50,789 bases of DNA from Bacteroidales bacterium (GTDB taxonomy: Bacteria > Bacteroidota > Bacteroidia > Bacteroidales > P3), in assembly GCA_009777915.1 (NCBI GenBank), contig WRKV01000003.1, positions 1-50,789 on the forward strand, written 5' to 3'. Below are positions 1 through 50,789 of this stretch, piece by piece. The notes under the pieces are model-generated. The model had not been told where the DNA came from. It saw only the letters and a list, made by a program, of their open reading frames with translations, and ran no database searches. Every line of letters begins with the position of its first letter. Within the stretch, counting starts at the first letter, position 1. A program made the translations under genes and the position numbers.

Positions 1-479
1 GTTCTTAAGAGGCCCCATTCCTCATCTTTCACCACCGGTGGAAGTTGTTGCAAGTCGCCAATCATCAGCAGTTGCACACCTCCGAAAGGTTTCGAACTTC
101 TTCTGAATCGTCGCAAAACCGCATCAACCGCGTCGAGCACATCCGAGCGAACCATGCTAATTTCGTCAATCACCAATAAATCCAAACTTCGGATGATGTT
201 GATTTTTTCTTTGCGAAACATTCTATTAAACCCTTCGGGTGGATGTGTTGGCAAAAACGGGCTCAACGGCAATTGAAAAAACGAATGAATGGTAACTCCT
301 CGTGCGTTGATCGCTGCTACACCCGTAGGCGCAACCACGATCATACGTTTGGGCGAATGGGCTTTGAGATGATGTAAAAACGTAGTCTTTCCCGTTCCGG
401 CACGACCGGTAAGAAATATATTTTTGGACGAAAACGCCACAAAATCATTGGCTAATTGAAGTTCGGTATTGGTTTGCAC
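1..479 (-). CDS. Pif1-like SF1 helicase / AAA ATPase, N-terminal part (cut by window edge)
   Basis: Only the first ~159 residues are present; the gene continues past the left edge. The reading frame opens with GTG at 479, 35 bp downstream of a TACCTTTG promoter box on the same strand, and I see no ATG between them. Visible motifs: Walker A GRAGTGKTT at about residues 26-34, motif Ia-like APTGVAAINARG, Walker B LLVIDEISMVRSD, and the Pif1-type GDLQQLPPV. These are the helicase motifs Ia to III of the SF1B Pif1/RecD group, which unwind DNA 5' to 3' and resolve difficult structures such as G-quadruplexes. Bacteroidota carry a chromosomal Pif1-like ATPase of several hundred residues with extra C-terminal domains, which cannot be seen here. 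Family is confident; the exact subfamily and the GTG start are inference. Confidence 0.8.
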   Translation of the reverse strand, partial: MQTNTELQLANDFVAFSSKNIFLTGRAGTGKTTFLHHLKAHSPKRMIVVAPTGVAAINARGVTIHSFFQLPLSPFLPTHPPEGFNRMFRKEKINIIRSLDLLVIDEISMVRSDVLDAVDAVLRRFRRSSKPFGGVQLLMIGDLQQLPPVVKDEEWGLLR

Positions 480-513
480 GTTATTGTTTTTTGTTGCCGT
501 TAGAAAATTTTCG

Positions 514-521
514 CAAAGGTA
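514..521 (-). promoter_or_regulatory. Promoter -7 box for the helicase gene
   Basis: TACCTTTG on the minus strand, matching the Bacteroidota -7 consensus TAnnTTTG, 35 bp upstream of the proposed GTG start. Confidence 0.6.
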
Positions 522-553
522 CAACAAAAAATCCAAAAAAAAAATTAAAAAAA

Positions 554-602
554 TGTTAAAAAGTGTTAAAATTGACGTTTTTTTCTTAAAAAGTGTTAAA
601 AT
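554..602. repeat. Paired GTTAAAA-AGT-GTTAAAA type motifs between divergent genes
   Basis: Two copies of TTAAAAAGTGTTAAAA, at about 554-571 and 585-602, lie between the divergent helicase and acyl-CoA dehydrogenase promoters. Within each copy the half-site TTAAAA repeats with 10-bp spacing, about one helical turn. A third copy lies upstream of the RAYT gene (14894-14909). This could be a regulator binding site or just AT-rich drift. Confidence 0.35.
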
Positions 603-684
603 TTCAATGGAGTTGCATTTCGATGTTGAATCTACCTTTCGAGAAATTCGTGTATTTTTTTTTGTCAATAATAATTTTTTTTTG

Positions 685-692
685 TATCTTTG
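685..692 (+). promoter_or_regulatory. Promoter -7 box for the acyl-CoA dehydrogenase gene
   Basis: TATCTTTG with a TTTG element about 20 bp upstream (661-664). It sits 24 bp before the ATG at 717, which supports 717 rather than 775 as the true start of the gene. Confidence 0.65.
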
Positions 693-716
693 CAACCTTA
701 AATTAAAACGATAGAC

Positions 717-2430
717 ATGGAAAACAACTTTTTCCGCGACAACGAATTCCCTAAAATTCCACCTCGACCATCCTATGATGAAGAAATGTGTGGATCTAAA
801 AGAAAATAACTATGCCGACAAAGGCAAGTACGACTACGCTCCGGCAGATTTTGAGGATGCTTTGGACAGCTATGACAAAGTGCTCGAAATCGTTGGCGAA
901 ATCTGCGGCGAAATCATTGCGCCGAACGCAGAGGAAGTGGATCACGAAGGTCCGAAGATCGTGAACAACGAAGTGGTGTATGCTCGCGGAACGCAGCAAA
1001 ACCACGATGCTTTGGCGCAAGCCGGGCTTTACGGTATGTCGCTTCCGCGTAAATACGATGGTTTGAACTTTTCGATGGTGCCTTACGTGATGGCTGCCGA
1101 GCTCGTATCCCGCGCGGATGCAGGCTTTGCTAACATCTGGGGACTTCAGGACTGCGCCGAAACCATCCACGAATTTGCATCGGATGAGTTGAAACAAAAG
1201 TTTCTTCCGCAGATCAACGCAGGCGAAACCTGCTCGATGGATTTGACCGAACCCGACGCCGGTTCTGACTTACAGGCTGTTCAACTTAAAGCCACTTTTG
1301 ACGAAAAAAGCAACTGCTGGCGACTCAACGGCGTGAAGCGTTTCATCACGAATGGCGGAGCAAACATCAAATTGGTGTTGGCACGTTCGGAGGAGGGAAC
1401 AACGGACGGACGTGGTCTCTCGTACTTCGTTTTCGACCGCAGAGATGGCGGTTTGACCATTCGCCGTTTGGAAAACAAGATGGGCATCAAAGGCTCGCCA
1501 ACCGCGGAGTTGGTGTTTACCAATGCACCCGCACAATTGGTCGGCGACAGAAAATTAGGTTTGATCAAATACGTGATGTCGTTGATGAACGGTGCGCGTT
1601 TGGGTGTTGGAGCACAGTCGGTGGGATTGGCGGAAGCCGCATACCGCGAGGCTTTGAAGTATGCTCAGGAGCGTGAACAATTCGGAAAAGCCATCATCAA
1701 TTTTCCGGCAGTCTACGAAATGTTGGCATCAATGAAAACCAAAGTAGATGCGGGTCGCACGATTTTATACGAAACATCGCGCTATGTGGATTTGTACAAA
1801 TCCTACGACCTGCTTGTGAAAGAGCATGGTCGCACGCTCACTCCTGAGGAAAAAGCAGATGCAAAATTGTGTCAACGCAATGCGGATATGCTCACGCCGA
1901 TGCTCAAAATGTTTACGAGCGAGTGGAGCAATCAGGTGTGTTACGATTCGCAGCAAGTGCACGCAGGATCGGGCTTTATGAAGGATTACCCGATTGAGCG
2001 AATGTATCGCGATGCACGGATTACCACGATTTACGAGGGTACTTCGCAGTTGCAAACGGTTGCTGCCATTCGTCACGTGGTGAATGGAAACTATCTCAAA
2101 CTTATTCGAGAGAATTACGAAATCGCACCATTGAAAGCGGATCTGGAACATCTCCGCAAGGAACTTATCGCCATGACGGCTCGTTACGAGGCTGCCGTGA
2201 AAAAAGTTCAAGACGCTAATGATGGCGAATACTTAGATTTCCACGCACGTCGCTTGGTTGAGATGGCGGGTTATATCGTGATGGGTTATCTGCTTTTGAG
2301 CGATGCCAATCGTTGCGAATGTTACACTAAATCTGCGACGTTGTTTGTTCGCATGGGTAAGGCGGAAATCGCCAAACACGAAGCGATGATCAACGACTGT
2401 GAGGTCAAGGATTTGGCGGAGTATAAATAA
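717..2430 (+). CDS. Acyl-CoA dehydrogenase with an apparent N-terminal frameshift
   Basis: FAD-dependent acyl-CoA dehydrogenase that introduces the alpha-beta double bond in acyl-CoA during fatty-acid or amino-acid breakdown; cytoplasmic. The uninterrupted frame from ATG 775 gives 551 residues. It shows the family motifs DLTEPDAGSD (substrate/flavin loop), RFITNGGAN, YAQEREQFGKAI and, near residue 420, the catalytic-base segment IYEGTSQLQ, followed by the C-terminal extension of the ~570-residue form. The promoter and ATG at 717 lie upstream: frame 717 reads MENNFFRDNE and then runs off into a stop at 807, while frame 775 extended upstream reads LKFHLDHPMMKKCV, which is what should follow. 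A single extra base near 747-750 would explain this. The real protein is therefore probably about 570 residues, unless the gene is broken or the base is a sequencing error. Followed by a strong terminator. Confidence 0.85.
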
Positions 2431-2432
2431 AA

Positions 2433-2465
2433 AAAAGAGATGCGATTTGCATCTCTTTTTTTTTT
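2433..2465 (+). terminator. Rho-independent terminator after the acyl-CoA dehydrogenase gene
   Basis: Perfect stem AAGAGATGC/GCATCTCTT with a 4-base loop (GATT), followed by a T run, starting 3 bp after the stop codon. Confidence 0.85.
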
Positions 2466-2495
2466 ATCCCAAAACCACGATACGAAAAAATTTCG

Positions 2496-2503
2496 TATCT
2501 TTG
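2496..2503 (+). promoter_or_regulatory. Promoter -7 box for the ABC transporter operon
   Basis: TATCTTTG, 17 bp before the ATG at 2521. It shows that the longer open frame beginning at 2440 is not the real start. Confidence 0.65.
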
Positions 2504-2520
2504 CAAAAAAAATATGCCCC

Positions 2521-3195
2521 ATGCTAAGACTCTCCGGAATAACCAAAAAATTTCCTGATGGAAAAGACTCGTTCAATCACGTGTTGCGTGGTGTGAATAT
2601 GAATGTTGAAAAAGGCGATTTCATTGCCATCAAAGGTGTGTCCGGTTCGGGGAAAACAACTCTGCTGTCGATTTTAGGTACATTACTTCAATCCGACAGT
2701 GGAAGTTATATGCTCAACAACCAAGAAATCAACACGCCGGGCGTGGATTATTCTAAAGTTCGCAACGAAAAACTCGGATTTGTTTTTCAAGATCATCGGC
2801 TGATGCCACAACTCACAGTGTTGGAAAATATCTTGTTGCCAACGTTGGCGTTTCAAAACAAAACTGAACTTGCACAAATTGATTATGCCAAGCAACTCAT
2901 GGAATTGACGGGTATTACCTCTGTTGCCAATCAATATCCCGACACGCTTTCGGGCGGAGAAACCGGTCGCACAGCCTTGTGCCGTGCACTAATCATGAAA
3001 CCTCTGCTCGTTTTGGCAGACGAACCCACCGGACAATTAGATGCTGAAAACGCTCGGAATATCGCCTTGCTTTTGAAAAAAATAAATCATGAACTCGGTA
3101 CAACCATTGTGATGGTAACACATTCCGCCGAAACCGCCAACGTCGCAAACCAAGTGATAACGCTTAAAGACGGAGTTTTACAACCGTCATGTTGA
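2521..3195 (+). CDS. ABC transporter ATP-binding protein, LolD/MacB type
   Basis: 224-residue ATPase subunit that should power the FtsX-family permease encoded next. Visible: Walker A GVSGSGKTT near residue 40, Q-loop VFQDHRL, signature LSGGETGR, Walker B VLADEPTGQLD and the switch histidine in VMVTHS. Size and signature fit the MacB/LolD (o228) class, which drives mechanotransmission or extraction of outer-membrane lipoproteins rather than ordinary transport. The start is ATG 2521 because the -7 box lies at 2496-2503; the open frame upstream (to 2440) overlaps the previous terminator. The last codons (Ser-Cys-stop) lie inside a dispersed repeat, so the native C-terminus may have been changed. 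The substrate cannot be told from sequence. Confidence 0.9.
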   Translation: MLRLSGITKKFPDGKDSFNHVLRGVNMNVEKGDFIAIKGVSGSGKTTLLSILGTLLQSDSGSYMLNNQEINTPGVDYSKVRNEKLGFVFQDHRLMPQLTVLENILLPTLAFQNKTELAQIDYAKQLMELTGITSVANQYPDTLSGGETGRTALCRALIMKPLLVLADEPTGQLDAENARNIALLLKKINHELGTTIVMVTHSAETANVANQVITLKDGVLQPSC

Positions 3196-3226
3196 CCGAG
3201 TGCACGTAGTGGAAACATCTCCTCGC
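3186..3226. repeat. Dispersed intergenic repeat (GTCATGTTGACCG...ACATCTCC), copy 1
   Basis: Begins inside the last codons of the ATPase gene and fills most of the 46-bp gap to the permease. Its left part GTCATGTTGACCGAG and right part GTGGAAACATCTCC match, in opposite orientation, the element at 50524-50572. The second copy has a longer inner palindrome. Confidence 0.6.
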
Positions 3227-3241
3227 TAAATTGAGATTACA

Positions 3242-6160
3242 ATGAACATTCGTCATCTGATAACAAAAAACATTTTTCGATACAAGGCATTTTATCGATT
3301 GATTGCAATCGCTGTAATCGTTGCCGTTGCTGTGATTGTGGGCAGTTTGGTTGTGGGCGATTCCGTGCGAAGTACGTTAGTCAAACGTGTCGACGAACGT
3401 TTGGGAAACACCGAAACGATTGTTTTTTCACGCTATTCGTATTTGAATGAGGATATTCTTGAAAATTTACAAACAACCCCATCGACAAATTCGAGAGGCG
3501 TTTTGTTGTTAAACGGTTTTGTTTCCGTTGCCGGAAAACTTACGCCCGTCATGGTTTGGGGTGTCGACGATTTGAATATCGAAAAAGGACAAGCGAAAAT
3601 AAATTCGGCATTGTACAACGAAATTGTAAGGGTGGGATATGCCTCGCCTTTGCAGCAACATATCGTTTTGCGTCTGCCTTCTGCGGGAATGGTGCCGTTG
3701 GGTTCGATGTTTGTAACTGATGCGTATACGACCGGTTTGCGATTGGAATTGACCGATGTTATTTCCGTTGAACAAGGTGGAAATCTCAACTTGAAAAACG
3801 AACAAACCATCGCCTTCAATATCTTTGTCAATCGTGAGGAATTGGCAGAAACTATGGACGTTTCAGGAAAAATCAACGTGATTTTATCCGATCAAATTAT
3901 TTCAAAAGAGGAGTTTGTTTCTGCGTGGAATTATCGCCTTTCGGGATTAAATGTCGGAGCAACAACCATAACGTCTGACCGAATTTTTATTCAAGATCAA
4001 GTTGTCGAAATTCTTTCTCCGTCAAATAGATTTTTTTCTTATTTGGCGAATGAAATTGGGCGTATGCAATACGTTTCTCCTATTCCATATTCATTCATTA
4101 CTGCGGTTGATTTTTTCGATGGATACCGCTTAAAACCTGATGAAATTATCCTTTCGGATTATGCTGCTAAACGAATGAATGCTCGGATCGGCGACACGAT
4201 TTCCGTCAGTTATTTTATTTCGAAACAATTCAAAACCTTGACTGAGGATTCTGTTTTTTTACGGGTTGCAAGAATTGTACCTATCGCGGAATTGCAGGCA
4301 GATTCAAGCTTGAGAGCGGATTTTCCCGGATTGTCTAATGTAGAACGTTGTACGGATTGGAACAGCGATTTACCAATCAATATGAATTTGATAACCGATG
4401 AGGACGAGGATTTTTGGCGGAAATACAAGAACACACCCAAAGCAATTGTTCCTTATTCTACACTCGCACCACGTTGGGAAAATGCATTTGGGAATGCAAC
4501 CGCATTGCAGATTACAGATACCGATGGGTTGAACGAATTAACGCCAGAAATGTTCGATATTCAATTAATCTATCCTCGCGAAACCGCCATTACCGCTGCA
4601 AAATCAGGCGTTGACTTTTCAAGTTTATTTTTATCGCTCGGATTTTTCATCATCATTTCTGCCATGATGTTGATGATGGTACCCTTGTCGGAAATGCTGT
4701 TTCGTCGCAGAGATGAACTGAAATTATTAAAAGCAGTCGGATTTTCCGACAAACGAATTTTGCGATTGCTTTGGCAAGAAACCAATCCTGTTGTTTGGAT
4801 TTCCGCAATTGGCGGTGTAATCGGAGGATTGCTTTACACATCTTTGGTTTTATTTTTGCTTGGAACCGTTTGGAAAGGTGCCACGCACACTGAGGGTTTT
4901 CAACTGTTTCCGAATTTTATGACCATTGCAATTGGGTTGATTTCGGGAGTGATTTTATCGCTATTGTTGTTGTATTTCTGCATTCGAAAGCAAATCACGG
5001 TTCACCCTTCACGATTCACAGTTCATAGTTCACGGTTCACCGTTTTCACCATCCCCAAATTAATTCGTGCTACATTACGCTACAACCGGCGACAGTCGCT
5101 ACTTTCATTCATCACCTTAGCCTGCGGCGTGTTGGTGGTATTCTCTGTTGGTCTCAATCGACGAGGGTTTGCCGATAGCTCGCAAATCCGCACGGCAACA
5201 GGTGGTTTCGCAATTTGGGTTGAAACGTCTGTGCCGATTTATCACAACATTAACACTCCCGAAGGACGTGTAAAGTTAGGTTTGGCAGACCTTTCCGAAA
5301 ATGCAAAAGTCGTGCAACTATTGAAATACAGTGCTGATGATGCAAGTTGTTTGAACTTGAATAGAGTTGTTACACCGAATGTTTTGGGAATTAATTTTGA
5401 CGACTTGACGGATAGTGATTTTAGAATTTCGAAAACGATTGGCATGGACTACAAATCCGCACAGGGAGCAGTATTTCCGGCGTTAGTAGACGAAACCGTT
5501 TTGCAATGGAGTCTCGGAAAAAAGTTAGGCGACACGCTGATGTATTTAGGCGAAAAAGGCGACACAATTTTGATACAATTAGCCGGAACACTTGAAAACT
5601 CAATCTTTCAAGGCAGTATTTTAATTGATAAAAATTTATTTTCGGAAATTTGGAGCGAAATTTCGGGTAGTGAAATTATGCTGATAAACGTTCCCGAAAA
5701 TGAAATCGAAACAACAAAAGCGTTGATTTCACAAGCCTTGAACAACTACGGCGTTCGCATAACAACGACCAACGAACGCATGAAATTGTTTTACAGTGTA
5801 ACCGACACATACCTCACGATATTCCTCACATTGGGCGGTTTGGGATTATTGCTTGGAATCTTTAGTTTTATTATCGTTGTTCGTAAAAATTTAGTTGCAC
5901 GAACGAGAGAAATAAGGCTCTATCGTTCGCTTGGTTTCAACGAAAAACGGCTATTCAATTTGCTTTGCAAAGAAAATACCATTATTCCGATTTCAGCCAT
6001 TTTTACAGGGGTTTCAGGCTCTTTAATCGGCGTGATTATGGGTTTCGGAAATGTGAGTTTGGGAACGTGGATTCTTGCAATTTTCTTTTTGACAATGTTT
6101 ATGTTTTCAGTGATAGTTTTTGTAAAAATATCGGTGAAAAATTATTTATCTCGCCCTTAA
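3242..6160 (+). CDS. Large FtsX-family ABC permease
   Basis: 972-residue inner-membrane permease, co-transcribed with the ATPase 46 bp upstream. It has the duplicated MacB/LolC-like layout: an N-terminal membrane helix (about residues 19-40), a long periplasmic domain, a group of helices around residues 460-580, a second domain with another N-terminal helix near 625 (LLSFITLACGVLVVFSVGL), another periplasmic stretch, and three C-terminal helices from about 860. The cytoplasmic segments RRRDELKLLKAVGFSDKRI and ARTREIRLYRSLGFNEKRL are typical FtsX coupling loops that contact the ATPase. Between the two halves (about residues 585-600) a short tandem repeat encodes HPSRFTVHSSRFTVF, which looks like an in-frame insertion. 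Role in lipoprotein or small-molecule export is inferred from family only. Confidence 0.85.
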   Translation: MNIRHLITKNIFRYKAFYRLIAIAVIVAVAVIVGSLVVGDSVRSTLVKRVDERLGNTETIVFSRYSYLNEDILENLQTTPSTNSRGVLLLNGFVSVAGKLTPVMVWGVDDLNIEKGQAKINSALYNEIVRVGYASPLQQHIVLRLPSAGMVPLGSMFVTDAYTTGLRLELTDVISVEQGGNLNLKNEQTIAFNIFVNREELAETMDVSGKINVILSDQIISKEEFVSAWNYRLSGLNVGATTITSDRIFIQDQVVEILSPSNRFFSYLANEIGRMQYVSPIPYSFITAVDFFDGYRLKPDEIILSDYAAKRMNARIGDTISVSYFISKQFKTLTEDSVFLRVARIVPIAELQADSSLRADFPGLSNVERCTDWNSDLPINMNLITDEDEDFWRKYKNTPKAIVPYSTLAPRWENAFGNATALQITDTDGLNELTPEMFDIQLIYPRETAITAAKSGVDFSSLFLSLGFFIIISAMMLMMVPLSEMLFRRRDELKLLKAVGFSDKRILRLLWQETNPVVWISAIGGVIGGLLYTSLVLFLLGTVWKGATHTEGFQLFPNFMTIAIGLISGVILSLLLLYFCIRKQITVHPSRFTVHSSRFTVFTIPKLIRATLRYNRRQSLLSFITLACGVLVVFSVGLNRRGFADSSQIRTATGGFAIWVETSVPIYHNINTPEGRVKLGLADLSENAKVVQLLKYSADDASCLNLNRVVTPNVLGINFDDLTDSDFRISKTIGMDYKSAQGAVFPALVDETVLQWSLGKKLGDTLMYLGEKGDTILIQLAGTLENSIFQGSILIDKNLFSEIWSEISGSEIMLINVPENEIETTKALISQALNNYGVRITTTNERMKLFYSVTDTYLTIFLTLGGLGLLLGIFSFIIVVRKNLVARTREIRLYRSLGFNEKRLFNLLCKENTIIPISAIFTGVSGSLIGVIMGFGNVSLGTWILAIFFLTMFMFSVIVFVKISVKNYLSRP
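4998..5043 (+). repeat. Short tandem repeat inside the permease gene
   Basis: Degenerate 7-8 bp units (GTTCAC, ATTCAC, GTTCAT) repeat across this stretch in the reading frame, in the cytoplasmic linker between the two permease halves. The composition resembles the intergenic AT-rich tandem repeats at 13990-14035. Confidence 0.7.
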
Positions 6161-8278
6161 CGACATTTCATCAATCAAATGTTTGGCTCCGGCAAATTTG
6201 TCAATGATGAACAAAATATAACGAATATCAACATTGATGCAACGTTGAGTGTCATTTTCAAAGAAAATATCGCCACTCATCGCTTCCCAATTTCCGTCGA
6301 ACGCACAACCTATAAGCTCGCCATTGGCGTTCAATACAGGGCTTCCCGAATTTCCTCCGGTAATGTCTCCGTTAAAAATAAAATTCACAATAACATTGCC
6401 GTTTTCTCCATAAATTCCAAAATCTTTTCGCTCGTAAAGTTCTTTTAATTTTGCAGGAACCTCAAATTCATGTGATGTCGAATCCTCTTTCTCCATCACA
6501 CCTGTGAGCTTGGTTTTATAGTCAAAATGAATCGCATCTACAGGGTAGTAACTCAACACTTGTCCGTAGGTCAGACGCATCGTTGAATTGGCATTCGGAG
6601 CAATCAATTTGTCAGGATTCATTTTTCGCAATCCCTCGACAAGCAAGCGATTTGCACGTCGCAATTTTTCATTGCATGGTGTAACTTTTGCAGAAATCGC
6701 CCTTGCATTCGAATGAAAAAATTCTGCCATTTCGAATGCTTGATCGGTTTCAAAAACTTTTTTATCGGGATTATTCAAAAATGCCAAAACACGTTCTTCA
6801 TTTGCAAACACGCTGTTTTGAAGTTCTTCCGCCATTTTTGCGAAGTCGTTTTTGTTTTTTTCAACCCATGCAACAAATTCTTTCGGCTGTTGATCTTTCG
6901 GAACATTTTCGAAATATAGTTTCAACATTGCCTCTGTATTTTTTTGCTCCAAAGGTGCGTACGAACTGCTAAGAACTCGACTAACAGCGGGTTTTAAGCG
7001 ATCTGCAATAGTTTGAATTTCTTCGGTATTGGGTTCTGATTTTTCCAATTCGGTTTTGAGATTGGTTGGTAACAACAAATTTGCAACCCTAAAAACTTCG
7101 ATATTCAAAATAGCTTCGGTATAAAAACGATTCGCAATTTCGTAATGGTCAAGCGTTTGATAAGCACTTTCAATATCGGAAAGCACATTCGCATATTCCG
7201 GATTTTGCTCTGCAAATTCGCGAAATTCATTCTCGATTTGTATTTTTTTATCGGCTACTCGATTTCTTTTCAATTGTTCGGTTTGTCCGATGCTGTATTT
7301 CCAAAAATTCGCAATACCTGCGTGTTTGTTGGCATACAGCAATCTGATATCCGGACTTAGTGCAGAAAATTCATCAATAATTTCCAATCGTTTTGTTCGA
7401 ATGTTCACAATAGCCGGATTTTTCAATTCGATAGAATTGTTGATACTCCATGATGTTGCAAAACGATCCGTTCGTCCAGGATAACCCAAAATCATAGCAA
7501 AATCGCCTTCTTTCACACCATCAAGCGAAATCGGAAAATAATGTTTCGGCTTGTAAGGCACGTTATTTTCGGAGTAAGGGGCAGGCTTTCCATCGGGACT
7601 CATGTAGATTCTGAACAGTGCGAAATCACCCGTATGGCGGGGCCAAACCCAATTGTCGGTATCTGCTCCGAATTTTCCGATCGATTCCGGTGGTGTGCCA
7701 ACCAAACGCACATCTTGGAATGTTTCGTAAACACTCAAATAAAATTCATTACCTTCGTAAAACGCCGAAACCCTTGCGGTGTAATACGTTCCGTCGATAG
7801 CTCTGTTTTCGATTTCTCTTGAAATTTCGTTAATTTTGGTTTCACGTTCGCGTTCGGTCATCTCATCATTTAACACCGAATTCACTTCGTTAGTAACGTC
7901 TTCCATACGAACTAAGAAACGTGCAACCAAGCCCGGATTGGGCTTTTCCTCACTTTTTGACATCGCCCAAAAACCATCTCGCAAAACATTATTTTCAGGG
8001 GTCGAATGTGCATGAATTTGTCCGTATCCGCAGTGATGATTGGTCAACAACAAACCCTCACCGGAAATCAATTCAGCCGTACAACCTCCACCAAAATGAA
8101 CAATCGCATCTTTCAAACTTGAATTGTTGATACTGAAAATTTGTTCGGGTGTGAGTTTTAATCCCAACTTTTCCATTTCTGAAAAATTCCGGTCTAATAG
8201 CATCGGAATCCACATGCCTTCATCTGCCCGCATTTGCGACGAGAACAAAATGAAGAATACCATAATTATTTTTTTCAT
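6146..8278 (-). CDS. S46 family dipeptidyl-peptidase, DPP7-like
   Basis: 710-residue secreted serine exopeptidase that removes dipeptides from the N-terminus of oligopeptides in the periplasm, supplying amino acids to asaccharolytic or proteolytic Bacteroidota. The start is ATG 8278: it lies 1 bp after the stop of the upstream gene and gives a clean signal peptide (MKKIIMVFFILFSSQMRA). Catalytic triad by motif: His in LLTNHHCGYG (residues 81-82), Asp in the DNWVWPRHTGDF block, and Ser644 in TGGNSGSPV. At the position 18 residues after the serine, where DPP11 enzymes have the arginine that selects Asp/Glu, this protein has Gly662 (AFDGNWEAM). That points to DPP7-like preference for hydrophobic P1 residues. 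The length matches the family (~710). Its 3' end overlaps the convergent permease gene by 15 bp. Confidence 0.92.
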   Translation of the reverse strand: MKKIIMVFFILFSSQMRADEGMWIPMLLDRNFSEMEKLGLKLTPEQIFSINNSSLKDAIVHFGGGCTAELISGEGLLLTNHHCGYGQIHAHSTPENNVLRDGFWAMSKSEEKPNPGLVARFLVRMEDVTNEVNSVLNDEMTERERETKINEISREIENRAIDGTYYTARVSAFYEGNEFYLSVYETFQDVRLVGTPPESIGKFGADTDNWVWPRHTGDFALFRIYMSPDGKPAPYSENNVPYKPKHYFPISLDGVKEGDFAMILGYPGRTDRFATSWSINNSIELKNPAIVNIRTKRLEIIDEFSALSPDIRLLYANKHAGIANFWKYSIGQTEQLKRNRVADKKIQIENEFREFAEQNPEYANVLSDIESAYQTLDHYEIANRFYTEAILNIEVFRVANLLLPTNLKTELEKSEPNTEEIQTIADRLKPAVSRVLSSSYAPLEQKNTEAMLKLYFENVPKDQQPKEFVAWVEKNKNDFAKMAEELQNSVFANEERVLAFLNNPDKKVFETDQAFEMAEFFHSNARAISAKVTPCNEKLRRANRLLVEGLRKMNPDKLIAPNANSTMRLTYGQVLSYYPVDAIHFDYKTKLTGVMEKEDSTSHEFEVPAKLKELYERKDFGIYGENGNVIVNFIFNGDITGGNSGSPVLNANGELIGCAFDGNWEAMSGDIFFENDTQRCINVDIRYILFIIDKFAGAKHLIDEMSLRAR

Positions 8279-8279
8279 T

Positions 8280-9389
8280 TTACACATATTTTTCTCCTTT
8301 TTCAATAGAAACATCTTTAACAAATTCGCGAATTTTTTGCTCTTCGTTTTTGCGACAAATCAGCAGAATCCCGCTATCTTCCGCAACAATATAATTGTTT
8401 AACCCATTAATGACAACGACTTTATCTTTCGGCACATTCACGATATTATTTTGTGAATGATACAACATGACATTACGACCAACAACGGCATTTTGATTTA
8501 TATCTTTCGAAAGATGTTCGTAGAGAGAACCCCATGTTCCCAAATCCGACCAGCCAAATTCCGATGAAAGCACATACACATTTTCGGCTTTTTCCATGAC
8601 CCCGTAATCAATGGAGATATTTTTACACATCGGATAGGTTTTTTCAATAAAATCGCGTTCTTCAGGCGTGTTGTAATACGGTAATCCCGATTGAAATAAT
8701 TCATCAATTTGCGGTAAAAATTGTTTGAATGCTTTCATAGAATTTTCCAATTTCCAAATGAAAATTCCCGCATTCCAAAGGAAATCGCCACTTTGTAGAA
8801 ATTGTTCAGCCATTGCCAATTCAGGTTTTTCTGTGAATGTTTTCACTTTTTTCAAACGATTGTCTTTGGCATAAATTTCGTTTTCATCGAACTGAATATA
8901 ACCATAACCCGTGTTAGGATTGGACGGCTGAATACCCAGTGTTATCAGCCAATTGTTGTGAGTTGCAGCGTCCATTGCCGACAAAATTACATTCGTAAAT
9001 TCATCTTCTTTGGTAATCACGTGATCAGATGGTGCAACAACAATGGTGGCATTCGGATTGATTTGGTGAATCTTGTAATTCGCGTAAGCAATGCAGGGAG
9101 CGGTATTGCGACGACTTGGCTCACACAAAATTTGGGATTCTGCAATTTCGGGCAGTTGTTGTTTGACCAAATCTCGATAAATCGAATTGGTTGCGATAAA
9201 GATATTTTCTATCGGACAAATCTTCAAAAAACGCTGAAACGTTCGTTGCAAAAGACTTTCTCCTGTTCCGAGAATATCAATAAATTGTTTGGGCTGAGAG
9301 GTGCGACTCATAGGCCAAAAGCGTGCTCCAACGCCTCCGGCCATAATCACGCAGAAATAATTTTTCTCCATATTTGGTTTATTTTTCAT
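8280..9389 (-). CDS. Mannose-1-phosphate guanylyltransferase (GDP-mannose pyrophosphorylase)
   Basis: 369 residues; makes GDP-mannose from mannose-1-phosphate and GTP for surface glycans and fucose donors; cytoplasmic. The nucleotide-binding loop is AGGVGARFWPMSRTSQPKQF near the N-terminus, with further ManC/GMP motifs VAPSDHVI, NTGYGYIQF, FTEKPE and WNAGIFIWK. It is the short form, without a phosphomannose isomerase domain. ATG 9389 lies 34 bp after the TATCTTTG box (9423-9430); ATG 9371 (MEKNYF) is also possible. The open frame upstream of 9389 crosses the promoter and is not coding. First gene of a two-gene operon with the S46 peptidase, 1 bp apart. Confidence 0.9.
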   Translation of the reverse strand: MKNKPNMEKNYFCVIMAGGVGARFWPMSRTSQPKQFIDILGTGESLLQRTFQRFLKICPIENIFIATNSIYRDLVKQQLPEIAESQILCEPSRRNTAPCIAYANYKIHQINPNATIVVAPSDHVITKEDEFTNVILSAMDAATHNNWLITLGIQPSNPNTGYGYIQFDENEIYAKDNRLKKVKTFTEKPELAMAEQFLQSGDFLWNAGIFIWKLENSMKAFKQFLPQIDELFQSGLPYYNTPEERDFIEKTYPMCKNISIDYGVMEKAENVYVLSSEFGWSDLGTWGSLYEHLSKDINQNAVVGRNVMLYHSQNNIVNVPKDKVVVINGLNNYIVAEDSGILLICRKNEEQKIREFVKDVSIEKGEKYV

Positions 9390-9422
9390 GGTTTCTAAAT
9401 TTGAAAATTCGCATTTGTCCTG

Positions 9423-9430
9423 CAAAGATA
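9423..9430 (-). promoter_or_regulatory. Promoter -7 box for the GDP-mannose pyrophosphorylase/S46 operon
   Basis: TATCTTTG on the minus strand. It diverges from the rmlA box at 9474, forming an inverted promoter pair. Confidence 0.65.
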
Positions 9431-9473
9431 CGAAGAAAAATTGAAAAAAGAGGTTAATTTCGAAAAAATTTTG

Positions 9474-9481
9474 TATCTTTG
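9474..9481 (+). promoter_or_regulatory. Promoter -7 box for the rmlA-like gene
   Basis: TATCTTTG, 17 bp before the ATG at 9499. Confidence 0.65.
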
Positions 9482-9498
9482 CCGAAAAAAAGAACACA

Positions 9499-10365
9499 AT
9501 GAAAGGAATTATCTTAGCAGGTGGTGCCGGAACGCGGTTGCACCCACTGACGCTCGCCATGAGCAAACAAATGATGCCAATCTACGACAAACCGATGATT
9601 TATTATCCACTTTCGGTTCTATTGATGGCTGGAATTCGTGAAATTTTAATCATCTCAACGCCCGAAGATTTACCGAATTTCAAACGTTTGCTGGGCGATG
9701 GAACTTCGCTTGGCTGTAAGTTTTCGTACGAAGAACAAAAAGTGCCGAACGGACTTGCACAAGCCTTTGTCATTGGCGAAAAGTTTATCGGAAATGACAA
9801 GGTTGCTCTCGTTTTGGGAGACAATATCTTTTATGCAAGTGATCTTGAAAAATTATTGCAAGAAAATAACAATCCCGATGGTGGAGTCGTTTTTGCGTAT
9901 CATGTGTCGGATCCTGAACGCTACGGTGTTGTTGAGTTTGATAAAGATCTCAACGCAATTTCTATCGAAGAAAAACCCAAACAACCGAAATCAAATTACG
10001 CTGTTCCTGGTTTGTATTTTTATGATAACTCTATTGTTGGAATCGCTAAAAACCTTAAACCGAGTGCAAGAGGTGAATACGAAATTACTGATGTGAACAA
10101 GAAATATCTTGAAATGAACAAACTCAAAGTTTGTATTCTCAGTCGTGGAACGGCTTGGTTGGATACAGGTACATTCGAATCGCTTTTGCAAGCCAGTCAG
10201 TTTGTTGAAGTGATCGAACAACGTCAAGGTTTGAAAGTTTGTTGTATTGAAGAAATCGCTTGGCGACGAAAATATATTACCGATGCACAACTTGAAGAAC
10301 TCGCCAAACCTTTGATAAAAAGCGGTTACGGCGAATATCTTATGCAACTTTTGAAATCACGCTAA
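9499..10365 (+). CDS. rmlA: Glucose-1-phosphate thymidylyltransferase
   Basis: 288 residues; makes dTDP-glucose from glucose-1-phosphate and dTTP, the first step of dTDP-rhamnose synthesis for surface polysaccharide. The N-terminus [18 protein letters not shown] is the nucleotidyltransferase signature and is followed by [18 protein letters not shown], typical of RmlA. Also visible: LVLGDNIFY (metal site), [26 protein letters not shown] and [14 protein letters not shown]. Length fits RmlA (about 290). No rmlBCD genes are nearby, so the remaining pathway must lie elsewhere. The downstream prenyl synthase starts 1 bp after its stop, so the two are probably co-transcribed. A role in dTDP-sugar synthesis is well supported; the final sugar is inferred. 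Confidence 0.93.
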
Positions 10366-10366
10366 C

Positions 10367-11338
10367 ATGACTAATGCACATTTGTTGGAAAAAATCCAAT
10401 ACGTTATTGATACGGAAGTTATTTCAAAACAGCCGAATTTACTCTACGATCCGATTGTTTACAGTTTATCGCAAGGTGGAAAACGCATTCGTCCGTTGTT
10501 GACGTTGATGGGTTGTGAATTGTTTGGAGGCAATGTTGAAAAAGCTCTGTATCCCGCAGTTGGCGTGGAAATTTTTCATAATTTCACATTGCTTCACGAT
10601 GATATTATGGATCAAGCACCGATCCGTCGAGGGCAGCCAACCGTCTACAAAAAATGGAATGAAAATACGGCTATTCTCTCCGGAGACGCCATGTTTGCTA
10701 TGGCTTACGATTTTCTGATTCGCACGGATTCTAATTTTGTTCAACGGATTATTCAAGCGTTTAACCGCGTGGCAATAGGCGTTTGCGAAGGTCAGCAATA
10801 TGATTTGGATTTTGAAACACAAGACCATGTTACGATTTCGGAATACGTTAATATGATTCGATTGAAAACTTCCGTTTTACTTGGTGGAGCGTTGGAAATT
10901 GGCGGAATTATTGGACATGCAACCGATTCGGATTTGAAACATTTGTACGCTTTTGGTGAAAATATCGGACTGGCTTTTCAATTGCAAGATGATTGGCTTG
11001 ATGCATATAGCGATGTAGAAAAATTTGGGAAAATTCACGGCGGAGATATCGCCGTAAACAAAAAAACATTTTTGTATTTGAAAGCCTTGGAATTGGCAAA
11101 TGACGAACAATCCGGACAATTGAAACATTATTTTTCATCAACAAATTTCGATGAAAAAGAAAAATTTAATGCCGTTTTATCCATTTACAACGACTTGGAT
11201 ATTAGCCAACACACTAAATCCGAAATGCAGAAATATCAAGACATTGCGATGAAATCACTATCATCGGTTCTCGTTTCGGAACAAGCCAAACAACCGTTGA
11301 AAACATTGGCAGAAAATTTATTAATTCGTCAAAATTAA
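10367..11338 (+). CDS. Polyprenyl diphosphate synthase (trans-isoprenyl)
   Basis: 323 residues; condenses isopentenyl diphosphate onto allylic primers, giving a long-chain diphosphate for menaquinone side chains or a similar product; cytoplasmic. The two aspartate-rich metal-binding motifs are present: first (FARM) in LLHDDIMDQAPIRRG at about residues 74-88 and second (SARM) in FQLQDDWLD near residue 206. The substrate motif GGKRIRP is near residue 36. Length and motifs fit the octaprenyl/geranylgeranyl synthase family; chain length cannot be decided by eye. It sits between rmlA (1 bp) and the S41 peptidase (13 bp) in one operon. Confidence 0.9.
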   Translation: MTNAHLLEKIQYVIDTEVISKQPNLLYDPIVYSLSQGGKRIRPLLTLMGCELFGGNVEKALYPAVGVEIFHNFTLLHDDIMDQAPIRRGQPTVYKKWNENTAILSGDAMFAMAYDFLIRTDSNFVQRIIQAFNRVAIGVCEGQQYDLDFETQDHVTISEYVNMIRLKTSVLLGGALEIGGIIGHATDSDLKHLYAFGENIGLAFQLQDDWLDAYSDVEKFGKIHGGDIAVNKKTFLYLKALELANDEQSGQLKHYFSSTNFDEKEKFNAVLSIYNDLDISQHTKSEMQKYQDIAMKSLSSVLVSEQAKQPLKTLAENLLIRQN

Positions 11339-11351
11339 AATACTACAAACT

Positions 11352-12932
11352 ATGAAAAAATCATCTTGGATATACTATATATTTTTTCTGACATTCGGAT
11401 TTTTTATTGGGATAAATCTCACGAAATGGTTCTCACAACCGACTATTCCTTCCGGTGCATTGGATCAAATCAAACAATTAATTGTTACCAATTATGTGGA
11501 TACCGTGAACGTTGATCAACTCAACGAATCTGCGATTGAGGCAATGTTGGGAACGCTTGACCCTTATTCTGCTTATCTCCCCGCGATTACAGCCCAAGAG
11601 GCTGATGACGATTTGCAAGGCAGATTCGATGGAATTGGTGTTCAATTTCGAATGATTGACGACACCGTAACCATCATACAACCCGTGTCAGGCGGACCTT
11701 CCGAGAAACTCGGAATTTTGGCAGGCGATAAAATTATTATGGTCGATGGAGAAAATGTTGCCGGTGTAAATATGCCGACCAACGAGGTGATGAAACGTTT
11801 GAAAGGAAAAAAAGGTACGACGGTTCAGGTGGAAATTTTGCGTTTCGGTATTGCAAAACCCCTGAAATTTAGCATTGTTCGAGATGTAATACCAACGCAT
11901 AGTGTTGATGTAGACTTCATGGTCGACGATAAAATCGGCTACATTAAACTCAGCAAATTTTCAGCAACAACGTCGAAAGAAATTCACAGTGCTTTGCAAC
12001 GTTTGAAAAAACAAGGCATGGAAAAATTGATTTTCGATTTGCGTGGAAACGGCGGTGGATTCTTGCATGAGGCGATTCAAGTTGCCGATGAATTTCTGCC
12101 CGATGGCAAACTGATTGTTTACACAGAAGGTCTGAATCGCCCACGACGAGACGCTTTCGCGACACGACAAGGTATTTTTGAAGATGGAAAAATCGCTGTT
12201 TTGATTGACGAATTGTCGGCATCGGCAAGCGAAATTATCGCAGGAGCGTTGCAAGACAACGATTTGGGAACTATCGTCGGACGACGTTCGTTCGGAAAAG
12301 GATTGGTTCAAGAACAAATCAGACTAACCAACAGAGGCTCGATTCGCTTGACAGTGGCTCGTTATCACACTCCAAGCGGTCGAGTTGTACAAACGCCTTT
12401 CACTCCCGGACAAGGGGAACACGATTTGGAAGAAGAACTGATCAGACGTATGACCGGCGATGAATGGTTTTCATTTGACAGTGTAAAATTAGACACCACG
12501 CAAAAATTTCAAACGCTTGCAGGTCGCACGGTTTACGGCGGAGGAGGAATTATGCCCGACGTATATGTGCCCTATATATCGGACACCAATTTGATTTATA
12601 TTAACCAACTTTCAAGTCGTGGATTGGTTTTGCGATACTCGTTTAATTACAGTAATGGAAACAGAAAAACACTTTTGAAAACCTATCCGAATGTGGCGAT
12701 TTTCAAGGAAAAATTTGAAGTTTCACAAACGTTGCTCGATGAATTGATTGCTTATGGAGAATCACATGGATTGGAACCAAACAGGAATTCTATCAAACTC
12801 TATAACGAGCGTCTACGAACGCTTTTGAAAGCTTATATCGCTCGCGATTTGTTCGGTGATAGCGGATATTATCCTATTGCTTTGCCATTCGACGAAGATT
12901 TCAAAAAGGCGTTGGAAGTTTTAAGAAAATAG
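11352..12932 (+). CDS. S41 family C-terminal processing peptidase
   Basis: 526 residues; serine protease of the CtpA/Tsp group that trims or degrades periplasmic proteins. A signal anchor is visible at residues 5-25 (WIYYIFFLTFGFFIGINL). A PDZ domain follows (about residues 90-170, GIGVQFRMIDDTVTIIQPVSGGPSEKLGILAGDKI). The protease domain has the conserved LRGNGGGFLHEAI, the catalytic serine in LSASASEIIAGAL and the catalytic lysine in GRRSFGKGLVQ. The C-terminal third is specific to the Bacteroidota form. Last gene of the rmlA operon; it converges on the nitroreductase gene with 16 bp between stops. Confidence 0.93.
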   Translation: MKKSSWIYYIFFLTFGFFIGINLTKWFSQPTIPSGALDQIKQLIVTNYVDTVNVDQLNESAIEAMLGTLDPYSAYLPAITAQEADDDLQGRFDGIGVQFRMIDDTVTIIQPVSGGPSEKLGILAGDKIIMVDGENVAGVNMPTNEVMKRLKGKKGTTVQVEILRFGIAKPLKFSIVRDVIPTHSVDVDFMVDDKIGYIKLSKFSATTSKEIHSALQRLKKQGMEKLIFDLRGNGGGFLHEAIQVADEFLPDGKLIVYTEGLNRPRRDAFATRQGIFEDGKIAVLIDELSASASEIIAGALQDNDLGTIVGRRSFGKGLVQEQIRLTNRGSIRLTVARYHTPSGRVVQTPFTPGQGEHDLEEELIRRMTGDEWFSFDSVKLDTTQKFQTLAGRTVYGGGGIMPDVYVPYISDTNLIYINQLSSRGLVLRYSFNYSNGNRKTLLKTYPNVAIFKEKFEVSQTLLDELIAYGESHGLEPNRNSIKLYNERLRTLLKAYIARDLFGDSGYYPIALPFDEDFKKALEVLRK

Positions 12933-12948
12933 TCGGACGAAATCCGGA

Positions 12949-13806
12949 CTAAAGATAGGTTACTCGAATCTCTTTTCTATCAACATAATTCGGAAATTCG
13001 AACTGTGGCATTCCAAGTGCCATTCCGGCATGGATTTTTCCATTTATACCGAGAATTTTTTCCAATTTTTGATGGCGTTTTTTTACGACTCGAATTATGA
13101 AACCGGTGTAAAACTGTGATACGCCCAAACTTTCTGCCATCAACGATGCATTTTGATATGCTAATTGTGAATTTTCATTACTGTTGTCTAAAGATTGCGA
13201 CGTATGAATCAATAAAAGAGCCGTTGCACCTCGCAAAATCCCCACATCTTTGCCTTTTGCAATGTAAATTTCCTGCATTTTTCGAAACATCGGAACGTAT
13301 TTGTATACATCGGGAAAACAGCGTTTGAAAATCGGTCGAAGTAAAAAATTATCCACAAATTTGATTTGCGACAGATAGGATTTCAGTGTAAATTCGATGA
13401 TTGTTTTTAATTTTTCAGGATCTGTAATTACTGTAAATTCGAGGTTTTGCAAATTTTTTGCTGTTGGAGCACGATGTGCTGCTTCGATAATTTGCGATAA
13501 AAATTCTTGAGGAATCGGATTAGACGAAAACACTCGATTCGAGCGTCGTTTACGGATTAGCAACATAGTTTGTTCCGGAGTTGCACATTTTGTTCCATCG
13601 ATTTTATGCACTTTTTCATTCGGGAAATCGCTATGAATAACAGCATGGTCTGCACAAGCCGACACACAATGTCCACAGCCGATACAGCGATTTTCATTTT
13701 TAATTTGAACGGATTTATCGTCTTTCGAAATAGAAAATATATTCGATGGACACACTTTTACACAGCGGTAACAACGCGTGCAATTGGTGGGGTTAATAGC
13801 AATCAT
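12949..13806 (-). CDS. Ferredoxin-nitroreductase fusion protein
   Basis: 285 residues. The N-terminal ~60 residues form a 2[4Fe-4S] ferredoxin domain with two cysteine clusters (CTRCYRCVKVCP and CIGCGHCVSACA). The rest is an FMN-dependent nitroreductase domain starting with RKRRSNRVFSSNPIPQEFL and containing AAHRAPTAKNLQNLEF, the usual FMN-contact segment. Such fusions reduce flavin-accepting substrates with electrons from ferredoxin in anaerobes; the physiological substrate is unknown. It is monocistronic: its own -7 box lies at 13823-13830, 17 bp upstream of the ATG. Confidence 0.9.
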   Translation of the reverse strand: MIAINPTNCTRCYRCVKVCPSNIFSISKDDKSVQIKNENRCIGCGHCVSACADHAVIHSDFPNEKVHKIDGTKCATPEQTMLLIRKRRSNRVFSSNPIPQEFLSQIIEAAHRAPTAKNLQNLEFTVITDPEKLKTIIEFTLKSYLSQIKFVDNFLLRPIFKRCFPDVYKYVPMFRKMQEIYIAKGKDVGILRGATALLLIHTSQSLDNSNENSQLAYQNASLMAESLGVSQFYTGFIIRVVKKRHQKLEKILGINGKIHAGMALGMPQFEFPNYVDRKEIRVTYL

Positions 13807-13822
13807 GGTTTTAATTTTTTTG

Positions 13823-13830
13823 CAAAGATA
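13823..13830 (-). promoter_or_regulatory. Promoter -7 box for the nitroreductase gene
   Basis: TATCTTTG on the minus strand, 17 bp upstream of the ATG at 13806. Confidence 0.65.
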
Positions 13831-13897
13831 CGAATTTTTTTTGAACTTTTCTTAATACTTTTTTTGAGAGCAAAAAAAGTATTCAAAAAAACTCTTT

Positions 13898-13936
13898 GCA
13901 GGAAATACGTCGCCGCTACGCTCTGACATTTCCTGC
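13898..13936. repeat. Inverted repeat GCAGGAAAT...ATTTCCTGC
   Basis: A 9-bp perfect inverted repeat around a 21-base GC-rich centre. It lies at the left end of a repeat-filled gap (13831-14082) that holds no gene. Just to its right come CGTCGCTACGCTCC-type segments and short ATTCATAA tandem repeats. Confidence 0.6.
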
Positions 13937-13989
13937 GGTAACGTATTCGTCGCTACGCTCCTCATAATTAATAACGCTTCGCCAAATCG

Positions 13990-14035
13990 CATTCATAATT
14001 CATCATTCATAAATCATAATTCATAAATCATAAAT
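13990..14035. repeat. AT-rich tandem repeat (ATTCATAA / AATCATAA units)
   Basis: Six or so degenerate 7-8 bp units in a row in the non-coding gap left of the RAYT gene. A similar run precedes the 533-residue FISUMP gene (48817-48855). Confidence 0.7.
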
Positions 14036-14047
14036 GCCTCGCCCATA
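14034..14047. repeat. Half of a REP-like palindrome
   Basis: ATGCCTCGCCCATAC is the right half of the palindrome found complete at 15017-15044. The left half has been replaced by the tandem repeat at 13990-14035. On the minus strand it follows the FISUMP remnant with the same spacing logic as the REP after the intact FISUMP gene at 50461. Confidence 0.6.
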
Positions 14048-14082
14048 CATTTCACTAATCACTATTCACTATTCTCTACCCT

Positions 14083-14127
14083 CTACGGCACATTCCGCAC
14101 ACACCACAAAGCGAACCCATTCTGCTT
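14083..14127 (-). pseudogene. Remnant of a FISUMP gene 3' end
   Basis: On the minus strand this reads KQNGFALWCVRNVP followed by TAG. It is the C-terminal end of the FISUMP module (compare the giant protein ending GFALRCVRNVP and the 533-residue protein ending KENGFALRCVRDVP). No more of the domain is present: upstream, the sequence is the 3' end of the RAYT gene, whose TAA stop overlaps the first remnant codon in another frame. Downstream of the TAG, the flank (TAGTGAATAGTGATT-like, then TGTATGGGCGAGGCAT) matches the flank after the intact gene at 50461. The remnant therefore marks a break at which RAYT sequence joins a former FISUMP gene. Confidence 0.8.
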
Positions 14128-14842
14128 AGATTTTGTATTCGTCGTTTTCCCAATTTATGGGATTGTTGGTGATGTAGGTGGCGATGTCGTGATGGGCACG
14201 ATGGTTGCGGATGATACGTTCGTAATAATTGCGTTGCCATAATTCCCCCATATATTCATTCCGTAATTTATAAATTTCCAAACATTTGATTGCCACCAAC
14301 GATTTATATACCCCCACGATATTGCCGATGGTCGTACGTCGTAGGGGCGACCCTTGCGGTCGCCCTTGTTGGCATTTACCACAATCGTTGGTGGGGACGA
14401 CACGTTGGCATTTGTCACGATGGTTGGCAAGGGCGGGGGCAAGCCCCGCCCCTACAACGTACGTTTTTCGTGATGATTTGTCACAATGGTTGGCATGGGC
14501 GGGGGCAAGCCCCGCCCCTACGACGGACGTTTTTCGTAATGATTTGTCACAATGGTTGGCATGGGGTGGGGATTGGCAAATTTGGATAATACCATGAACA
14601 TGATTGGGCATGATTTGAAATGTATCAAACAACATATTTGGGTATCGTTCGGATAATTTTAGCCATTCATCACGAGCGATTTTACCAAAATCATTTAATA
14701 CCATTTGTTGATTTTCTATTTTTCCAAAACGATGTATTCCATTTTCGCAACATATCGTAATAAAATACGCCCCCGCCAAAGAATAATCATACTCCCGCAA
14801 ACGAATACTACGCCGATGATGTATGTCTGAATTGTAACGCAT
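14126..14842 (-). mobile_element. REP-associated tyrosine transposase (RAYT) gene
   Basis: 238-residue Y1/HUH-family transposase (TnpA_REP). It shows the N-terminal RRSIRLREYDYSLAGAYFITICCENGIHRFG, the HUH metal-binding motif in MPNHVHGII (about residues 79-87), and the C-terminal catalytic-tyrosine region in ELWQRNYYERIIRNHR, followed by ATYITNNPINW. RAYTs cut and join single-stranded REP hairpins and are domesticated single-copy relatives of IS200/IS605 transposases. Between the HUH motif and the tyrosine the gene carries an in-frame array of REP-like hairpins that encodes repeats of GAGLAPA and similar peptides, about 75 extra residues compared with the usual core. Whether this protein is still active is unclear. 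A TAACTTTG box lies 12 bp upstream. Confidence 0.9.
14341..14568. repeat. REP-like hairpins in tandem inside the RAYT gene
   Basis: A palindrome GTAGGGGCGACC/GGTCGCCCTTGT-type lies at 14341-14368. Then a unit of about 66 bp (22 codons, so the frame is kept) occurs at 14403-14470 and 14471-14536, and in part at 14537-14568. The two full units each hold the hairpin GGGCGGGGGC-AA-GCCCCGCCC (14431-14455 and 14497-14521). On the coding strand each unit reads as ANHCDKS.RKT.VVGAGLAPA. Confidence 0.8.
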
Positions 14843-14853
14843 AATTTTTCCTA

Positions 14854-14861
14854 CAAAGTTA
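14854..14861 (-). promoter_or_regulatory. Possible promoter -7 box for the RAYT gene
   Basis: TAACTTTG on the minus strand, 12 bp upstream of the ATG at 14842. Confidence 0.45.
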
Positions 14862-14893
14862 CAAACAATACCATCACGAATCGAAAATTTTAA

Positions 14894-14909
14894 GTTAAAA
14901 AGTGTTAAA
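14894..14909. repeat. Third copy of GTTAAAAAGTGTTAAA
   Basis: Same paired motif as at 554-602, here about 50 bp upstream of the RAYT start, followed at once by CTTAAAAATTTTTAAC, an AT inverted repeat. Confidence 0.4.
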
Positions 14910-15016
14910 TCTTAAAAATTTTTAACTAAAATCTCTGAACTATCAGAAAAATCAATACGTTCTAAAAACAAAAAATGCCCTGAATTTCGATGGTTTTTTG
15001 GGGGAAATGTTAAAAT

Positions 15017-15044
15017 GTATGGGCGAGGCATGCCTCGCCCATAC
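15017..15044. repeat. REP-like palindrome, perfect 28 bp
   Basis: GTATGGGCGAGGCA and its exact reverse complement, back to back. It lies between the RAYT gene and the 3' end of the giant surface-protein gene and is a probable substrate of the neighbouring RAYT. It may also act as a transcript-end hairpin. Confidence 0.8.
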
Positions 15045-15063
15045 GGAGATTGTCGCAAATGCT

Positions 15064-15093
15064 TGTAGGGGTCGAAAATTTTCGACCCCTACA
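15064..15093. repeat. REP-like palindrome, perfect 30 bp
   Basis: TGTAGGGGTCGAAAA and its reverse complement. It has the same outer GTAGGGG as the other REPs but a different centre. Between it and the giant gene stop codon is a further half-site, CGCCCCTAC (15097-15105). Confidence 0.8.
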
Positions 15094-15104
15094 AAACGCC
15101 CCTA

Positions 15105-18100
15105 CTACGGCACATTCCGCACACAACGCAGGGCGAACCCCGTCTCCTTTGCAAACCCGCCATGCGTTACATTGGCAGCAGTGATGGACAGGGCAGTCGT
15201 TATGGTGGTACCTGCGTTGGAGGCCGTCCAGTAGCCCGAATTCGGAACTGCCGGATTGTTGCCACGACCTGAAAAGCGACGCGACTGCCAAGTTCCGCCA
15301 ATTTGACCAAGAGTGGTACCAATATAGTTGCCTTCAGAGGGAGGTCCAATAGTTGTCGTACCCGTGAGAATAAAATGCAATGTTCTAAAATCCTCAGCCG
15401 TCGGTACACGCCAACCGTCACCCGGAGGACAAAGTCGCTCCGCATAACGCATCACAAAACACCACGAAAAATAGTGTCCGTGAAAATTGTTGTTGTTTGT
15501 ACCACTCACAATCGCATTCCTGCATGTGGTTATGGTATTGCCCGTATTCCAAGTATTTGTATCGGCACAATTGCTCACCAAAACCACGTCCGACCAAATT
15601 TGTACTTCCGATCCTCTCGAAAGCGGTGTAGAGCCTGTCATCGGATCGGTATTGCTTGGATTACCGTAGGTTACCGTGCCAAATGTTCCCGAGTTTATCG
15701 CTCCGGTACAATTTATCGCCTCAAGTTCTTCGGGCGACAATTCGCCGGAAGAATTGACAATATGCTTGCCACTTGTATTGGTTGTGGTTGTGCTGCCACA
15801 ATCATTGGTAGCCACAGCGTAGTAGAACACGCCTACGGTGTCTATGGTAGTGGTAGGCGGATCAAAGGTGTTGGAGTTTGCACCACCTGTGTTGCCCATG
15901 CTTGTGCCGGTTGCTCCTGCGGTGCTGCTTGCTGTGAGGCTCGAATACCACTGAATGGTTGGTGCAGGCGTTGCGAGAGCAGTGCTAAGTGTAAGAGGAA
16001 AATCAAAGGCAGTGCCTCGTGTTGTAGTTTGGTCGTCGGTAGGTGTAACCGTGCCGATATCAGGGGGTACCATGACATGAACAGTAAACGTGAAATCCCA
16101 CGATGTACCTAATTCTGTTATGGTTACGGTTACATCGAAATCTGTTTCTTCGATTAAATCCGGTATGGTGATGCTTGATGTGGTTTCGCCTGTGCTCCAA
16201 AGATAGGTATTTGTGCCGGGGTTGGTCCAACCCAAAGTTGCCTCTTGTCCGAAGCAAATGGATTTGTTCAAAAATGCAGAATCCGGGAACGGATCAAACA
16301 ATTCGTCCAATCTTGTGGTTGAGATCTCAACGGTATACTTTCCGCTAAGATTCGAGGCTGCTGTTCCGCAGGAATTGGTTACCACAACGAAGTATCTCCA
16401 CACACTTATAGAATCAACGGGGGGCGTGTACGTGGCGGTGTTGTTGATGTTTCGAGCGGGAATACCTGCGTCGAAAGCCGGCGGATTTTCGTCTGCATAG
16501 GTATCGGGCACCCTCCGCCATTGGTAGGTCAGCGGAGCAGTTCCAGTGGCTGCAACAGTGAGCGTACCGGGCGAGAAGGCTGTTTCTTCCATCGTTATCA
16601 AATCATCGGTTGCAGGTTGTGTTGTGATAGCAGGATCTTCGCAATCGGGGACTACATCCCGCACACATCGCAACGCCAAGCCAAACTGCTTGGCATTCAT
16701 GGTTTGTGGTGAGATGGCTGTTGCCATAATATCCAAAAGATAAGCGTCTGATGGTAGGATATCTCCTACTGCTGTTGATGACCAATAGGCTGACCTTGCT
16801 GCAACGGTGAGACCTGTGGCAATCGCCGTAAAGCGAGACCCTTTCCAATCACCTGCCCAATTTTCAGCAACACTGCTCGACCCTTCGTCACCAATATACT
16901 TCACAACTTGATTGGCAATGGTAACGCCGTTTAGCGTACCACTCGTACCTGAACGATTAGCCCCTGTACCACCATGCAACGCTATATCCAAATCCACAAA
17001 ATCCTGACGAGTGGGAACACGCCATGGGGCAGGACAAAGTTGAGGTGCATAACGCTGCACAAAACACCAACTGAAATAATGTCCGTTGAAGCCATTCTCC
17101 GCATTACGACAATCGGTACGATATCCGTCTGTGATGCCGAAGTCATAATCATCTTTATCGCAATTGCTCACCGTTACAACGTCCGACCAGACCTGTGATA
17201 TGCCGTTTCCGGAAATGGTGATGGTTTGGGTTTCGATATCGGGTCTATTGCCCCAAGTTATAGCACCAAGAGGACCCGAAACAGGCTCGTTGGTTGTTGC
17301 TATGGCACGACAGCCCAACGGTGTCAGTTCCGTATCGGGCACTCCCTCATAAGGTTCTACCGTATAGCCTACGCTCGGCGGGGTTCGATCGGTTCCGCAA
17401 ATGCTGGTTACAACGGCATAGTAGTAGACCGGACCTCCGGGAACGTTGTTAGGCGGCGTAAAGGACGTGCCTGTTTCGCCCGATATGACCGACCCCGACG
17501 TGTTGTCGTCGGTTGTGGTCGACCACCATTCGATGGTGGGCGAGTGCGAACCTCCTACGGTTAGCACGAGTTCATCAAAACTGCCTGTATTTTGGGTGAT
17601 GCTTTGTGCCGTAGAGGGTGCGGTTTCCCACAAAACGGTGGGATCCTCACAATTCAATCGATCGGCATCATTGATTACACAACGCAATACTTGTCCAACA
17701 CCACGAGCCTCTCCCGACCCTAAAACGATATTATTGGTTGTTCCAAATCGGAATCTACGTGCCGTAGCGGGTGTGGTGGATCCGTTGGCATCTCTCGTCC
17801 AGTAGGGTGATACATTATTGTTGCCTGAGGCAAACCCTGATCCCGAATATGTTGAAGTATACCGATTGGCGTTTGACACCGAACCTTCGCCACTACCTCC
17901 CCAACGCAACACAGGGTCGCCGGGAGTGATATAGCGAGTGGCAACATCAAAGGTACCGCTATGCGTAACTTCGGAAGCCCCTGTACGGAGCAGAGCAGCA
18001 ACGGTGGCAGCACTTTGAGTCGAGCCTACCGTGCTGGTTTCACTACCTCCAAGAGCAATATGCAACGCTACAAAATCCTGTGCCGAAGGAACTGTCCAAG

Positions 18101-21100
18101 GGTGAGGACATAAAACCTCCTGAAGGCGATAAACCATACACCACGAGAAATAATCGCCAAGATAGGCATAATGGTCATAGCCTGAAGTCTGCGTAGCAGT
18201 AGGGCGGTTGGTGCTGTTTGCAGCATTCCGACAATCGGTTTTTTGTGTTACATCACCATCGTTAGGAAATGGTTCCTGCGATGTTCCCAAGGCAACCCAA
18301 GTTGTTTTGTTACAACCCGGAGCCAGTACCACGTCCGACCACACCTGATCGCCCACTCTCCAAACACGATTGGTTTTGAAATAAGGCGTTCCAAGACTTC
18401 CTCCTGCATAAGGAGGGGTATTGAATAAGCATTCTTGGGGTATATACTCGTCAACGGTTCGTTCTCCGCTGAATGCAGAGATCGTTGTTCCGCACACATT
18501 GCGAGCCTCAACATGGTAATACCGTGTGCCTATAATGTTCGTAGGTAGGCTGTTAGACGTTGTGGTAGCCGGTGTGGTGGCAGACTGTGTTTCGTTGCCA
18601 AGCGTCTGACGACCAACAGTGTCTTGGGTTTCGGCAAAATACCATTGGAAAAAGATTGGTGCAGTGCCGGACACTGTGGCAGTCAGCGTATTGGGCGTAA
18701 ACGCCGTATGTTGAACCGTAAACAGTGTTCCGGCGTTGGGATTGGTTGTGAATTCCGGTGCGAAGTACACGATAGCCGTCACTTCGGTTCGTGCTGAAAC
18801 ACAGCCCCAAGCATTCACAGCCTCCACGTAGTAGGTGGTGCTGTCGCTGATGGTAGGTGTGGTAAACTCCGTACCTGTGTACAGAAGTGTTCCGCCCTCA
18901 GAGGCATCATACCAGCGTAGGGTGTCGCCTAATGCTGTTGTTGCCCTAAGGGTTGCCGATCCCTCGCCACAGATGGTGTCGTGGGTGATGGTCAGCACTT
19001 CGGGAACCAAATCGATAATGGTTACCTGTTGCGTTTTAGCTTCACTCCAGCAGTTGCCTGTTGTAGAGAGGGCACGAGCATGCCACACTCCACTCGAAGT
19101 GATGCTTGGCGAAGTAGTGCCGGGGTTGGTAAGATTATCATCGTCGGGGTCGTTACCCTCACGCCAATAAATCGTACCGGCAACACCGTTGTCGATAGAT
19201 GTCGACAATTCAGTCGACTCGCAAGTTATGGACAATCCCGATATGTCGGCTATGGTAGGTACAGCATGAACCGTTACCTGCACCACATCGCTCTCAATTG
19301 CAGGACAAGCCGTTTGCTCCGACATCGTTATCACAACCCGATACCAATGGTCGGACGGCATGGTGTCGGAAATGGTTAGCGTAGTGCCGGTTTCATCGGA
19401 TATATCCGTAGGAGTGAGGCACACCTCGCCCTCACAAATCTGCCATTGGTAGGTCATACCGGTGCCTGTGGCTATCACCGCAAGGGTCACATTGCCCTCT
19501 CCCATACAAATCGTATCACCCACAGGCTCTGTGGTGATGCTTGCTTGATCCACGACTTGAATATATTGGAAAAACTCGCCTTCGCAGCCGTTGTCGGTGT
19601 TGGTGATGGTTACCGTGTAGCGTGTTTGCACGATGGGAGGTGTAGTGATGGTCAGGATTTTGGTGTCGTCGCCGGTGTTCCAAAGATAGCTCAGGTTATC
19701 TCCGGTGATATTGGGTGTGATGGTAATATCTCCACCCACATGCGGGTTGCATATCGTGCTGTGGCTCACGGTGAAACCGCCGTCAAGTTCGGGTGCATCA
19801 AGCACCGTAGGAACATATATCTCCACCTCCTCGCTCACACAAAGTGTTGTTGCATGGCGAACCTGCACCGTGTGATTGCCGTGCGACAATCCGGTAAACA
19901 CGTTGTTACTTCCAAACGAGGTTCCATCAATGGTATATTCCAGTCCGGCTTGCGGAGTTATGGTAATGGTTCCGTTGTAAGGTGCTACGCAGACTTCGTT
20001 TGCGGTTGGTGTTGCTCCCGGAAAAACAGGAGGAATGTTCACGGTCAGCACAACTTCAGTTCGCTCTGCTGATGAGCAGGTTCCGTCCCACGCTTGTGCG
20101 AAGTACGACCGTGTAGCATTGATTTCGGGCGATTGCCACGCCGCTCCTGAAGCGGTAAGGCTACCTTCTATCGGCAGAGTAGCATCATCGGTTTCAAACC
20201 AACGAATGGCAGTAGCATCGGCTGTGGTGACTGTTATGTTGAAATGAACCTCTGTATCAACCAAGCATTGCGGGTCGGGTGCAGTTACCTGCGGAGTGGC
20301 AGGTAAGAGCAGCACGGTGGCTGTAACTGCTGTACGAGTGGTTGACACACAACCCTCATCGGAAACCACCTCAACGTAGTAGGTCGTGCTTTCGCTGATG
20401 GTCGGCGTGGTAAAGGTTATACCTGTGTGCAGAAGTGTTCCACCCTCAGGGGCATCATACCAGCGAATGGTGTCGCTGTCTTGACCTTCTGCCTTGAGCT
20501 GTGCTATCCCTGATCCGCAGATGGTGTCAAGCGTTAAGGTTGGTACATCAGGCAGGGTGTAGGTTGCAGGTTTCACACAGCGTAGCAAAACGCCGTAGCC
20601 TTTTGTATAACGTGATTCAGGAACAATCCAAGCAGTTGTGGCAAACTGAAATACTTGTGCATGACCTGTATCGATCTGTGTTTGCGACCAATAGCGTGTA
20701 TTACTACTCGCACTGTTTATCGTATTACCCCAAATACCTCCACCATAGGGCCAAGGCGGACTACCGGCTAATATCACACCTGCAGCACCCCAAGTTCTAC
20801 CTGCAACAACAGGATTGGCAAGACATAGAGGAGCATCACCATCAGCATCAAGAATACCGCTGTGGGCAAGACCAATCAATCGCAGAAAAACGTCTTCATC
20901 AGTATAGTCTTCGGTAGGATCAACCTCTGTGCCTCCTAAATCCCGATTCAACTGCAAAAACTGCTCCGTTGTAGGAACACTCCAAGGTGCAGGACACAGC
21001 TGGTTTTGAAACCTGTGAACCATACACCACGAAAAATAATCACCACGATACTCGCCATGGTTGGCAATGGTGTAAGAATCGCCGTTTTGGCGGGTTGCAG

Positions 21101-24100
21101 GTCTGCCTGTGGTACCGCTCGCAATACAATCTGCAAACTGCCAGGTTGAATATGAGCCTGAAATGTAGTCGGCGGGCGTTCTATCGGCACAATGTGGTGC
21201 CAAAACTACGTCAGACCAAACCCAGTCACCAACCCTCCAAACCCGGTCGGTTCTCAAATAAGGCATACCTTTGGCAATGAAATCATCAAGAGATAATTCT
21301 TCATTGCACCCTGCGGTATCATTCACCCTATGCCTACCGCTCACATCTGAAATAATAGGGCAAGGCGTGCCGGGGTTTATCACAACAAAATACCATCTGT
21401 CGCCGATCTCAACATCGGATTGTGGAATATAAATGTTTGTTGTAGCACCGTTGCCGGTGAGGGCGGTGGCTGTAGTAAGGTCGGTTGTATCGGTTGTGTT
21501 GAAATACCACTGGTAGGTCAGGTCTGTCCCTGTAGTCTCCACCGACAACGTATCGAAAGGCGTAGAGTTTTGAGCCCTTTGCACAGCCGTTGTGTCGGGT
21601 TGTTGTTCGATATCGGGCTCGAATATAACGATAGCCCTAACGGGTATACGTGGGGCTGAAGCACAACCCTCGGGAGTTACAGCCTCAACATAGTAAATCA
21701 CGCTTTCGCTGATGGTCGGCGTAATAAGCTCGGTGCCTGTGTGTACATGGGTTCCACCTTCAACTGCGGTATACCAATGGATAGTATCGTTCTCGTCCGC
21801 CAGTGTCGCTGTAAGGGTTAGCACACCCTCGCTACAGACGGTATCATGGGTTACAACAGGAGCATCCGGCAGAGCAAAGGAGTGAATCGTCGCCTCAACC
21901 GGTATCCGAACCCCTGAAACACAACCCCACATACTCATGGTTTCGATATAATAGGTCGTGCTTTCGCTGATGACAGGAGTCGTAAACTCGTTGCCTGTAT
22001 GCAACGGTGTTCCGCCTTCGGCAACATCATACCAACGGACTATCCCACAGGCAGGTATTGCCGAAAGGGTTACGCTTCCCTCCCCACAGTTCGAGCCTTG
22101 AATTGCAACAGGTGCAACAACCGGTGGAAGGAAAGGATAGATGATGACCCTCATCGCTATGCGAGGGGTTGAAACATTGCCCAAATCATTCACAGCCTCA
22201 ACGTAGTAGATGGTGCTTTCGCTGATGATAGGAGTGGTAAATTCGGTGCCTGTGTGCAGAAGTGTTCCACCCTCAGGAGCGTCATACCAACGGATCGTGT
22301 CGCTTTCGGCGGCCGGTGTTGCAGTGAGGGTCAAAGAGCCCGCTCCGCAGTTGGTAGTGCTGTGAATAACCGTAGGTGCAGCAGGTACAAGAGGAGATCG
22401 TTCCTCACGAACGCAACGAAGCAAATATCCGCTTTCTCGGGGTGCCAAAGCATTCAAAAAAACACTACCATCATTAATATAATTCAATCCCCAAGCATAC
22501 ATACCTTCGACTGATGATCCGGCATCGTCCGCCGGCACAGCCGTGTTATAGAACCCTCTGGTGCGATTGCTCAAAACACTACCACCTAAAACAGATCCGG
22601 ATATGGTGCCTCCCCAAGCAGTGTTGCTCACCGTTTGCGGAATAGAGGCATCATTACCCGCAATCAAACGGTTAGATAAAGTAGCACCGCCGGCAGGACT
22701 AAAGTTGGTAAGAGTAGAGCCGGCTAAAGTAGAAAGCAAAACCTTAAAATCTTCTTCCGTAGGAACACGCCACCCATCACCGGAAGGACACAACCTGTGC
22801 TGAAAACGATGAACCATACAAAAGTTGAAAAAATCGCCATTGTAACCCATACGATCAGACCAATCATGTGCCTGTTGAGAGGTAGGACGTGGGGCTTCGG
22901 TAGCAATAGTCAGATTGTTTTCGCTCACCCTGCAATTAGCAATCGCACGACTGCCAACATCGGTAAACGATGTTTTGTTGCAGCCCGCAGCCAAAACAAC
23001 GTCCGACCACTCTTGGCCGCCTACCACCCATGTTCTGTTGGTCTTGAAATAAATCGGTTCGAGTGTAAACGACGGAGTGTTGTTATTGCAAGGAGCAATA
23101 GGCTGCACAGCAACCCGATGCAACCCGCTAACGTCGGATACCGCATCACAACAGAAATTAGCTGCCACAACATAGTAGTACATCTCGCCTATTTCGGTTG
23201 TGGAGGGTTCAAACGTCGGACCCGTAGCACCAAACACCGGTGTTCCACCCACGTTGCTGTTGTCGGTATTGGCATACCATTGGTAGAACATGGGCTGACT
23301 TCCCTCAACCGTAACCGAGAGGGTATCGGGGTCGAAAGCCACACCCTGAAAGGTGGTTCGAGTAGTGATGTCCGGATGGGTAATGATTTGTGGAGGGGTG
23401 TAAGTAATCGCGGTAATCGGTGTGAGTGTGTCTAAAGAGCAGCCTTCGGCACTCACAATTTCGAGGTAGTAAGTAGTGTTCCCGGTGATAATGCGGGTCA
23501 TAAATTCGGTGCCTGTGTGCAAAAGGGTTCCGGCATCATACCAACGGATCGTGTCGCTGTCCAAGCCTGTTGCTCGGAGGGTTGCTATGCCACCTCCGCA
23601 AATGGTGTCGGGGATTATGGTCAACGTAGGTAAGGGACGTATCATAACCTGAACGGCATCGCTTGTGTCGGGTGGGCACAAACCGTCGGCATGGCTCACA
23701 ATCAAACGATACCAAGCATTGGAAGCGATGGTGTCGGAGATGGTCAGGGTGTGGGTGGTATCGTTAAGCATATCCGCAAAGGCATCGCCGTCAAGGCATG
23801 CCTCACCCTCACAAATCTGCCATTGGTAAATCAGGTCATCAATATCATCGACCGTTACCGCAAGGACAACCTCTCCCCCATTCACACAAATTTCATCGCC
23901 TTCGGGTTGAGTGATGATGATGCTGTCGGGGCAATACAGCACAATTTCGTTTTCCGAAAACGTACTGTTGACCACTTGCAACGTCGTTCCATAGATTGCC
24001 GAACCGCTGATTCCGGCTGTATTTCTCACAAACAAGGTGTTAAAAACGATACCGTCGCCTTCGGCAAAAATTCCACCGCCATACTGCACAGCTCGATTGT

Positions 24101-24560
24101 CGATGATATGACAATTCCTTACGACGGCATCAACACTCATGTAAACACCGCCTCCGGAAGGCTGTTCAGACGATCTCGCAAAGCCGTTGCGAATGATGAA
24201 ACCATCTAAAACCGCCGCAATTCCTAAGTGAATGACGGTAAATGCAGAATCTCCGTTTTCAATCGTGGTTAAATTTACTGCATAATTTCGTTGTTCGATG
24301 GTGGGATTTCCTACAGTCGGAAATCCGCCGAGCAACTTGATATTTGCGGGAACTATCAAGGTTGTATCAAGAGTATATGTCCCGGCTTGCACCCAAATAT
24401 CGTCGGGCGAAGTTTGTGCCAAAATCATGGCATTTTGCAAGGTGGTTGCATTTGCCCAATCCGACCCGGTTCCTGTGCCGGTCGGTGTAACATGGATTTG
24501 TGCAAAACCGCTAATGCAGATGGCAAGTGCGGTTGCTGATATTAAAAGTTTTGTTTTCAT
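15105..24560 (-). CDS. Giant surface protein with beta-helix, Ig-like and five FISUMP modules
   Basis: 3151 residues. A signal peptide (MKTKLLISATALAICISGFAQ) is followed by the start of a right-handed beta-helix (about 22-205, with GGGVYM, GGGIFAEG, GSAIYG turns). At least six Ig-like modules of one pattern follow (TICG.G.ATL.A...DTIRWYDA..GGTLLHTGTEFTTP.IS.STTYYVEAV...GC), along with other Ig/PKD-like units. Five FISUMP modules (Fibrobacter succinogenes major paralogous domain) lie at about 503-720, 1100-1330, 2058-2295, 2433-2635 and 2958-3151. Each shows W.VG...WSDVV..C, a DCR/NCR cysteine, GDYFSWCMVHRF, LCP.PW.VPT..DF..L and a closing LRCV. I see no T9SS C-terminal signal: it ends directly in a FISUMP module. 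It is the last gene of an operon with a PorP/SprF protein (18 bp) and a type B signal protein, suggesting a cell-surface or secreted complex. Ligand unknown. Confidence 0.85.
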   Translation of the reverse strand: MKTKLLISATALAICISGFAQIHVTPTGTGTGSDWANATTLQNAMILAQTSPDDIWVQAGTYTLDTTLIVPANIKLLGGFPTVGNPTIEQRNYAVNLTTIENGDSAFTVIHLGIAAVLDGFIIRNGFARSSEQPSGGGVYMSVDAVVRNCHIIDNRAVQYGGGIFAEGDGIVFNTLFVRNTAGISGSAIYGTTLQVVNSTFSENEIVLYCPDSIIITQPEGDEICVNGGEVVLAVTVDDIDDLIYQWQICEGEACLDGDAFADMLNDTTHTLTISDTIASNAWYRLIVSHADGLCPPDTSDAVQVMIRPLPTLTIIPDTICGGGIATLRATGLDSDTIRWYDAGTLLHTGTEFMTRIITGNTTYYLEIVSAEGCSLDTLTPITAITYTPPQIITHPDITTRTTFQGVAFDPDTLSVTVEGSQPMFYQWYANTDNSNVGGTPVFGATGPTFEPSTTEIGEMYYYVVAANFCCDAVSDVSGLHRVAVQPIAPCNNNTPSFTLEPIYFKTNRTWVVGGQEWSDVVLAAGCNKTSFTDVGSRAIANCRVSENNLTIATEAPRPTSQQAHDWSDRMGYNGDFFNFCMVHRFQHRLCPSGDGWRVPTEEDFKVLLSTLAGSTLTNFSPAGGATLSNRLIAGNDASIPQTVSNTAWGGTISGSVLGGSVLSNRTRGFYNTAVPADDAGSSVEGMYAWGLNYINDGSVFLNALAPRESGYLLRCVREERSPLVPAAPTVIHSTTNCGAGSLTLTATPAAESDTIRWYDAPEGGTLLHTGTEFTTPIISESTIYYVEAVNDLGNVSTPRIAMRVIIYPFLPPVVAPVAIQGSNCGEGSVTLSAIPACGIVRWYDVAEGGTPLHTGNEFTTPVISESTTYYIETMSMWGCVSGVRIPVEATIHSFALPDAPVVTHDTVCSEGVLTLTATLADENDTIHWYTAVEGGTHVHTGTELITPTISESVIYYVEAVTPEGCASAPRIPVRAIVIFEPDIEQQPDTTAVQRAQNSTPFDTLSVETTGTDLTYQWYFNTTDTTDLTTATALTGNGATTNIYIPQSDVEIGDRWYFVVINPGTPCPIISDVSGRHRVNDTAGCNEELSLDDFIAKGMPYLRTDRVWRVGDWVWSDVVLAPHCADRTPADYISGSYSTWQFADCIASGTTGRPATRQNGDSYTIANHGEYRGDYFSWCMVHRFQNQLCPAPWSVPTTEQFLQLNRDLGGTEVDPTEDYTDEDVFLRLIGLAHSGILDADGDAPLCLANPVVAGRTWGAAGVILAGSPPWPYGGGIWGNTINSASSNTRYWSQTQIDTGHAQVFQFATTAWIVPESRYTKGYGVLLRCVKPATYTLPDVPTLTLDTICGSGIAQLKAEGQDSDTIRWYDAPEGGTLLHTGITFTTPTISESTTYYVEVVSDEGCVSTTRTAVTATVLLLPATPQVTAPDPQCLVDTEVHFNITVTTADATAIRWFETDDATLPIEGSLTASGAAWQSPEINATRSYFAQAWDGTCSSAERTEVVLTVNIPPVFPGATPTANEVCVAPYNGTITITPQAGLEYTIDGTSFGSNNVFTGLSHGNHTVQVRHATTLCVSEEVEIYVPTVLDAPELDGGFTVSHSTICNPHVGGDITITPNITGDNLSYLWNTGDDTKILTITTPPIVQTRYTVTITNTDNGCEGEFFQYIQVVDQASITTEPVGDTICMGEGNVTLAVIATGTGMTYQWQICEGEVCLTPTDISDETGTTLTISDTMPSDHWYRVVITMSEQTACPAIESDVVQVTVHAVPTIADISGLSITCESTELSTSIDNGVAGTIYWREGNDPDDDNLTNPGTTSPSITSSGVWHARALSTTGNCWSEAKTQQVTIIDLVPEVLTITHDTICGEGSATLRATTALGDTLRWYDASEGGTLLYTGTEFTTPTISDSTTYYVEAVNAWGCVSARTEVTAIVYFAPEFTTNPNAGTLFTVQHTAFTPNTLTATVSGTAPIFFQWYFAETQDTVGRQTLGNETQSATTPATTTSNSLPTNIIGTRYYHVEARNVCGTTISAFSGERTVDEYIPQECLFNTPPYAGGSLGTPYFKTNRVWRVGDQVWSDVVLAPGCNKTTWVALGTSQEPFPNDGDVTQKTDCRNAANSTNRPTATQTSGYDHYAYLGDYFSWCMVYRLQEVLCPHPWTVPSAQDFVALHIALGGSETSTVGSTQSAATVAALLRTGASEVTHSGTFDVATRYITPGDPVLRWGGSGEGSVSNANRYTSTYSGSGFASGNNNVSPYWTRDANGSTTPATARRFRFGTTNNIVLGSGEARGVGQVLRCVINDADRLNCEDPTVLWETAPSTAQSITQNTGSFDELVLTVGGSHSPTIEWWSTTTDDNTSGSVISGETGTSFTPPNNVPGGPVYYYAVVTSICGTDRTPPSVGYTVEPYEGVPDTELTPLGCRAIATTNEPVSGPLGAITWGNRPDIETQTITISGNGISQVWSDVVTVSNCDKDDYDFGITDGYRTDCRNAENGFNGHYFSWCFVQRYAPQLCPAPWRVPTRQDFVDLDIALHGGTGANRSGTSGTLNGVTIANQVVKYIGDEGSSSVAENWAGDWKGSRFTAIATGLTVAARSAYWSSTAVGDILPSDAYLLDIMATAISPQTMNAKQFGLALRCVRDVVPDCEDPAITTQPATDDLITMEETAFSPGTLTVAATGTAPLTYQWRRVPDTYADENPPAFDAGIPARNINNTATYTPPVDSISVWRYFVVVTNSCGTAASNLSGKYTVEISTTRLDELFDPFPDSAFLNKSICFGQEATLGWTNPGTNTYLWSTGETTSSITIPDLIEETDFDVTVTITELGTSWDFTFTVHVMVPPDIGTVTPTDDQTTTRGTAFDFPLTLSTALATPAPTIQWYSSLTASSTAGATGTSMGNTGGANSNTFDPPTTTIDTVGVFYYAVATNDCGSTTTTNTSGKHIVNSSGELSPEELEAINCTGAINSGTFGTVTYGNPSNTDPMTGSTPLSRGSEVQIWSDVVLVSNCADTNTWNTGNTITTCRNAIVSGTNNNNFHGHYFSWCFVMRYAERLCPPGDGWRVPTAEDFRTLHFILTGTTTIGPPSEGNYIGTTLGQIGGTWQSRRFSGRGNNPAVPNSGYWTASNAGTTITTALSITAANVTHGGFAKETGFALRCVRNVP

Positions 24561-24578
24561 AATCTGTGATTGTTTTTT

Positions 24579-25514
24579 TTATTGCCACCAATTAGGTTGA
24601 TAATTTACTTCTTCTCTTTTCCAAAGTTGGAAAGTGTAGTTGATTTGAATTTCGTGTGAACCGCGTTGGTAAGGTTTCAGTGCACCATAAGAAACGCCGT
24701 AAGAATAACCGATTCTAAAACCTTCTGCAACATTGGCTTTTAGGTTGAAATTAACGGTTCTGGATCCGGTTCGTAACATAACACCCATTCCATACGTGTT
24801 TTCATAAAATACATGTAATCCCACATTGACCAAAAACGGCACTGTGTGAACGTAACGCATAAAAATTTCCGGGCGTACAGACCATTCGCCCATACGGTGA
24901 ACATATCCACCCATTAAATAAAATTGCGACCTCATTTGCGAATACCATTCCCGTCCGTTTATTTGGTGAATGCCGTATCTGGGTTGCATCAAATTCATGG
25001 CAGAAATACCGGCATACCAATTCATAGCCAAATAGTAAGCTCCAAAACCCGCGTCAAACTTGGTGTTTTGTGTACGTCCTTTTTCTAAAGTAGGGTCGTT
25101 TTCGTGCATAACATACTCGATTTTATCCCAATCCACAATATGATTCAAAAATCCGGCTTGAACGCCCAAATTGAGGATACCTTTACTTAAATAAACTTTG
25201 TGTGAATAGTTGGTATAAGCCGAATTTCCGGTCAGGTTGCCCCATTCCTCACGTTGGTATACAAAGCCCAGAGCGTTTCTCTGACTTTCAAACGGAGCAT
25301 GTCCGTTGAAGTTGATAATAGTTGGTGAACCTCGCATACCTACCCACGATTTATGAGTCGTTAAATTGATGGATAATAAGTCGTAAAGTCCTGTATAGCC
25401 CGGATTGTACAAGATTTGATTACCGGTATACATCGCCAACGGAACAGCTAACTGAGCAAATGTTTTTCCGCCGAAACAGATGAAAATTGCTAATATAAAA
25501 ATTTTGTTTTTCAT
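24579..25514 (-). CDS. PorP/SprF family type IX secretion outer-membrane protein
   Basis: 311 residues with signal peptide (MKNKIFILAIFICFGGKTFAQ). The segment AVPLAMYTGNQILYNPGYTGLYDLLSINLTTHKSWVGMRGSPTIINFNGHAPF is the hallmark of the PorP/SprF family, and the rest alternates in the way of an outer-membrane beta-barrel. SprF-type proteins sit beside genes for SprB-like adhesins in gliding and non-gliding Bacteroidota and are needed to secrete or attach those with type B C-terminal domains. Here it lies between a type B cargo protein (12 bp upstream) and the giant FISUMP protein (18 bp downstream), so a dedicated role for one or both is likely. Family call is strong; partner choice is inference. 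Confidence 0.9.
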   Translation of the reverse strand: MKNKIFILAIFICFGGKTFAQLAVPLAMYTGNQILYNPGYTGLYDLLSINLTTHKSWVGMRGSPTIINFNGHAPFESQRNALGFVYQREEWGNLTGNSAYTNYSHKVYLSKGILNLGVQAGFLNHIVDWDKIEYVMHENDPTLEKGRTQNTKFDAGFGAYYLAMNWYAGISAMNLMQPRYGIHQINGREWYSQMRSQFYLMGGYVHRMGEWSVRPEIFMRYVHTVPFLVNVGLHVFYENTYGMGVMLRTGSRTVNFNLKANVAEGFRIGYSYGVSYGALKPYQRGSHEIQINYTFQLWKREEVNYQPNWWQ

Positions 25515-25526
25515 GGTAATAGGTGT

Positions 25527-26684
25527 TTATTTAGATTTAGATGCTTTCATTAATAACCAACCCGCCATAGATGCTACATCTTCGGCTAAGATGACGTAGT
25601 AGTAAATTCCATCGGGCAGAACTTGATTTCGTTTATTTTTTCCGTCCCATCGTCTGTTCGGATCCTCGTTGTCGTAGTTGGCAATGCGATTCACTTCATC
25701 ACCTGCACTGTTGAGAATAATCACCGTATTGATCGGATAACGTTCAATATATTTGATTCCCAAATAGTCGTTAAATTCGTCGTTGTTCGGCGAAATGTAA
25801 AGCGTTGGCATCACTCGCCGGTACGAACACGGTATGGAAATAATTGCTGAGGATTCGCAGCTTTCTTCATCGGTTACGATTAGGGTGTAACTACCGGATT
25901 CTACATTAATCAGGTCTTGACCTGCGGAGTGGTAAAGCCCTGAGTGGTTATACCATTCAAACGTAAAATTTGTAAGGTCTCCCACCCCACCTGAAATCGT
26001 TGTAAAGACTGAACCTCCGCTACAATCCTCCCCTCCGGCGGTGGTTACGGATTGTACTGTGATACTCACCGGAATGCTTGCCGGCACGGTCACGGTATCG
26101 GTTCTGGAAATACCGCCAACATCTGTAACCGTAACTGTGTAGGTTCCGGGTTGCAGGTTTGGATTCAACATGTCGCTAACACCATTACTCCATAAATAAG
26201 TGTAAGGTCCTGTTGATCCGGTCGCCGTCGCACTTGCCCAGCCTTCGCCGGCAATACAGCCGGCACCGAAATCCATAGCAATTGTAAAGGTATCCACCTC
26301 CACGATCGGCTCGTTGTATTCAAATGCTCCCATACTCACACCCGCAGTTACTAAGCGAGAATTGAAGTCCAAGCATAATGAATCTTGTTCATAATTCCAA
26401 GCCGATGGATTTCCACTCTTGAATGCCGGACTTGTTTCGTCGATTCGAAAATTTGCAACAAAAGGTGTTGCTGTCAGCTCAATGTTTCCCGGTCCGGTAG
26501 TCAAGGAATCTAACGCTGAATGTTCGACTTCGGTTTCTGAGGAAACCGGATTTTGATCTCGATTTCCATAAATAACAGAGTTGGTCACCTTCCCGCCAAC
26601 GCTGAGATGAACAACGTTTTGTGCAACAAGATGTGGCACAGATAGCGGCAAGCAACAAACTGCCGTAAGCAATGTTTTTTTCAT
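25527..26684 (-). CDS. SprB-repeat protein with T9SS type B C-terminal domain
   Basis: 385 residues counted from ATG 26684, which gives a clean signal peptide (MKKTLLTAVCCLPLSVPHLVAQ); an in-frame ATG at 26717 lies 11 residues earlier. Residues 22-125 look like the closing part of a beta-helix domain (VTNSVIYGN... ETSPAFKSGNPS... SMGAFEYNE), without its earlier turns. A SprB-type repeat follows (GPYTYLWSNG... LQPGTYTVTVTD), then a second similar unit ending in YTLIVTDEESCESSAIISIPC. The last ~85 residues are a gliding-motility-type (type B) sorting domain: PTLYISPNNDEFNDYLGIKYIERYP, VIILNSAGDEV, WDGKNKRNQVLPDGIYYYVI. It is the first gene of the operon with the PorP/SprF and giant FISUMP genes and has a 330-nt leader. 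Exported through T9SS; function likely adhesion or anchoring. Confidence 0.85.
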   Translation of the reverse strand: MKKTLLTAVCCLPLSVPHLVAQNVVHLSVGGKVTNSVIYGNRDQNPVSSETEVEHSALDSLTTGPGNIELTATPFVANFRIDETSPAFKSGNPSAWNYEQDSLCLDFNSRLVTAGVSMGAFEYNEPIVEVDTFTIAMDFGAGCIAGEGWASATATGSTGPYTYLWSNGVSDMLNPNLQPGTYTVTVTDVGGISRTDTVTVPASIPVSITVQSVTTAGGEDCSGGSVFTTISGGVGDLTNFTFEWYNHSGLYHSAGQDLINVESGSYTLIVTDEESCESSAIISIPCSYRRVMPTLYISPNNDEFNDYLGIKYIERYPINTVIILNSAGDEVNRIANYDNEDPNRRWDGKNKRNQVLPDGIYYYVILAEDVASMAGWLLMKASKSK

Positions 26685-26779
26685 TTGGTATATTTTTGAT
26701 GATTGTTTTTTGGTCATATTAGGATGATTGATTTTGACTTTAGAGCAATAAAAAAACGCGGACTTAATTCCTTGTATTT

Positions 26780-26893
26780 GCTTCTGAGGTCCTAGCTAAC
26801 CTTGTAACCAAATGTAAGAGTAAAGCCCACGCAATCACGTGGGCACTCTCGCTTTACTCTTGGTTACTTTTGAAAATGCTAGGTTTCAGAAGC
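26780..26893 (-). ncRNA. Long rod-shaped structured RNA in the leader of the surface-protein operon
   Basis: Five stacked stems on one axis: GCTTCTGA/TCAGAAGC (26780-26787 with 26886-26893), CCTAGC/GCTAGG, GTAACCAA/TTGGTTAC, AGAGTAAAG/CTTTACTCT, and a closing hairpin GCCCACG/CGTGGGC, with asymmetric bubbles between. In the operon direction, about 22 nt past the rod there follows AAGTCCGCG, a T run and ATTGC, the same tail as in the RNA at 48620-48808. It lies between the promoter box at 27022-27029 and the start codon at 26684. It could be a cis-acting leader or a small RNA with 6S-like shape; strand is inferred from the T run and promoter. Confidence 0.55.
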
Positions 26894-27021
26894 AAAAATA
26901 AAAACGTAAGTGCTTGTTCGTTATGTTTTTTTTTACGTAATTATTTTACGCAGATTTTTCATAGGCGGTTTATGTTGTTTGTTGAAAATATCATGTCATC
27001 AAATTCTTTGATTTCAGGCTG

Positions 27022-27029
27022 CAAAGATA
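27022..27029 (-). promoter_or_regulatory. Promoter -7 box for the surface-protein operon
   Basis: TATCTTTG on the minus strand with a TTG element about 20 bp upstream. The predicted transcript has a leader of some 330 nt, containing the rod-shaped RNA. Besides this, 26894-27021 is AT-rich and holds no gene that I can support. Confidence 0.6.
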
Positions 27030-27105
27030 CAAAAAAAATCTTAAAAACCAAGCCCTTTCATAACGTGCTGATTTTCAAAAAAAAGAAAAACGATTTCCCC
27101 GATTC

Positions 27106-27822
27106 TCAAAGAGTCTCCGGACGGGTTTGCAGAAAACTCTCCTCTCGTGCAAAGTCCACCGCATTATTAATATGGTCGACAAAAGATTGGGTTTTCTTAA
27201 ATTCTTTCACACAAAAATTCAATAATTTTTTATCATCGGCAAGCAGTTTTTCATCGAAAGATTGAACCAACGAAAAACTTTTTTGCTTAATGTATTCAAT
27301 ATACGGACTGTCCGCCGGAAAGCCTTTTGGCGGACGAGAAAGCTTATCCTCTCGATCATCATCCCAATCAAAACCTTTCGCAGATTTTATGGTTTTTACA
27401 AAATTCGCACCATTGCTCAAAATATCCTCGCGAACACTTTTCAAAATGATGGGTTCGGGCATATACAAACCCGTACAAATCATCGAACCACCCAGCCAAC
27501 TGCCTCGTCCTTTAGGCTCGATATGCAAATAATATCCGGCATTTCCGGAACATTTTCCGCCTTTGCAAACAAAAATTCCGATATGGGTTTTGTACGGCGT
27601 TTTATCTTTCGAAAAACGCGTATCGCGATAGATTCGATACGAACAATCTTTGACGGTCAAACTCGCAATGGTCGGGTCGAATTTGGCAATGCCCAAAATC
27701 AATTTTTCGGTGAAATCATTGAGTTCTTTTTGAATGGCTTGGTAGCGAGGTTTGTTGGCAGTAAACCATTCTTTGTTGTTGTTTTTCGAGAGTTCTTTCA
27801 GAAAAGGAATAACGGTTTTCAT
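27106..27822 (-). CDS. DUF2461 family protein
   Basis: 238 residues from ATG 27822. The sequence matches the DUF2461 (TIGR02453) family: FLKELSKNNNKEWFTANKPRYQ at the N-terminus, then CSYRIYRDTRFSKDKTPYKTHIGIFVC and GYYLHIEPKGRGSWLGGSMICTG. No biochemical function is established for the family. The frame stays open much further upstream, but that part runs across the divergent tRNA gene and its promoter on the other strand, so I reject it. A TATTTTTG box lies at 27880-27887 and a REP-like palindrome at 27840-27867, between promoter and start codon. Confidence 0.85.
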   Translation of the reverse strand: MKTVIPFLKELSKNNNKEWFTANKPRYQAIQKELNDFTEKLILGIAKFDPTIASLTVKDCSYRIYRDTRFSKDKTPYKTHIGIFVCKGGKCSGNAGYYLHIEPKGRGSWLGGSMICTGLYMPEPIILKSVREDILSNGANFVKTIKSAKGFDWDDDREDKLSRPPKGFPADSPYIEYIKQKSFSLVQSFDEKLLADDKKLLNFCVKEFKKTQSFVDHINNAVDFAREESFLQTRPETL

Positions 27823-27839
27823 AGTGTTTTTTTTTATTT

Positions 27840-27867
27840 GTAGGGGCGAGATATGCCTCGTCCTTAC
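27840..27867. repeat. REP-like palindrome, imperfect
   Basis: GTAGGGGCGAGATATGCCTC then GTCCTTAC: the same family as 15017-15044 with three mismatches. It lies 17 bp upstream of the DUF2461 start codon, inside the predicted leader. Confidence 0.7.
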
Positions 27868-27879
27868 AGATTCAGGTTG

Positions 27880-27887
27880 CAAAAATA
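27880..27887 (-). promoter_or_regulatory. Possible promoter -7 box for the DUF2461 gene
   Basis: TATTTTTG on the minus strand, a weaker match to TAnnTTTG. Confidence 0.45.
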
Positions 27888-27930
27888 CGAAAAATTTTAC
27901 AAAAACATTGCATAATTCAAAAATAATTTG

Positions 27931-27938
27931 TACCTTTG
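27931..27938 (+). promoter_or_regulatory. Promoter -7 box for tRNA-Leu
   Basis: TACCTTTG, 14 bp before the tRNA 5' end, with a TTG about 20 bp upstream. Confidence 0.65.
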
Positions 27939-27952
27939 CACCGCAAATTGTT

Positions 27953-28037
27953 GCCTTGGTGGTGGAATTGGTAGACACGCAGGACTTAAAATCCTGTTTC
28001 CGTTGAGGAAGTGCGGGTTCAAGTCCCGCCCGAGGTA
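27953..28037 (+). tRNA. tRNA-Leu (anticodon UAA)
   Basis: 85-nt class II tRNA. Acceptor stem GCCTTGG/CCGAGGT (with G-U pairs), D-arm with GGTAGAC, anticodon stem CAGGA/TCCTG around the loop CTTAAAA (anticodon TAA), a long variable arm TTTCCGTTGAGGAAGT, and T-arm GCGGGTTCAAGTCCCGC. The 3' CCA is not encoded. It reads UUA and probably UUG codons. Confidence 0.95.
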
Positions 28038-28105
28038 CGTAAGGGAAACCGTGAAGTTGGAAAGAAAAATTGTAGGCATACGAATTTTTAGTACGGATTG
28101 ATTTT

Positions 28106-28128
28106 GAGGGGGCGAGAGCCTCTTTTTT
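28106..28128 (+). terminator. Probable terminator after tRNA-Leu
   Basis: GAGG...CCTC hairpin with a GC-rich loop, followed by TTTTTT, between the tRNA and rimP. Confidence 0.55.
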
Positions 28129-28164
28129 GTTAGAGTATAAAAAGAAAAATAAGTGAATAATTAA

Positions 28165-28623
28165 ATGATAACAGAACAAAACATACAATCACTAATTGAT
28201 GAAAAACTCGCTAACAGCGATGTGTTTCTCGTGGAATGTCGAGTGAAAACGGACAACAAAATCCGTGTGTTCATTGATAGCGAACGAGGAATTACGATTG
28301 ATGATTGTGTGGCATTGAGTCGGCATATCGAAGGAAATTTGGACAGAGATAAGGAGGATTTTGCGTTGGATGTGTCGTCGGCAGGATTGGACTTGCCTTT
28401 GCGAATTCCGCGTCAGTTCGAGAAAAACGTGGGTCGAACGGTGCACGTTGTGATGAACGACGGAACAGAAATCAACGGAAAAATCATAGAAGCAACCAAC
28501 GAAAATTTTACGGTTTTACCGGAGATAAAAAAGAAAAAGAAAAACGCGGAAAGCGAGCAACCACAACCGGTTTCCATCAATTATAGCAATCAAAAAAACA
28601 CAAAAATAATACTAACATTTTAA
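28165..28623 (+). CDS. rimP: Ribosome maturation factor RimP
   Basis: 152 residues; assists maturation of the 30S subunit. Visible family pattern: N-terminal alpha/beta domain with VDLKRE-like FLVECRVKTDNKIRVFIDSERGITIDDCVALSRHIEGNLDRDKEDFALDVSSAGLDLPLR, followed by a C-terminal Sm-like barrel (VGRTVHVVMNDGTEINGKIIEATNENFTVL). It heads the conserved rimP-nusA-infB order, 13 bp before nusA. No -7 box stands out directly upstream; the unit may start near the tRNA gene. Confidence 0.92.
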   Translation: MITEQNIQSLIDEKLANSDVFLVECRVKTDNKIRVFIDSERGITIDDCVALSRHIEGNLDRDKEDFALDVSSAGLDLPLRIPRQFEKNVGRTVHVVMNDGTEINGKIIEATNENFTVLPEIKKKKKNAESEQPQPVSINYSNQKNTKIILTF

Positions 28624-28636
28624 CAATAACTCACCC

Positions 28637-29875
28637 ATGGACAACATTAATTTGGTAGAGAGTTTCTCGGAATTTAAGGAATTCAAAAACATTGATCGCG
28701 AAACGATGATGCGTATTTTGGAAGATGTATTTAGAGGCATGTTGCAAAAAAAATACGGCACGGATGAAAACATTGATATCATTGTGAATATCGACAAAGG
28801 TGATTTGGAAATTTATCGTAATTTGACCATCGTTGAAGATGGCGAATTGAAAGATGAAAACACCGAAATCGAATATTCCAAAGCCATCAAAATCGAGCCG
28901 GATTTTGAAGTCGGAGAAGAAGTTTCGGAACAAATTTTTATGAAAGATTTTGGTCGTCGCGAAATTTTGTCGATTCGTCAAAATTTAGTTGGAAAAATCC
29001 AAGAATACGAAAAAAACAACATTTACAAAAAGTACAAAGAACGCATCGGAGAAGTGATGGCGGGCGAAGTGTATCAAGTTTGGAAACGCGAAATTTTAGT
29101 TCTTGATGATGAGGATATCGAGTTGATTTTGCCGCGTCAAGAACAGATTCCGGCGGATTTTTATCGCAAAGGAGACACGCTTCGTGCTATCGTTTTGAAA
29201 GTGGAAATGCGCAACGGAACACCGCAGATTATTCTTTCAAGAACATCACCTGCATTCTTAGAACGCTTGATGGAACAAGAGATTCCGGAGATTTTCGATG
29301 GCTTGATTACCATCAAACGTATCGAACGCGAACCGGGCGAACGTGCAAAAATTGCCGTTGAATCTTACGATGACCGAATCGATCCTGTTGGTGCTTGTGT
29401 GGGTGTGAAAGGCTCGAGAATCCACGGAATTGTGAGAGAATTGCGGAATGAAAATATCGATGTTATCAGTTGGACCGGCAATCCGGAATTGCTGATTGCA
29501 CGTGCGTTGAGTCCTGCAAAAATTCTTGGAATCAAATTGAACGAAGAAGACAAAACCGCTGATGTTACTATGAAACCTGATCAAGTTTCGTTGGCAATCG
29601 GAAAAGGCGGACATAATATCAAACTCGCAGGACGCTTGGCGGGCTACGAAATCAACGTGTATCGCGATACGGTTGATGTAGATTATGAAGATGTGGATTT
29701 GCAAGAATTCAACGATGAAATCGAACAATGGGTTATCGATGCATTGACGGCTATCGGTTGTGATACGGCAAAAGATGTATTGGCAATTTCTGCTAAAGAA
29801 CTTGAAAAACGTACGGATTTAGAGGAGGAAACCATTCAAGATGTATTGAAAATTTTGCAAGCAGAATTTGAATAA
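28637..29875 (+). CDS. nusA: Transcription termination/antitermination factor NusA
   Basis: 412 residues; binds RNA polymerase and nascent RNA and modulates pausing, termination and antitermination. Domain order: NusA_N (about 1-125, with SFSEFKEFKNIDRETMMRILEDVFRGML), S1 RNA-binding domain (about 130-200, GEVYQVWKREILVLDDEDIELILPRQEQ), then two KH domains (about 205-345, with DPVGACVGVKGSRIHGIVRELRNENIDVI and the second KH GxxG in LAIGKGGHNIKLAGRLAGYEI). A short C-terminal helix-hairpin-helix tail is present (ALTAIGCDTAKDVLAI). Length is normal for Bacteroidota. Between rimP and infB. Confidence 0.95.
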   Translation: MDNINLVESFSEFKEFKNIDRETMMRILEDVFRGMLQKKYGTDENIDIIVNIDKGDLEIYRNLTIVEDGELKDENTEIEYSKAIKIEPDFEVGEEVSEQIFMKDFGRREILSIRQNLVGKIQEYEKNNIYKKYKERIGEVMAGEVYQVWKREILVLDDEDIELILPRQEQIPADFYRKGDTLRAIVLKVEMRNGTPQIILSRTSPAFLERLMEQEIPEIFDGLITIKRIEREPGERAKIAVESYDDRIDPVGACVGVKGSRIHGIVRELRNENIDVISWTGNPELLIARALSPAKILGIKLNEEDKTADVTMKPDQVSLAIGKGGHNIKLAGRLAGYEINVYRDTVDVDYEDVDLQEFNDEIEQWVIDALTAIGCDTAKDVLAISAKELEKRTDLEEETIQDVLKILQAEFE

Positions 29876-29979
29876 AAACCATAAAGTAAAGCAAAGCTTG
29901 CACTCGACCAACAAAAGATATGCGACCACAAGGGTCACCCAACACATAACAAAAAACCGAAAAAAAAGAGGGAGGGAAT

Positions 29980-32895
29980 ATGTCAGATGAAATCAAAGGT
30001 ACACGGCTTTCAAAAGCAGTGAAAGAGTTCAATATCGCCGTACACACGGCTGTTGACTTTTTGAAAAGTAAAGGATTTAAAGTAGATTCGAATCCTAATT
30101 CCAAACTTTCCGGCGAAATGTATGTTGCGTTGGAGAAAGAATTCCAATCCGATAAAAAAGCCAAAGAAGCTTCGGAAAGAATTGCTTTGGAATTCCAAAA
30201 GAAAGAAACGATTACTCTTGAAAAAACTCCGAAAGCTGTAGTAGAAAAAGAAGACGAAGAAGAGGAATATATCATCAAAGGTGCTACTCTCGAAAAGAAA
30301 GCAAAATCAACCAAAACCAAAGAAACAACCAAAGAAAAAGAACCGGTTGTTGAAACACCGGAAGAACCCAAAGAATCTAAAGAACCCAAAACACCCAAAA
30401 AGAAACCGGCAACCAAAAAGAATGTTGAGACGGAAGAAGAAGAAACCCTCGTTGCCCCGAAAGTAAAGGTGCTTGGACAAATCAATTTGAGTGAAATTAA
30501 CACCAAAACACGTCCGGATAAAAAGTCGAAACAAGAACTGAAAGAAGCACGCGAAGCAAAGGCAGAAGAGGCAAAAACATCAAAAAAAGATTCAAAAAAA
30601 TCGACTGAAAAAACAACCAAATCGAAAGAAAAACCCAAAGAAAAATCGAAAGAGAAAGCAAAAAAAGAACCTGTTGTTGAAGTTGTTCAAGAAGAAATTT
30701 TGGAAACTGCTCCGGTTGAAGAACGTGTTATCGAACACATCGAAACCAAGCATGTCGTCATTGACGGACCAAAAATAACCGGACAAACCATTGACTTGTC
30801 GCAATTCAACAAAAAGCCAATCGTTGCTACATCTTCCGGTGGCGGACATGCACACAAAAAGAAACGCGAACGCATTAAAAAAGAAAAAAGCATCGACATC
30901 AAAGAGGCGATAAAAAATGCGGAAAAAGCGGGTTGGAAAAAAGAAGTAAAACCGTCGAAACAAGCCAAAGGCAGGCTGATTGCGGAAGTTGATAGCGACG
31001 AAATCGCAAAACAAATCAAAGAAACTTTGGCACGTTTGGGCTCAACCGGAAAATCAAAATTCTCCAAACATCGTCGTGAAAAACGTAGTCAAGTGGCAGC
31101 AGAAATGCAAGAGGAAGCCATACGTGCACAACAAGAAGCCGGCGTTTTGAAAGTAACGGAATTCGTTACGGCAAACGAGCTGGCAACCATGATGAACCTT
31201 CCGGTTACATCAATTATCGGAACCTGTATGTCGGTCGGACAATTCGTTTCCATCAACCAACGTTTGAACGCCGAAATTATTTCGCTTTTGGCAGATGAAT
31301 ACGGTTTCAAATTGGAATTTGTTGGTGCGGATGTTATCGAAACTCTCACGGAAGTTGAAGAAGAAGACCAGCCTGAAGATTTGATGTTGCGTGCTCCGAT
31401 CGTTACGGTGATGGGACACGTTGACCATGGAAAAACTTCGCTTTTGGACTATATTCGCCATGCAAATGTGATTGCCGGTGAGGCTGGTGGAATCACACAA
31501 CATATCGGTGCTTACGAAGTAACGCTCGATAGCGGTCGTCAAATCACATTCTTGGATACGCCCGGTCACGAAGCGTTTACCGCCATGCGTGCACGTGGTG
31601 CGAAAGTTACGGATATCGCGATTATTGTGATTGCCGCAGATGACCGAATCATGCCTCAAACCATTGAGGCGATCAACCACGCACAAGCCGGAAATGTTCC
31701 GATTATTTTTGCGATTAACAAGATCGACAAACCCGGTGCAGATCCGACGCGCATCAAGCAAGCTCTTGCAGAAATGAATCTTTTGGTGGAAGAATGGGGT
31801 GGAAAATATCAAAGTCAGGATATTGCTGCAAAACACGGTACCGGTATTCCGGAATTGCTCGAAAAAGTTCTTTTGGAAGCCGATATTTTAGGTTTGCATG
31901 CTAATCCGAAAAAACGTGCGAAAGGCACGGTTATCGAGGCTTCGCTTGATAAAGGCAGAGGATTTGTAGCGAATATCTTGGTTCAAGATGGAACGGTTTC
32001 TATTGGAGATAATATCTTAGCCGGAAGTACGTATGGTCGTGTGAAAGCCATGTTTAACGAGCGAAATCACCCGATTCAAAAAGCAGGTCCGGCTACACCG
32101 ATTTTGCTTTTAGGCTTGAATGGTGCACCACAGGCGGGCGACGGATTCAACGTTACACCGTCCGACAAAGAGGCTAAAGAGGTTGCTACACGCCGTTTGC
32201 AACTGCAACGCGAACAAGGTTTACGAACACAAAAACATATTACACTCGACGAAATCGGTCGCCGTATTGCGATTGGAGATTTCAAAGAACTCAACATTAT
32301 CGTTAAAGGCGACGTGGATGGCTCTGTGGAAGCTCTTTCGGATTCGTTGCTCAAACTTTCAACGCCGGAAGTTCAGGTGAATGTGATTCATAAAGGTGTC
32401 GGACAAATCTCTGAAGGCGACGTGGTTCTTGCATCTGCATCGGATGCGTTGATCATCGGTTTCCAAGTTCGACCATCGGTTGCTGCAAGAAAATTAGCAG
32501 AAAACGAACAAATCGATATTCGTCTGTACTCCGTAATCTACAAGGCAATCGAGGAAGTTAAAGATTCTCTCGAAGGTATGTTGGCACCGGATGTTCAAGA
32601 AAAAATTACGTGTAACCTTGAAATCAGAGAGGTATTCAAAATCACGAAAGTCGGTTCAGTTGCGGGTTGTATGTGTTTGGACGGCAAGATTCAACGAAGC
32701 ACGAAAGTACGAATCATTCGCGATGGAATTGTGGTTTACACCGGAAAACTTGGCTCTCTCAAACGTTTCAAAGACGATGTGAAAGAAGTTGTTTCAGGAC
32801 AAGATTGCGGGTTGAATATCGAAAATTTCAACGACATCAAAGTTGGCGACATCATTGAAGGTTACGACATCATCGAAACCAAACGAACATTGTAA
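29980..32895 (+). CDS. infB: Translation initiation factor IF-2
   Basis: 971 residues; GTPase that delivers initiator fMet-tRNA to the 30S subunit. The N-terminal IF2_N helix bundle ([26 protein letters not shown]) is followed by a very long, charged Lys/Glu/Pro-rich linker (about 85-330) and a second IF2_N-like segment ([18 protein letters not shown]). The G domain starts near residue 475 with [15 protein letters not shown] (G1), [15 protein letters not shown] (G3) and [14 protein letters not shown] (G4). The C-terminal barrel and IF2 domains end with [12 protein letters not shown] 104-bp gap after nusA holds no gene; an AGGGAGG Shine-Dalgarno-like run precedes the ATG, unusually strong for this phylum. 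Confidence 0.96.
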
Positions 32896-32937
32896 AAATA
32901 GAGGAACTATTTTCATTTTTCGCCTAACGGATATTTT

Positions 32938-34380
32938 TTATCGTATCAACGTGATAACACCTTTTTTCTGCATCGTTTTGCCGTTTCGAATTAATTCGAA
33001 AATAAACAAATAAACTCCGGCTTGACATTCGTTTCCGCTGTTGTTGAATGTGCCATCCCAACCATCAGTGGGATCTGTCGTCGAAAAAACAACTTGTCCG
33101 AATGTGTTGTGAATTAGAAATTTCATTTCATCATTAACTTGCGAAACATAGATTGGACGGTAGATTCGAGTAACTCCACCGGGCACAAATCCTGTTGGAA
33201 AATACAACGGAATTTCATTTCTCGAAATGATATCCACAACATTGGACTTCGCTAAAGACTTTATTCCATAAGGATTGTCGGAAATTTCACGAGCGACAAC
33301 ATAATAACTCAAATTCAAAATTTGTTCGATACTTGAAATTGCAAATGAATGGGTCTGATGAGGGGAAAGCCCCGTTTTCACAGCTGTATGGTCGTCCTGA
33401 ATTTCATAAACTTCGTAATGAATATCATTTCCAAACCAACCTTGATACTCTGAAAACCTTAAATTCACTACTGTTCCCTGTAATTCTGCTTCCAATAAAA
33501 CAGGTTTGGCATCATTCGAACGAATCACGATTTCACCACAGGTATCACTGATTTCGAAATGATAAAATCCATCTTTTCTTGGTAACAAAAAACGATTATT
33601 GTTCAAAAAATCGGCATACGTTATCGTTTGTTCAAGCGAGCCATCCATGTACAGAAACAAATGTTTCCAAACCTTTGAAACATCTGCCAAACAAGCTACT
33701 TCAACGGTTTTATCATCGACAACATTAATGGTTTCGATATAGGCAAATTCAGGTTCCGGTGCGGTAATCATGACCAACGAATCAGCAGTCGAAATAGAGA
33801 AAATAGTTTCAGTCGAATTCACTGCACGAACATAAATTTTGTATTTCTGTTCGTGTCCGAAAGCATCAACAACAGCAGAGCGTTGCAACGGATCGTTGAT
33901 AGTGGCTGCAAGCGTGTATGGTTCATCATTTTTCGAAAGCCAAATTTCAAAATATGCGATATTGGATAAACTTCTTTCCGCACTGCTCCACGATACATGG
34001 AGTTTTTTTTCGCAGGAACCTTGCTCCACTTTACATAAAAAAATGCGTTTCCAGTCAGATGTAATCGGACTATGATTAAAATCTTCATCAAAAACATCAA
34101 TCCGATATCGGAAATTGGTATCTGCATTTCTCTCCACGGTGTAGTTGTTTTCGAGTCTGCCAAAAACCGTATCAATAGCAAAATTTAATAACGGATTATC
34201 TTGATATTGCTCAAAAATCCGATATCCAACCACATTCGTCGACGAACTCGATGTCCAAAAAATTTGAACTTGATTGGTTTGTGGATTCACACTAACAGCA
34301 TCAATTTGAACCACCGGAAGTTGTGCAAAAATCACAAAACTTAACCCCAACAAACACCCTATAAAAATTGCTCTAAACAT
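32938..34380 (-). CDS. Secreted protein with T9SS type B C-terminal domain
   Basis: 480 residues from ATG 34380, which gives a signal peptide (MFRAIFIGCLLGLSFVIFAQ). The body looks like several fibronectin type III-like or Ig-like beta-sandwiches (QIFWTSSSSTNVVGYRIFEQY, LHVSWSSAERSLSNIAYFEIWLS, VVARE). The last ~85 residues match the type B (gliding-motility-type) sorting domain: PLYFPTGFVPGGVTRIYRPIYVSQVNDEMKFLIHNTFGQVVFST, then GWDGTFNNSGNECQAGVYLFIFEL and a final KKGVITLIR. It is expected to be exported by T9SS. No PorP/SprF gene is next to it. The -7 box at 34391-34398 leaves only a few nucleotides of leader. Specific role unknown. Confidence 0.8.
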   Translation of the reverse strand: MFRAIFIGCLLGLSFVIFAQLPVVQIDAVSVNPQTNQVQIFWTSSSSTNVVGYRIFEQYQDNPLLNFAIDTVFGRLENNYTVERNADTNFRYRIDVFDEDFNHSPITSDWKRIFLCKVEQGSCEKKLHVSWSSAERSLSNIAYFEIWLSKNDEPYTLAATINDPLQRSAVVDAFGHEQKYKIYVRAVNSTETIFSISTADSLVMITAPEPEFAYIETINVVDDKTVEVACLADVSKVWKHLFLYMDGSLEQTITYADFLNNNRFLLPRKDGFYHFEISDTCGEIVIRSNDAKPVLLEAELQGTVVNLRFSEYQGWFGNDIHYEVYEIQDDHTAVKTGLSPHQTHSFAISSIEQILNLSYYVVAREISDNPYGIKSLAKSNVVDIISRNEIPLYFPTGFVPGGVTRIYRPIYVSQVNDEMKFLIHNTFGQVVFSTTDPTDGWDGTFNNSGNECQAGVYLFIFELIRNGKTMQKKGVITLIR

Positions 34381-34390
34381 AACCAATCTA

Positions 34391-34398
34391 CAAAGATA
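34391..34398 (-). promoter_or_regulatory. Promoter -7 box for the T9SS cargo gene
   Basis: TATCTTTG on the minus strand, only 10 bp from the ATG. If transcription starts 5-8 nt after the box the mRNA is close to leaderless. Confidence 0.6.
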
Positions 34399-34432
34399 CA
34401 AAAAAAATTTGTTTTTTTCATTTTTTTTTCGT

Positions 34433-34440
34433 ACCTTTGT
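34433..34440 (+). promoter_or_regulatory. Promoter -7 box for the lipoprotein pair
   Basis: TACCTTTG, 17 bp before the ATG at 34458. Confidence 0.65.
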
Positions 34441-34457
34441 AAAAAAATAATATCGTC

Positions 34458-35123
34458 ATGAAAAAAATAGCATTACTATTATCTTTCATTGCAGCCTTTA
34501 CCATTGTGGCTTGCGATAAAACAGAAACATTCGATGCCACAGCACCAACAAGCGGTGTTTGGGAGGAAGTTATTTGGATTTCTATCGAAAGAAATGGAAA
34601 AATCGAACGAGAGCAAATGACTTGGGACGAAATGCTCGCTGCTAATGGCAATGGCGTGGATATTGACTCCCTTGTTTACATCATTCAAACTATTGAATTT
34701 ACACAAGATCCGGCTGATCCATCAAAAGGAACCATGCAAGTTACGACTCATTACGGAGATGGAATTCCTTCTGCTGCAGACTCTGTAACAGACTGTTTTA
34801 AGGGGTCTCGTCGAACGGAATATTTCAAAATCGACTATGTAGTTGAACCTTCCGGAAAGTCTGATGTTAGTTGGATTAGCGGCGACGGAGAGTTTAAAAA
34901 TTCTAATTTTACAGATCCAAATACGGATTACTGTTCTCCTCAAGGGGAACTTACAAGAATCTACGATTTTTCTTACGAAAATGCTGAAACGGAATCTCCT
35001 CGTCGTATGAGTTTGCACTTGTGGATGCCAAAATTAGACAACAACGGCAATCCGGTATTGGACAACGATGGCAAGGTAGAAATCATCAGATGGAGCAACC
35101 ATACGTTCATTCAGACTAAATAA
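34458..35123 (+). CDS. Hypothetical lipoprotein
   Basis: 221 residues with a lipoprotein signal peptide: MKKIALLLSFIAAFTIVAC, with the lipobox cysteine at residue 19, followed by DKTE. The mature part has no motif I recognise. It is acidic and contains a stretch of repeated Asp/Asn near the end (PKLDNNGNPVLDNDGKVEI). It lies 11 bp upstream of a second lipoprotein gene and probably shares its transcript. Likely outer- or inner-membrane anchored; function unknown. Confidence 0.8.
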   Translation: MKKIALLLSFIAAFTIVACDKTETFDATAPTSGVWEEVIWISIERNGKIEREQMTWDEMLAANGNGVDIDSLVYIIQTIEFTQDPADPSKGTMQVTTHYGDGIPSAADSVTDCFKGSRRTEYFKIDYVVEPSGKSDVSWISGDGEFKNSNFTDPNTDYCSPQGELTRIYDFSYENAETESPRRMSLHLWMPKLDNNGNPVLDNDGKVEIIRWSNHTFIQTK

Positions 35124-35134
35124 ATTTTCGTTAG

Positions 35135-36304
35135 ATGATGAATTTGCGTAATTTTTGTGTTTTGATACTTTTGTCGCTTTTTGCGATAGGGTGCACGAAT
35201 GCGTCAAAGGCTTTCAAAAAAGGACAATACGATGATGCGATTAACCGTTGCATACAAATTTTGCAAAAGGAGCCAACCAATCAAAAATATCTTGAAATCC
35301 TCAGAGATGCCTATCGTATTGCAGATGCGAACGACAAAGAACGAATTTTGACCTTAAAAGGATCCGGACAGCCGGATATTTGGGGAAGCACCATAACGAT
35401 TTATGAACGCATGATTGCTCGCAATCGGCGAATTGATGCACTTCCCTCCTCTGCAAAAAACGAAATCGAATTTGTTTTTTATTCTCACAGCAATGAGTTG
35501 ACAGAGGCAAAGCGAAAAGCAACGGAATACCACTACGCAGAAGGTATTCGCAGACTGAATTTCGGCACAAGAACGGAGGCACGACAAGCGTTTACTCAGT
35601 TCGAACGTGTCGTTGTGTATTCAGGTATTGATTATCGAGATGTGAGAAATCTTATGGCACGTGCAGAAGAATTGGGTACGACTTTTGTGCTGTTCAGAGT
35701 GGTCAACAACAGCCCTACTTATCTGCCTCACGAAGCGGTTTGGCATTTGATCAATATCCAGCCACAAGTTTTGAACAAACGTTGGGTAAAATATGATACT
35801 GACTCCATTCGTCCGAACTACCATTTTGATGTTGTGTTTTCGTTAGACAGAACCATTTTGTTTCCTCCTGCTGTGAACACGCGAAATTTTACAGAAACCC
35901 GTACTATTACGGATGGCACCGAATTTCAGACCGATAGCAGAGGAAATCCTGTTCAAGACAGTGCCGGAAATTTTATTCGAATTCCGAGAAATATAACGTT
36001 GAAATGTGTGGTTACAGAAGTTACGCAATCCGTACAAGCTCGGTTAGATGGAACTATGACCTATTTTGATGTGGAAACTCAGCGTTTTTTACGTAGTATT
36101 CCTTTAAGCAGAACGTTCACTGCACATAGTTCGAGTTTCCGTACTGACGGGGATTTGCGAGCATTATCGGATCAAACCAGAAAACGAATTACAGCACCTG
36201 TTATGCCACTTCCGGCTCCCGACCAAATGTTGGTTTGGGCAGCACAGGATATGACCGAAATGATTCGTGAAACGCTGTCTGCTAACTCAAATTTAATGCG
36301 ATAA
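35135..36304 (+). CDS. Lipoprotein with an N-terminal TPR-like region
   Basis: 389 residues. Signal peptide with lipobox LFAIGC (cysteine near residue 20), then a short helical repeat segment (ASKAFKKGQYDDAINRCIQILQKEPTNQKYLEILRDAYRIA) that resembles tetratricopeptide repeats. Another helical stretch covers KATEYHYAEGIRRLNFGTRTEARQAFTQFERVV. The C-terminal half is beta-rich with no motif I can name. TPR-type lipoproteins usually hold protein complexes at the membrane; the partner is unknown. The upstream small lipoprotein gene is 11 bp away. Its stop nearly abuts the convergent acyltransferase gene. Confidence 0.8.
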   Translation: MMNLRNFCVLILLSLFAIGCTNASKAFKKGQYDDAINRCIQILQKEPTNQKYLEILRDAYRIADANDKERILTLKGSGQPDIWGSTITIYERMIARNRRIDALPSSAKNEIEFVFYSHSNELTEAKRKATEYHYAEGIRRLNFGTRTEARQAFTQFERVVVYSGIDYRDVRNLMARAEELGTTFVLFRVVNNSPTYLPHEAVWHLINIQPQVLNKRWVKYDTDSIRPNYHFDVVFSLDRTILFPPAVNTRNFTETRTITDGTEFQTDSRGNPVQDSAGNFIRIPRNITLKCVVTEVTQSVQARLDGTMTYFDVETQRFLRSIPLSRTFTAHSSSFRTDGDLRALSDQTRKRITAPVMPLPAPDQMLVWAAQDMTEMIRETLSANSNLMR

Positions 36305-36305
36305 T

Positions 36306-37460
36306 TTAGATGTCTTGATTGCGGGAATCACGCGAAAACACAGGGTTTGCGTAGATTTTGCAAAATAAATTACACAGTTCCGGATAAAATTTCAAACCAA
36401 TTTGTGCAATTTTTTCGTTCATGTTGATGATAAATTGTTCTTTCGTTTCTTCGGTGTAGTGTGCGGTATATTTATCGGTTCGATTCAACAAATCATAAGC
36501 GATGTAATTCGTGTCAAATAATTTGTAATTTTGGATAATTTGGTTATCGATTAATTTTGCAATTTCCTTGAAAATCGCTTGATTGGGGATGTTTTTGCAC
36601 GATTCCAATTCCGAATTGATGGGAGTTCCAATCGCAATATGTACCTCGCCTTTTTTTTGCATAATTCCTGTAAGAATACTTTGAAAATCTTCATTCGGAG
36701 ATTTCTGATAAGGTGCATCTTTCGAAAGAAAAAGTTCGCGTGTTTTCATCCAATCGCAGGGTTCGATTTGATATGAAATTGCCACAGGAATGATATTTAA
36801 TTCGGCAATCGAAGTCAAAACATCGTTTGTTCCGCTCATCGCAAACATCTTGATTAATGCGGGATCCGTGATATCCAACCCGTCTTTGGTTCGTCCGTTG
36901 CGTTGAGCAATCCAAATGGATTCATGTTTGTTGACAATGGTATTTCGTAAATATCTTGAAAAAATTAACGAGTTTTGTAAAGTCTCGCGAATGCTTGCTC
37001 CACGAATCACTTTAACCATTTTGTTGGAACGCCAAATATCCGTAAAAAATTGCGATGGCATTAAATTATCACCGATACAAATTTCTGTTGTCTTGAAACC
37101 ATGCTCCATCAACGCAATTTGAAATAACGTGGAATCTAAAACTATATCGCGGTGATTCATCACAAAAATATGATTTTTTAAGGTGTCGATATTTTCGAAT
37201 CCTTTAATCGTAACACCTCGTGTGGTTTGTTTCACAATCTTATGAAACGCTTTAGCTGCAAGGAGTTTCTGAAATTCCTCTGTTGTTTCTATATTCCGAA
37301 TCATGTCGCGAAATTCAGTCTGATTCATTTCCGAAAACAGAAACGACGCAATGTTTCCGATTTCGTGAGCATCGGCAATACGTTGCATCGCCTCAGGAAT
37401 CTCATCATTATGATACGGTCTGATTTTGTCAAATTCGCTATTCAAATTAGTTGTATTCAT
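36306..37460 (-). CDS. Glycerolipid acyltransferase-like protein
   Basis: 384 residues. A PlsC/PlsB-type acyltransferase core lies in the middle: VMNHRDIVLDSTLFQ corresponds to the NHxxxxD catalytic block (His near residue 98) and SIWIAQRNGRTKDG to the FPEGxR-like substrate block. The pattern NHRDIVLDS is the variant seen in a Bacteroidota family annotated as 1-acyl-sn-glycerol-3-phosphate acyltransferase. It likely transfers an acyl chain to a lysophospholipid or related lipid at the inner membrane, although no transmembrane helix is obvious. It is the last gene of the ten-gene run starting at rsfS and lies 12 bp from the HsdR_N protein. Substrate is inference. Confidence 0.75.
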   Translation of the reverse strand: MNTTNLNSEFDKIRPYHNDEIPEAMQRIADAHEIGNIASFLFSEMNQTEFRDMIRNIETTEEFQKLLAAKAFHKIVKQTTRGVTIKGFENIDTLKNHIFVMNHRDIVLDSTLFQIALMEHGFKTTEICIGDNLMPSQFFTDIWRSNKMVKVIRGASIRETLQNSLIFSRYLRNTIVNKHESIWIAQRNGRTKDGLDITDPALIKMFAMSGTNDVLTSIAELNIIPVAISYQIEPCDWMKTRELFLSKDAPYQKSPNEDFQSILTGIMQKKGEVHIAIGTPINSELESCKNIPNQAIFKEIAKLIDNQIIQNYKLFDTNYIAYDLLNRTDKYTAHYTEETKEQFIINMNEKIAQIGLKFYPELCNLFCKIYANPVFSRDSRNQDI

Positions 37461-37472
37461 TGTTCAAACATT

Positions 37473-37904
37473 TTAGAAAGCCGACCAATCGGGTAGTTCA
37501 GGTATAAATTGATAGGTTTGTTTTTCGTAATCCAAATGACAAAAATAATGTTCAACACCATTTGTAACCATCAAATACTTGACTTGTAATGTCAAGTTGT
37601 AGCGAGCAATTTGTTCGAAAACATCTTGTGTAATTTTTATTGAAGGTGCTTTGCATTCCACGATTAACGCCGGTTTCAGGTTTGAATCCAATACGATTAA
37701 ATCTGTTCGTTTGGACAACTTATTGACTTTGATTTCGGTTTCCACAACGATTGACGACATTGGTACATTCAGCGTTTCCGTTAAATATAAAATCGTCATT
37801 TGTCGAACTTTTTCTTCATCGGTACAAACGATATATTTCCTACGAACACGGTCTAAAATTTCAAGTTTGCCTTGTGCATTTTTTCTAACAGTAAATTTGG
37901 TCAT
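37473..37904 (-). CDS. Type I restriction R-protein N-terminal domain protein (orphan HsdR_N)
   Basis: 143 residues, all of it one PD-(D/E)xK nuclease-like fold of the HSDR_N_2 family. Asp in RTDLIVLD and Glu-Lys in LIVECKAPSI form the catalytic-type D...ExK arrangement, and EQIARYNLTLQVKYLMVTNG is the conserved family tail. It is not attached to a helicase and no HsdM or HsdS gene is near, so this is a stand-alone nuclease-fold protein and not a restriction system. Its ATG overlaps the stop of the CDF transporter gene by 4 bp (ATGA). Stand-alone copies occur in many Bacteroidota beside housekeeping genes; function unknown. Confidence 0.8.
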   Translation of the reverse strand: MTKFTVRKNAQGKLEILDRVRRKYIVCTDEEKVRQMTILYLTETLNVPMSSIVVETEIKVNKLSKRTDLIVLDSNLKPALIVECKAPSIKITQDVFEQIARYNLTLQVKYLMVTNGVEHYFCHLDYEKQTYQFIPELPDWSAF

Positions 37905-38788
37905 GGATGTTTATTGCTTTTCGGTTCGATATGTATCGTGCATTCCAAGTGAAATTTTTCCTTGAGTGCTCTTTCAATTTTGGTGGCTAATTGATGGCTT
38001 TCCTCTACCGTTTCATTGCCGTCAACATGTATATGGAACGTGAGTTCGCGAAAATCGCCATAACAATGAACGTGAAAATGATGGGTGTAATAATCACCGA
38101 ATTTTTCGTGAATATAGGCTTTAATTTCATTTTCCAAATCTTCGGAAATTCGTTCGCCCAACAATTTTTCAATGGCACTTTTGATAATTTCATAACTTGC
38201 CCAAAACAACGATCCTGCGACGATAAAGCCCAAAGCACCATCTATCCATTTCCAATCAAAAAATTTGCCGACAAAAATTCCGACCAAAATCGGTATCGAC
38301 GAAAGTGCATCGCTGCGATGATGCCAACCTTCGGCTTTCATCGTTATGAGCCCTGTTTTGCGATACACCCAAAATGCATACTGTGCCAAACTTTCTTTCA
38401 CAACGATAGAAAACGTCGTAACAACAATCGCAATGATTCCGAAATCCGCGGGTGTGTTGTGTTTCAAGCGGTCAAAAGATTCCATCAAAAATTCGTAAGC
38501 CACCACCGCTAAAATAAATCCGCAAACCAAAGCCGCAATTTGTTCCCAGCGACCATATCCAAACGGATGCGATGCCGTAGGCTTTTTGCGAGAAAGTTTA
38601 ATCCCTGCAATCACAATACCTGAGGTTATCGAATCCGACAACGTATGCCACGCATCCGCTATCAGAGCCACTGATCCGGAAACCAGACCTGCCCAAAATT
38701 TAATGCCAAATAACATAACATTGACTAAAACAGAAACAAGTGCCTGTCGAATGCCTTGGTGTGCTGAGTTTTGAGTGGGTACGTGCAT
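37901..38788 (-). CDS. Cation diffusion facilitator (CDF) transporter
   Basis: 295 residues; inner-membrane exporter that moves Zn2+, Mn2+ or Fe2+ out of the cell in exchange for protons. The metal site motifs are LIADAWHTLSDSI (transmembrane helix 2) and AEGWHHRSDALSS (helix 5), each with the HxxxD pattern. About six helices precede a cytoplasmic domain with YYTHHFHVHCYGDFRELTFHIHVDGNETV, the histidine-rich regulatory part. HxxxD in both helices fits zinc-type selectivity, as a family rule. Overlaps the HsdR_N gene by 4 bp and follows ddl in the run. Confidence 0.9.
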   Translation of the reverse strand: MHVPTQNSAHQGIRQALVSVLVNVMLFGIKFWAGLVSGSVALIADAWHTLSDSITSGIVIAGIKLSRKKPTASHPFGYGRWEQIAALVCGFILAVVAYEFLMESFDRLKHNTPADFGIIAIVVTTFSIVVKESLAQYAFWVYRKTGLITMKAEGWHHRSDALSSIPILVGIFVGKFFDWKWIDGALGFIVAGSLFWASYEIIKSAIEKLLGERISEDLENEIKAYIHEKFGDYYTHHFHVHCYGDFRELTFHIHVDGNETVEESHQLATKIERALKEKFHLECTIHIEPKSNKHP

Positions 38789-38830
38789 AATTTTTGAGAT
38801 ATTGATGTATGGATTGAAACAAAAAAATTT

Positions 38831-39808
38831 CTAAATTTCCGACAAAACTAAGGTATACAATTCTTGAATCGTCAAGCCCATTGCTCGTGCTTGCTGCGGA
38901 ACAATACTGTTTTCGGATTGTCCGGGAACAGTGTTCACTTCGAGAAAATAAAGAGCATTGGTATCATCTTCCAAAATAAAATCAAAACGCACAATTCCTG
39001 CACAGTTCAGTCTATCGTAAAGTATAGACGACGTGTCTTGTATGATATAACCGAATACTTCGTCAATTTGTGCAGGCGTGATTTCATCGGTCATTCCGGT
39101 GGTATATTTCGCTTCAAAATCGAAAAATTCTTTTTTACTGATAATTTCTGTTACCGGAAAAACGATTTTTTTGCCTTCCGAACGAAACACGCCGCACGAA
39201 AATTCGCGTCCCTTCACGAATTTTTCGACAAGCACTTGTGTGTCTTCCTCAAAAGCCTTGTCAATTGCCGGTTTCAGCTCGTCAAGGGTTTTCACTTTCG
39301 ACATACCGATACTCGAACCGCCGCAATTCGGTTTCACAAAACAGGGAAAGCCTATTCGGTGTGCTATTTCAGAAATACTATACCATTTATCTTTGAAAAT
39401 ATGCATGGCATCCGAAACATTGACGATATTCGAATTTTTTACCACTTCGTTGCAAAACCCTTTGTTGAACGTGAGTGCGGAGGTGGTTGCATCGCACGTG
39501 TTATACGGAATTTTAAGCATATCCAAATAACCTTGCAATTTTCCGTCTTCGCCCGGCGTACCGTGAACAATAATAAACGCCATATCAAACGTGATGTGTT
39601 TACCATCAATGGTCAAACTGAAATCGTTTTTGTCAACGGAAATTTCTTGGTTATCAGCAGTGGTGTGTGTCCAACTTTCCGGTGTGATGATAATCTTGTA
39701 AACGTTGAATAATGCGGAATCTAAGTGTTTTTCAACCACAGAAGCACTGCGAATCGAAATTACATTTTCGCCCGAATATCCGCCTGCGATCAATGCTATA
39801 TTTTTCAT
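38831..39808 (-). CDS. ddl: D-alanine--D-alanine ligase
   Basis: 325 residues; ATP-grasp enzyme that joins two D-alanines for peptidoglycan precursor synthesis. Start ATG 39808 (MKNIALIAGGYSGENVISIRSA), 10 bp after the stop of tsaD. Motifs: FIIVHGTPGEDGKLQGYLDMLKIPY, PCFVKPNCGGSSIGMSKV (ATP-binding loop), LVEKFVKGREFSCGVF, and metal-binding FLEVNTVPGQSENSIVPQQARAMGL at the end. Length fits Ddl. The longer frame upstream of 39808 overlaps tsaD and is not needed. Confidence 0.95.
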   Translation of the reverse strand: MKNIALIAGGYSGENVISIRSASVVEKHLDSALFNVYKIIITPESWTHTTADNQEISVDKNDFSLTIDGKHITFDMAFIIVHGTPGEDGKLQGYLDMLKIPYNTCDATTSALTFNKGFCNEVVKNSNIVNVSDAMHIFKDKWYSISEIAHRIGFPCFVKPNCGGSSIGMSKVKTLDELKPAIDKAFEEDTQVLVEKFVKGREFSCGVFRSEGKKIVFPVTEIISKKEFFDFEAKYTTGMTDEITPAQIDEVFGYIIQDTSSILYDRLNCAGIVRFDFILEDDTNALYFLEVNTVPGQSENSIVPQQARAMGLTIQELYTLVLSEI

Positions 39809-39818
39809 AACAATCAAT

Positions 39819-40826
39819 TTATGTTCTTGCAAACGGGACTGCATCCAACTTGCAAAATTCTTGGTTTAGATATTTGAAATACCCTGCAATAGCAATCATT
39901 GCAGCGTTGTCTGTCGTGTACTGAAACGGCGGAATAAATGTGGTCCAACCTAATTGTTTTCCGGTTTCTGCGATAGCATTTCGTACGGCAGAATTCGCCG
40001 AAACGCCACCACCGATTGTGATGGTTTTTATGTTCAAATCCTTTGCTGCCAAGCATAATTTGTTCATCAAAATTCTTACAATTGTGCTTTGAATCGAAGC
40101 ACATAAATCGTTTTTATTTTCCTCGATAAAGTTCGGATTTTTTTTCAATTCGTCACGAATCAAATACAAAATCGAAGTTTTCAATCCGCTGAAACTGTAG
40201 TCGTATCCTGCAATTCGAGGTTCTGCAAATTTGAATGTATCCGAATTTCCTTCTTTGGCTAAGCGATCAATTACAGGTCCGCCCGGATATCCCAAGTCCA
40301 TAATTTTTGCAGATTTATCAAAAGCTTCACCGGCAGCATCATCAATCGTCCGTCCGATAATTTCCATATCAAACGGGCTTTTGACCAAAACAATCTGCGT
40401 ATGTCCACCCGAAACCAACAAACATAAATGCGGAAAATCCGGCACCTGAGAATCGTGATTTTCCTTGATGAAATGCGATAAAATATGTCCGTCCAAATGA
40501 TTCACTTCGATGAGCGGAATGTCTAATGCCAAACTCATGGATTTCGCAAATGACGTGCCAACCAACAAGGAACCCAATAATCCGGGACCACGCGTAAACG
40601 CAATCGCATCTAAATCCTGAGCCGTCAATCCTGCTTGTTTCAACGCCGAATCCACTACGGGGACAACACTTTGCTGATGTGCTCTCGATGCCAATTCGGG
40701 AACAACACCGCCATAAATTTCATGAACTTTTTGATTGGCAATTAAGTTTGCACGAATCTGTTCATTCTCTAAAATCGCCGCAGATGTGTCGTCACAAGAG
40801 GTTTCTATACCAAGAATATATGCCAT
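39819..40826 (-). CDS. tsaD: tRNA N6-adenosine threonylcarbamoyltransferase
   Basis: 335 residues; with TsaB and TsaE transfers threonylcarbamoyl to A37 of ANN-decoding tRNAs (t6A). Signature ILGIETSCDDTSAAI at the N-terminus, metal-binding HLDGH (NHLDGHILSHF), nucleotide-loop LLVSGGHTQIVL, and the C-terminal TIGGGVSANSAVRN and PFQYTTDNAAMIAIAGY. Complete by length. Upstream kdsC stop is 33 bp away and ddl starts 10 bp downstream. Confidence 0.96.
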   Translation of the reverse strand: MAYILGIETSCDDTSAAILENEQIRANLIANQKVHEIYGGVVPELASRAHQQSVVPVVDSALKQAGLTAQDLDAIAFTRGPGLLGSLLVGTSFAKSMSLALDIPLIEVNHLDGHILSHFIKENHDSQVPDFPHLCLLVSGGHTQIVLVKSPFDMEIIGRTIDDAAGEAFDKSAKIMDLGYPGGPVIDRLAKEGNSDTFKFAEPRIAGYDYSFSGLKTSILYLIRDELKKNPNFIEENKNDLCASIQSTIVRILMNKLCLAAKDLNIKTITIGGGVSANSAVRNAIAETGKQLGWTTFIPPFQYTTDNAAMIAIAGYFKYLNQEFCKLDAVPFART

Positions 40827-40859
40827 ATTTTTTTATCTAATTTTTTTTATCTAAAATTA

Positions 40860-41381
40860 CTACCTCCAAAAAACTGCATCTTCGGTCATCCAATCGCCAT
40901 GCACTTTCAACACTTGCTCAATCACATCTCGAACACAACCTTCGCCACCTTTTTGATGAGAAATATAATGCGAAACTTCTTTAATTTCCGGCACTGCATC
41001 AGCCGGACAAGTAGAGATTCCAACGTTTTGCATCACGATATAATCGGGAATATCATCGCCCATATACAACACGGTTTCCGGATCAATTTCGTGTTCGGCA
41101 CAAAATTGTTTGAACACTTCCATTTTATCTCTCACACCTTGATAAACTTCTGTAATGCCGAGATTGTTCAAGCGAATTCGCATCGAATCACCTCTGCCTC
41201 CGGAAATAATCGCAATGCGATAACCTTTCTTTATCGCATGGTGCAAGGCATAGCCGTCTTTGACCGTAGAACATCGAATTTGATCATCGCCATTAGCAAC
41301 CCAGATTTTTCCGTCCGAAATCACACCGTCGTAATCGAAAACGAAAGTCTTAATGTTTTTTAATTTGTCTTTGTAATTCAT
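40860..41381 (-). CDS. kdsC: 3-deoxy-D-manno-octulosonate 8-phosphate phosphatase (KdsC)
   Basis: 173 residues; HAD-family hydrolase that releases phosphate from KDO-8-P on the way to CMP-KDO and lipid A core. HAD motif I FVFDYDGVISDG, motif II AIISGG, and motif IV LYMGDDIPDYIVMQNVG are all present. It is the short, cap-less C0 type that forms tetramers. Located in the rsfS run between cdsA (20 bp) and tsaD (33 bp). Confidence 0.92.
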   Translation of the reverse strand: MNYKDKLKNIKTFVFDYDGVISDGKIWVANGDDQIRCSTVKDGYALHHAIKKGYRIAIISGGRGDSMRIRLNNLGITEVYQGVRDKMEVFKQFCAEHEIDPETVLYMGDDIPDYIVMQNVGISTCPADAVPEIKEVSHYISHQKGGEGCVRDVIEQVLKVHGDWMTEDAVFWR

Positions 41382-41401
41382 AATTATCTATATTATTTTT
41401 T

Positions 41402-42250
41402 TCAGGGTATGACCTTGATCAATAGCAAATAAAGTATCATCGCCGGAGCAGCAAACAAAATACTGTCTAATCGATCGAGAAATCCGCCATGTCCGGGCAA
41501 AAACGTGCCGGAATCTTTCACATCTAAACTGCGTTTGAACATGGATTCGAACAAATCGCCGAATGTTGCAGAAATCACAACCATAAGGGCTAATCCAATC
41601 CATTTGATTAAGCTATAATTTTCAAAAATGTCCGTTGTAAAATGATGGAATGCAATACCCGCAAGAACGGCAAAAATAAGTCCTCCGAAAAATCCTTCCC
41701 ACGATTTTTTAGGTGAAATTCGTTCGAATAATTTGTGTTTTCCCATGGTTATACCGACAAGGTACGCAAACGTGTCGTTTATCCACACAAAACTGAACAA
41801 TGCCAATGCAAACAGAGGATTGACCCTGTGTAAATAAATCAAACAAACGAACGGCAACGTCATGTAAAAAAATGCAAAGATTGCATAAATAAGATTTTGT
41901 ATCGGATTTTCTTTTTTGGAGTATAATCCCTCTACAAACAGCAAAAGAAATGAGAATATAAATAATGCAACACAGAGCGGGCGAAACGTTGTAGATAACG
42001 AAGTAGCAAAGGATTCGCCATAAAAGAAAAATATCATCGTCATCGGAGCAAAAACTAATGCACCTATAGCTCGTTGTGAAATTTCAATACCTTTTTTTGC
42101 AAGTAATTCTTGATACTCATAAACCGTTAGCAATAACACAATCGACATTAACAAGGCAAAACTCCAAAAACTCAGCATTGACGCCAAAATCGCAGCAACA
42201 AAAACCGCTCCCGTTAGCGTTCGTAAAACGAAGTTTGATTGAATTTTCAT
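41402..42250 (-). CDS. cdsA: Phosphatidate cytidylyltransferase
   Basis: 282 residues; integral inner-membrane enzyme that makes CDP-diacylglycerol from phosphatidic acid and CTP, the branch point for phospholipids. About seven transmembrane helices. The CdsA signature is seen in SPKKSWEGFFGG and the C-terminal block SATFGDLFESMFKRSLDVKDSGTFLPGHGGFLDRLDS. It is 3 bp from the LUD-protein gene and 20 bp from kdsC. Confidence 0.95.
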   Translation of the reverse strand: MKIQSNFVLRTLTGAVFVAAILASMLSFWSFALLMSIVLLLTVYEYQELLAKKGIEISQRAIGALVFAPMTMIFFFYGESFATSLSTTFRPLCVALFIFSFLLLFVEGLYSKKENPIQNLIYAIFAFFYMTLPFVCLIYLHRVNPLFALALFSFVWINDTFAYLVGITMGKHKLFERISPKKSWEGFFGGLIFAVLAGIAFHHFTTDIFENYSLIKWIGLALMVVISATFGDLFESMFKRSLDVKDSGTFLPGHGGFLDRLDSILFAAPAMILYLLLIKVIP

Positions 42251-42253
42251 AAT

Positions 42254-42901
42254 TTATTGCGGTGTTGTAGTGTCAATTAAAAAGAGGAAAAGTTGTTTCG
42301 CTCCCAAGCCTTGTTCCACTTCGCCATCGATATCCTCGATTCGGCTCAAACCGTTGACAATCGAAAACATCGAAGGCATTTTGGTTGTAAATTTTTCTTT
42401 GATTAATTTGAACGCTGTTTTCAAATCGGGTTGAATTTGTGCAACCGTTCCAACTACGATGTGCGTATCCAACACACTCAAAATTCGTCGTCCCGATGCA
42501 GGTTGCGAGCTAAACACAATACTTCCCGTTCGAGCAAGCAAAAAATCGCAGGTCGTTATGCCGACTTTTTGGAGAATCAGTTCGTTCGGATTGTCTGTAA
42601 ATGGCAGTCCGGCGTGGGTTAGAATACGTTGCAACGTTTCTTCAACACAATAAATTTTATCCCAATTTTCTTGCTGTGTAAAAAATCGAATACTGTCCAC
42701 CGCTTCTTGAATTCCTTCGCAATACACGAATTTTCCGCCATTCCGAATAAAATTTTCTGCAAATTCAATATCCAATCCGGCTTTGAAATCGTGATAAACC
42801 GATGTATCCAAATCCAACTGATGATACATAGACGGAGTACGCTCGATGAGTGCATCTCGTACGCTTTTCAGCATTCTCTCCTTATCGTTTACGGTGTTCA
42901 T
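42254..42901 (-). CDS. LUD-domain (LutC/YkgG-like) protein
   Basis: 215 residues. The LUD fold, shared with lactate-utilisation protein LutC, is recognised from VGITTCDFLLARTGSIVFSS and the following HIVVGTVAQIQPDL. Members of this family are linked to organic acid oxidation, but the version between ftsH and cdsA in Bacteroidota is not tied to lutAB genes; its role is not known. It overlaps ftsH by 4 bp (ATGA) and precedes cdsA by 3 bp, so it is tightly co-expressed with membrane-homeostasis genes. Confidence 0.8.
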   Translation of the reverse strand: MNTVNDKERMLKSVRDALIERTPSMYHQLDLDTSVYHDFKAGLDIEFAENFIRNGGKFVYCEGIQEAVDSIRFFTQQENWDKIYCVEETLQRILTHAGLPFTDNPNELILQKVGITTCDFLLARTGSIVFSSQPASGRRILSVLDTHIVVGTVAQIQPDLKTAFKLIKEKFTTKMPSMFSIVNGLSRIEDIDGEVEQGLGAKQLFLFLIDTTTPQ

Positions 42902-44937
42902 TCGGCAGGTTTTTTTTCTGCATCAGCAGGTCGTGGTCCGAAAATCTGCTCCAAATCATCTCTGAAAAGGACTTCACGTTTCATCAATGTATCGGCTAAA
43001 ACATCTAATTTTTCACGGTTTTGAATCAAAATTTCTTTGGCTTTTTCATAAGCGGATTCGATTAAATCGTGAACTTCTTTATCAATAACTTCCGCTGTTT
43101 TTTCGCTGTAAGGCTTGCCAAACATGATGTCTTGTGCACCTTGAGAATCGTAATAACTGAGGTTTCCGATTTTTTCATTCATACCGAAATACGCCACCAT
43201 CGCATAGGCTTGTTTGGTAACTTTTTCCAAATCATTCATTGCTCCGGTCGAAATTTTCCCGAATGCAACCGCCTCTGCTGCACGTCCACCAAGGGTTGCC
43301 ATCATTTCATCAAACATTTGTTCACGCGTAGTAATTTGTCGTTCTTCGGGCAAATACCACGCTGCTCCAAGCGATCGTCCGCGAGGAACAATCGTTACTT
43401 TAATCAACGGGTGTGCGTATTTCAGCAACCAACTCACTGATGCATGACCGGCTTCGTGATAGGCAATTGTTTTCTTTTCTTCCGGAGAAATAAATTTACT
43501 GCGACGTTCCAAACCGCCTACAATTCGGTCGATTGCATCTAAAAAATCTTGTTTGTCGACTTCTTTTTTTCCGTTTCTTGCAGCAATCAAAGCCGATTCG
43601 TTACACACGTTTGCGATGTCCGCACCCGAAAATCCGGGAGTTTGTTTCGCCAAAAATTCGATGTCTAATTCCGGCGATTTTTTGATATTTCTCAAATGCA
43701 CATTGAAAATTGCTTTGCGTTCTTCGAGTTCCGGAAGTTCTACGTGAATCTCTCTATCGAAACGACCTGCACGCATGAGTGCCTTATCTAAAATATCCGC
43801 TCGGTTGGTCGCAGCAAGAATAATCACACCGCTATTTGTACCAAAACCGTCCATTTCTGTCAGAAGTTGGTTGAGTGTATTTTCACGTTCGTCGTTGCCT
43901 CCGGTGAATACGTTTTTTCCGCGTGCACGCCCGATTGCGTCAATCTCATCAATAAAAATAATGCACGGTGCTTTTTCTTTCGCATTTTTGAACAAATCTC
44001 GAACACGCGACGCCCCTACACCCACAAACATTTCTACAAAATCCGAACCCGAAATCGAAAAAAACGGAACTTTTGCTTCACCTGCAACAGCCTTTGCCAG
44101 CAAGGTTTTTCCTGTTCCCGGAGGACCAACAAGCAACGCACCTTTCGGAATTTTTCCACCCAAATCGGTGTATTTTTTCGGATTTTTCAAAAAGTCTACA
44201 ATTTCCATCACTTCCACTTTCGCTTCAGCCAATCCTGCCACATCGTTGAACGTGATTTGTCCACCGTTTTTCCCATCAAAAAGTTGTGCTTTCGATTTTC
44301 CAAAACTGAAAATTCCCCCCATTCCCGCACCGGCACCGCCGGGGACACCCATGCCTGCTCCCATCATTCGACTGAATATGATGAACAACATCACGATAAT
44401 AAACAAGGGCCACAAAAACCCTAATCCTTCAAAAAAACCACGACGAGTTTCGGGAATTGGCTCAATTTTCGGACGAGGCACAAAATTTTCCAATTCCTCC
44501 GGTGTCAAACGAGATTTTTCGAATTCATCGGCATTCGTTTGTGCTTGACGAACATCGTTTTGAAATTGATCTAACGTTAGAAATTTGAATACAAAAAATT
44601 TCGGTTTTCTCAAATCTTCTGTTCGCAAACGTCCGTAGTTTAACGTATCGTTTTCAATGCGATTTCGTTTGATAAAAACTTCGGCTAATTCCTTGTTTAC
44701 AACGACAACTCTCTCCACATCTCGGCGTTCGAGCATACCTTGTAATTCGTTCCAAGTGATATCAAAAGACCTTGCTTCCCACTGATTTCCGAATATATTT
44801 AGCCCTAAAATCGCAGCAATAATAATCGCATAAATCCAATTGAAATTAAATTTTGGCTTGTTTTGTGGCAGATTTCTTTGCTGTTGGTTTCGCTGCTGAT
44901 TTCGCTGCTGATTTGGGTGATGTTGATTTTCGTTCAT
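42898..44937 (-). CDS. ftsH: ATP-dependent zinc metalloprotease FtsH
   Basis: 679 residues; hexameric membrane-anchored AAA+ protease for quality control of membrane and regulatory proteins. A short Gln/Asn-rich N-terminal tail (about 1-30) precedes transmembrane helix 1 ([16 protein letters not shown]); the second helix is at [19 protein letters not shown] (about 180). AAA core: Walker [15 protein letters not shown], Walker [14 protein letters not shown] and SRH with [20 protein letters not shown]. The zinc site is HEAGH. ATG 44937 is needed because the next ATG lies after the first helix. The first 92 bp overlap the 3' end of rsfS in another frame. Confidence 0.96.
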
Positions 44938-45445
44938 TGCTTTTGGCTACTTTTTTCATGGTTTCTTTCTTGGGCGAAACATTTTTCGTCCCTTTATTAG
45001 TTTTCTTTGCTATCTCTTTCTTGATGGATGCTTTGGTTGTGGGTTCTTTTTTCACAGATTTTTTCACGGGAATTTCCTCAACGATGGGTGTGATAACAGC
45101 ATCTGCCCAAAGATTTTCGAGTTGATAATGTTCTCTAATTTCTTGTTGAAAAATATGAACGACCACATCTAAATAGTCTAACAAAATCCATTCCGAATTC
45201 TGAAAACCCTCTGCATGTGCGGGATTCATGTGAAGTATGGTTTTCACTTTTCGACGAACTTCTTCTGCAATTGCATTGACTTGTATCGTCGAATTTCCGT
45301 GTGTAATCACGAAGTAATCGAAGTTTGCACCTTTGATCTCGGAAAGATCAAGCAATAAAATGTTTTCCGCTTTTTTTTCGTGCATTGCATCGAAAATCGT
45401 GTCCAATAGGAGTTTCGTGGAATTTCGAAGTTTGGATTTTGCCAT
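44846..45445 (-). CDS. rsfS: Ribosomal silencing factor RsfS with a basic C-terminal tail
   Basis: 199 residues from ATG 45445 (MAKSKLRNSTKLLLDTIFDAM). The RsfS/Iojap core (about 1-120) has the typical LLLDLSEIKGANFDYFVITHGNSTIQVNAIAEEVRRK and EWILLDYLDVVVHIFQQEIREHYQLENLWADA. It binds uL14 on the 50S subunit and prevents subunit joining under starvation. Then comes a non-conserved tail of about 80 residues that is almost only Lys, Ala, Ser and Thr. The last 92 bp of the gene also encode the Gln/Asn-rich start of FtsH in another frame. First gene of the ten-gene leftward run. Confidence 0.9.
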   Translation of the reverse strand: MAKSKLRNSTKLLLDTIFDAMHEKKAENILLLDLSEIKGANFDYFVITHGNSTIQVNAIAEEVRRKVKTILHMNPAHAEGFQNSEWILLDYLDVVVHIFQQEIREHYQLENLWADAVITPIVEEIPVKKSVKKEPTTKASIKKEIAKKTNKGTKNVSPKKETMKKVAKSNERKSTSPKSAAKSAAKPTAKKSATKQAKI

Positions 45446-45464
45446 AAGGATAGATTTTGCTTTG

Positions 45465-45472
45465 CAAAGATA
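45465..45472 (-). promoter_or_regulatory. Promoter -7 box for the rsfS-ftsH run
   Basis: TATCTTTG on the minus strand, 20 bp upstream of the rsfS ATG. With the cdd box at 45485 it forms a 13-bp inverted repeat (45461-45473 and 45484-45496). Confidence 0.65.
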
Positions 45473-45484
45473 CGAATTTTTTTG

Positions 45485-45492
45485 TATCTTTG
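45485..45492 (+). promoter_or_regulatory. Promoter -7 box for cdd
   Basis: TATCTTTG, with the ATG of cdd 83 bp downstream. Its expected -33 region falls on the opposing promoter's box. Confidence 0.6.
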
Positions 45493-45575
45493 CAAAAAAA
45501 TTCAATCAGTGAGCAAAAATAAACGTATTTATTTTTCTAACGAGAAAATTTTCAATTTATTAAATATCTGTAGTT

Positions 45576-46052
45576 ATGAAACAAGACATTACAATTTCCT
45601 ACGATGTTTTTGATCGTTTGGAAGACTTATCTCCCGAAGACCAAAAACTCCTGGAAGCCGCAACTAAAGCAGCAAAGGACGCTTATGCTCCTTATTCTAA
45701 ATTCCATGTTGGTGCTGCTGTTTTGACCGACAATGGCAACATTATTGTTGGAAATAATCAAGAAAATTTGGCTTATCCATCAGGGCTTTGTGCTGAACGT
45801 GTTGCCGTTTTTTCGACTTCGGCTTTGTATCCGAATCAAAAAATAATGGCGATTGCAATTACCGCCTTTTCGGAACAGTTTGTTACGGACAAACCTGTTT
45901 CGCCTTGCGGGGCTTGTCGACAAGTCTTGATCGAATACGAAATCCGCGACAATCAGCCTATTCGCTGTATTTTACGAGGATCAACAGGACAGATTTTTGT
46001 GTTCAAAAGCATACACGACTTGTTACCGTTGCAAGGAAATTTTTTAGGGTAA
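45576..46052 (+). CDS. cdd: Cytidine deaminase
   Basis: 158 residues; hydrolyses cytidine and deoxycytidine to uridine forms for pyrimidine salvage; cytoplasmic. Zinc site motifs: CAERVAVFS with the catalytic glutamate and PCGACRQVLIEY with the two other cysteines. Also FHVGAAVLTDNGNIIVGNNQENLAYPSG. Complete by length. Monocistronic promoter at 45485; prmC follows 22 bp later and may be read together. Confidence 0.95.
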   Translation: MKQDITISYDVFDRLEDLSPEDQKLLEAATKAAKDAYAPYSKFHVGAAVLTDNGNIIVGNNQENLAYPSGLCAERVAVFSTSALYPNQKIMAIAITAFSEQFVTDKPVSPCGACRQVLIEYEIRDNQPIRCILRGSTGQIFVFKSIHDLLPLQGNFLG

Positions 46053-46074
46053 AATTCAATCCTATTTTTCCAAA

Positions 46075-46929
46075 ATGAAAATCAAAACAAATGCTCTCAA
46101 ATCTGTTCGTGATTTTTTCGATGAAGAATTGAAAAATCTGTATTCATCGGAAGAAATTCGATATTATTTTTACCGATGTTGTGAACATTTTTTGAATATG
46201 CCCAAAATAGAAGTTATTGAAAATCCTGATTTTCGTATCAGCGAAAGCGAAATGTTGAATTTTAATTTTGCTGTAAAAGATTTGAAAAAACAAAAACCGA
46301 TTCAATATATTTTGGGAAGTTGTGATTTTTTGGGATTGTCGCTGTATGTTTCGCCGGATGTCTTGATTCCACGTCCGGAAACTGAGGAATTGGTGCACAA
46401 AATTATCCGGCAAAATCAAAATTTTTCAGGCGAACTTTTAGATATTTGTTGCGGTAGCGGATGTATCGCGTTGGCACTGAAAAACGAATTTAATAACGCT
46501 CTTGTTCAAGGTTTTGACAGTTCTGAATTTGCCATTGAAGTCGCAAGAAAAAATGCCGAAAAACATTTATTGAATGTCAATTTTTTTACTGCTGATATTT
46601 TCAAGCATAACACCGAACAATGTTTTGATCTGATCGTTAGCAATCCGCCATACGTTCTGCAATCCGAAAAGTCGGAAATGCAAGCAAATGTGTTGCATTA
46701 CGAACCTCACAAGGCATTATTTGTAGATGATGAATCTCCGTTAATTTTCTACACGGCAATCGTTGATTTTGCGAAAAAACATTTGAATCCCAATGGAAAA
46801 TTGTATGTTGAAATCAATGAAAAATTTGGACGTGAAGTTGCAAAATTGTTGGAAAATCAAGGTTTTTTGCATGTTGAAGTAGAACAAGATTTCAGAAAAA
46901 AAGATAGATTTGTGTATGGAACCTTGTAA
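46075..46929 (+). CDS. prmC: Peptide chain release factor N5-glutamine methyltransferase
   Basis: 284 residues; methylates the glutamine of the GGQ motif of RF1 and RF2. Helical N-terminal domain, then the motif-rich domain with PRPETEELVHK, SAM-binding LLDICCGSGCIALAL, and the NPPY motif in LIVSNPPYVLQSEKSEM that positions the glutamine. Complete by length. Its end overlaps the start of truA by about 14 bp. Confidence 0.93.
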   Translation: MKIKTNALKSVRDFFDEELKNLYSSEEIRYYFYRCCEHFLNMPKIEVIENPDFRISESEMLNFNFAVKDLKKQKPIQYILGSCDFLGLSLYVSPDVLIPRPETEELVHKIIRQNQNFSGELLDICCGSGCIALALKNEFNNALVQGFDSSEFAIEVARKNAEKHLLNVNFFTADIFKHNTEQCFDLIVSNPPYVLQSEKSEMQANVLHYEPHKALFVDDESPLIFYTAIVDFAKKHLNPNGKLYVEINEKFGREVAKLLENQGFLHVEVEQDFRKKDRFVYGTL

Positions 46930-47671
46930 TTTTTCATATCGTTATTTTGTTGAATTAGCCTACAATGGCTCACCATTTTGTGGTTGGCAAATTCAAAGTA
47001 ATGCGGTTACCGTTCAAGGTACGTTGAAAGAGGCGTTTTCCCGTATTATGCGAGAACCCGTTTCCCTCAAAGGTTGCGGGCGTACGGATACAGGTGTTCA
47101 CGCGAAAAAATATGTCGCACATTTCGATAGTGAAATTTTTTTGAACGAACAAGATTGTCAAGATTTATGTCGAAAATTAAATTCATATTTACGAGAATCG
47201 ATTGCGGTTTACAAAATTTATCAAGTCGCAAATAATTTACATGCGAGATTTTCAGCGATTTCGAGAACGTATGAGTATGTTATTTCTCTTGAAAAAAATC
47301 CTCTCACATTTGATTTTTCCTATCCGTTGTACGATAATTTAGACGTCAATCAAATGAACGAGGCTTGTAAAATTTTGCACGAATATACCGATTTTACTTG
47401 CTTTTCGAAATCACACACGCAAACCAAAACAAACTTTTGCACCATTCAAAAAGCCATTTGGAAACGAGAAAAAAACACATTAATTTTCACGATTCAAGCC
47501 AATCGTTTTTTACGAAACATGGTTCGAGCCATTGTCGGCACCATGATTGAAGTTGGGCAACACAAGATTTCGTTAGACGATTTTCGACGAATTATTGAAA
47601 ATAAAAATCGCAGTGAGGCAGGATTATCGGTACCTGCAAAGGGATTATTTTTGATCAATGTGGTGTATTAA
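46916..47671 (+). CDS. truA: tRNA pseudouridine(38-40) synthase
   Basis: 251 residues from ATG 46916 (MEPCNFSYRYFVELAYNGSPFCGWQIQ); an ATG two codons earlier is also in frame. The catalytic aspartate sits in KGCGRTDTGVHA. Also RFLRNMVRAIVGTMIEVG and the ending AGLSVPAKGLFLINV, which are family landmarks. Converts U38-40 in the anticodon arm of tRNAs to pseudouridine. It overlaps prmC and converges on the yicC-like gene without a gap (stop at 47671, next gene at 47672). Confidence 0.93.
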   Translation: MEPCNFSYRYFVELAYNGSPFCGWQIQSNAVTVQGTLKEAFSRIMREPVSLKGCGRTDTGVHAKKYVAHFDSEIFLNEQDCQDLCRKLNSYLRESIAVYKIYQVANNLHARFSAISRTYEYVISLEKNPLTFDFSYPLYDNLDVNQMNEACKILHEYTDFTCFSKSHTQTKTNFCTIQKAIWKREKNTLIFTIQANRFLRNMVRAIVGTMIEVGQHKISLDDFRRIIENKNRSEAGLSVPAKGLFLINVVY

Positions 47672-48538
47672 TTACAACACATTCCCTAATTGTTCCTTGA
47701 TTTTTTCCAATTCATCTTTCATTTCAACAACGATTTTTTGAATATCTACATCATTCGCTTTGGAGCCGATTGTATTGATTTCTCTACCTAATTCTTGGGT
47801 TACAAAACCTAATTTTTTTCCTGCGGATTCCTCGTTGAGTGTGTCTAAAAAATATGTGCAATGTTTTTTCAAACGCACTTTTTCCTCAGTAATATCAATC
47901 TTTTCGAGATAGTAGAACACTTCCTGTTCAAAACGATTTGCATCAACAAGAGAAGATTCCATCCATTTTTCGAAATTGGTTTTCATACGATCTTTTATCG
48001 CTGAAATACGCGATTTTTCAAATGTTTCAACCTTTTTCAGTAACGCTTGAATAGTTTCGATACGCGTTCTAAAATCATTCTCTAAAATTTGTCCTTCGTG
48101 CAAGCGAAATTCGTCAAATTTAGCGATAGACATCGTTATGACATTCAACACAGCATGCCATGTTTTTTCGTCGATTTCGTCTGTTTCAGTATTCAACACA
48201 TCGGGCATTTTCATGGCGATTCTCAACAAATCGGATTGCAAATTTTGCTGTTCGGAAATCTCTTTTAATTCGGAAATATATTGTCCTAAAATCGATCGGT
48301 TAATTGTTGAAGAGCCTGTTTTCAGGTCTGTCTCAAATGTCAGTATTCCCTCTGCTTTTCCGCGTTGCAACAAGGGAGAGAGTACAGTTCTTAATTCTAA
48401 TTCTTTTTCTCGAAATTGATTGGGTATTTTCAATGTCAAGTCGAGTTGTTTTGAGTTTAGAGATTTGATTTCAAACGTTATTTTTTGATTGTTTAGTTCT
48501 TCGGTGTGTTTCCCGAACCCGGTCATAGATTTAATCAT
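47672..48538 (-). CDS. YicC/YloC family endoribonuclease
   Basis: 288 residues from ATG 48538 (MIKSMTGFGKHTEELNNQKITFEIKSLNSKQLDL, the family hallmark). The C-terminal DUF1732 part contains RLKKHCTYFLDTLNEESAGKKLGFVTQELGREINTIGSKANDVDI, which carries the acidic residues of the active site. YicC-type proteins cleave structured RNA and are linked to mRNA and sRNA turnover. The frame stays open upstream to 48634, but that part crosses the -7 box at 48556-48563, so I choose 48538. In many relatives gmk follows; here it does not. Confidence 0.9.
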   Translation of the reverse strand: MIKSMTGFGKHTEELNNQKITFEIKSLNSKQLDLTLKIPNQFREKELELRTVLSPLLQRGKAEGILTFETDLKTGSSTINRSILGQYISELKEISEQQNLQSDLLRIAMKMPDVLNTETDEIDEKTWHAVLNVITMSIAKFDEFRLHEGQILENDFRTRIETIQALLKKVETFEKSRISAIKDRMKTNFEKWMESSLVDANRFEQEVFYYLEKIDITEEKVRLKKHCTYFLDTLNEESAGKKLGFVTQELGREINTIGSKANDVDIQKIVVEMKDELEKIKEQLGNVL

Positions 48539-48555
48539 AAAAAGTATTTTTTTTG

Positions 48556-48563
48556 CAAAGATA
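48556..48563 (-). promoter_or_regulatory. Promoter -7 box for the yicC-like gene
   Basis: TATCTTTG on the minus strand, 18 bp upstream of the ATG at 48538. Divergent from the box at 48606. Confidence 0.65.
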
Positions 48564-48605
48564 CGATTTTTTTGTGAAAAAACCTTGCATATCATATTTT
48601 TTTCG

Positions 48606-48613
48606 TATCTTTG
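48606..48613 (+). promoter_or_regulatory. Promoter -7 box for the structured RNA / FISUMP gene
   Basis: TATCTTTG, followed about 75 nt later by the rod-shaped RNA and at 48783 by a terminator. Confidence 0.65.
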
Positions 48614-48619
48614 CAAAAC

Positions 48620-48808
48620 AAAAACCCAAACCATGAAATAAACGGAAATATAAGTAAAAATAGCGTTTGCTAATTCTTGTTTGTCGGAAACTCGACACTT
48701 CCAAATAACTACGAGATAAGTGCAACGCCTGTAGAACGGGCTTGCTTTATTTGTAGTTATGGGCAGTCGAGTGCCTCGATAAACGGATTTGTCAAGTCCG
48801 TTTTTTTT
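48620..48808 (+). ncRNA. Structured small RNA with its own terminator (6S-like shape)
   Basis: From the promoter at 48606 to the terminator the transcript would be about 190 nt. It folds into one rod: ACTCGAC/GTCGAGT (48690-48696 with 48766-48772), an internal loop, ATAACTAC/GTAGTTAT (48705-48712 with 48753-48760), another bubble, GCAA/TTGC and a terminal GCC/GGC hairpin. Size and shape fit 6S RNA, the RNA polymerase decoy, which in Bacteroidales was first described under another name. It could instead be an attenuating leader of the FISUMP gene 51 bp further on. No coding frame of note is inside. Confidence 0.5.
48783..48808 (+). terminator. Terminator at the end of the structured RNA
   Basis: ACGGATTT-GTC-AAGTCCGT (8 pairs, one G-T) followed by eight T. 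The sequence AAGTCCG, T-run, ATTGC recurs downstream of the rod at 26780-26893. Confidence 0.8.
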
Positions 48809-48816
48809 ATTGCCCT

Positions 48817-48855
48817 AAATCATAAAACATAAATCATAAAACATAAACCATAAAT
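48817..48855. repeat. AT-rich tandem repeat (AAATCATAAAACAT units)
   Basis: About 2.5 copies of a 14-bp unit directly before the ATG of the FISUMP gene at 48860, in the ribosome-binding region. The same class of repeat as 13990-14035. Confidence 0.7.
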
Positions 48856-48859
48856 ACCT

Positions 48860-50461
48860 ATGAAAAAAATCACCCTAATCTTAATCCTTATCGCAAGTTT
48901 TGGAACCCAAAGTTTTGCGTATTGTCCTATTCCGCAATGGTGCCCATCAGCCCCCTTGCATCAGACTCTCTGCCCGGGCGAGTCGATAGAGGATATCGAA
49001 TTTCCATCGGTAATCGGAAAAACCCTTGTCATCACTTGGTGGACAGATGGCACACGCATCCATTCTTTTGAAGATCCTCCTCCCGGCATCACGGTTTCCG
49101 GCGACGCCTTAAATCCGCTCGGCGACCGAGAATACGCATGGCCTGTTTCTATTAAAGGTTCACCCACAACTCCCGGCACGCATCATTACACTGTGAGCAA
49201 TACTTGTGGTGTGGAGTTACTACACGGTAGCATCACTCTGGCACCACCAACTCCCGCAACACCCGGAACCATCACGTTTAGCCCTACTTCGGTTTGTATA
49301 GGTGGCGCATTTACAGCATCTGTCAGTGCTGTAAGTGGGGCTGATTTTTATACATGGACTACGCCTGCGAATATGACCGATGACGGTAGTACGACTACGT
49401 CTTTGAGTGTTACTAATGCAGGCACCACAGCGGGTAGTCTCCCTGTTTCGGTAACGGCGACTAATTCTTGCGGAACAAGTTCGCCAAGTACGGCGAATAT
49501 CACCGTTCACGCCACTTTCGCTGCCGGAACCATCGCATCAACAGGGCAAACCCTCATTGCAGGACAAGCCTTTACCACAATAGGTAGCACTACCAATGCA
49601 AGCGGAGGAGGACCCAGCATCGAATACCAATGGCTCAATGGAGGAACTGTCATAGCAAATTCCAACAGTGCCACCTTCACACCCACCACTGCCACCGGTG
49701 CAGGAACCTACACCCGACAAGCCCGAAACACAGGAACCGGTGCCTGCCAAACTTCGTGGGTAACCTCATCAGGATCGTGGATCGTTGTCGTGATTCCCGC
49801 TTGTCCCGGCACACCGGGCGACTTGTCGCTATGCACAGGGGTTAACGATGTTCCTACTATCGGCACGGTGAGTTGGGGCGGAAATACCAATATAGAGACA
49901 AACACTCGCACAATTTCCGGCAACGGGATTACTCAGCAATGGTCGGGTGCTGTAGCCACCACCACATGTAGCACTCGAACAACATTCACCTTTGATACTA
50001 TAGCAACCTCTTGTCGTAATCCCATCAATGGTTTTAATGGTCATTACTTCAGTTTCTGTTTTGTGATACGTTATGCTGCCATGCTTTGTCCTTCGCCTTG
50101 GCGTGTGCCCACTTGTCAGGATTTTGCGAATTTGGATGTTGCTTTGGGAGGTACAGGTATTAACCGTGCAGGTACATCTGGCACAGTGAACGGAGTGACT
50201 ATTGAGAATCAGGTTGGTTGGTATATCGGCAATGCCGGATCGGGCGATCTCGCTGTGAACAACGGCGGAATTTGGGGAGGCACTCGCTTTACTGCACGTG
50301 CGGGACAGGACACGGCTGGTCTTTCGTACTATTGGTCATCAAGTCAGTTCAGTAGTACGAATGCGATTATACTGCACTTGGGGGATCGTATCCTCTACCC
50401 AGTGTACGAGCACATTAAGGAGAACGGCTTTGCGTTGCGGTGTGTGCGGGATGTACCATAG
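48860..50461 (+). CDS. Secreted protein with Ig/PKD-like domains and one C-terminal FISUMP module
   Basis: 533 residues with signal peptide (MKKITLILILIASFGTQSFA). A cysteine-rich start (YCPIPQWCPSAP) is followed by two or three Ig/PKD-like domains rich in Thr/Ser/Gly (PTSVCIGGAFTASVSAVSGADFYTW...; a second unit ends AGTYTRQARNTGTGACQT). The last ~200 residues form one FISUMP module: TISGNGITQQWSGAV, TSCRNPINGFNGHYFSFCFVIRYAAMLCPSPWRVPTCQDFANLDVALGG, then YYWSSSQ and ENGFALRCVRDVP. It is most like the fourth module of the giant protein (compare GTSGTVNGVTIENQV with GTSGTLNGVTIANQV). No T9SS C-terminal signal is visible, so its export beyond the periplasm is uncertain. Composition is richer in G and C than the neighbours. 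Confidence 0.85.
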   Translation: MKKITLILILIASFGTQSFAYCPIPQWCPSAPLHQTLCPGESIEDIEFPSVIGKTLVITWWTDGTRIHSFEDPPPGITVSGDALNPLGDREYAWPVSIKGSPTTPGTHHYTVSNTCGVELLHGSITLAPPTPATPGTITFSPTSVCIGGAFTASVSAVSGADFYTWTTPANMTDDGSTTTSLSVTNAGTTAGSLPVSVTATNSCGTSSPSTANITVHATFAAGTIASTGQTLIAGQAFTTIGSTTNASGGGPSIEYQWLNGGTVIANSNSATFTPTTATGAGTYTRQARNTGTGACQTSWVTSSGSWIVVVIPACPGTPGDLSLCTGVNDVPTIGTVSWGGNTNIETNTRTISGNGITQQWSGAVATTTCSTRTTFTFDTIATSCRNPINGFNGHYFSFCFVIRYAAMLCPSPWRVPTCQDFANLDVALGGTGINRAGTSGTVNGVTIENQVGWYIGNAGSGDLAVNNGGIWGGTRFTARAGQDTAGLSYYWSSSQFSSTNAIILHLGDRILYPVYEHIKENGFALRCVRDVP

Positions 50462-50472
50462 TGAATAGTGAT

Positions 50473-50504
50473 TTGTAAGGGCGAGGCATGCCTCGCCCCT
50501 ACAA
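50473..50504. repeat. REP-like palindrome after the FISUMP gene
   Basis: TTGTAAGGGCGAGGCA with its near-exact reverse complement (one mismatch), starting 12 bp after the FISUMP stop codon. It may double as a transcript-end hairpin. Confidence 0.8.
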
Positions 50505-50523
50505 ATTCGGCACGGTCAATCGC

Positions 50524-50572
50524 CGGGAGATGTCTCCACTTCGCACGCTTTGCGTGCTCCGGTCGACATGAC
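50524..50572. repeat. Dispersed intergenic repeat, copy 2
   Basis: GGGAGATGTCTCCAC ... GGTCGACATGAC, with an inner palindrome GCACGC-TTT-GCGTGC. Inverted relative to the copy at 3186-3226. Confidence 0.6.
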
Positions 50573-50616
50573 GAGGAAATTTTTTCAAAAAATTTGGTCA
50601 ATTCGGAATTTTTTTG

Positions 50617-50624
50617 TAACTTTG
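50617..50624 (+). promoter_or_regulatory. Possible promoter -7 box, no gene seen downstream
   Basis: TAACTTTG with a TTGG-type element about 25 bp upstream. Downstream lie the small hairpin CCAAATT-G-AATTTGG (about 50630-50644) and the hairpin at 50650-50705, but no plus-strand gene; a small RNA is possible. Confidence 0.3.
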
Positions 50625-50649
50625 CAACACCAAATTGAATTTGGCACAA

Positions 50650-50705
50650 AAAAGCCGTTAAGAAGAGGACATAAAAAGCCTTATGCGTAAACTTGACGGC
50701 TTCTT
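50650..50705 (-). terminator. Hairpin after the partial leftward gene
   Basis: AAGCCGT...ACGGCTT stem with a loop of about 40 bases that itself contains AAGGCTTTTTA. On the minus strand it is followed by a T run, so it may terminate the gene ending at 50706. On the plus strand the stem is followed by CTTTTATTT, so it could work both ways. Confidence 0.5.
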
Positions 50706-50789
50706 TTATTTCCAAACATTGACCTCCATACTGTAGTGGAATTTGCCGTTGTTCGTCATTCGAATTATGAGGTGAATATACTCAATTTT
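50706..50789 (-). CDS. Unidentified protein, C-terminal end only (cut by window edge)
   Basis: An open frame enters from the right edge and ends with TAA at 50706-50708. Its last 27 residues include IRMTNNGKFHYSMEVNVWK. The frame is followed by a hairpin with a T run, which supports it as a real gene end. No family is recognisable from so few residues. Confidence 0.45.
   Translation of the reverse strand, partial: KIEYIHLIIRMTNNGKFHYSMEVNVWK

What the first reader, a model, noticed from the sequence alone, without database searches (positions are those of the whole stretch)
26738..26893. The two structured RNAs share a 3' tail and both precede FISUMP-type loci
Both rods are followed, in the direction of the downstream gene, by AAGTCCG, a run of seven or eight T, ATTGC and CTAAA. 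One is at 26737-26770 (minus strand), the other at 48794-48819 (plus strand). Two rods with the same tail in front of two related surface-protein loci suggest a shared, undescribed regulatory RNA family.
Basis: partly seen in the sequence, partly recalled or inferred. Interest (0 to 1): 0.75.

Follow-up and report, generated by a model that had tools for sequence, protein, structure and literature searches.

The report
Two-way RNA switch before surface genes
A stretch of about 170 letters, found twice in this window and 72 times in its genome, is predicted to fold either into one long rod or into two hairpins, the second of which would stop transcription, so it is likely a widespread, undescribed switch that sets whether the gene behind it, often for a surface protein, is read.

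Summary
The tail (AAGTCCG, T-run, ATTGC) occurs twice in the window and 27 times in the genome; the reversed pattern never does. It is the 3' strand of a leader RNA of about 160-200 nt. A covariance model finds 72 copies in this genome. This genome included, it matches 38 of 61 relatives, 105 of 295 genomes of the order, 62 of 296 of the class and 16 of 198 of the phylum. No Rfam family reached threshold on the copies tested. Stems P1-P3 covary strongly. Four further segments pair as 1:2, 2:3 and 3:4. The 2:3 rod excludes the 1:2 and 3:4 hairpins, and 3:4 ends at the U-run: trp-attenuator logic without biosynthetic genes. 65 of 66 readable copies here face a co-directional gene. Predicted mechanism: transcription attenuation, rod as antiterminator. 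Against a simple reading, the rod always wins at equilibrium (0 of 202 full-length folds show the terminator), so termination needs kinetic or bound-factor control. The signal is unknown. A start-plus-stop mini-ORF precedes 70 of 72 copies here but is not general.

The parts
27022..27029 (-). Bacteroidota-type -7 promoter element TATCTTTG of copy 1
   Evidence: sequence; TAnnTTTG lies within 150 nt upstream of 61 of 72 own copies against 5.2 expected from mononucleotide shuffles. The consensus itself is recalled.
26933..26962 (-). mini-ORF of copy 1: ATG, 8 further codons, stop
   Evidence: sequence; 70 of 72 own copies have ATG plus at most 8 codons plus stop here
26742..26915 (-). copy 1 of the leader RNA
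   Evidence: model R1, 90.3 bits, E 2.0e-15. This copy was one of the 26 rows R1 was built from.
26896..26913 (-). segment 1 (s1) of copy 1; limits approximate
   Evidence: 5' half folded alone pairs GCACUU..CGUUUU with AAAGCG..GAGUGC
26843..26861 (-). segment 2 (s2) of copy 1; limits approximate
   Evidence: pairs with s1 in the 5' half and in part with s3 in the rod
26816..26832 (-). segment 3 (s3) of copy 1, GCGUGGGCUUUACUCUU
   Evidence: rod partner of s2; terminator partner of s4
26757..26769 (-). segment 4 (s4) of copy 1, ending AAGUCCGCG: the finding's tail
   Evidence: 3' half folded alone: GCGUGGGCUU pairs with AAGUCCGCG directly before the U-run, -26.2 kcal/mol
26750..26756 (-). U-run of copy 1 (T7)
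   Evidence: sequence
25527..26717 (-). gene after copy 1: CHU_C / SprB protein, 396 aa (type IX secretion type)
   Evidence: Pfam; the SprB match is below its cut-off
24579..25514 (-). PorP/SprF membrane protein, next gene
   Evidence: Pfam
15105..24560 (-). 3151-aa protein with Ig_7 (7 stretches) and Fib_succ_major (4 stretches), third gene
   Evidence: Pfam
48606..48613 (+). -7 promoter element TATCTTTG of copy 2
   Evidence: sequence
48633..48641 (+). mini-ORF of copy 2: ATG AAA TAA
   Evidence: sequence
48655..48816 (+). copy 2 of the leader RNA
   Evidence: model R1, 141 bits, E 4.2e-26. Also one of the 26 rows of R1.
48662..48679 (+). segment 1 (s1) of copy 2, AGCGUUUGCUAAUUCUUG
48713..48732 (+). 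segment 2 (s2) of copy 2, GAGAUAAGUGCAACGCCUGU
48736..48754 (+). segment 3 (s3) of copy 2, ACGGGCUUGCUUUAUUUGU
48784..48800 (+). segment 4 (s4) of copy 2, CGGAUUUGUCAAGUCCG. Its end pairs with s3 in the extended terminator; it can also form a local GGA..UCC hairpin.
48801..48808 (+). U-run of copy 2 (T8)
   Evidence: sequence
48860..50461 (+). gene after copy 2: PKD_6 / Fib_succ_major protein, 533 aa
   Evidence: Pfam; the Fib_succ_major match is just below its cut-off

Best explanation
This is a family of 5' leader RNAs, found 72 times in this genome, that is predicted to fold in two mutually exclusive ways and so likely decides by transcription attenuation whether RNA polymerase reads on into the gene behind it. 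Shown from sequence: the order promoter, (in this genus) mini-ORF, s1, P1, P2, P3a, s2, apical loop, s3, P3a', P2', P1', s4, U-run, gene. The P1-P3a stems covary. s1:s2, s2:s3 and s3:s4 are each complementary and, over copies from several genera, pair better with their own partner than with a swapped one. Predicted: s1:s2 forms first as a 5' hairpin. When s3 emerges it invades and s2:s3 plus P1-P3a zip into a long rod, the antiterminator. If the 5' hairpin is held instead, s3 stays free to pair with s4 and makes an intrinsic terminator just before the U-run. Inferred and untested: what tips the balance. Candidates are a ribosome on the mini-ORF near s1, a protein on the conserved GAAA/ACCUC internal loop, or polymerase speed. 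Also inferred: the private P1-P3a sequences keep each copy pairing with itself although s1-s4 are nearly interchangeable between copies.
For: Copies: 72 matches with E 4.2e-4 or better in the genome (26 of them trained the model). This genome included, 38 of 61 relatives, 105 of 295 in the order, 62 of 296 in the class. Own-partner versus swapped-partner pairing, 60 copies (37 of this genome, 23 of relatives): P1 z -24.8, P2 -18.6, P3a -30.6, s2:s3 -9.8, s1:s2 -5.7, s3:s4 -6.4; controls s1:s3 -2.3, s2:s4 -0.4. In 86 non-redundant of 100 relatives not used for the model (3 of its sequences are also): -37.2, -24.9, -34.0, -8.9, -6.7, -7.4; controls -0.9 and +1.4. P2 pair 49:212 is CG 32, UA 28, AU 24, GC 16 of 100. 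At the fourth base of the s1 motif AGC(G/A), A has partner U in 17 of 17, while G has C 157, U 27, none 7 (14 more copies lack the motif). The 3' half alone forms a stem from s3 to the U-run in 178 of 202 copies against 22.7% of shuffles. Prefix folds: 5' hairpin in 201 of 202 after s2, s2:s3 in 201 of 202 after s3. Context: downstream neighbours 65 co-directional, 1 not, 6 without room; upstream neighbours 35 versus 36. Promoter element in 61 of 72 own and 100 of 133 other copies.
Against: No RNA data; everything is sequence and energy prediction. At full length the rod is the equilibrium fold in all 202 copies and the terminator in none; mean energies are about -56 to -61 kcal/mol for the rod against about -39 to -45 for both hairpins together, so termination needs kinetics or a bound factor. 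Within this genome alone the swap test is weak: s1:s2 z -1.4 (149 of 2000 permutations as good), s3:s4 -2.3 (31 of 2000); the signal comes from the relatives. The control s1:s3 was itself reached by only 22 of 2000 permutations in the pooled set, and pairing a segment with itself (s1:s1, s3:s3) gave z -8.8 and -10.7, so z alone is not proof. The alignments were fitted to the model, which leans P1-P3a and s2:s3 upward (s1:s2 and s3:s4 are not in the model). s1:s4 and c':a' pairing were not supported; a:c was (z -3.5) but not, where its segments were cut short. With the loose criterion (long or local stem at the U-run) 62% of shuffles also pass against 199 of 202. The mini-ORF is not general: 28 of 49 relatives against 21 expected, 73 of 134 in the order set and 3 of 20 in the class set. 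In relatives 6 of 48 nearest downstream ORFs point the other way by a crude ORF caller, one of them at a weak hit later dropped.
Confidence: 0.65

Rival explanations
1. A protein- or ligand-sensing leader: the conserved internal loop (GAAA against ACCUC, UUUCA against GGGU) in the rod is a receptor, and binding picks the fold. It would still be a leader switch, but the essential part is the receptor.
For: In 100 relatives the last two A of GAAA (100 and 99%), the CC of ACCUC (100 and 99%) and one G of GGGU (99%) are nearly invariant although they sit in an internal loop of the rod.
Against: Alternative pairings within each half could explain part of this conservation, but they were not supported by the swap test. 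The very mixed downstream genes do not point to one metabolite. A specialised NusG paralogue is not obviously required: a draft genome with 10 copies has a single NusG-domain match.
Confidence: 0.2
2. An mRNA-stability or processing element: the rod protects the 5' end or is cut by a double-strand RNase, and the U-run is incidental.
For: Full-length RNA is predicted to be rod at equilibrium in all 202 copies folded.
Against: A stabiliser does not explain why s1 is complementary to s2, why s4 is complementary to s3 next to a U-run (178 of 202 copies), or why swaps weaken these pairings among relatives.
Confidence: 0.08
3. A free-standing small RNA with its own promoter and terminator that acts in trans.
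For: It has a promoter element and a terminator-like end.
Against: 65 of 66 readable own copies sit 5' of a co-directional gene, 64 of them with the called start no more than 91 nt behind the RNA, while upstream neighbours are random in direction. Private stems pair well only with their own partner.
Confidence: 0.04
4. A mobile palindromic DNA repeat (MITE- or attC-like) with no RNA role.
For: High copy number, an inverted-repeat body and several copies at contig ends.
Against: Orientation to the gene, promoter element and U-run, and base-pair-level compensation of different stem sequences. One apical pattern had a single match in the viral contig collection.
Confidence: 0.02

Closest known systems
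trp-type ribosome-mediated transcription attenuators (Enterobacteria; Bacteroid-trp RF01692 in Bacteroidota)
   Same: Four segments with 1:2, 2:3 and 3:4 pairing, 3:4 followed by a U-run, and (in this genus) a short ORF 5' of segment 1.
   Different: No biosynthetic genes among the families found; a mini-ORF of ATG plus 0-8 codons that is absent from many relatives and ends before segment 1; private P1-P3a stems that extend the antiterminator; up to 72 copies per genome. No Rfam match to RF01692 in the scans made. The definition of the trp type is recalled.
Translational attenuation of tetQ in Bacteroides (leader of about three codons; recalled, only one listing seen)
   Same: A minute leader ORF before hairpins in a Bacteroidota mRNA.
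   Different: One gene, translation-level control; no 1:2/2:3/3:4 plus U-run arrangement known to me.
UpxY / LoaP (NusG-paralogue) antitermination at capsule and polyketide operons (recalled; LoaP seen as a listing)
   Same: Leader RNA and antitermination in front of long operons, some for surface products.
   Different: No need for a NusG paralogue seen; the competing antiterminator is predicted to be in the RNA itself.
Flavo-1 (RF01705), Bacteroidales-1 (RF01693), DUF805 RNAs
   Same: Structured RNAs of Bacteroidota.
   Different: No overlap in the Rfam scans made. Weak DUF805 and DUF805b hits lie downstream of, not in, two copies.
HMP2_4205, palindromic 132-bp candidate mostly in Bacteroidetes (PMC8040213, passages read)
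   Same: Palindromic, terminator-like, Bacteroidetes.
   Different: Its sequence is in a supplement I could not read, so identity with part of this family is not excluded.

Membership tests
trp-type transcription attenuator | mutually exclusive 1:2+3:4 versus 2:3 pairing | tested here: met
   (complementarity, covariation over relatives, prefix folds); weak within this genome alone
trp-type transcription attenuator | 3:4 is an intrinsic terminator ending at a U-run | tested here: met
   178 of 202 copies long form, 21 more local form, by prediction; termination itself not measured
trp-type transcription attenuator | leader peptide ORF with regulatory codons overlapping segment 1 | tested here: not met
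   mini-ORFs of ATG plus 0-8 codons, often one or two lysine AAA codons, counted only if they end before s1, ATG 20-54 nt 5' of s1; not beyond chance in relatives
trp-type transcription attenuator | controls amino-acid biosynthesis | tested here: not met
   surface, regulator and restriction families among first downstream proteins (the first 25 families listed for each set)
Rfam Bacteroid-trp, Bacteroidales-1, Flavo-1 and other Rfam 15 families | match at the family's gathering score | tested here: not met
   best sub-threshold overlap L20_leader on copy 2, 21.5 bits against 58.7; copy 1 none above 19 bits
riboswitch | conserved aptamer plus expression platform | tested here: inconclusive
   platform predicted; nearly invariant internal loop; no ligand test possible
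UpxY/LoaP processive antitermination | specialised NusG paralogue in the genome | tested here: not met
   G048 has 10 RNA copies and one NusG-domain match; draft genome. This genome has 2 such matches.
mobile repeat | insertion independent of gene orientation | tested here: not met
   65 of 66 downstream co-directional

The most novel reading that the evidence does not exclude
A class-wide RNA-only switch built as X followed by its own reverse complement, where X is itself a hairpin. Every copy is bistable between two hairpins (off) and one rod (on), and private stems give each of up to 72 leaders in one cell its own cis-only address. It could give cell-to-cell on/off variety of surface and restriction genes without DNA inversion: an RNA counterpart of Bacteroidota phase variation.
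Probability: 0.2. Interest if true: 0.92.

Novelty: new variant of a known kind. Interest (0 to 1): 0.8.

Why it matters
Between 8% (phylum sample) and 36% (order sample) of sampled genomes carry this RNA, one of them 72 times, and no Rfam family matched it. If it attenuates, it is a genome-wide layer of control over exported, adhesin-like and restriction genes in gut and environmental Bacteroidota. It also gives a clean natural test of how dozens of nearly identical RNA switches avoid pairing with one another in one cell.

Tried and rejected
Rejected: Rfam families; mobile repeat and trans-acting small RNA (gene orientation); phage origin (one match of one apical pattern in the viral contig collection); a required NusG paralogue. 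The mini-ORF as the general input was dropped because relatives often lack it. Pairing s1:s4, which I first saw by eye, was not supported by swaps; nor was c':a'. a:c is inconclusive.

Rows left out: L006 (truncated at a contig end) from A2; the weak 26-bit second hit in L135 from counts after (it is still among the 49 relatives); copies with odd apices or without a U-run (202 of 207 kept, 222 of 227; one search used 205 of 207); 5 of the 80 listed pattern loci (L213, L215, L241, L244, L245) because of its 100-source cap; 8 of 118 relative proteins from A7, several of them with the MmeI-like start, so that group is undercounted. Genome counts are lower bounds: only 9 to 150 first-look candidates per genome were scored, and E-values of R1 are rough.

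Papers: PMC8040213, PMC10994844 and PMC2864571, passages only; PMC9723704, passages and one section; the others as capped search listings. Attenuator, tetQ and UpxY facts are recalled.

Full report
Observation. The two tails are real and at the stated places. The tail pattern has 2 matches in the window and none in 100 shuffles. In the whole genome (2.33 Mb, 189 contigs) it has 27 matches, and the reversed pattern has none. The 27 stretches (26 of them complete) carry the same kind of element: a long hairpin, a terminator-like end, and a downstream start codon. Two more things recur upstream: a TAnnTTTG promoter element, found at 61 of 72 copies in the wider set (5.2 expected), and a very short ORF.

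Family. I aligned 26 copies and built a covariance model, R1. It finds 72 copies with E 4.2e-4 or better in this genome; 48 are shorter than 172 nt and 24 longer. This genome included, it matches 38 of 61 relatives, 105 of 295 genomes of the order, 62 of 296 of the class and 16 of 198 of the phylum. These samples overlap and the counts are lower bounds. A separate pattern for the apical hairpin gave 85 stretches in named genomes, of which 80 are listed. 76 of the 80 titles name Bacteroidota lineages, 3 say uncultured bacterium and 1 says Clostridia; that last one (L190) is followed by the same protein start as several Bacteroidales copies, so it may be mis-binned. I gave 75 of these 80, plus 25 others, to R1: each of the 100 loci matched, at E 6.9e-8 or better. 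Named carriers include Rikenella microfusus, Millionella massiliensis and Alistipes sp. dk3624.

Structure. P1, P2 and P3a are paired in nearly every copy with quite different sequences. Swapping partners between copies destroys pairing: z -24.8, -18.6 and -30.6 in 60 copies, and -37.2, -24.9 and -34.0 in 86 non-redundant relatives not used to build the model (3 of its sequences are also). In one P2 pair all four Watson-Crick types occur (32, 28, 24 and 16 of 100). The sequences that vary little, s1 to s4, are complementary to one another in a chain. s1 (AGCGUUU..UUAUUCUUG) pairs with s2 (CAAGAAUAAG..AAACGCU). s2 pairs with s3 (CGUGGGCUUACUUAUUUG) in the rod. s3 pairs with s4 (GGAUAAG..AAGUUCACG), which abuts the U-run. 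Each of these pairs scores better with its own partner than with a swapped one: s1:s2 z -5.7 and -6.7, s2:s3 -9.8 and -8.9, s3:s4 -6.4 and -7.4. The off-register controls are weaker: s1:s3 -2.3 (22 of 2000 permutations as good) and -0.9, s2:s4 -0.4 and +1.4. Cautions: within this genome's 37 copies alone s1:s2 (-1.4) and s3:s4 (-2.3) are weak, so the evidence rests on the relatives; a segment paired with itself also gave large z (-8.8, -10.7); and the alignments were fitted to the model's P1-P4. At one position the compensation is plain: where s1 has A instead of G (AGCA), the partner is U in 17 of 17 copies; where it is G, the partner is C in 157, U in 27 and none in 7; 14 copies lack the motif. 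Copy 1 of the window keeps s1:s2 with an altogether different sequence (GCACUU with GAGUGC).

Two states. Folded alone, the 5' half makes the s1:s2 hairpin and the 3' half makes a stem from s3 to the base of the U-run (mean z -2.0 to -3.2). The long terminator stem is present in 178 of 202 copies (22.7% of shuffles), and a local one in 21 more (39.5% of shuffles). The window copies show both halves: -21.3 and -26.2 kcal/mol for copy 1, -16.9 and -25.4 for copy 2, against rods of -60.2 and -57.9. Prefix folds give a predicted order of events: 5' hairpin once s2 is out (201 of 202), s2:s3 once s3 is out (201 of 202), and full rod once P1' is out (202 of 202). At full length the terminator is never the equilibrium fold (0 of 202). 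So, if this is an attenuator, readthrough is the relaxed state, and termination needs the 5' hairpin to be held or the rod to be late.

Context. In this genome the next gene runs in the same direction in 65 of 66 readable cases; in 64 of the 65 the called start lies no more than 91 nt behind the RNA end (6 of them before it, by a crude caller that accepts GTG and TTG). 6 copies lie too near a contig end. The gene on the other side is 35 to 36. Relatives: 42 of 48 co-directional. First downstream proteins here: Fib_succ_major in 34 of 66 and PKD_6 in 15. By my own simple signal-peptide rule 61 of 66 look exported against 10 of 84 other ORFs in the same stretches; in the order 67 of 118 against 87 of 389; in the class set 11 of 17 against 3 of 31. 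Outside this genome the genes are mixed: BspA-type leucine-rich proteins, Por-secretion tails, LytTR regulators, MmeI-like and N6/N4 methylases, and type III restriction helicases (110 of 118 proteins scanned); many starts look like lipoproteins by eye.

Mini-ORF. 70 of 72 own copies have ATG, at most 8 codons and a stop just 5' of s1 (34 expected from shuffles), mostly ATG AAA TAA or ATG TAA. Because the copies are related this is fewer than 70 independent cases. In relatives it is hardly beyond chance (28 of 49 against 21 expected), and in the class set it is rare (3 of 20). It is thus an optional input, not the core.

Known or not. No Rfam 15 family reached its gathering score on the RNA; the best sub-threshold overlap was L20_leader, 21.5 bits against 58.7. 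The listed results of seven literature searches (lists capped) showed no description. The F. psychrophilum transcriptome reports 64 structured 5' regions and leader-peptide attenuation at amino-acid operons (PMC9723704, section read), and a microbiome screen lists a palindromic Bacteroidetes candidate, HMP2_4205 (PMC8040213, passages). I could not compare sequences with either.

Verdict. The family and its double complementarity are well supported; transcription attenuation is the mechanism that best fits; the signal is unknown. It works like a trp-type attenuator but is not filed as a member of that kind, since leader codons over segment 1 and biosynthetic genes were tested and not met.

Noticed in passing
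L064:1311-1378 (-) and L066:1714-1749 (+): Sub-threshold DUF805 and DUF805b RNA hits (E 1.3e-5 and 9.6e-5) lie about 120 and 50 nt downstream of the leader RNA.
   Followed up: no
L079, L131, L169, L171, L190, L193, L203, L208, L216, L220, L228: In a group with one shared protein start (MmeI-like methylases) the first ATG of the downstream ORF lies about 7 nt before the model's end, right behind the U-run, so a terminated transcript would likely lack the start codon.
   Followed up: no
48814-48859 and the same place in many own copies: Between U-run and start codon lie varying numbers of near repeats of CATAAATCATAAAAC, differing in number between copies; possibly slippage-prone.
   Followed up: no
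G000: C9:1-103, C94:1-155, C123 end, C17:428, C28:425: Several copies lie at or near contig ends, as expected if the repeated leaders and gene starts break the assembly; the true copy number may be above 72.
   Followed up: partly
window 15105-24560 (-): A 3151-aa protein with Ig_7 and Fib_succ_major domains behind PorP/SprF.
   Followed up: partly
L252, L253, L258: In one distant genus of the class the leader lies about 220-270 nt before large ORFs with signal-peptide-like starts that look like TonB-dependent receptors by eye.
   Followed up: no
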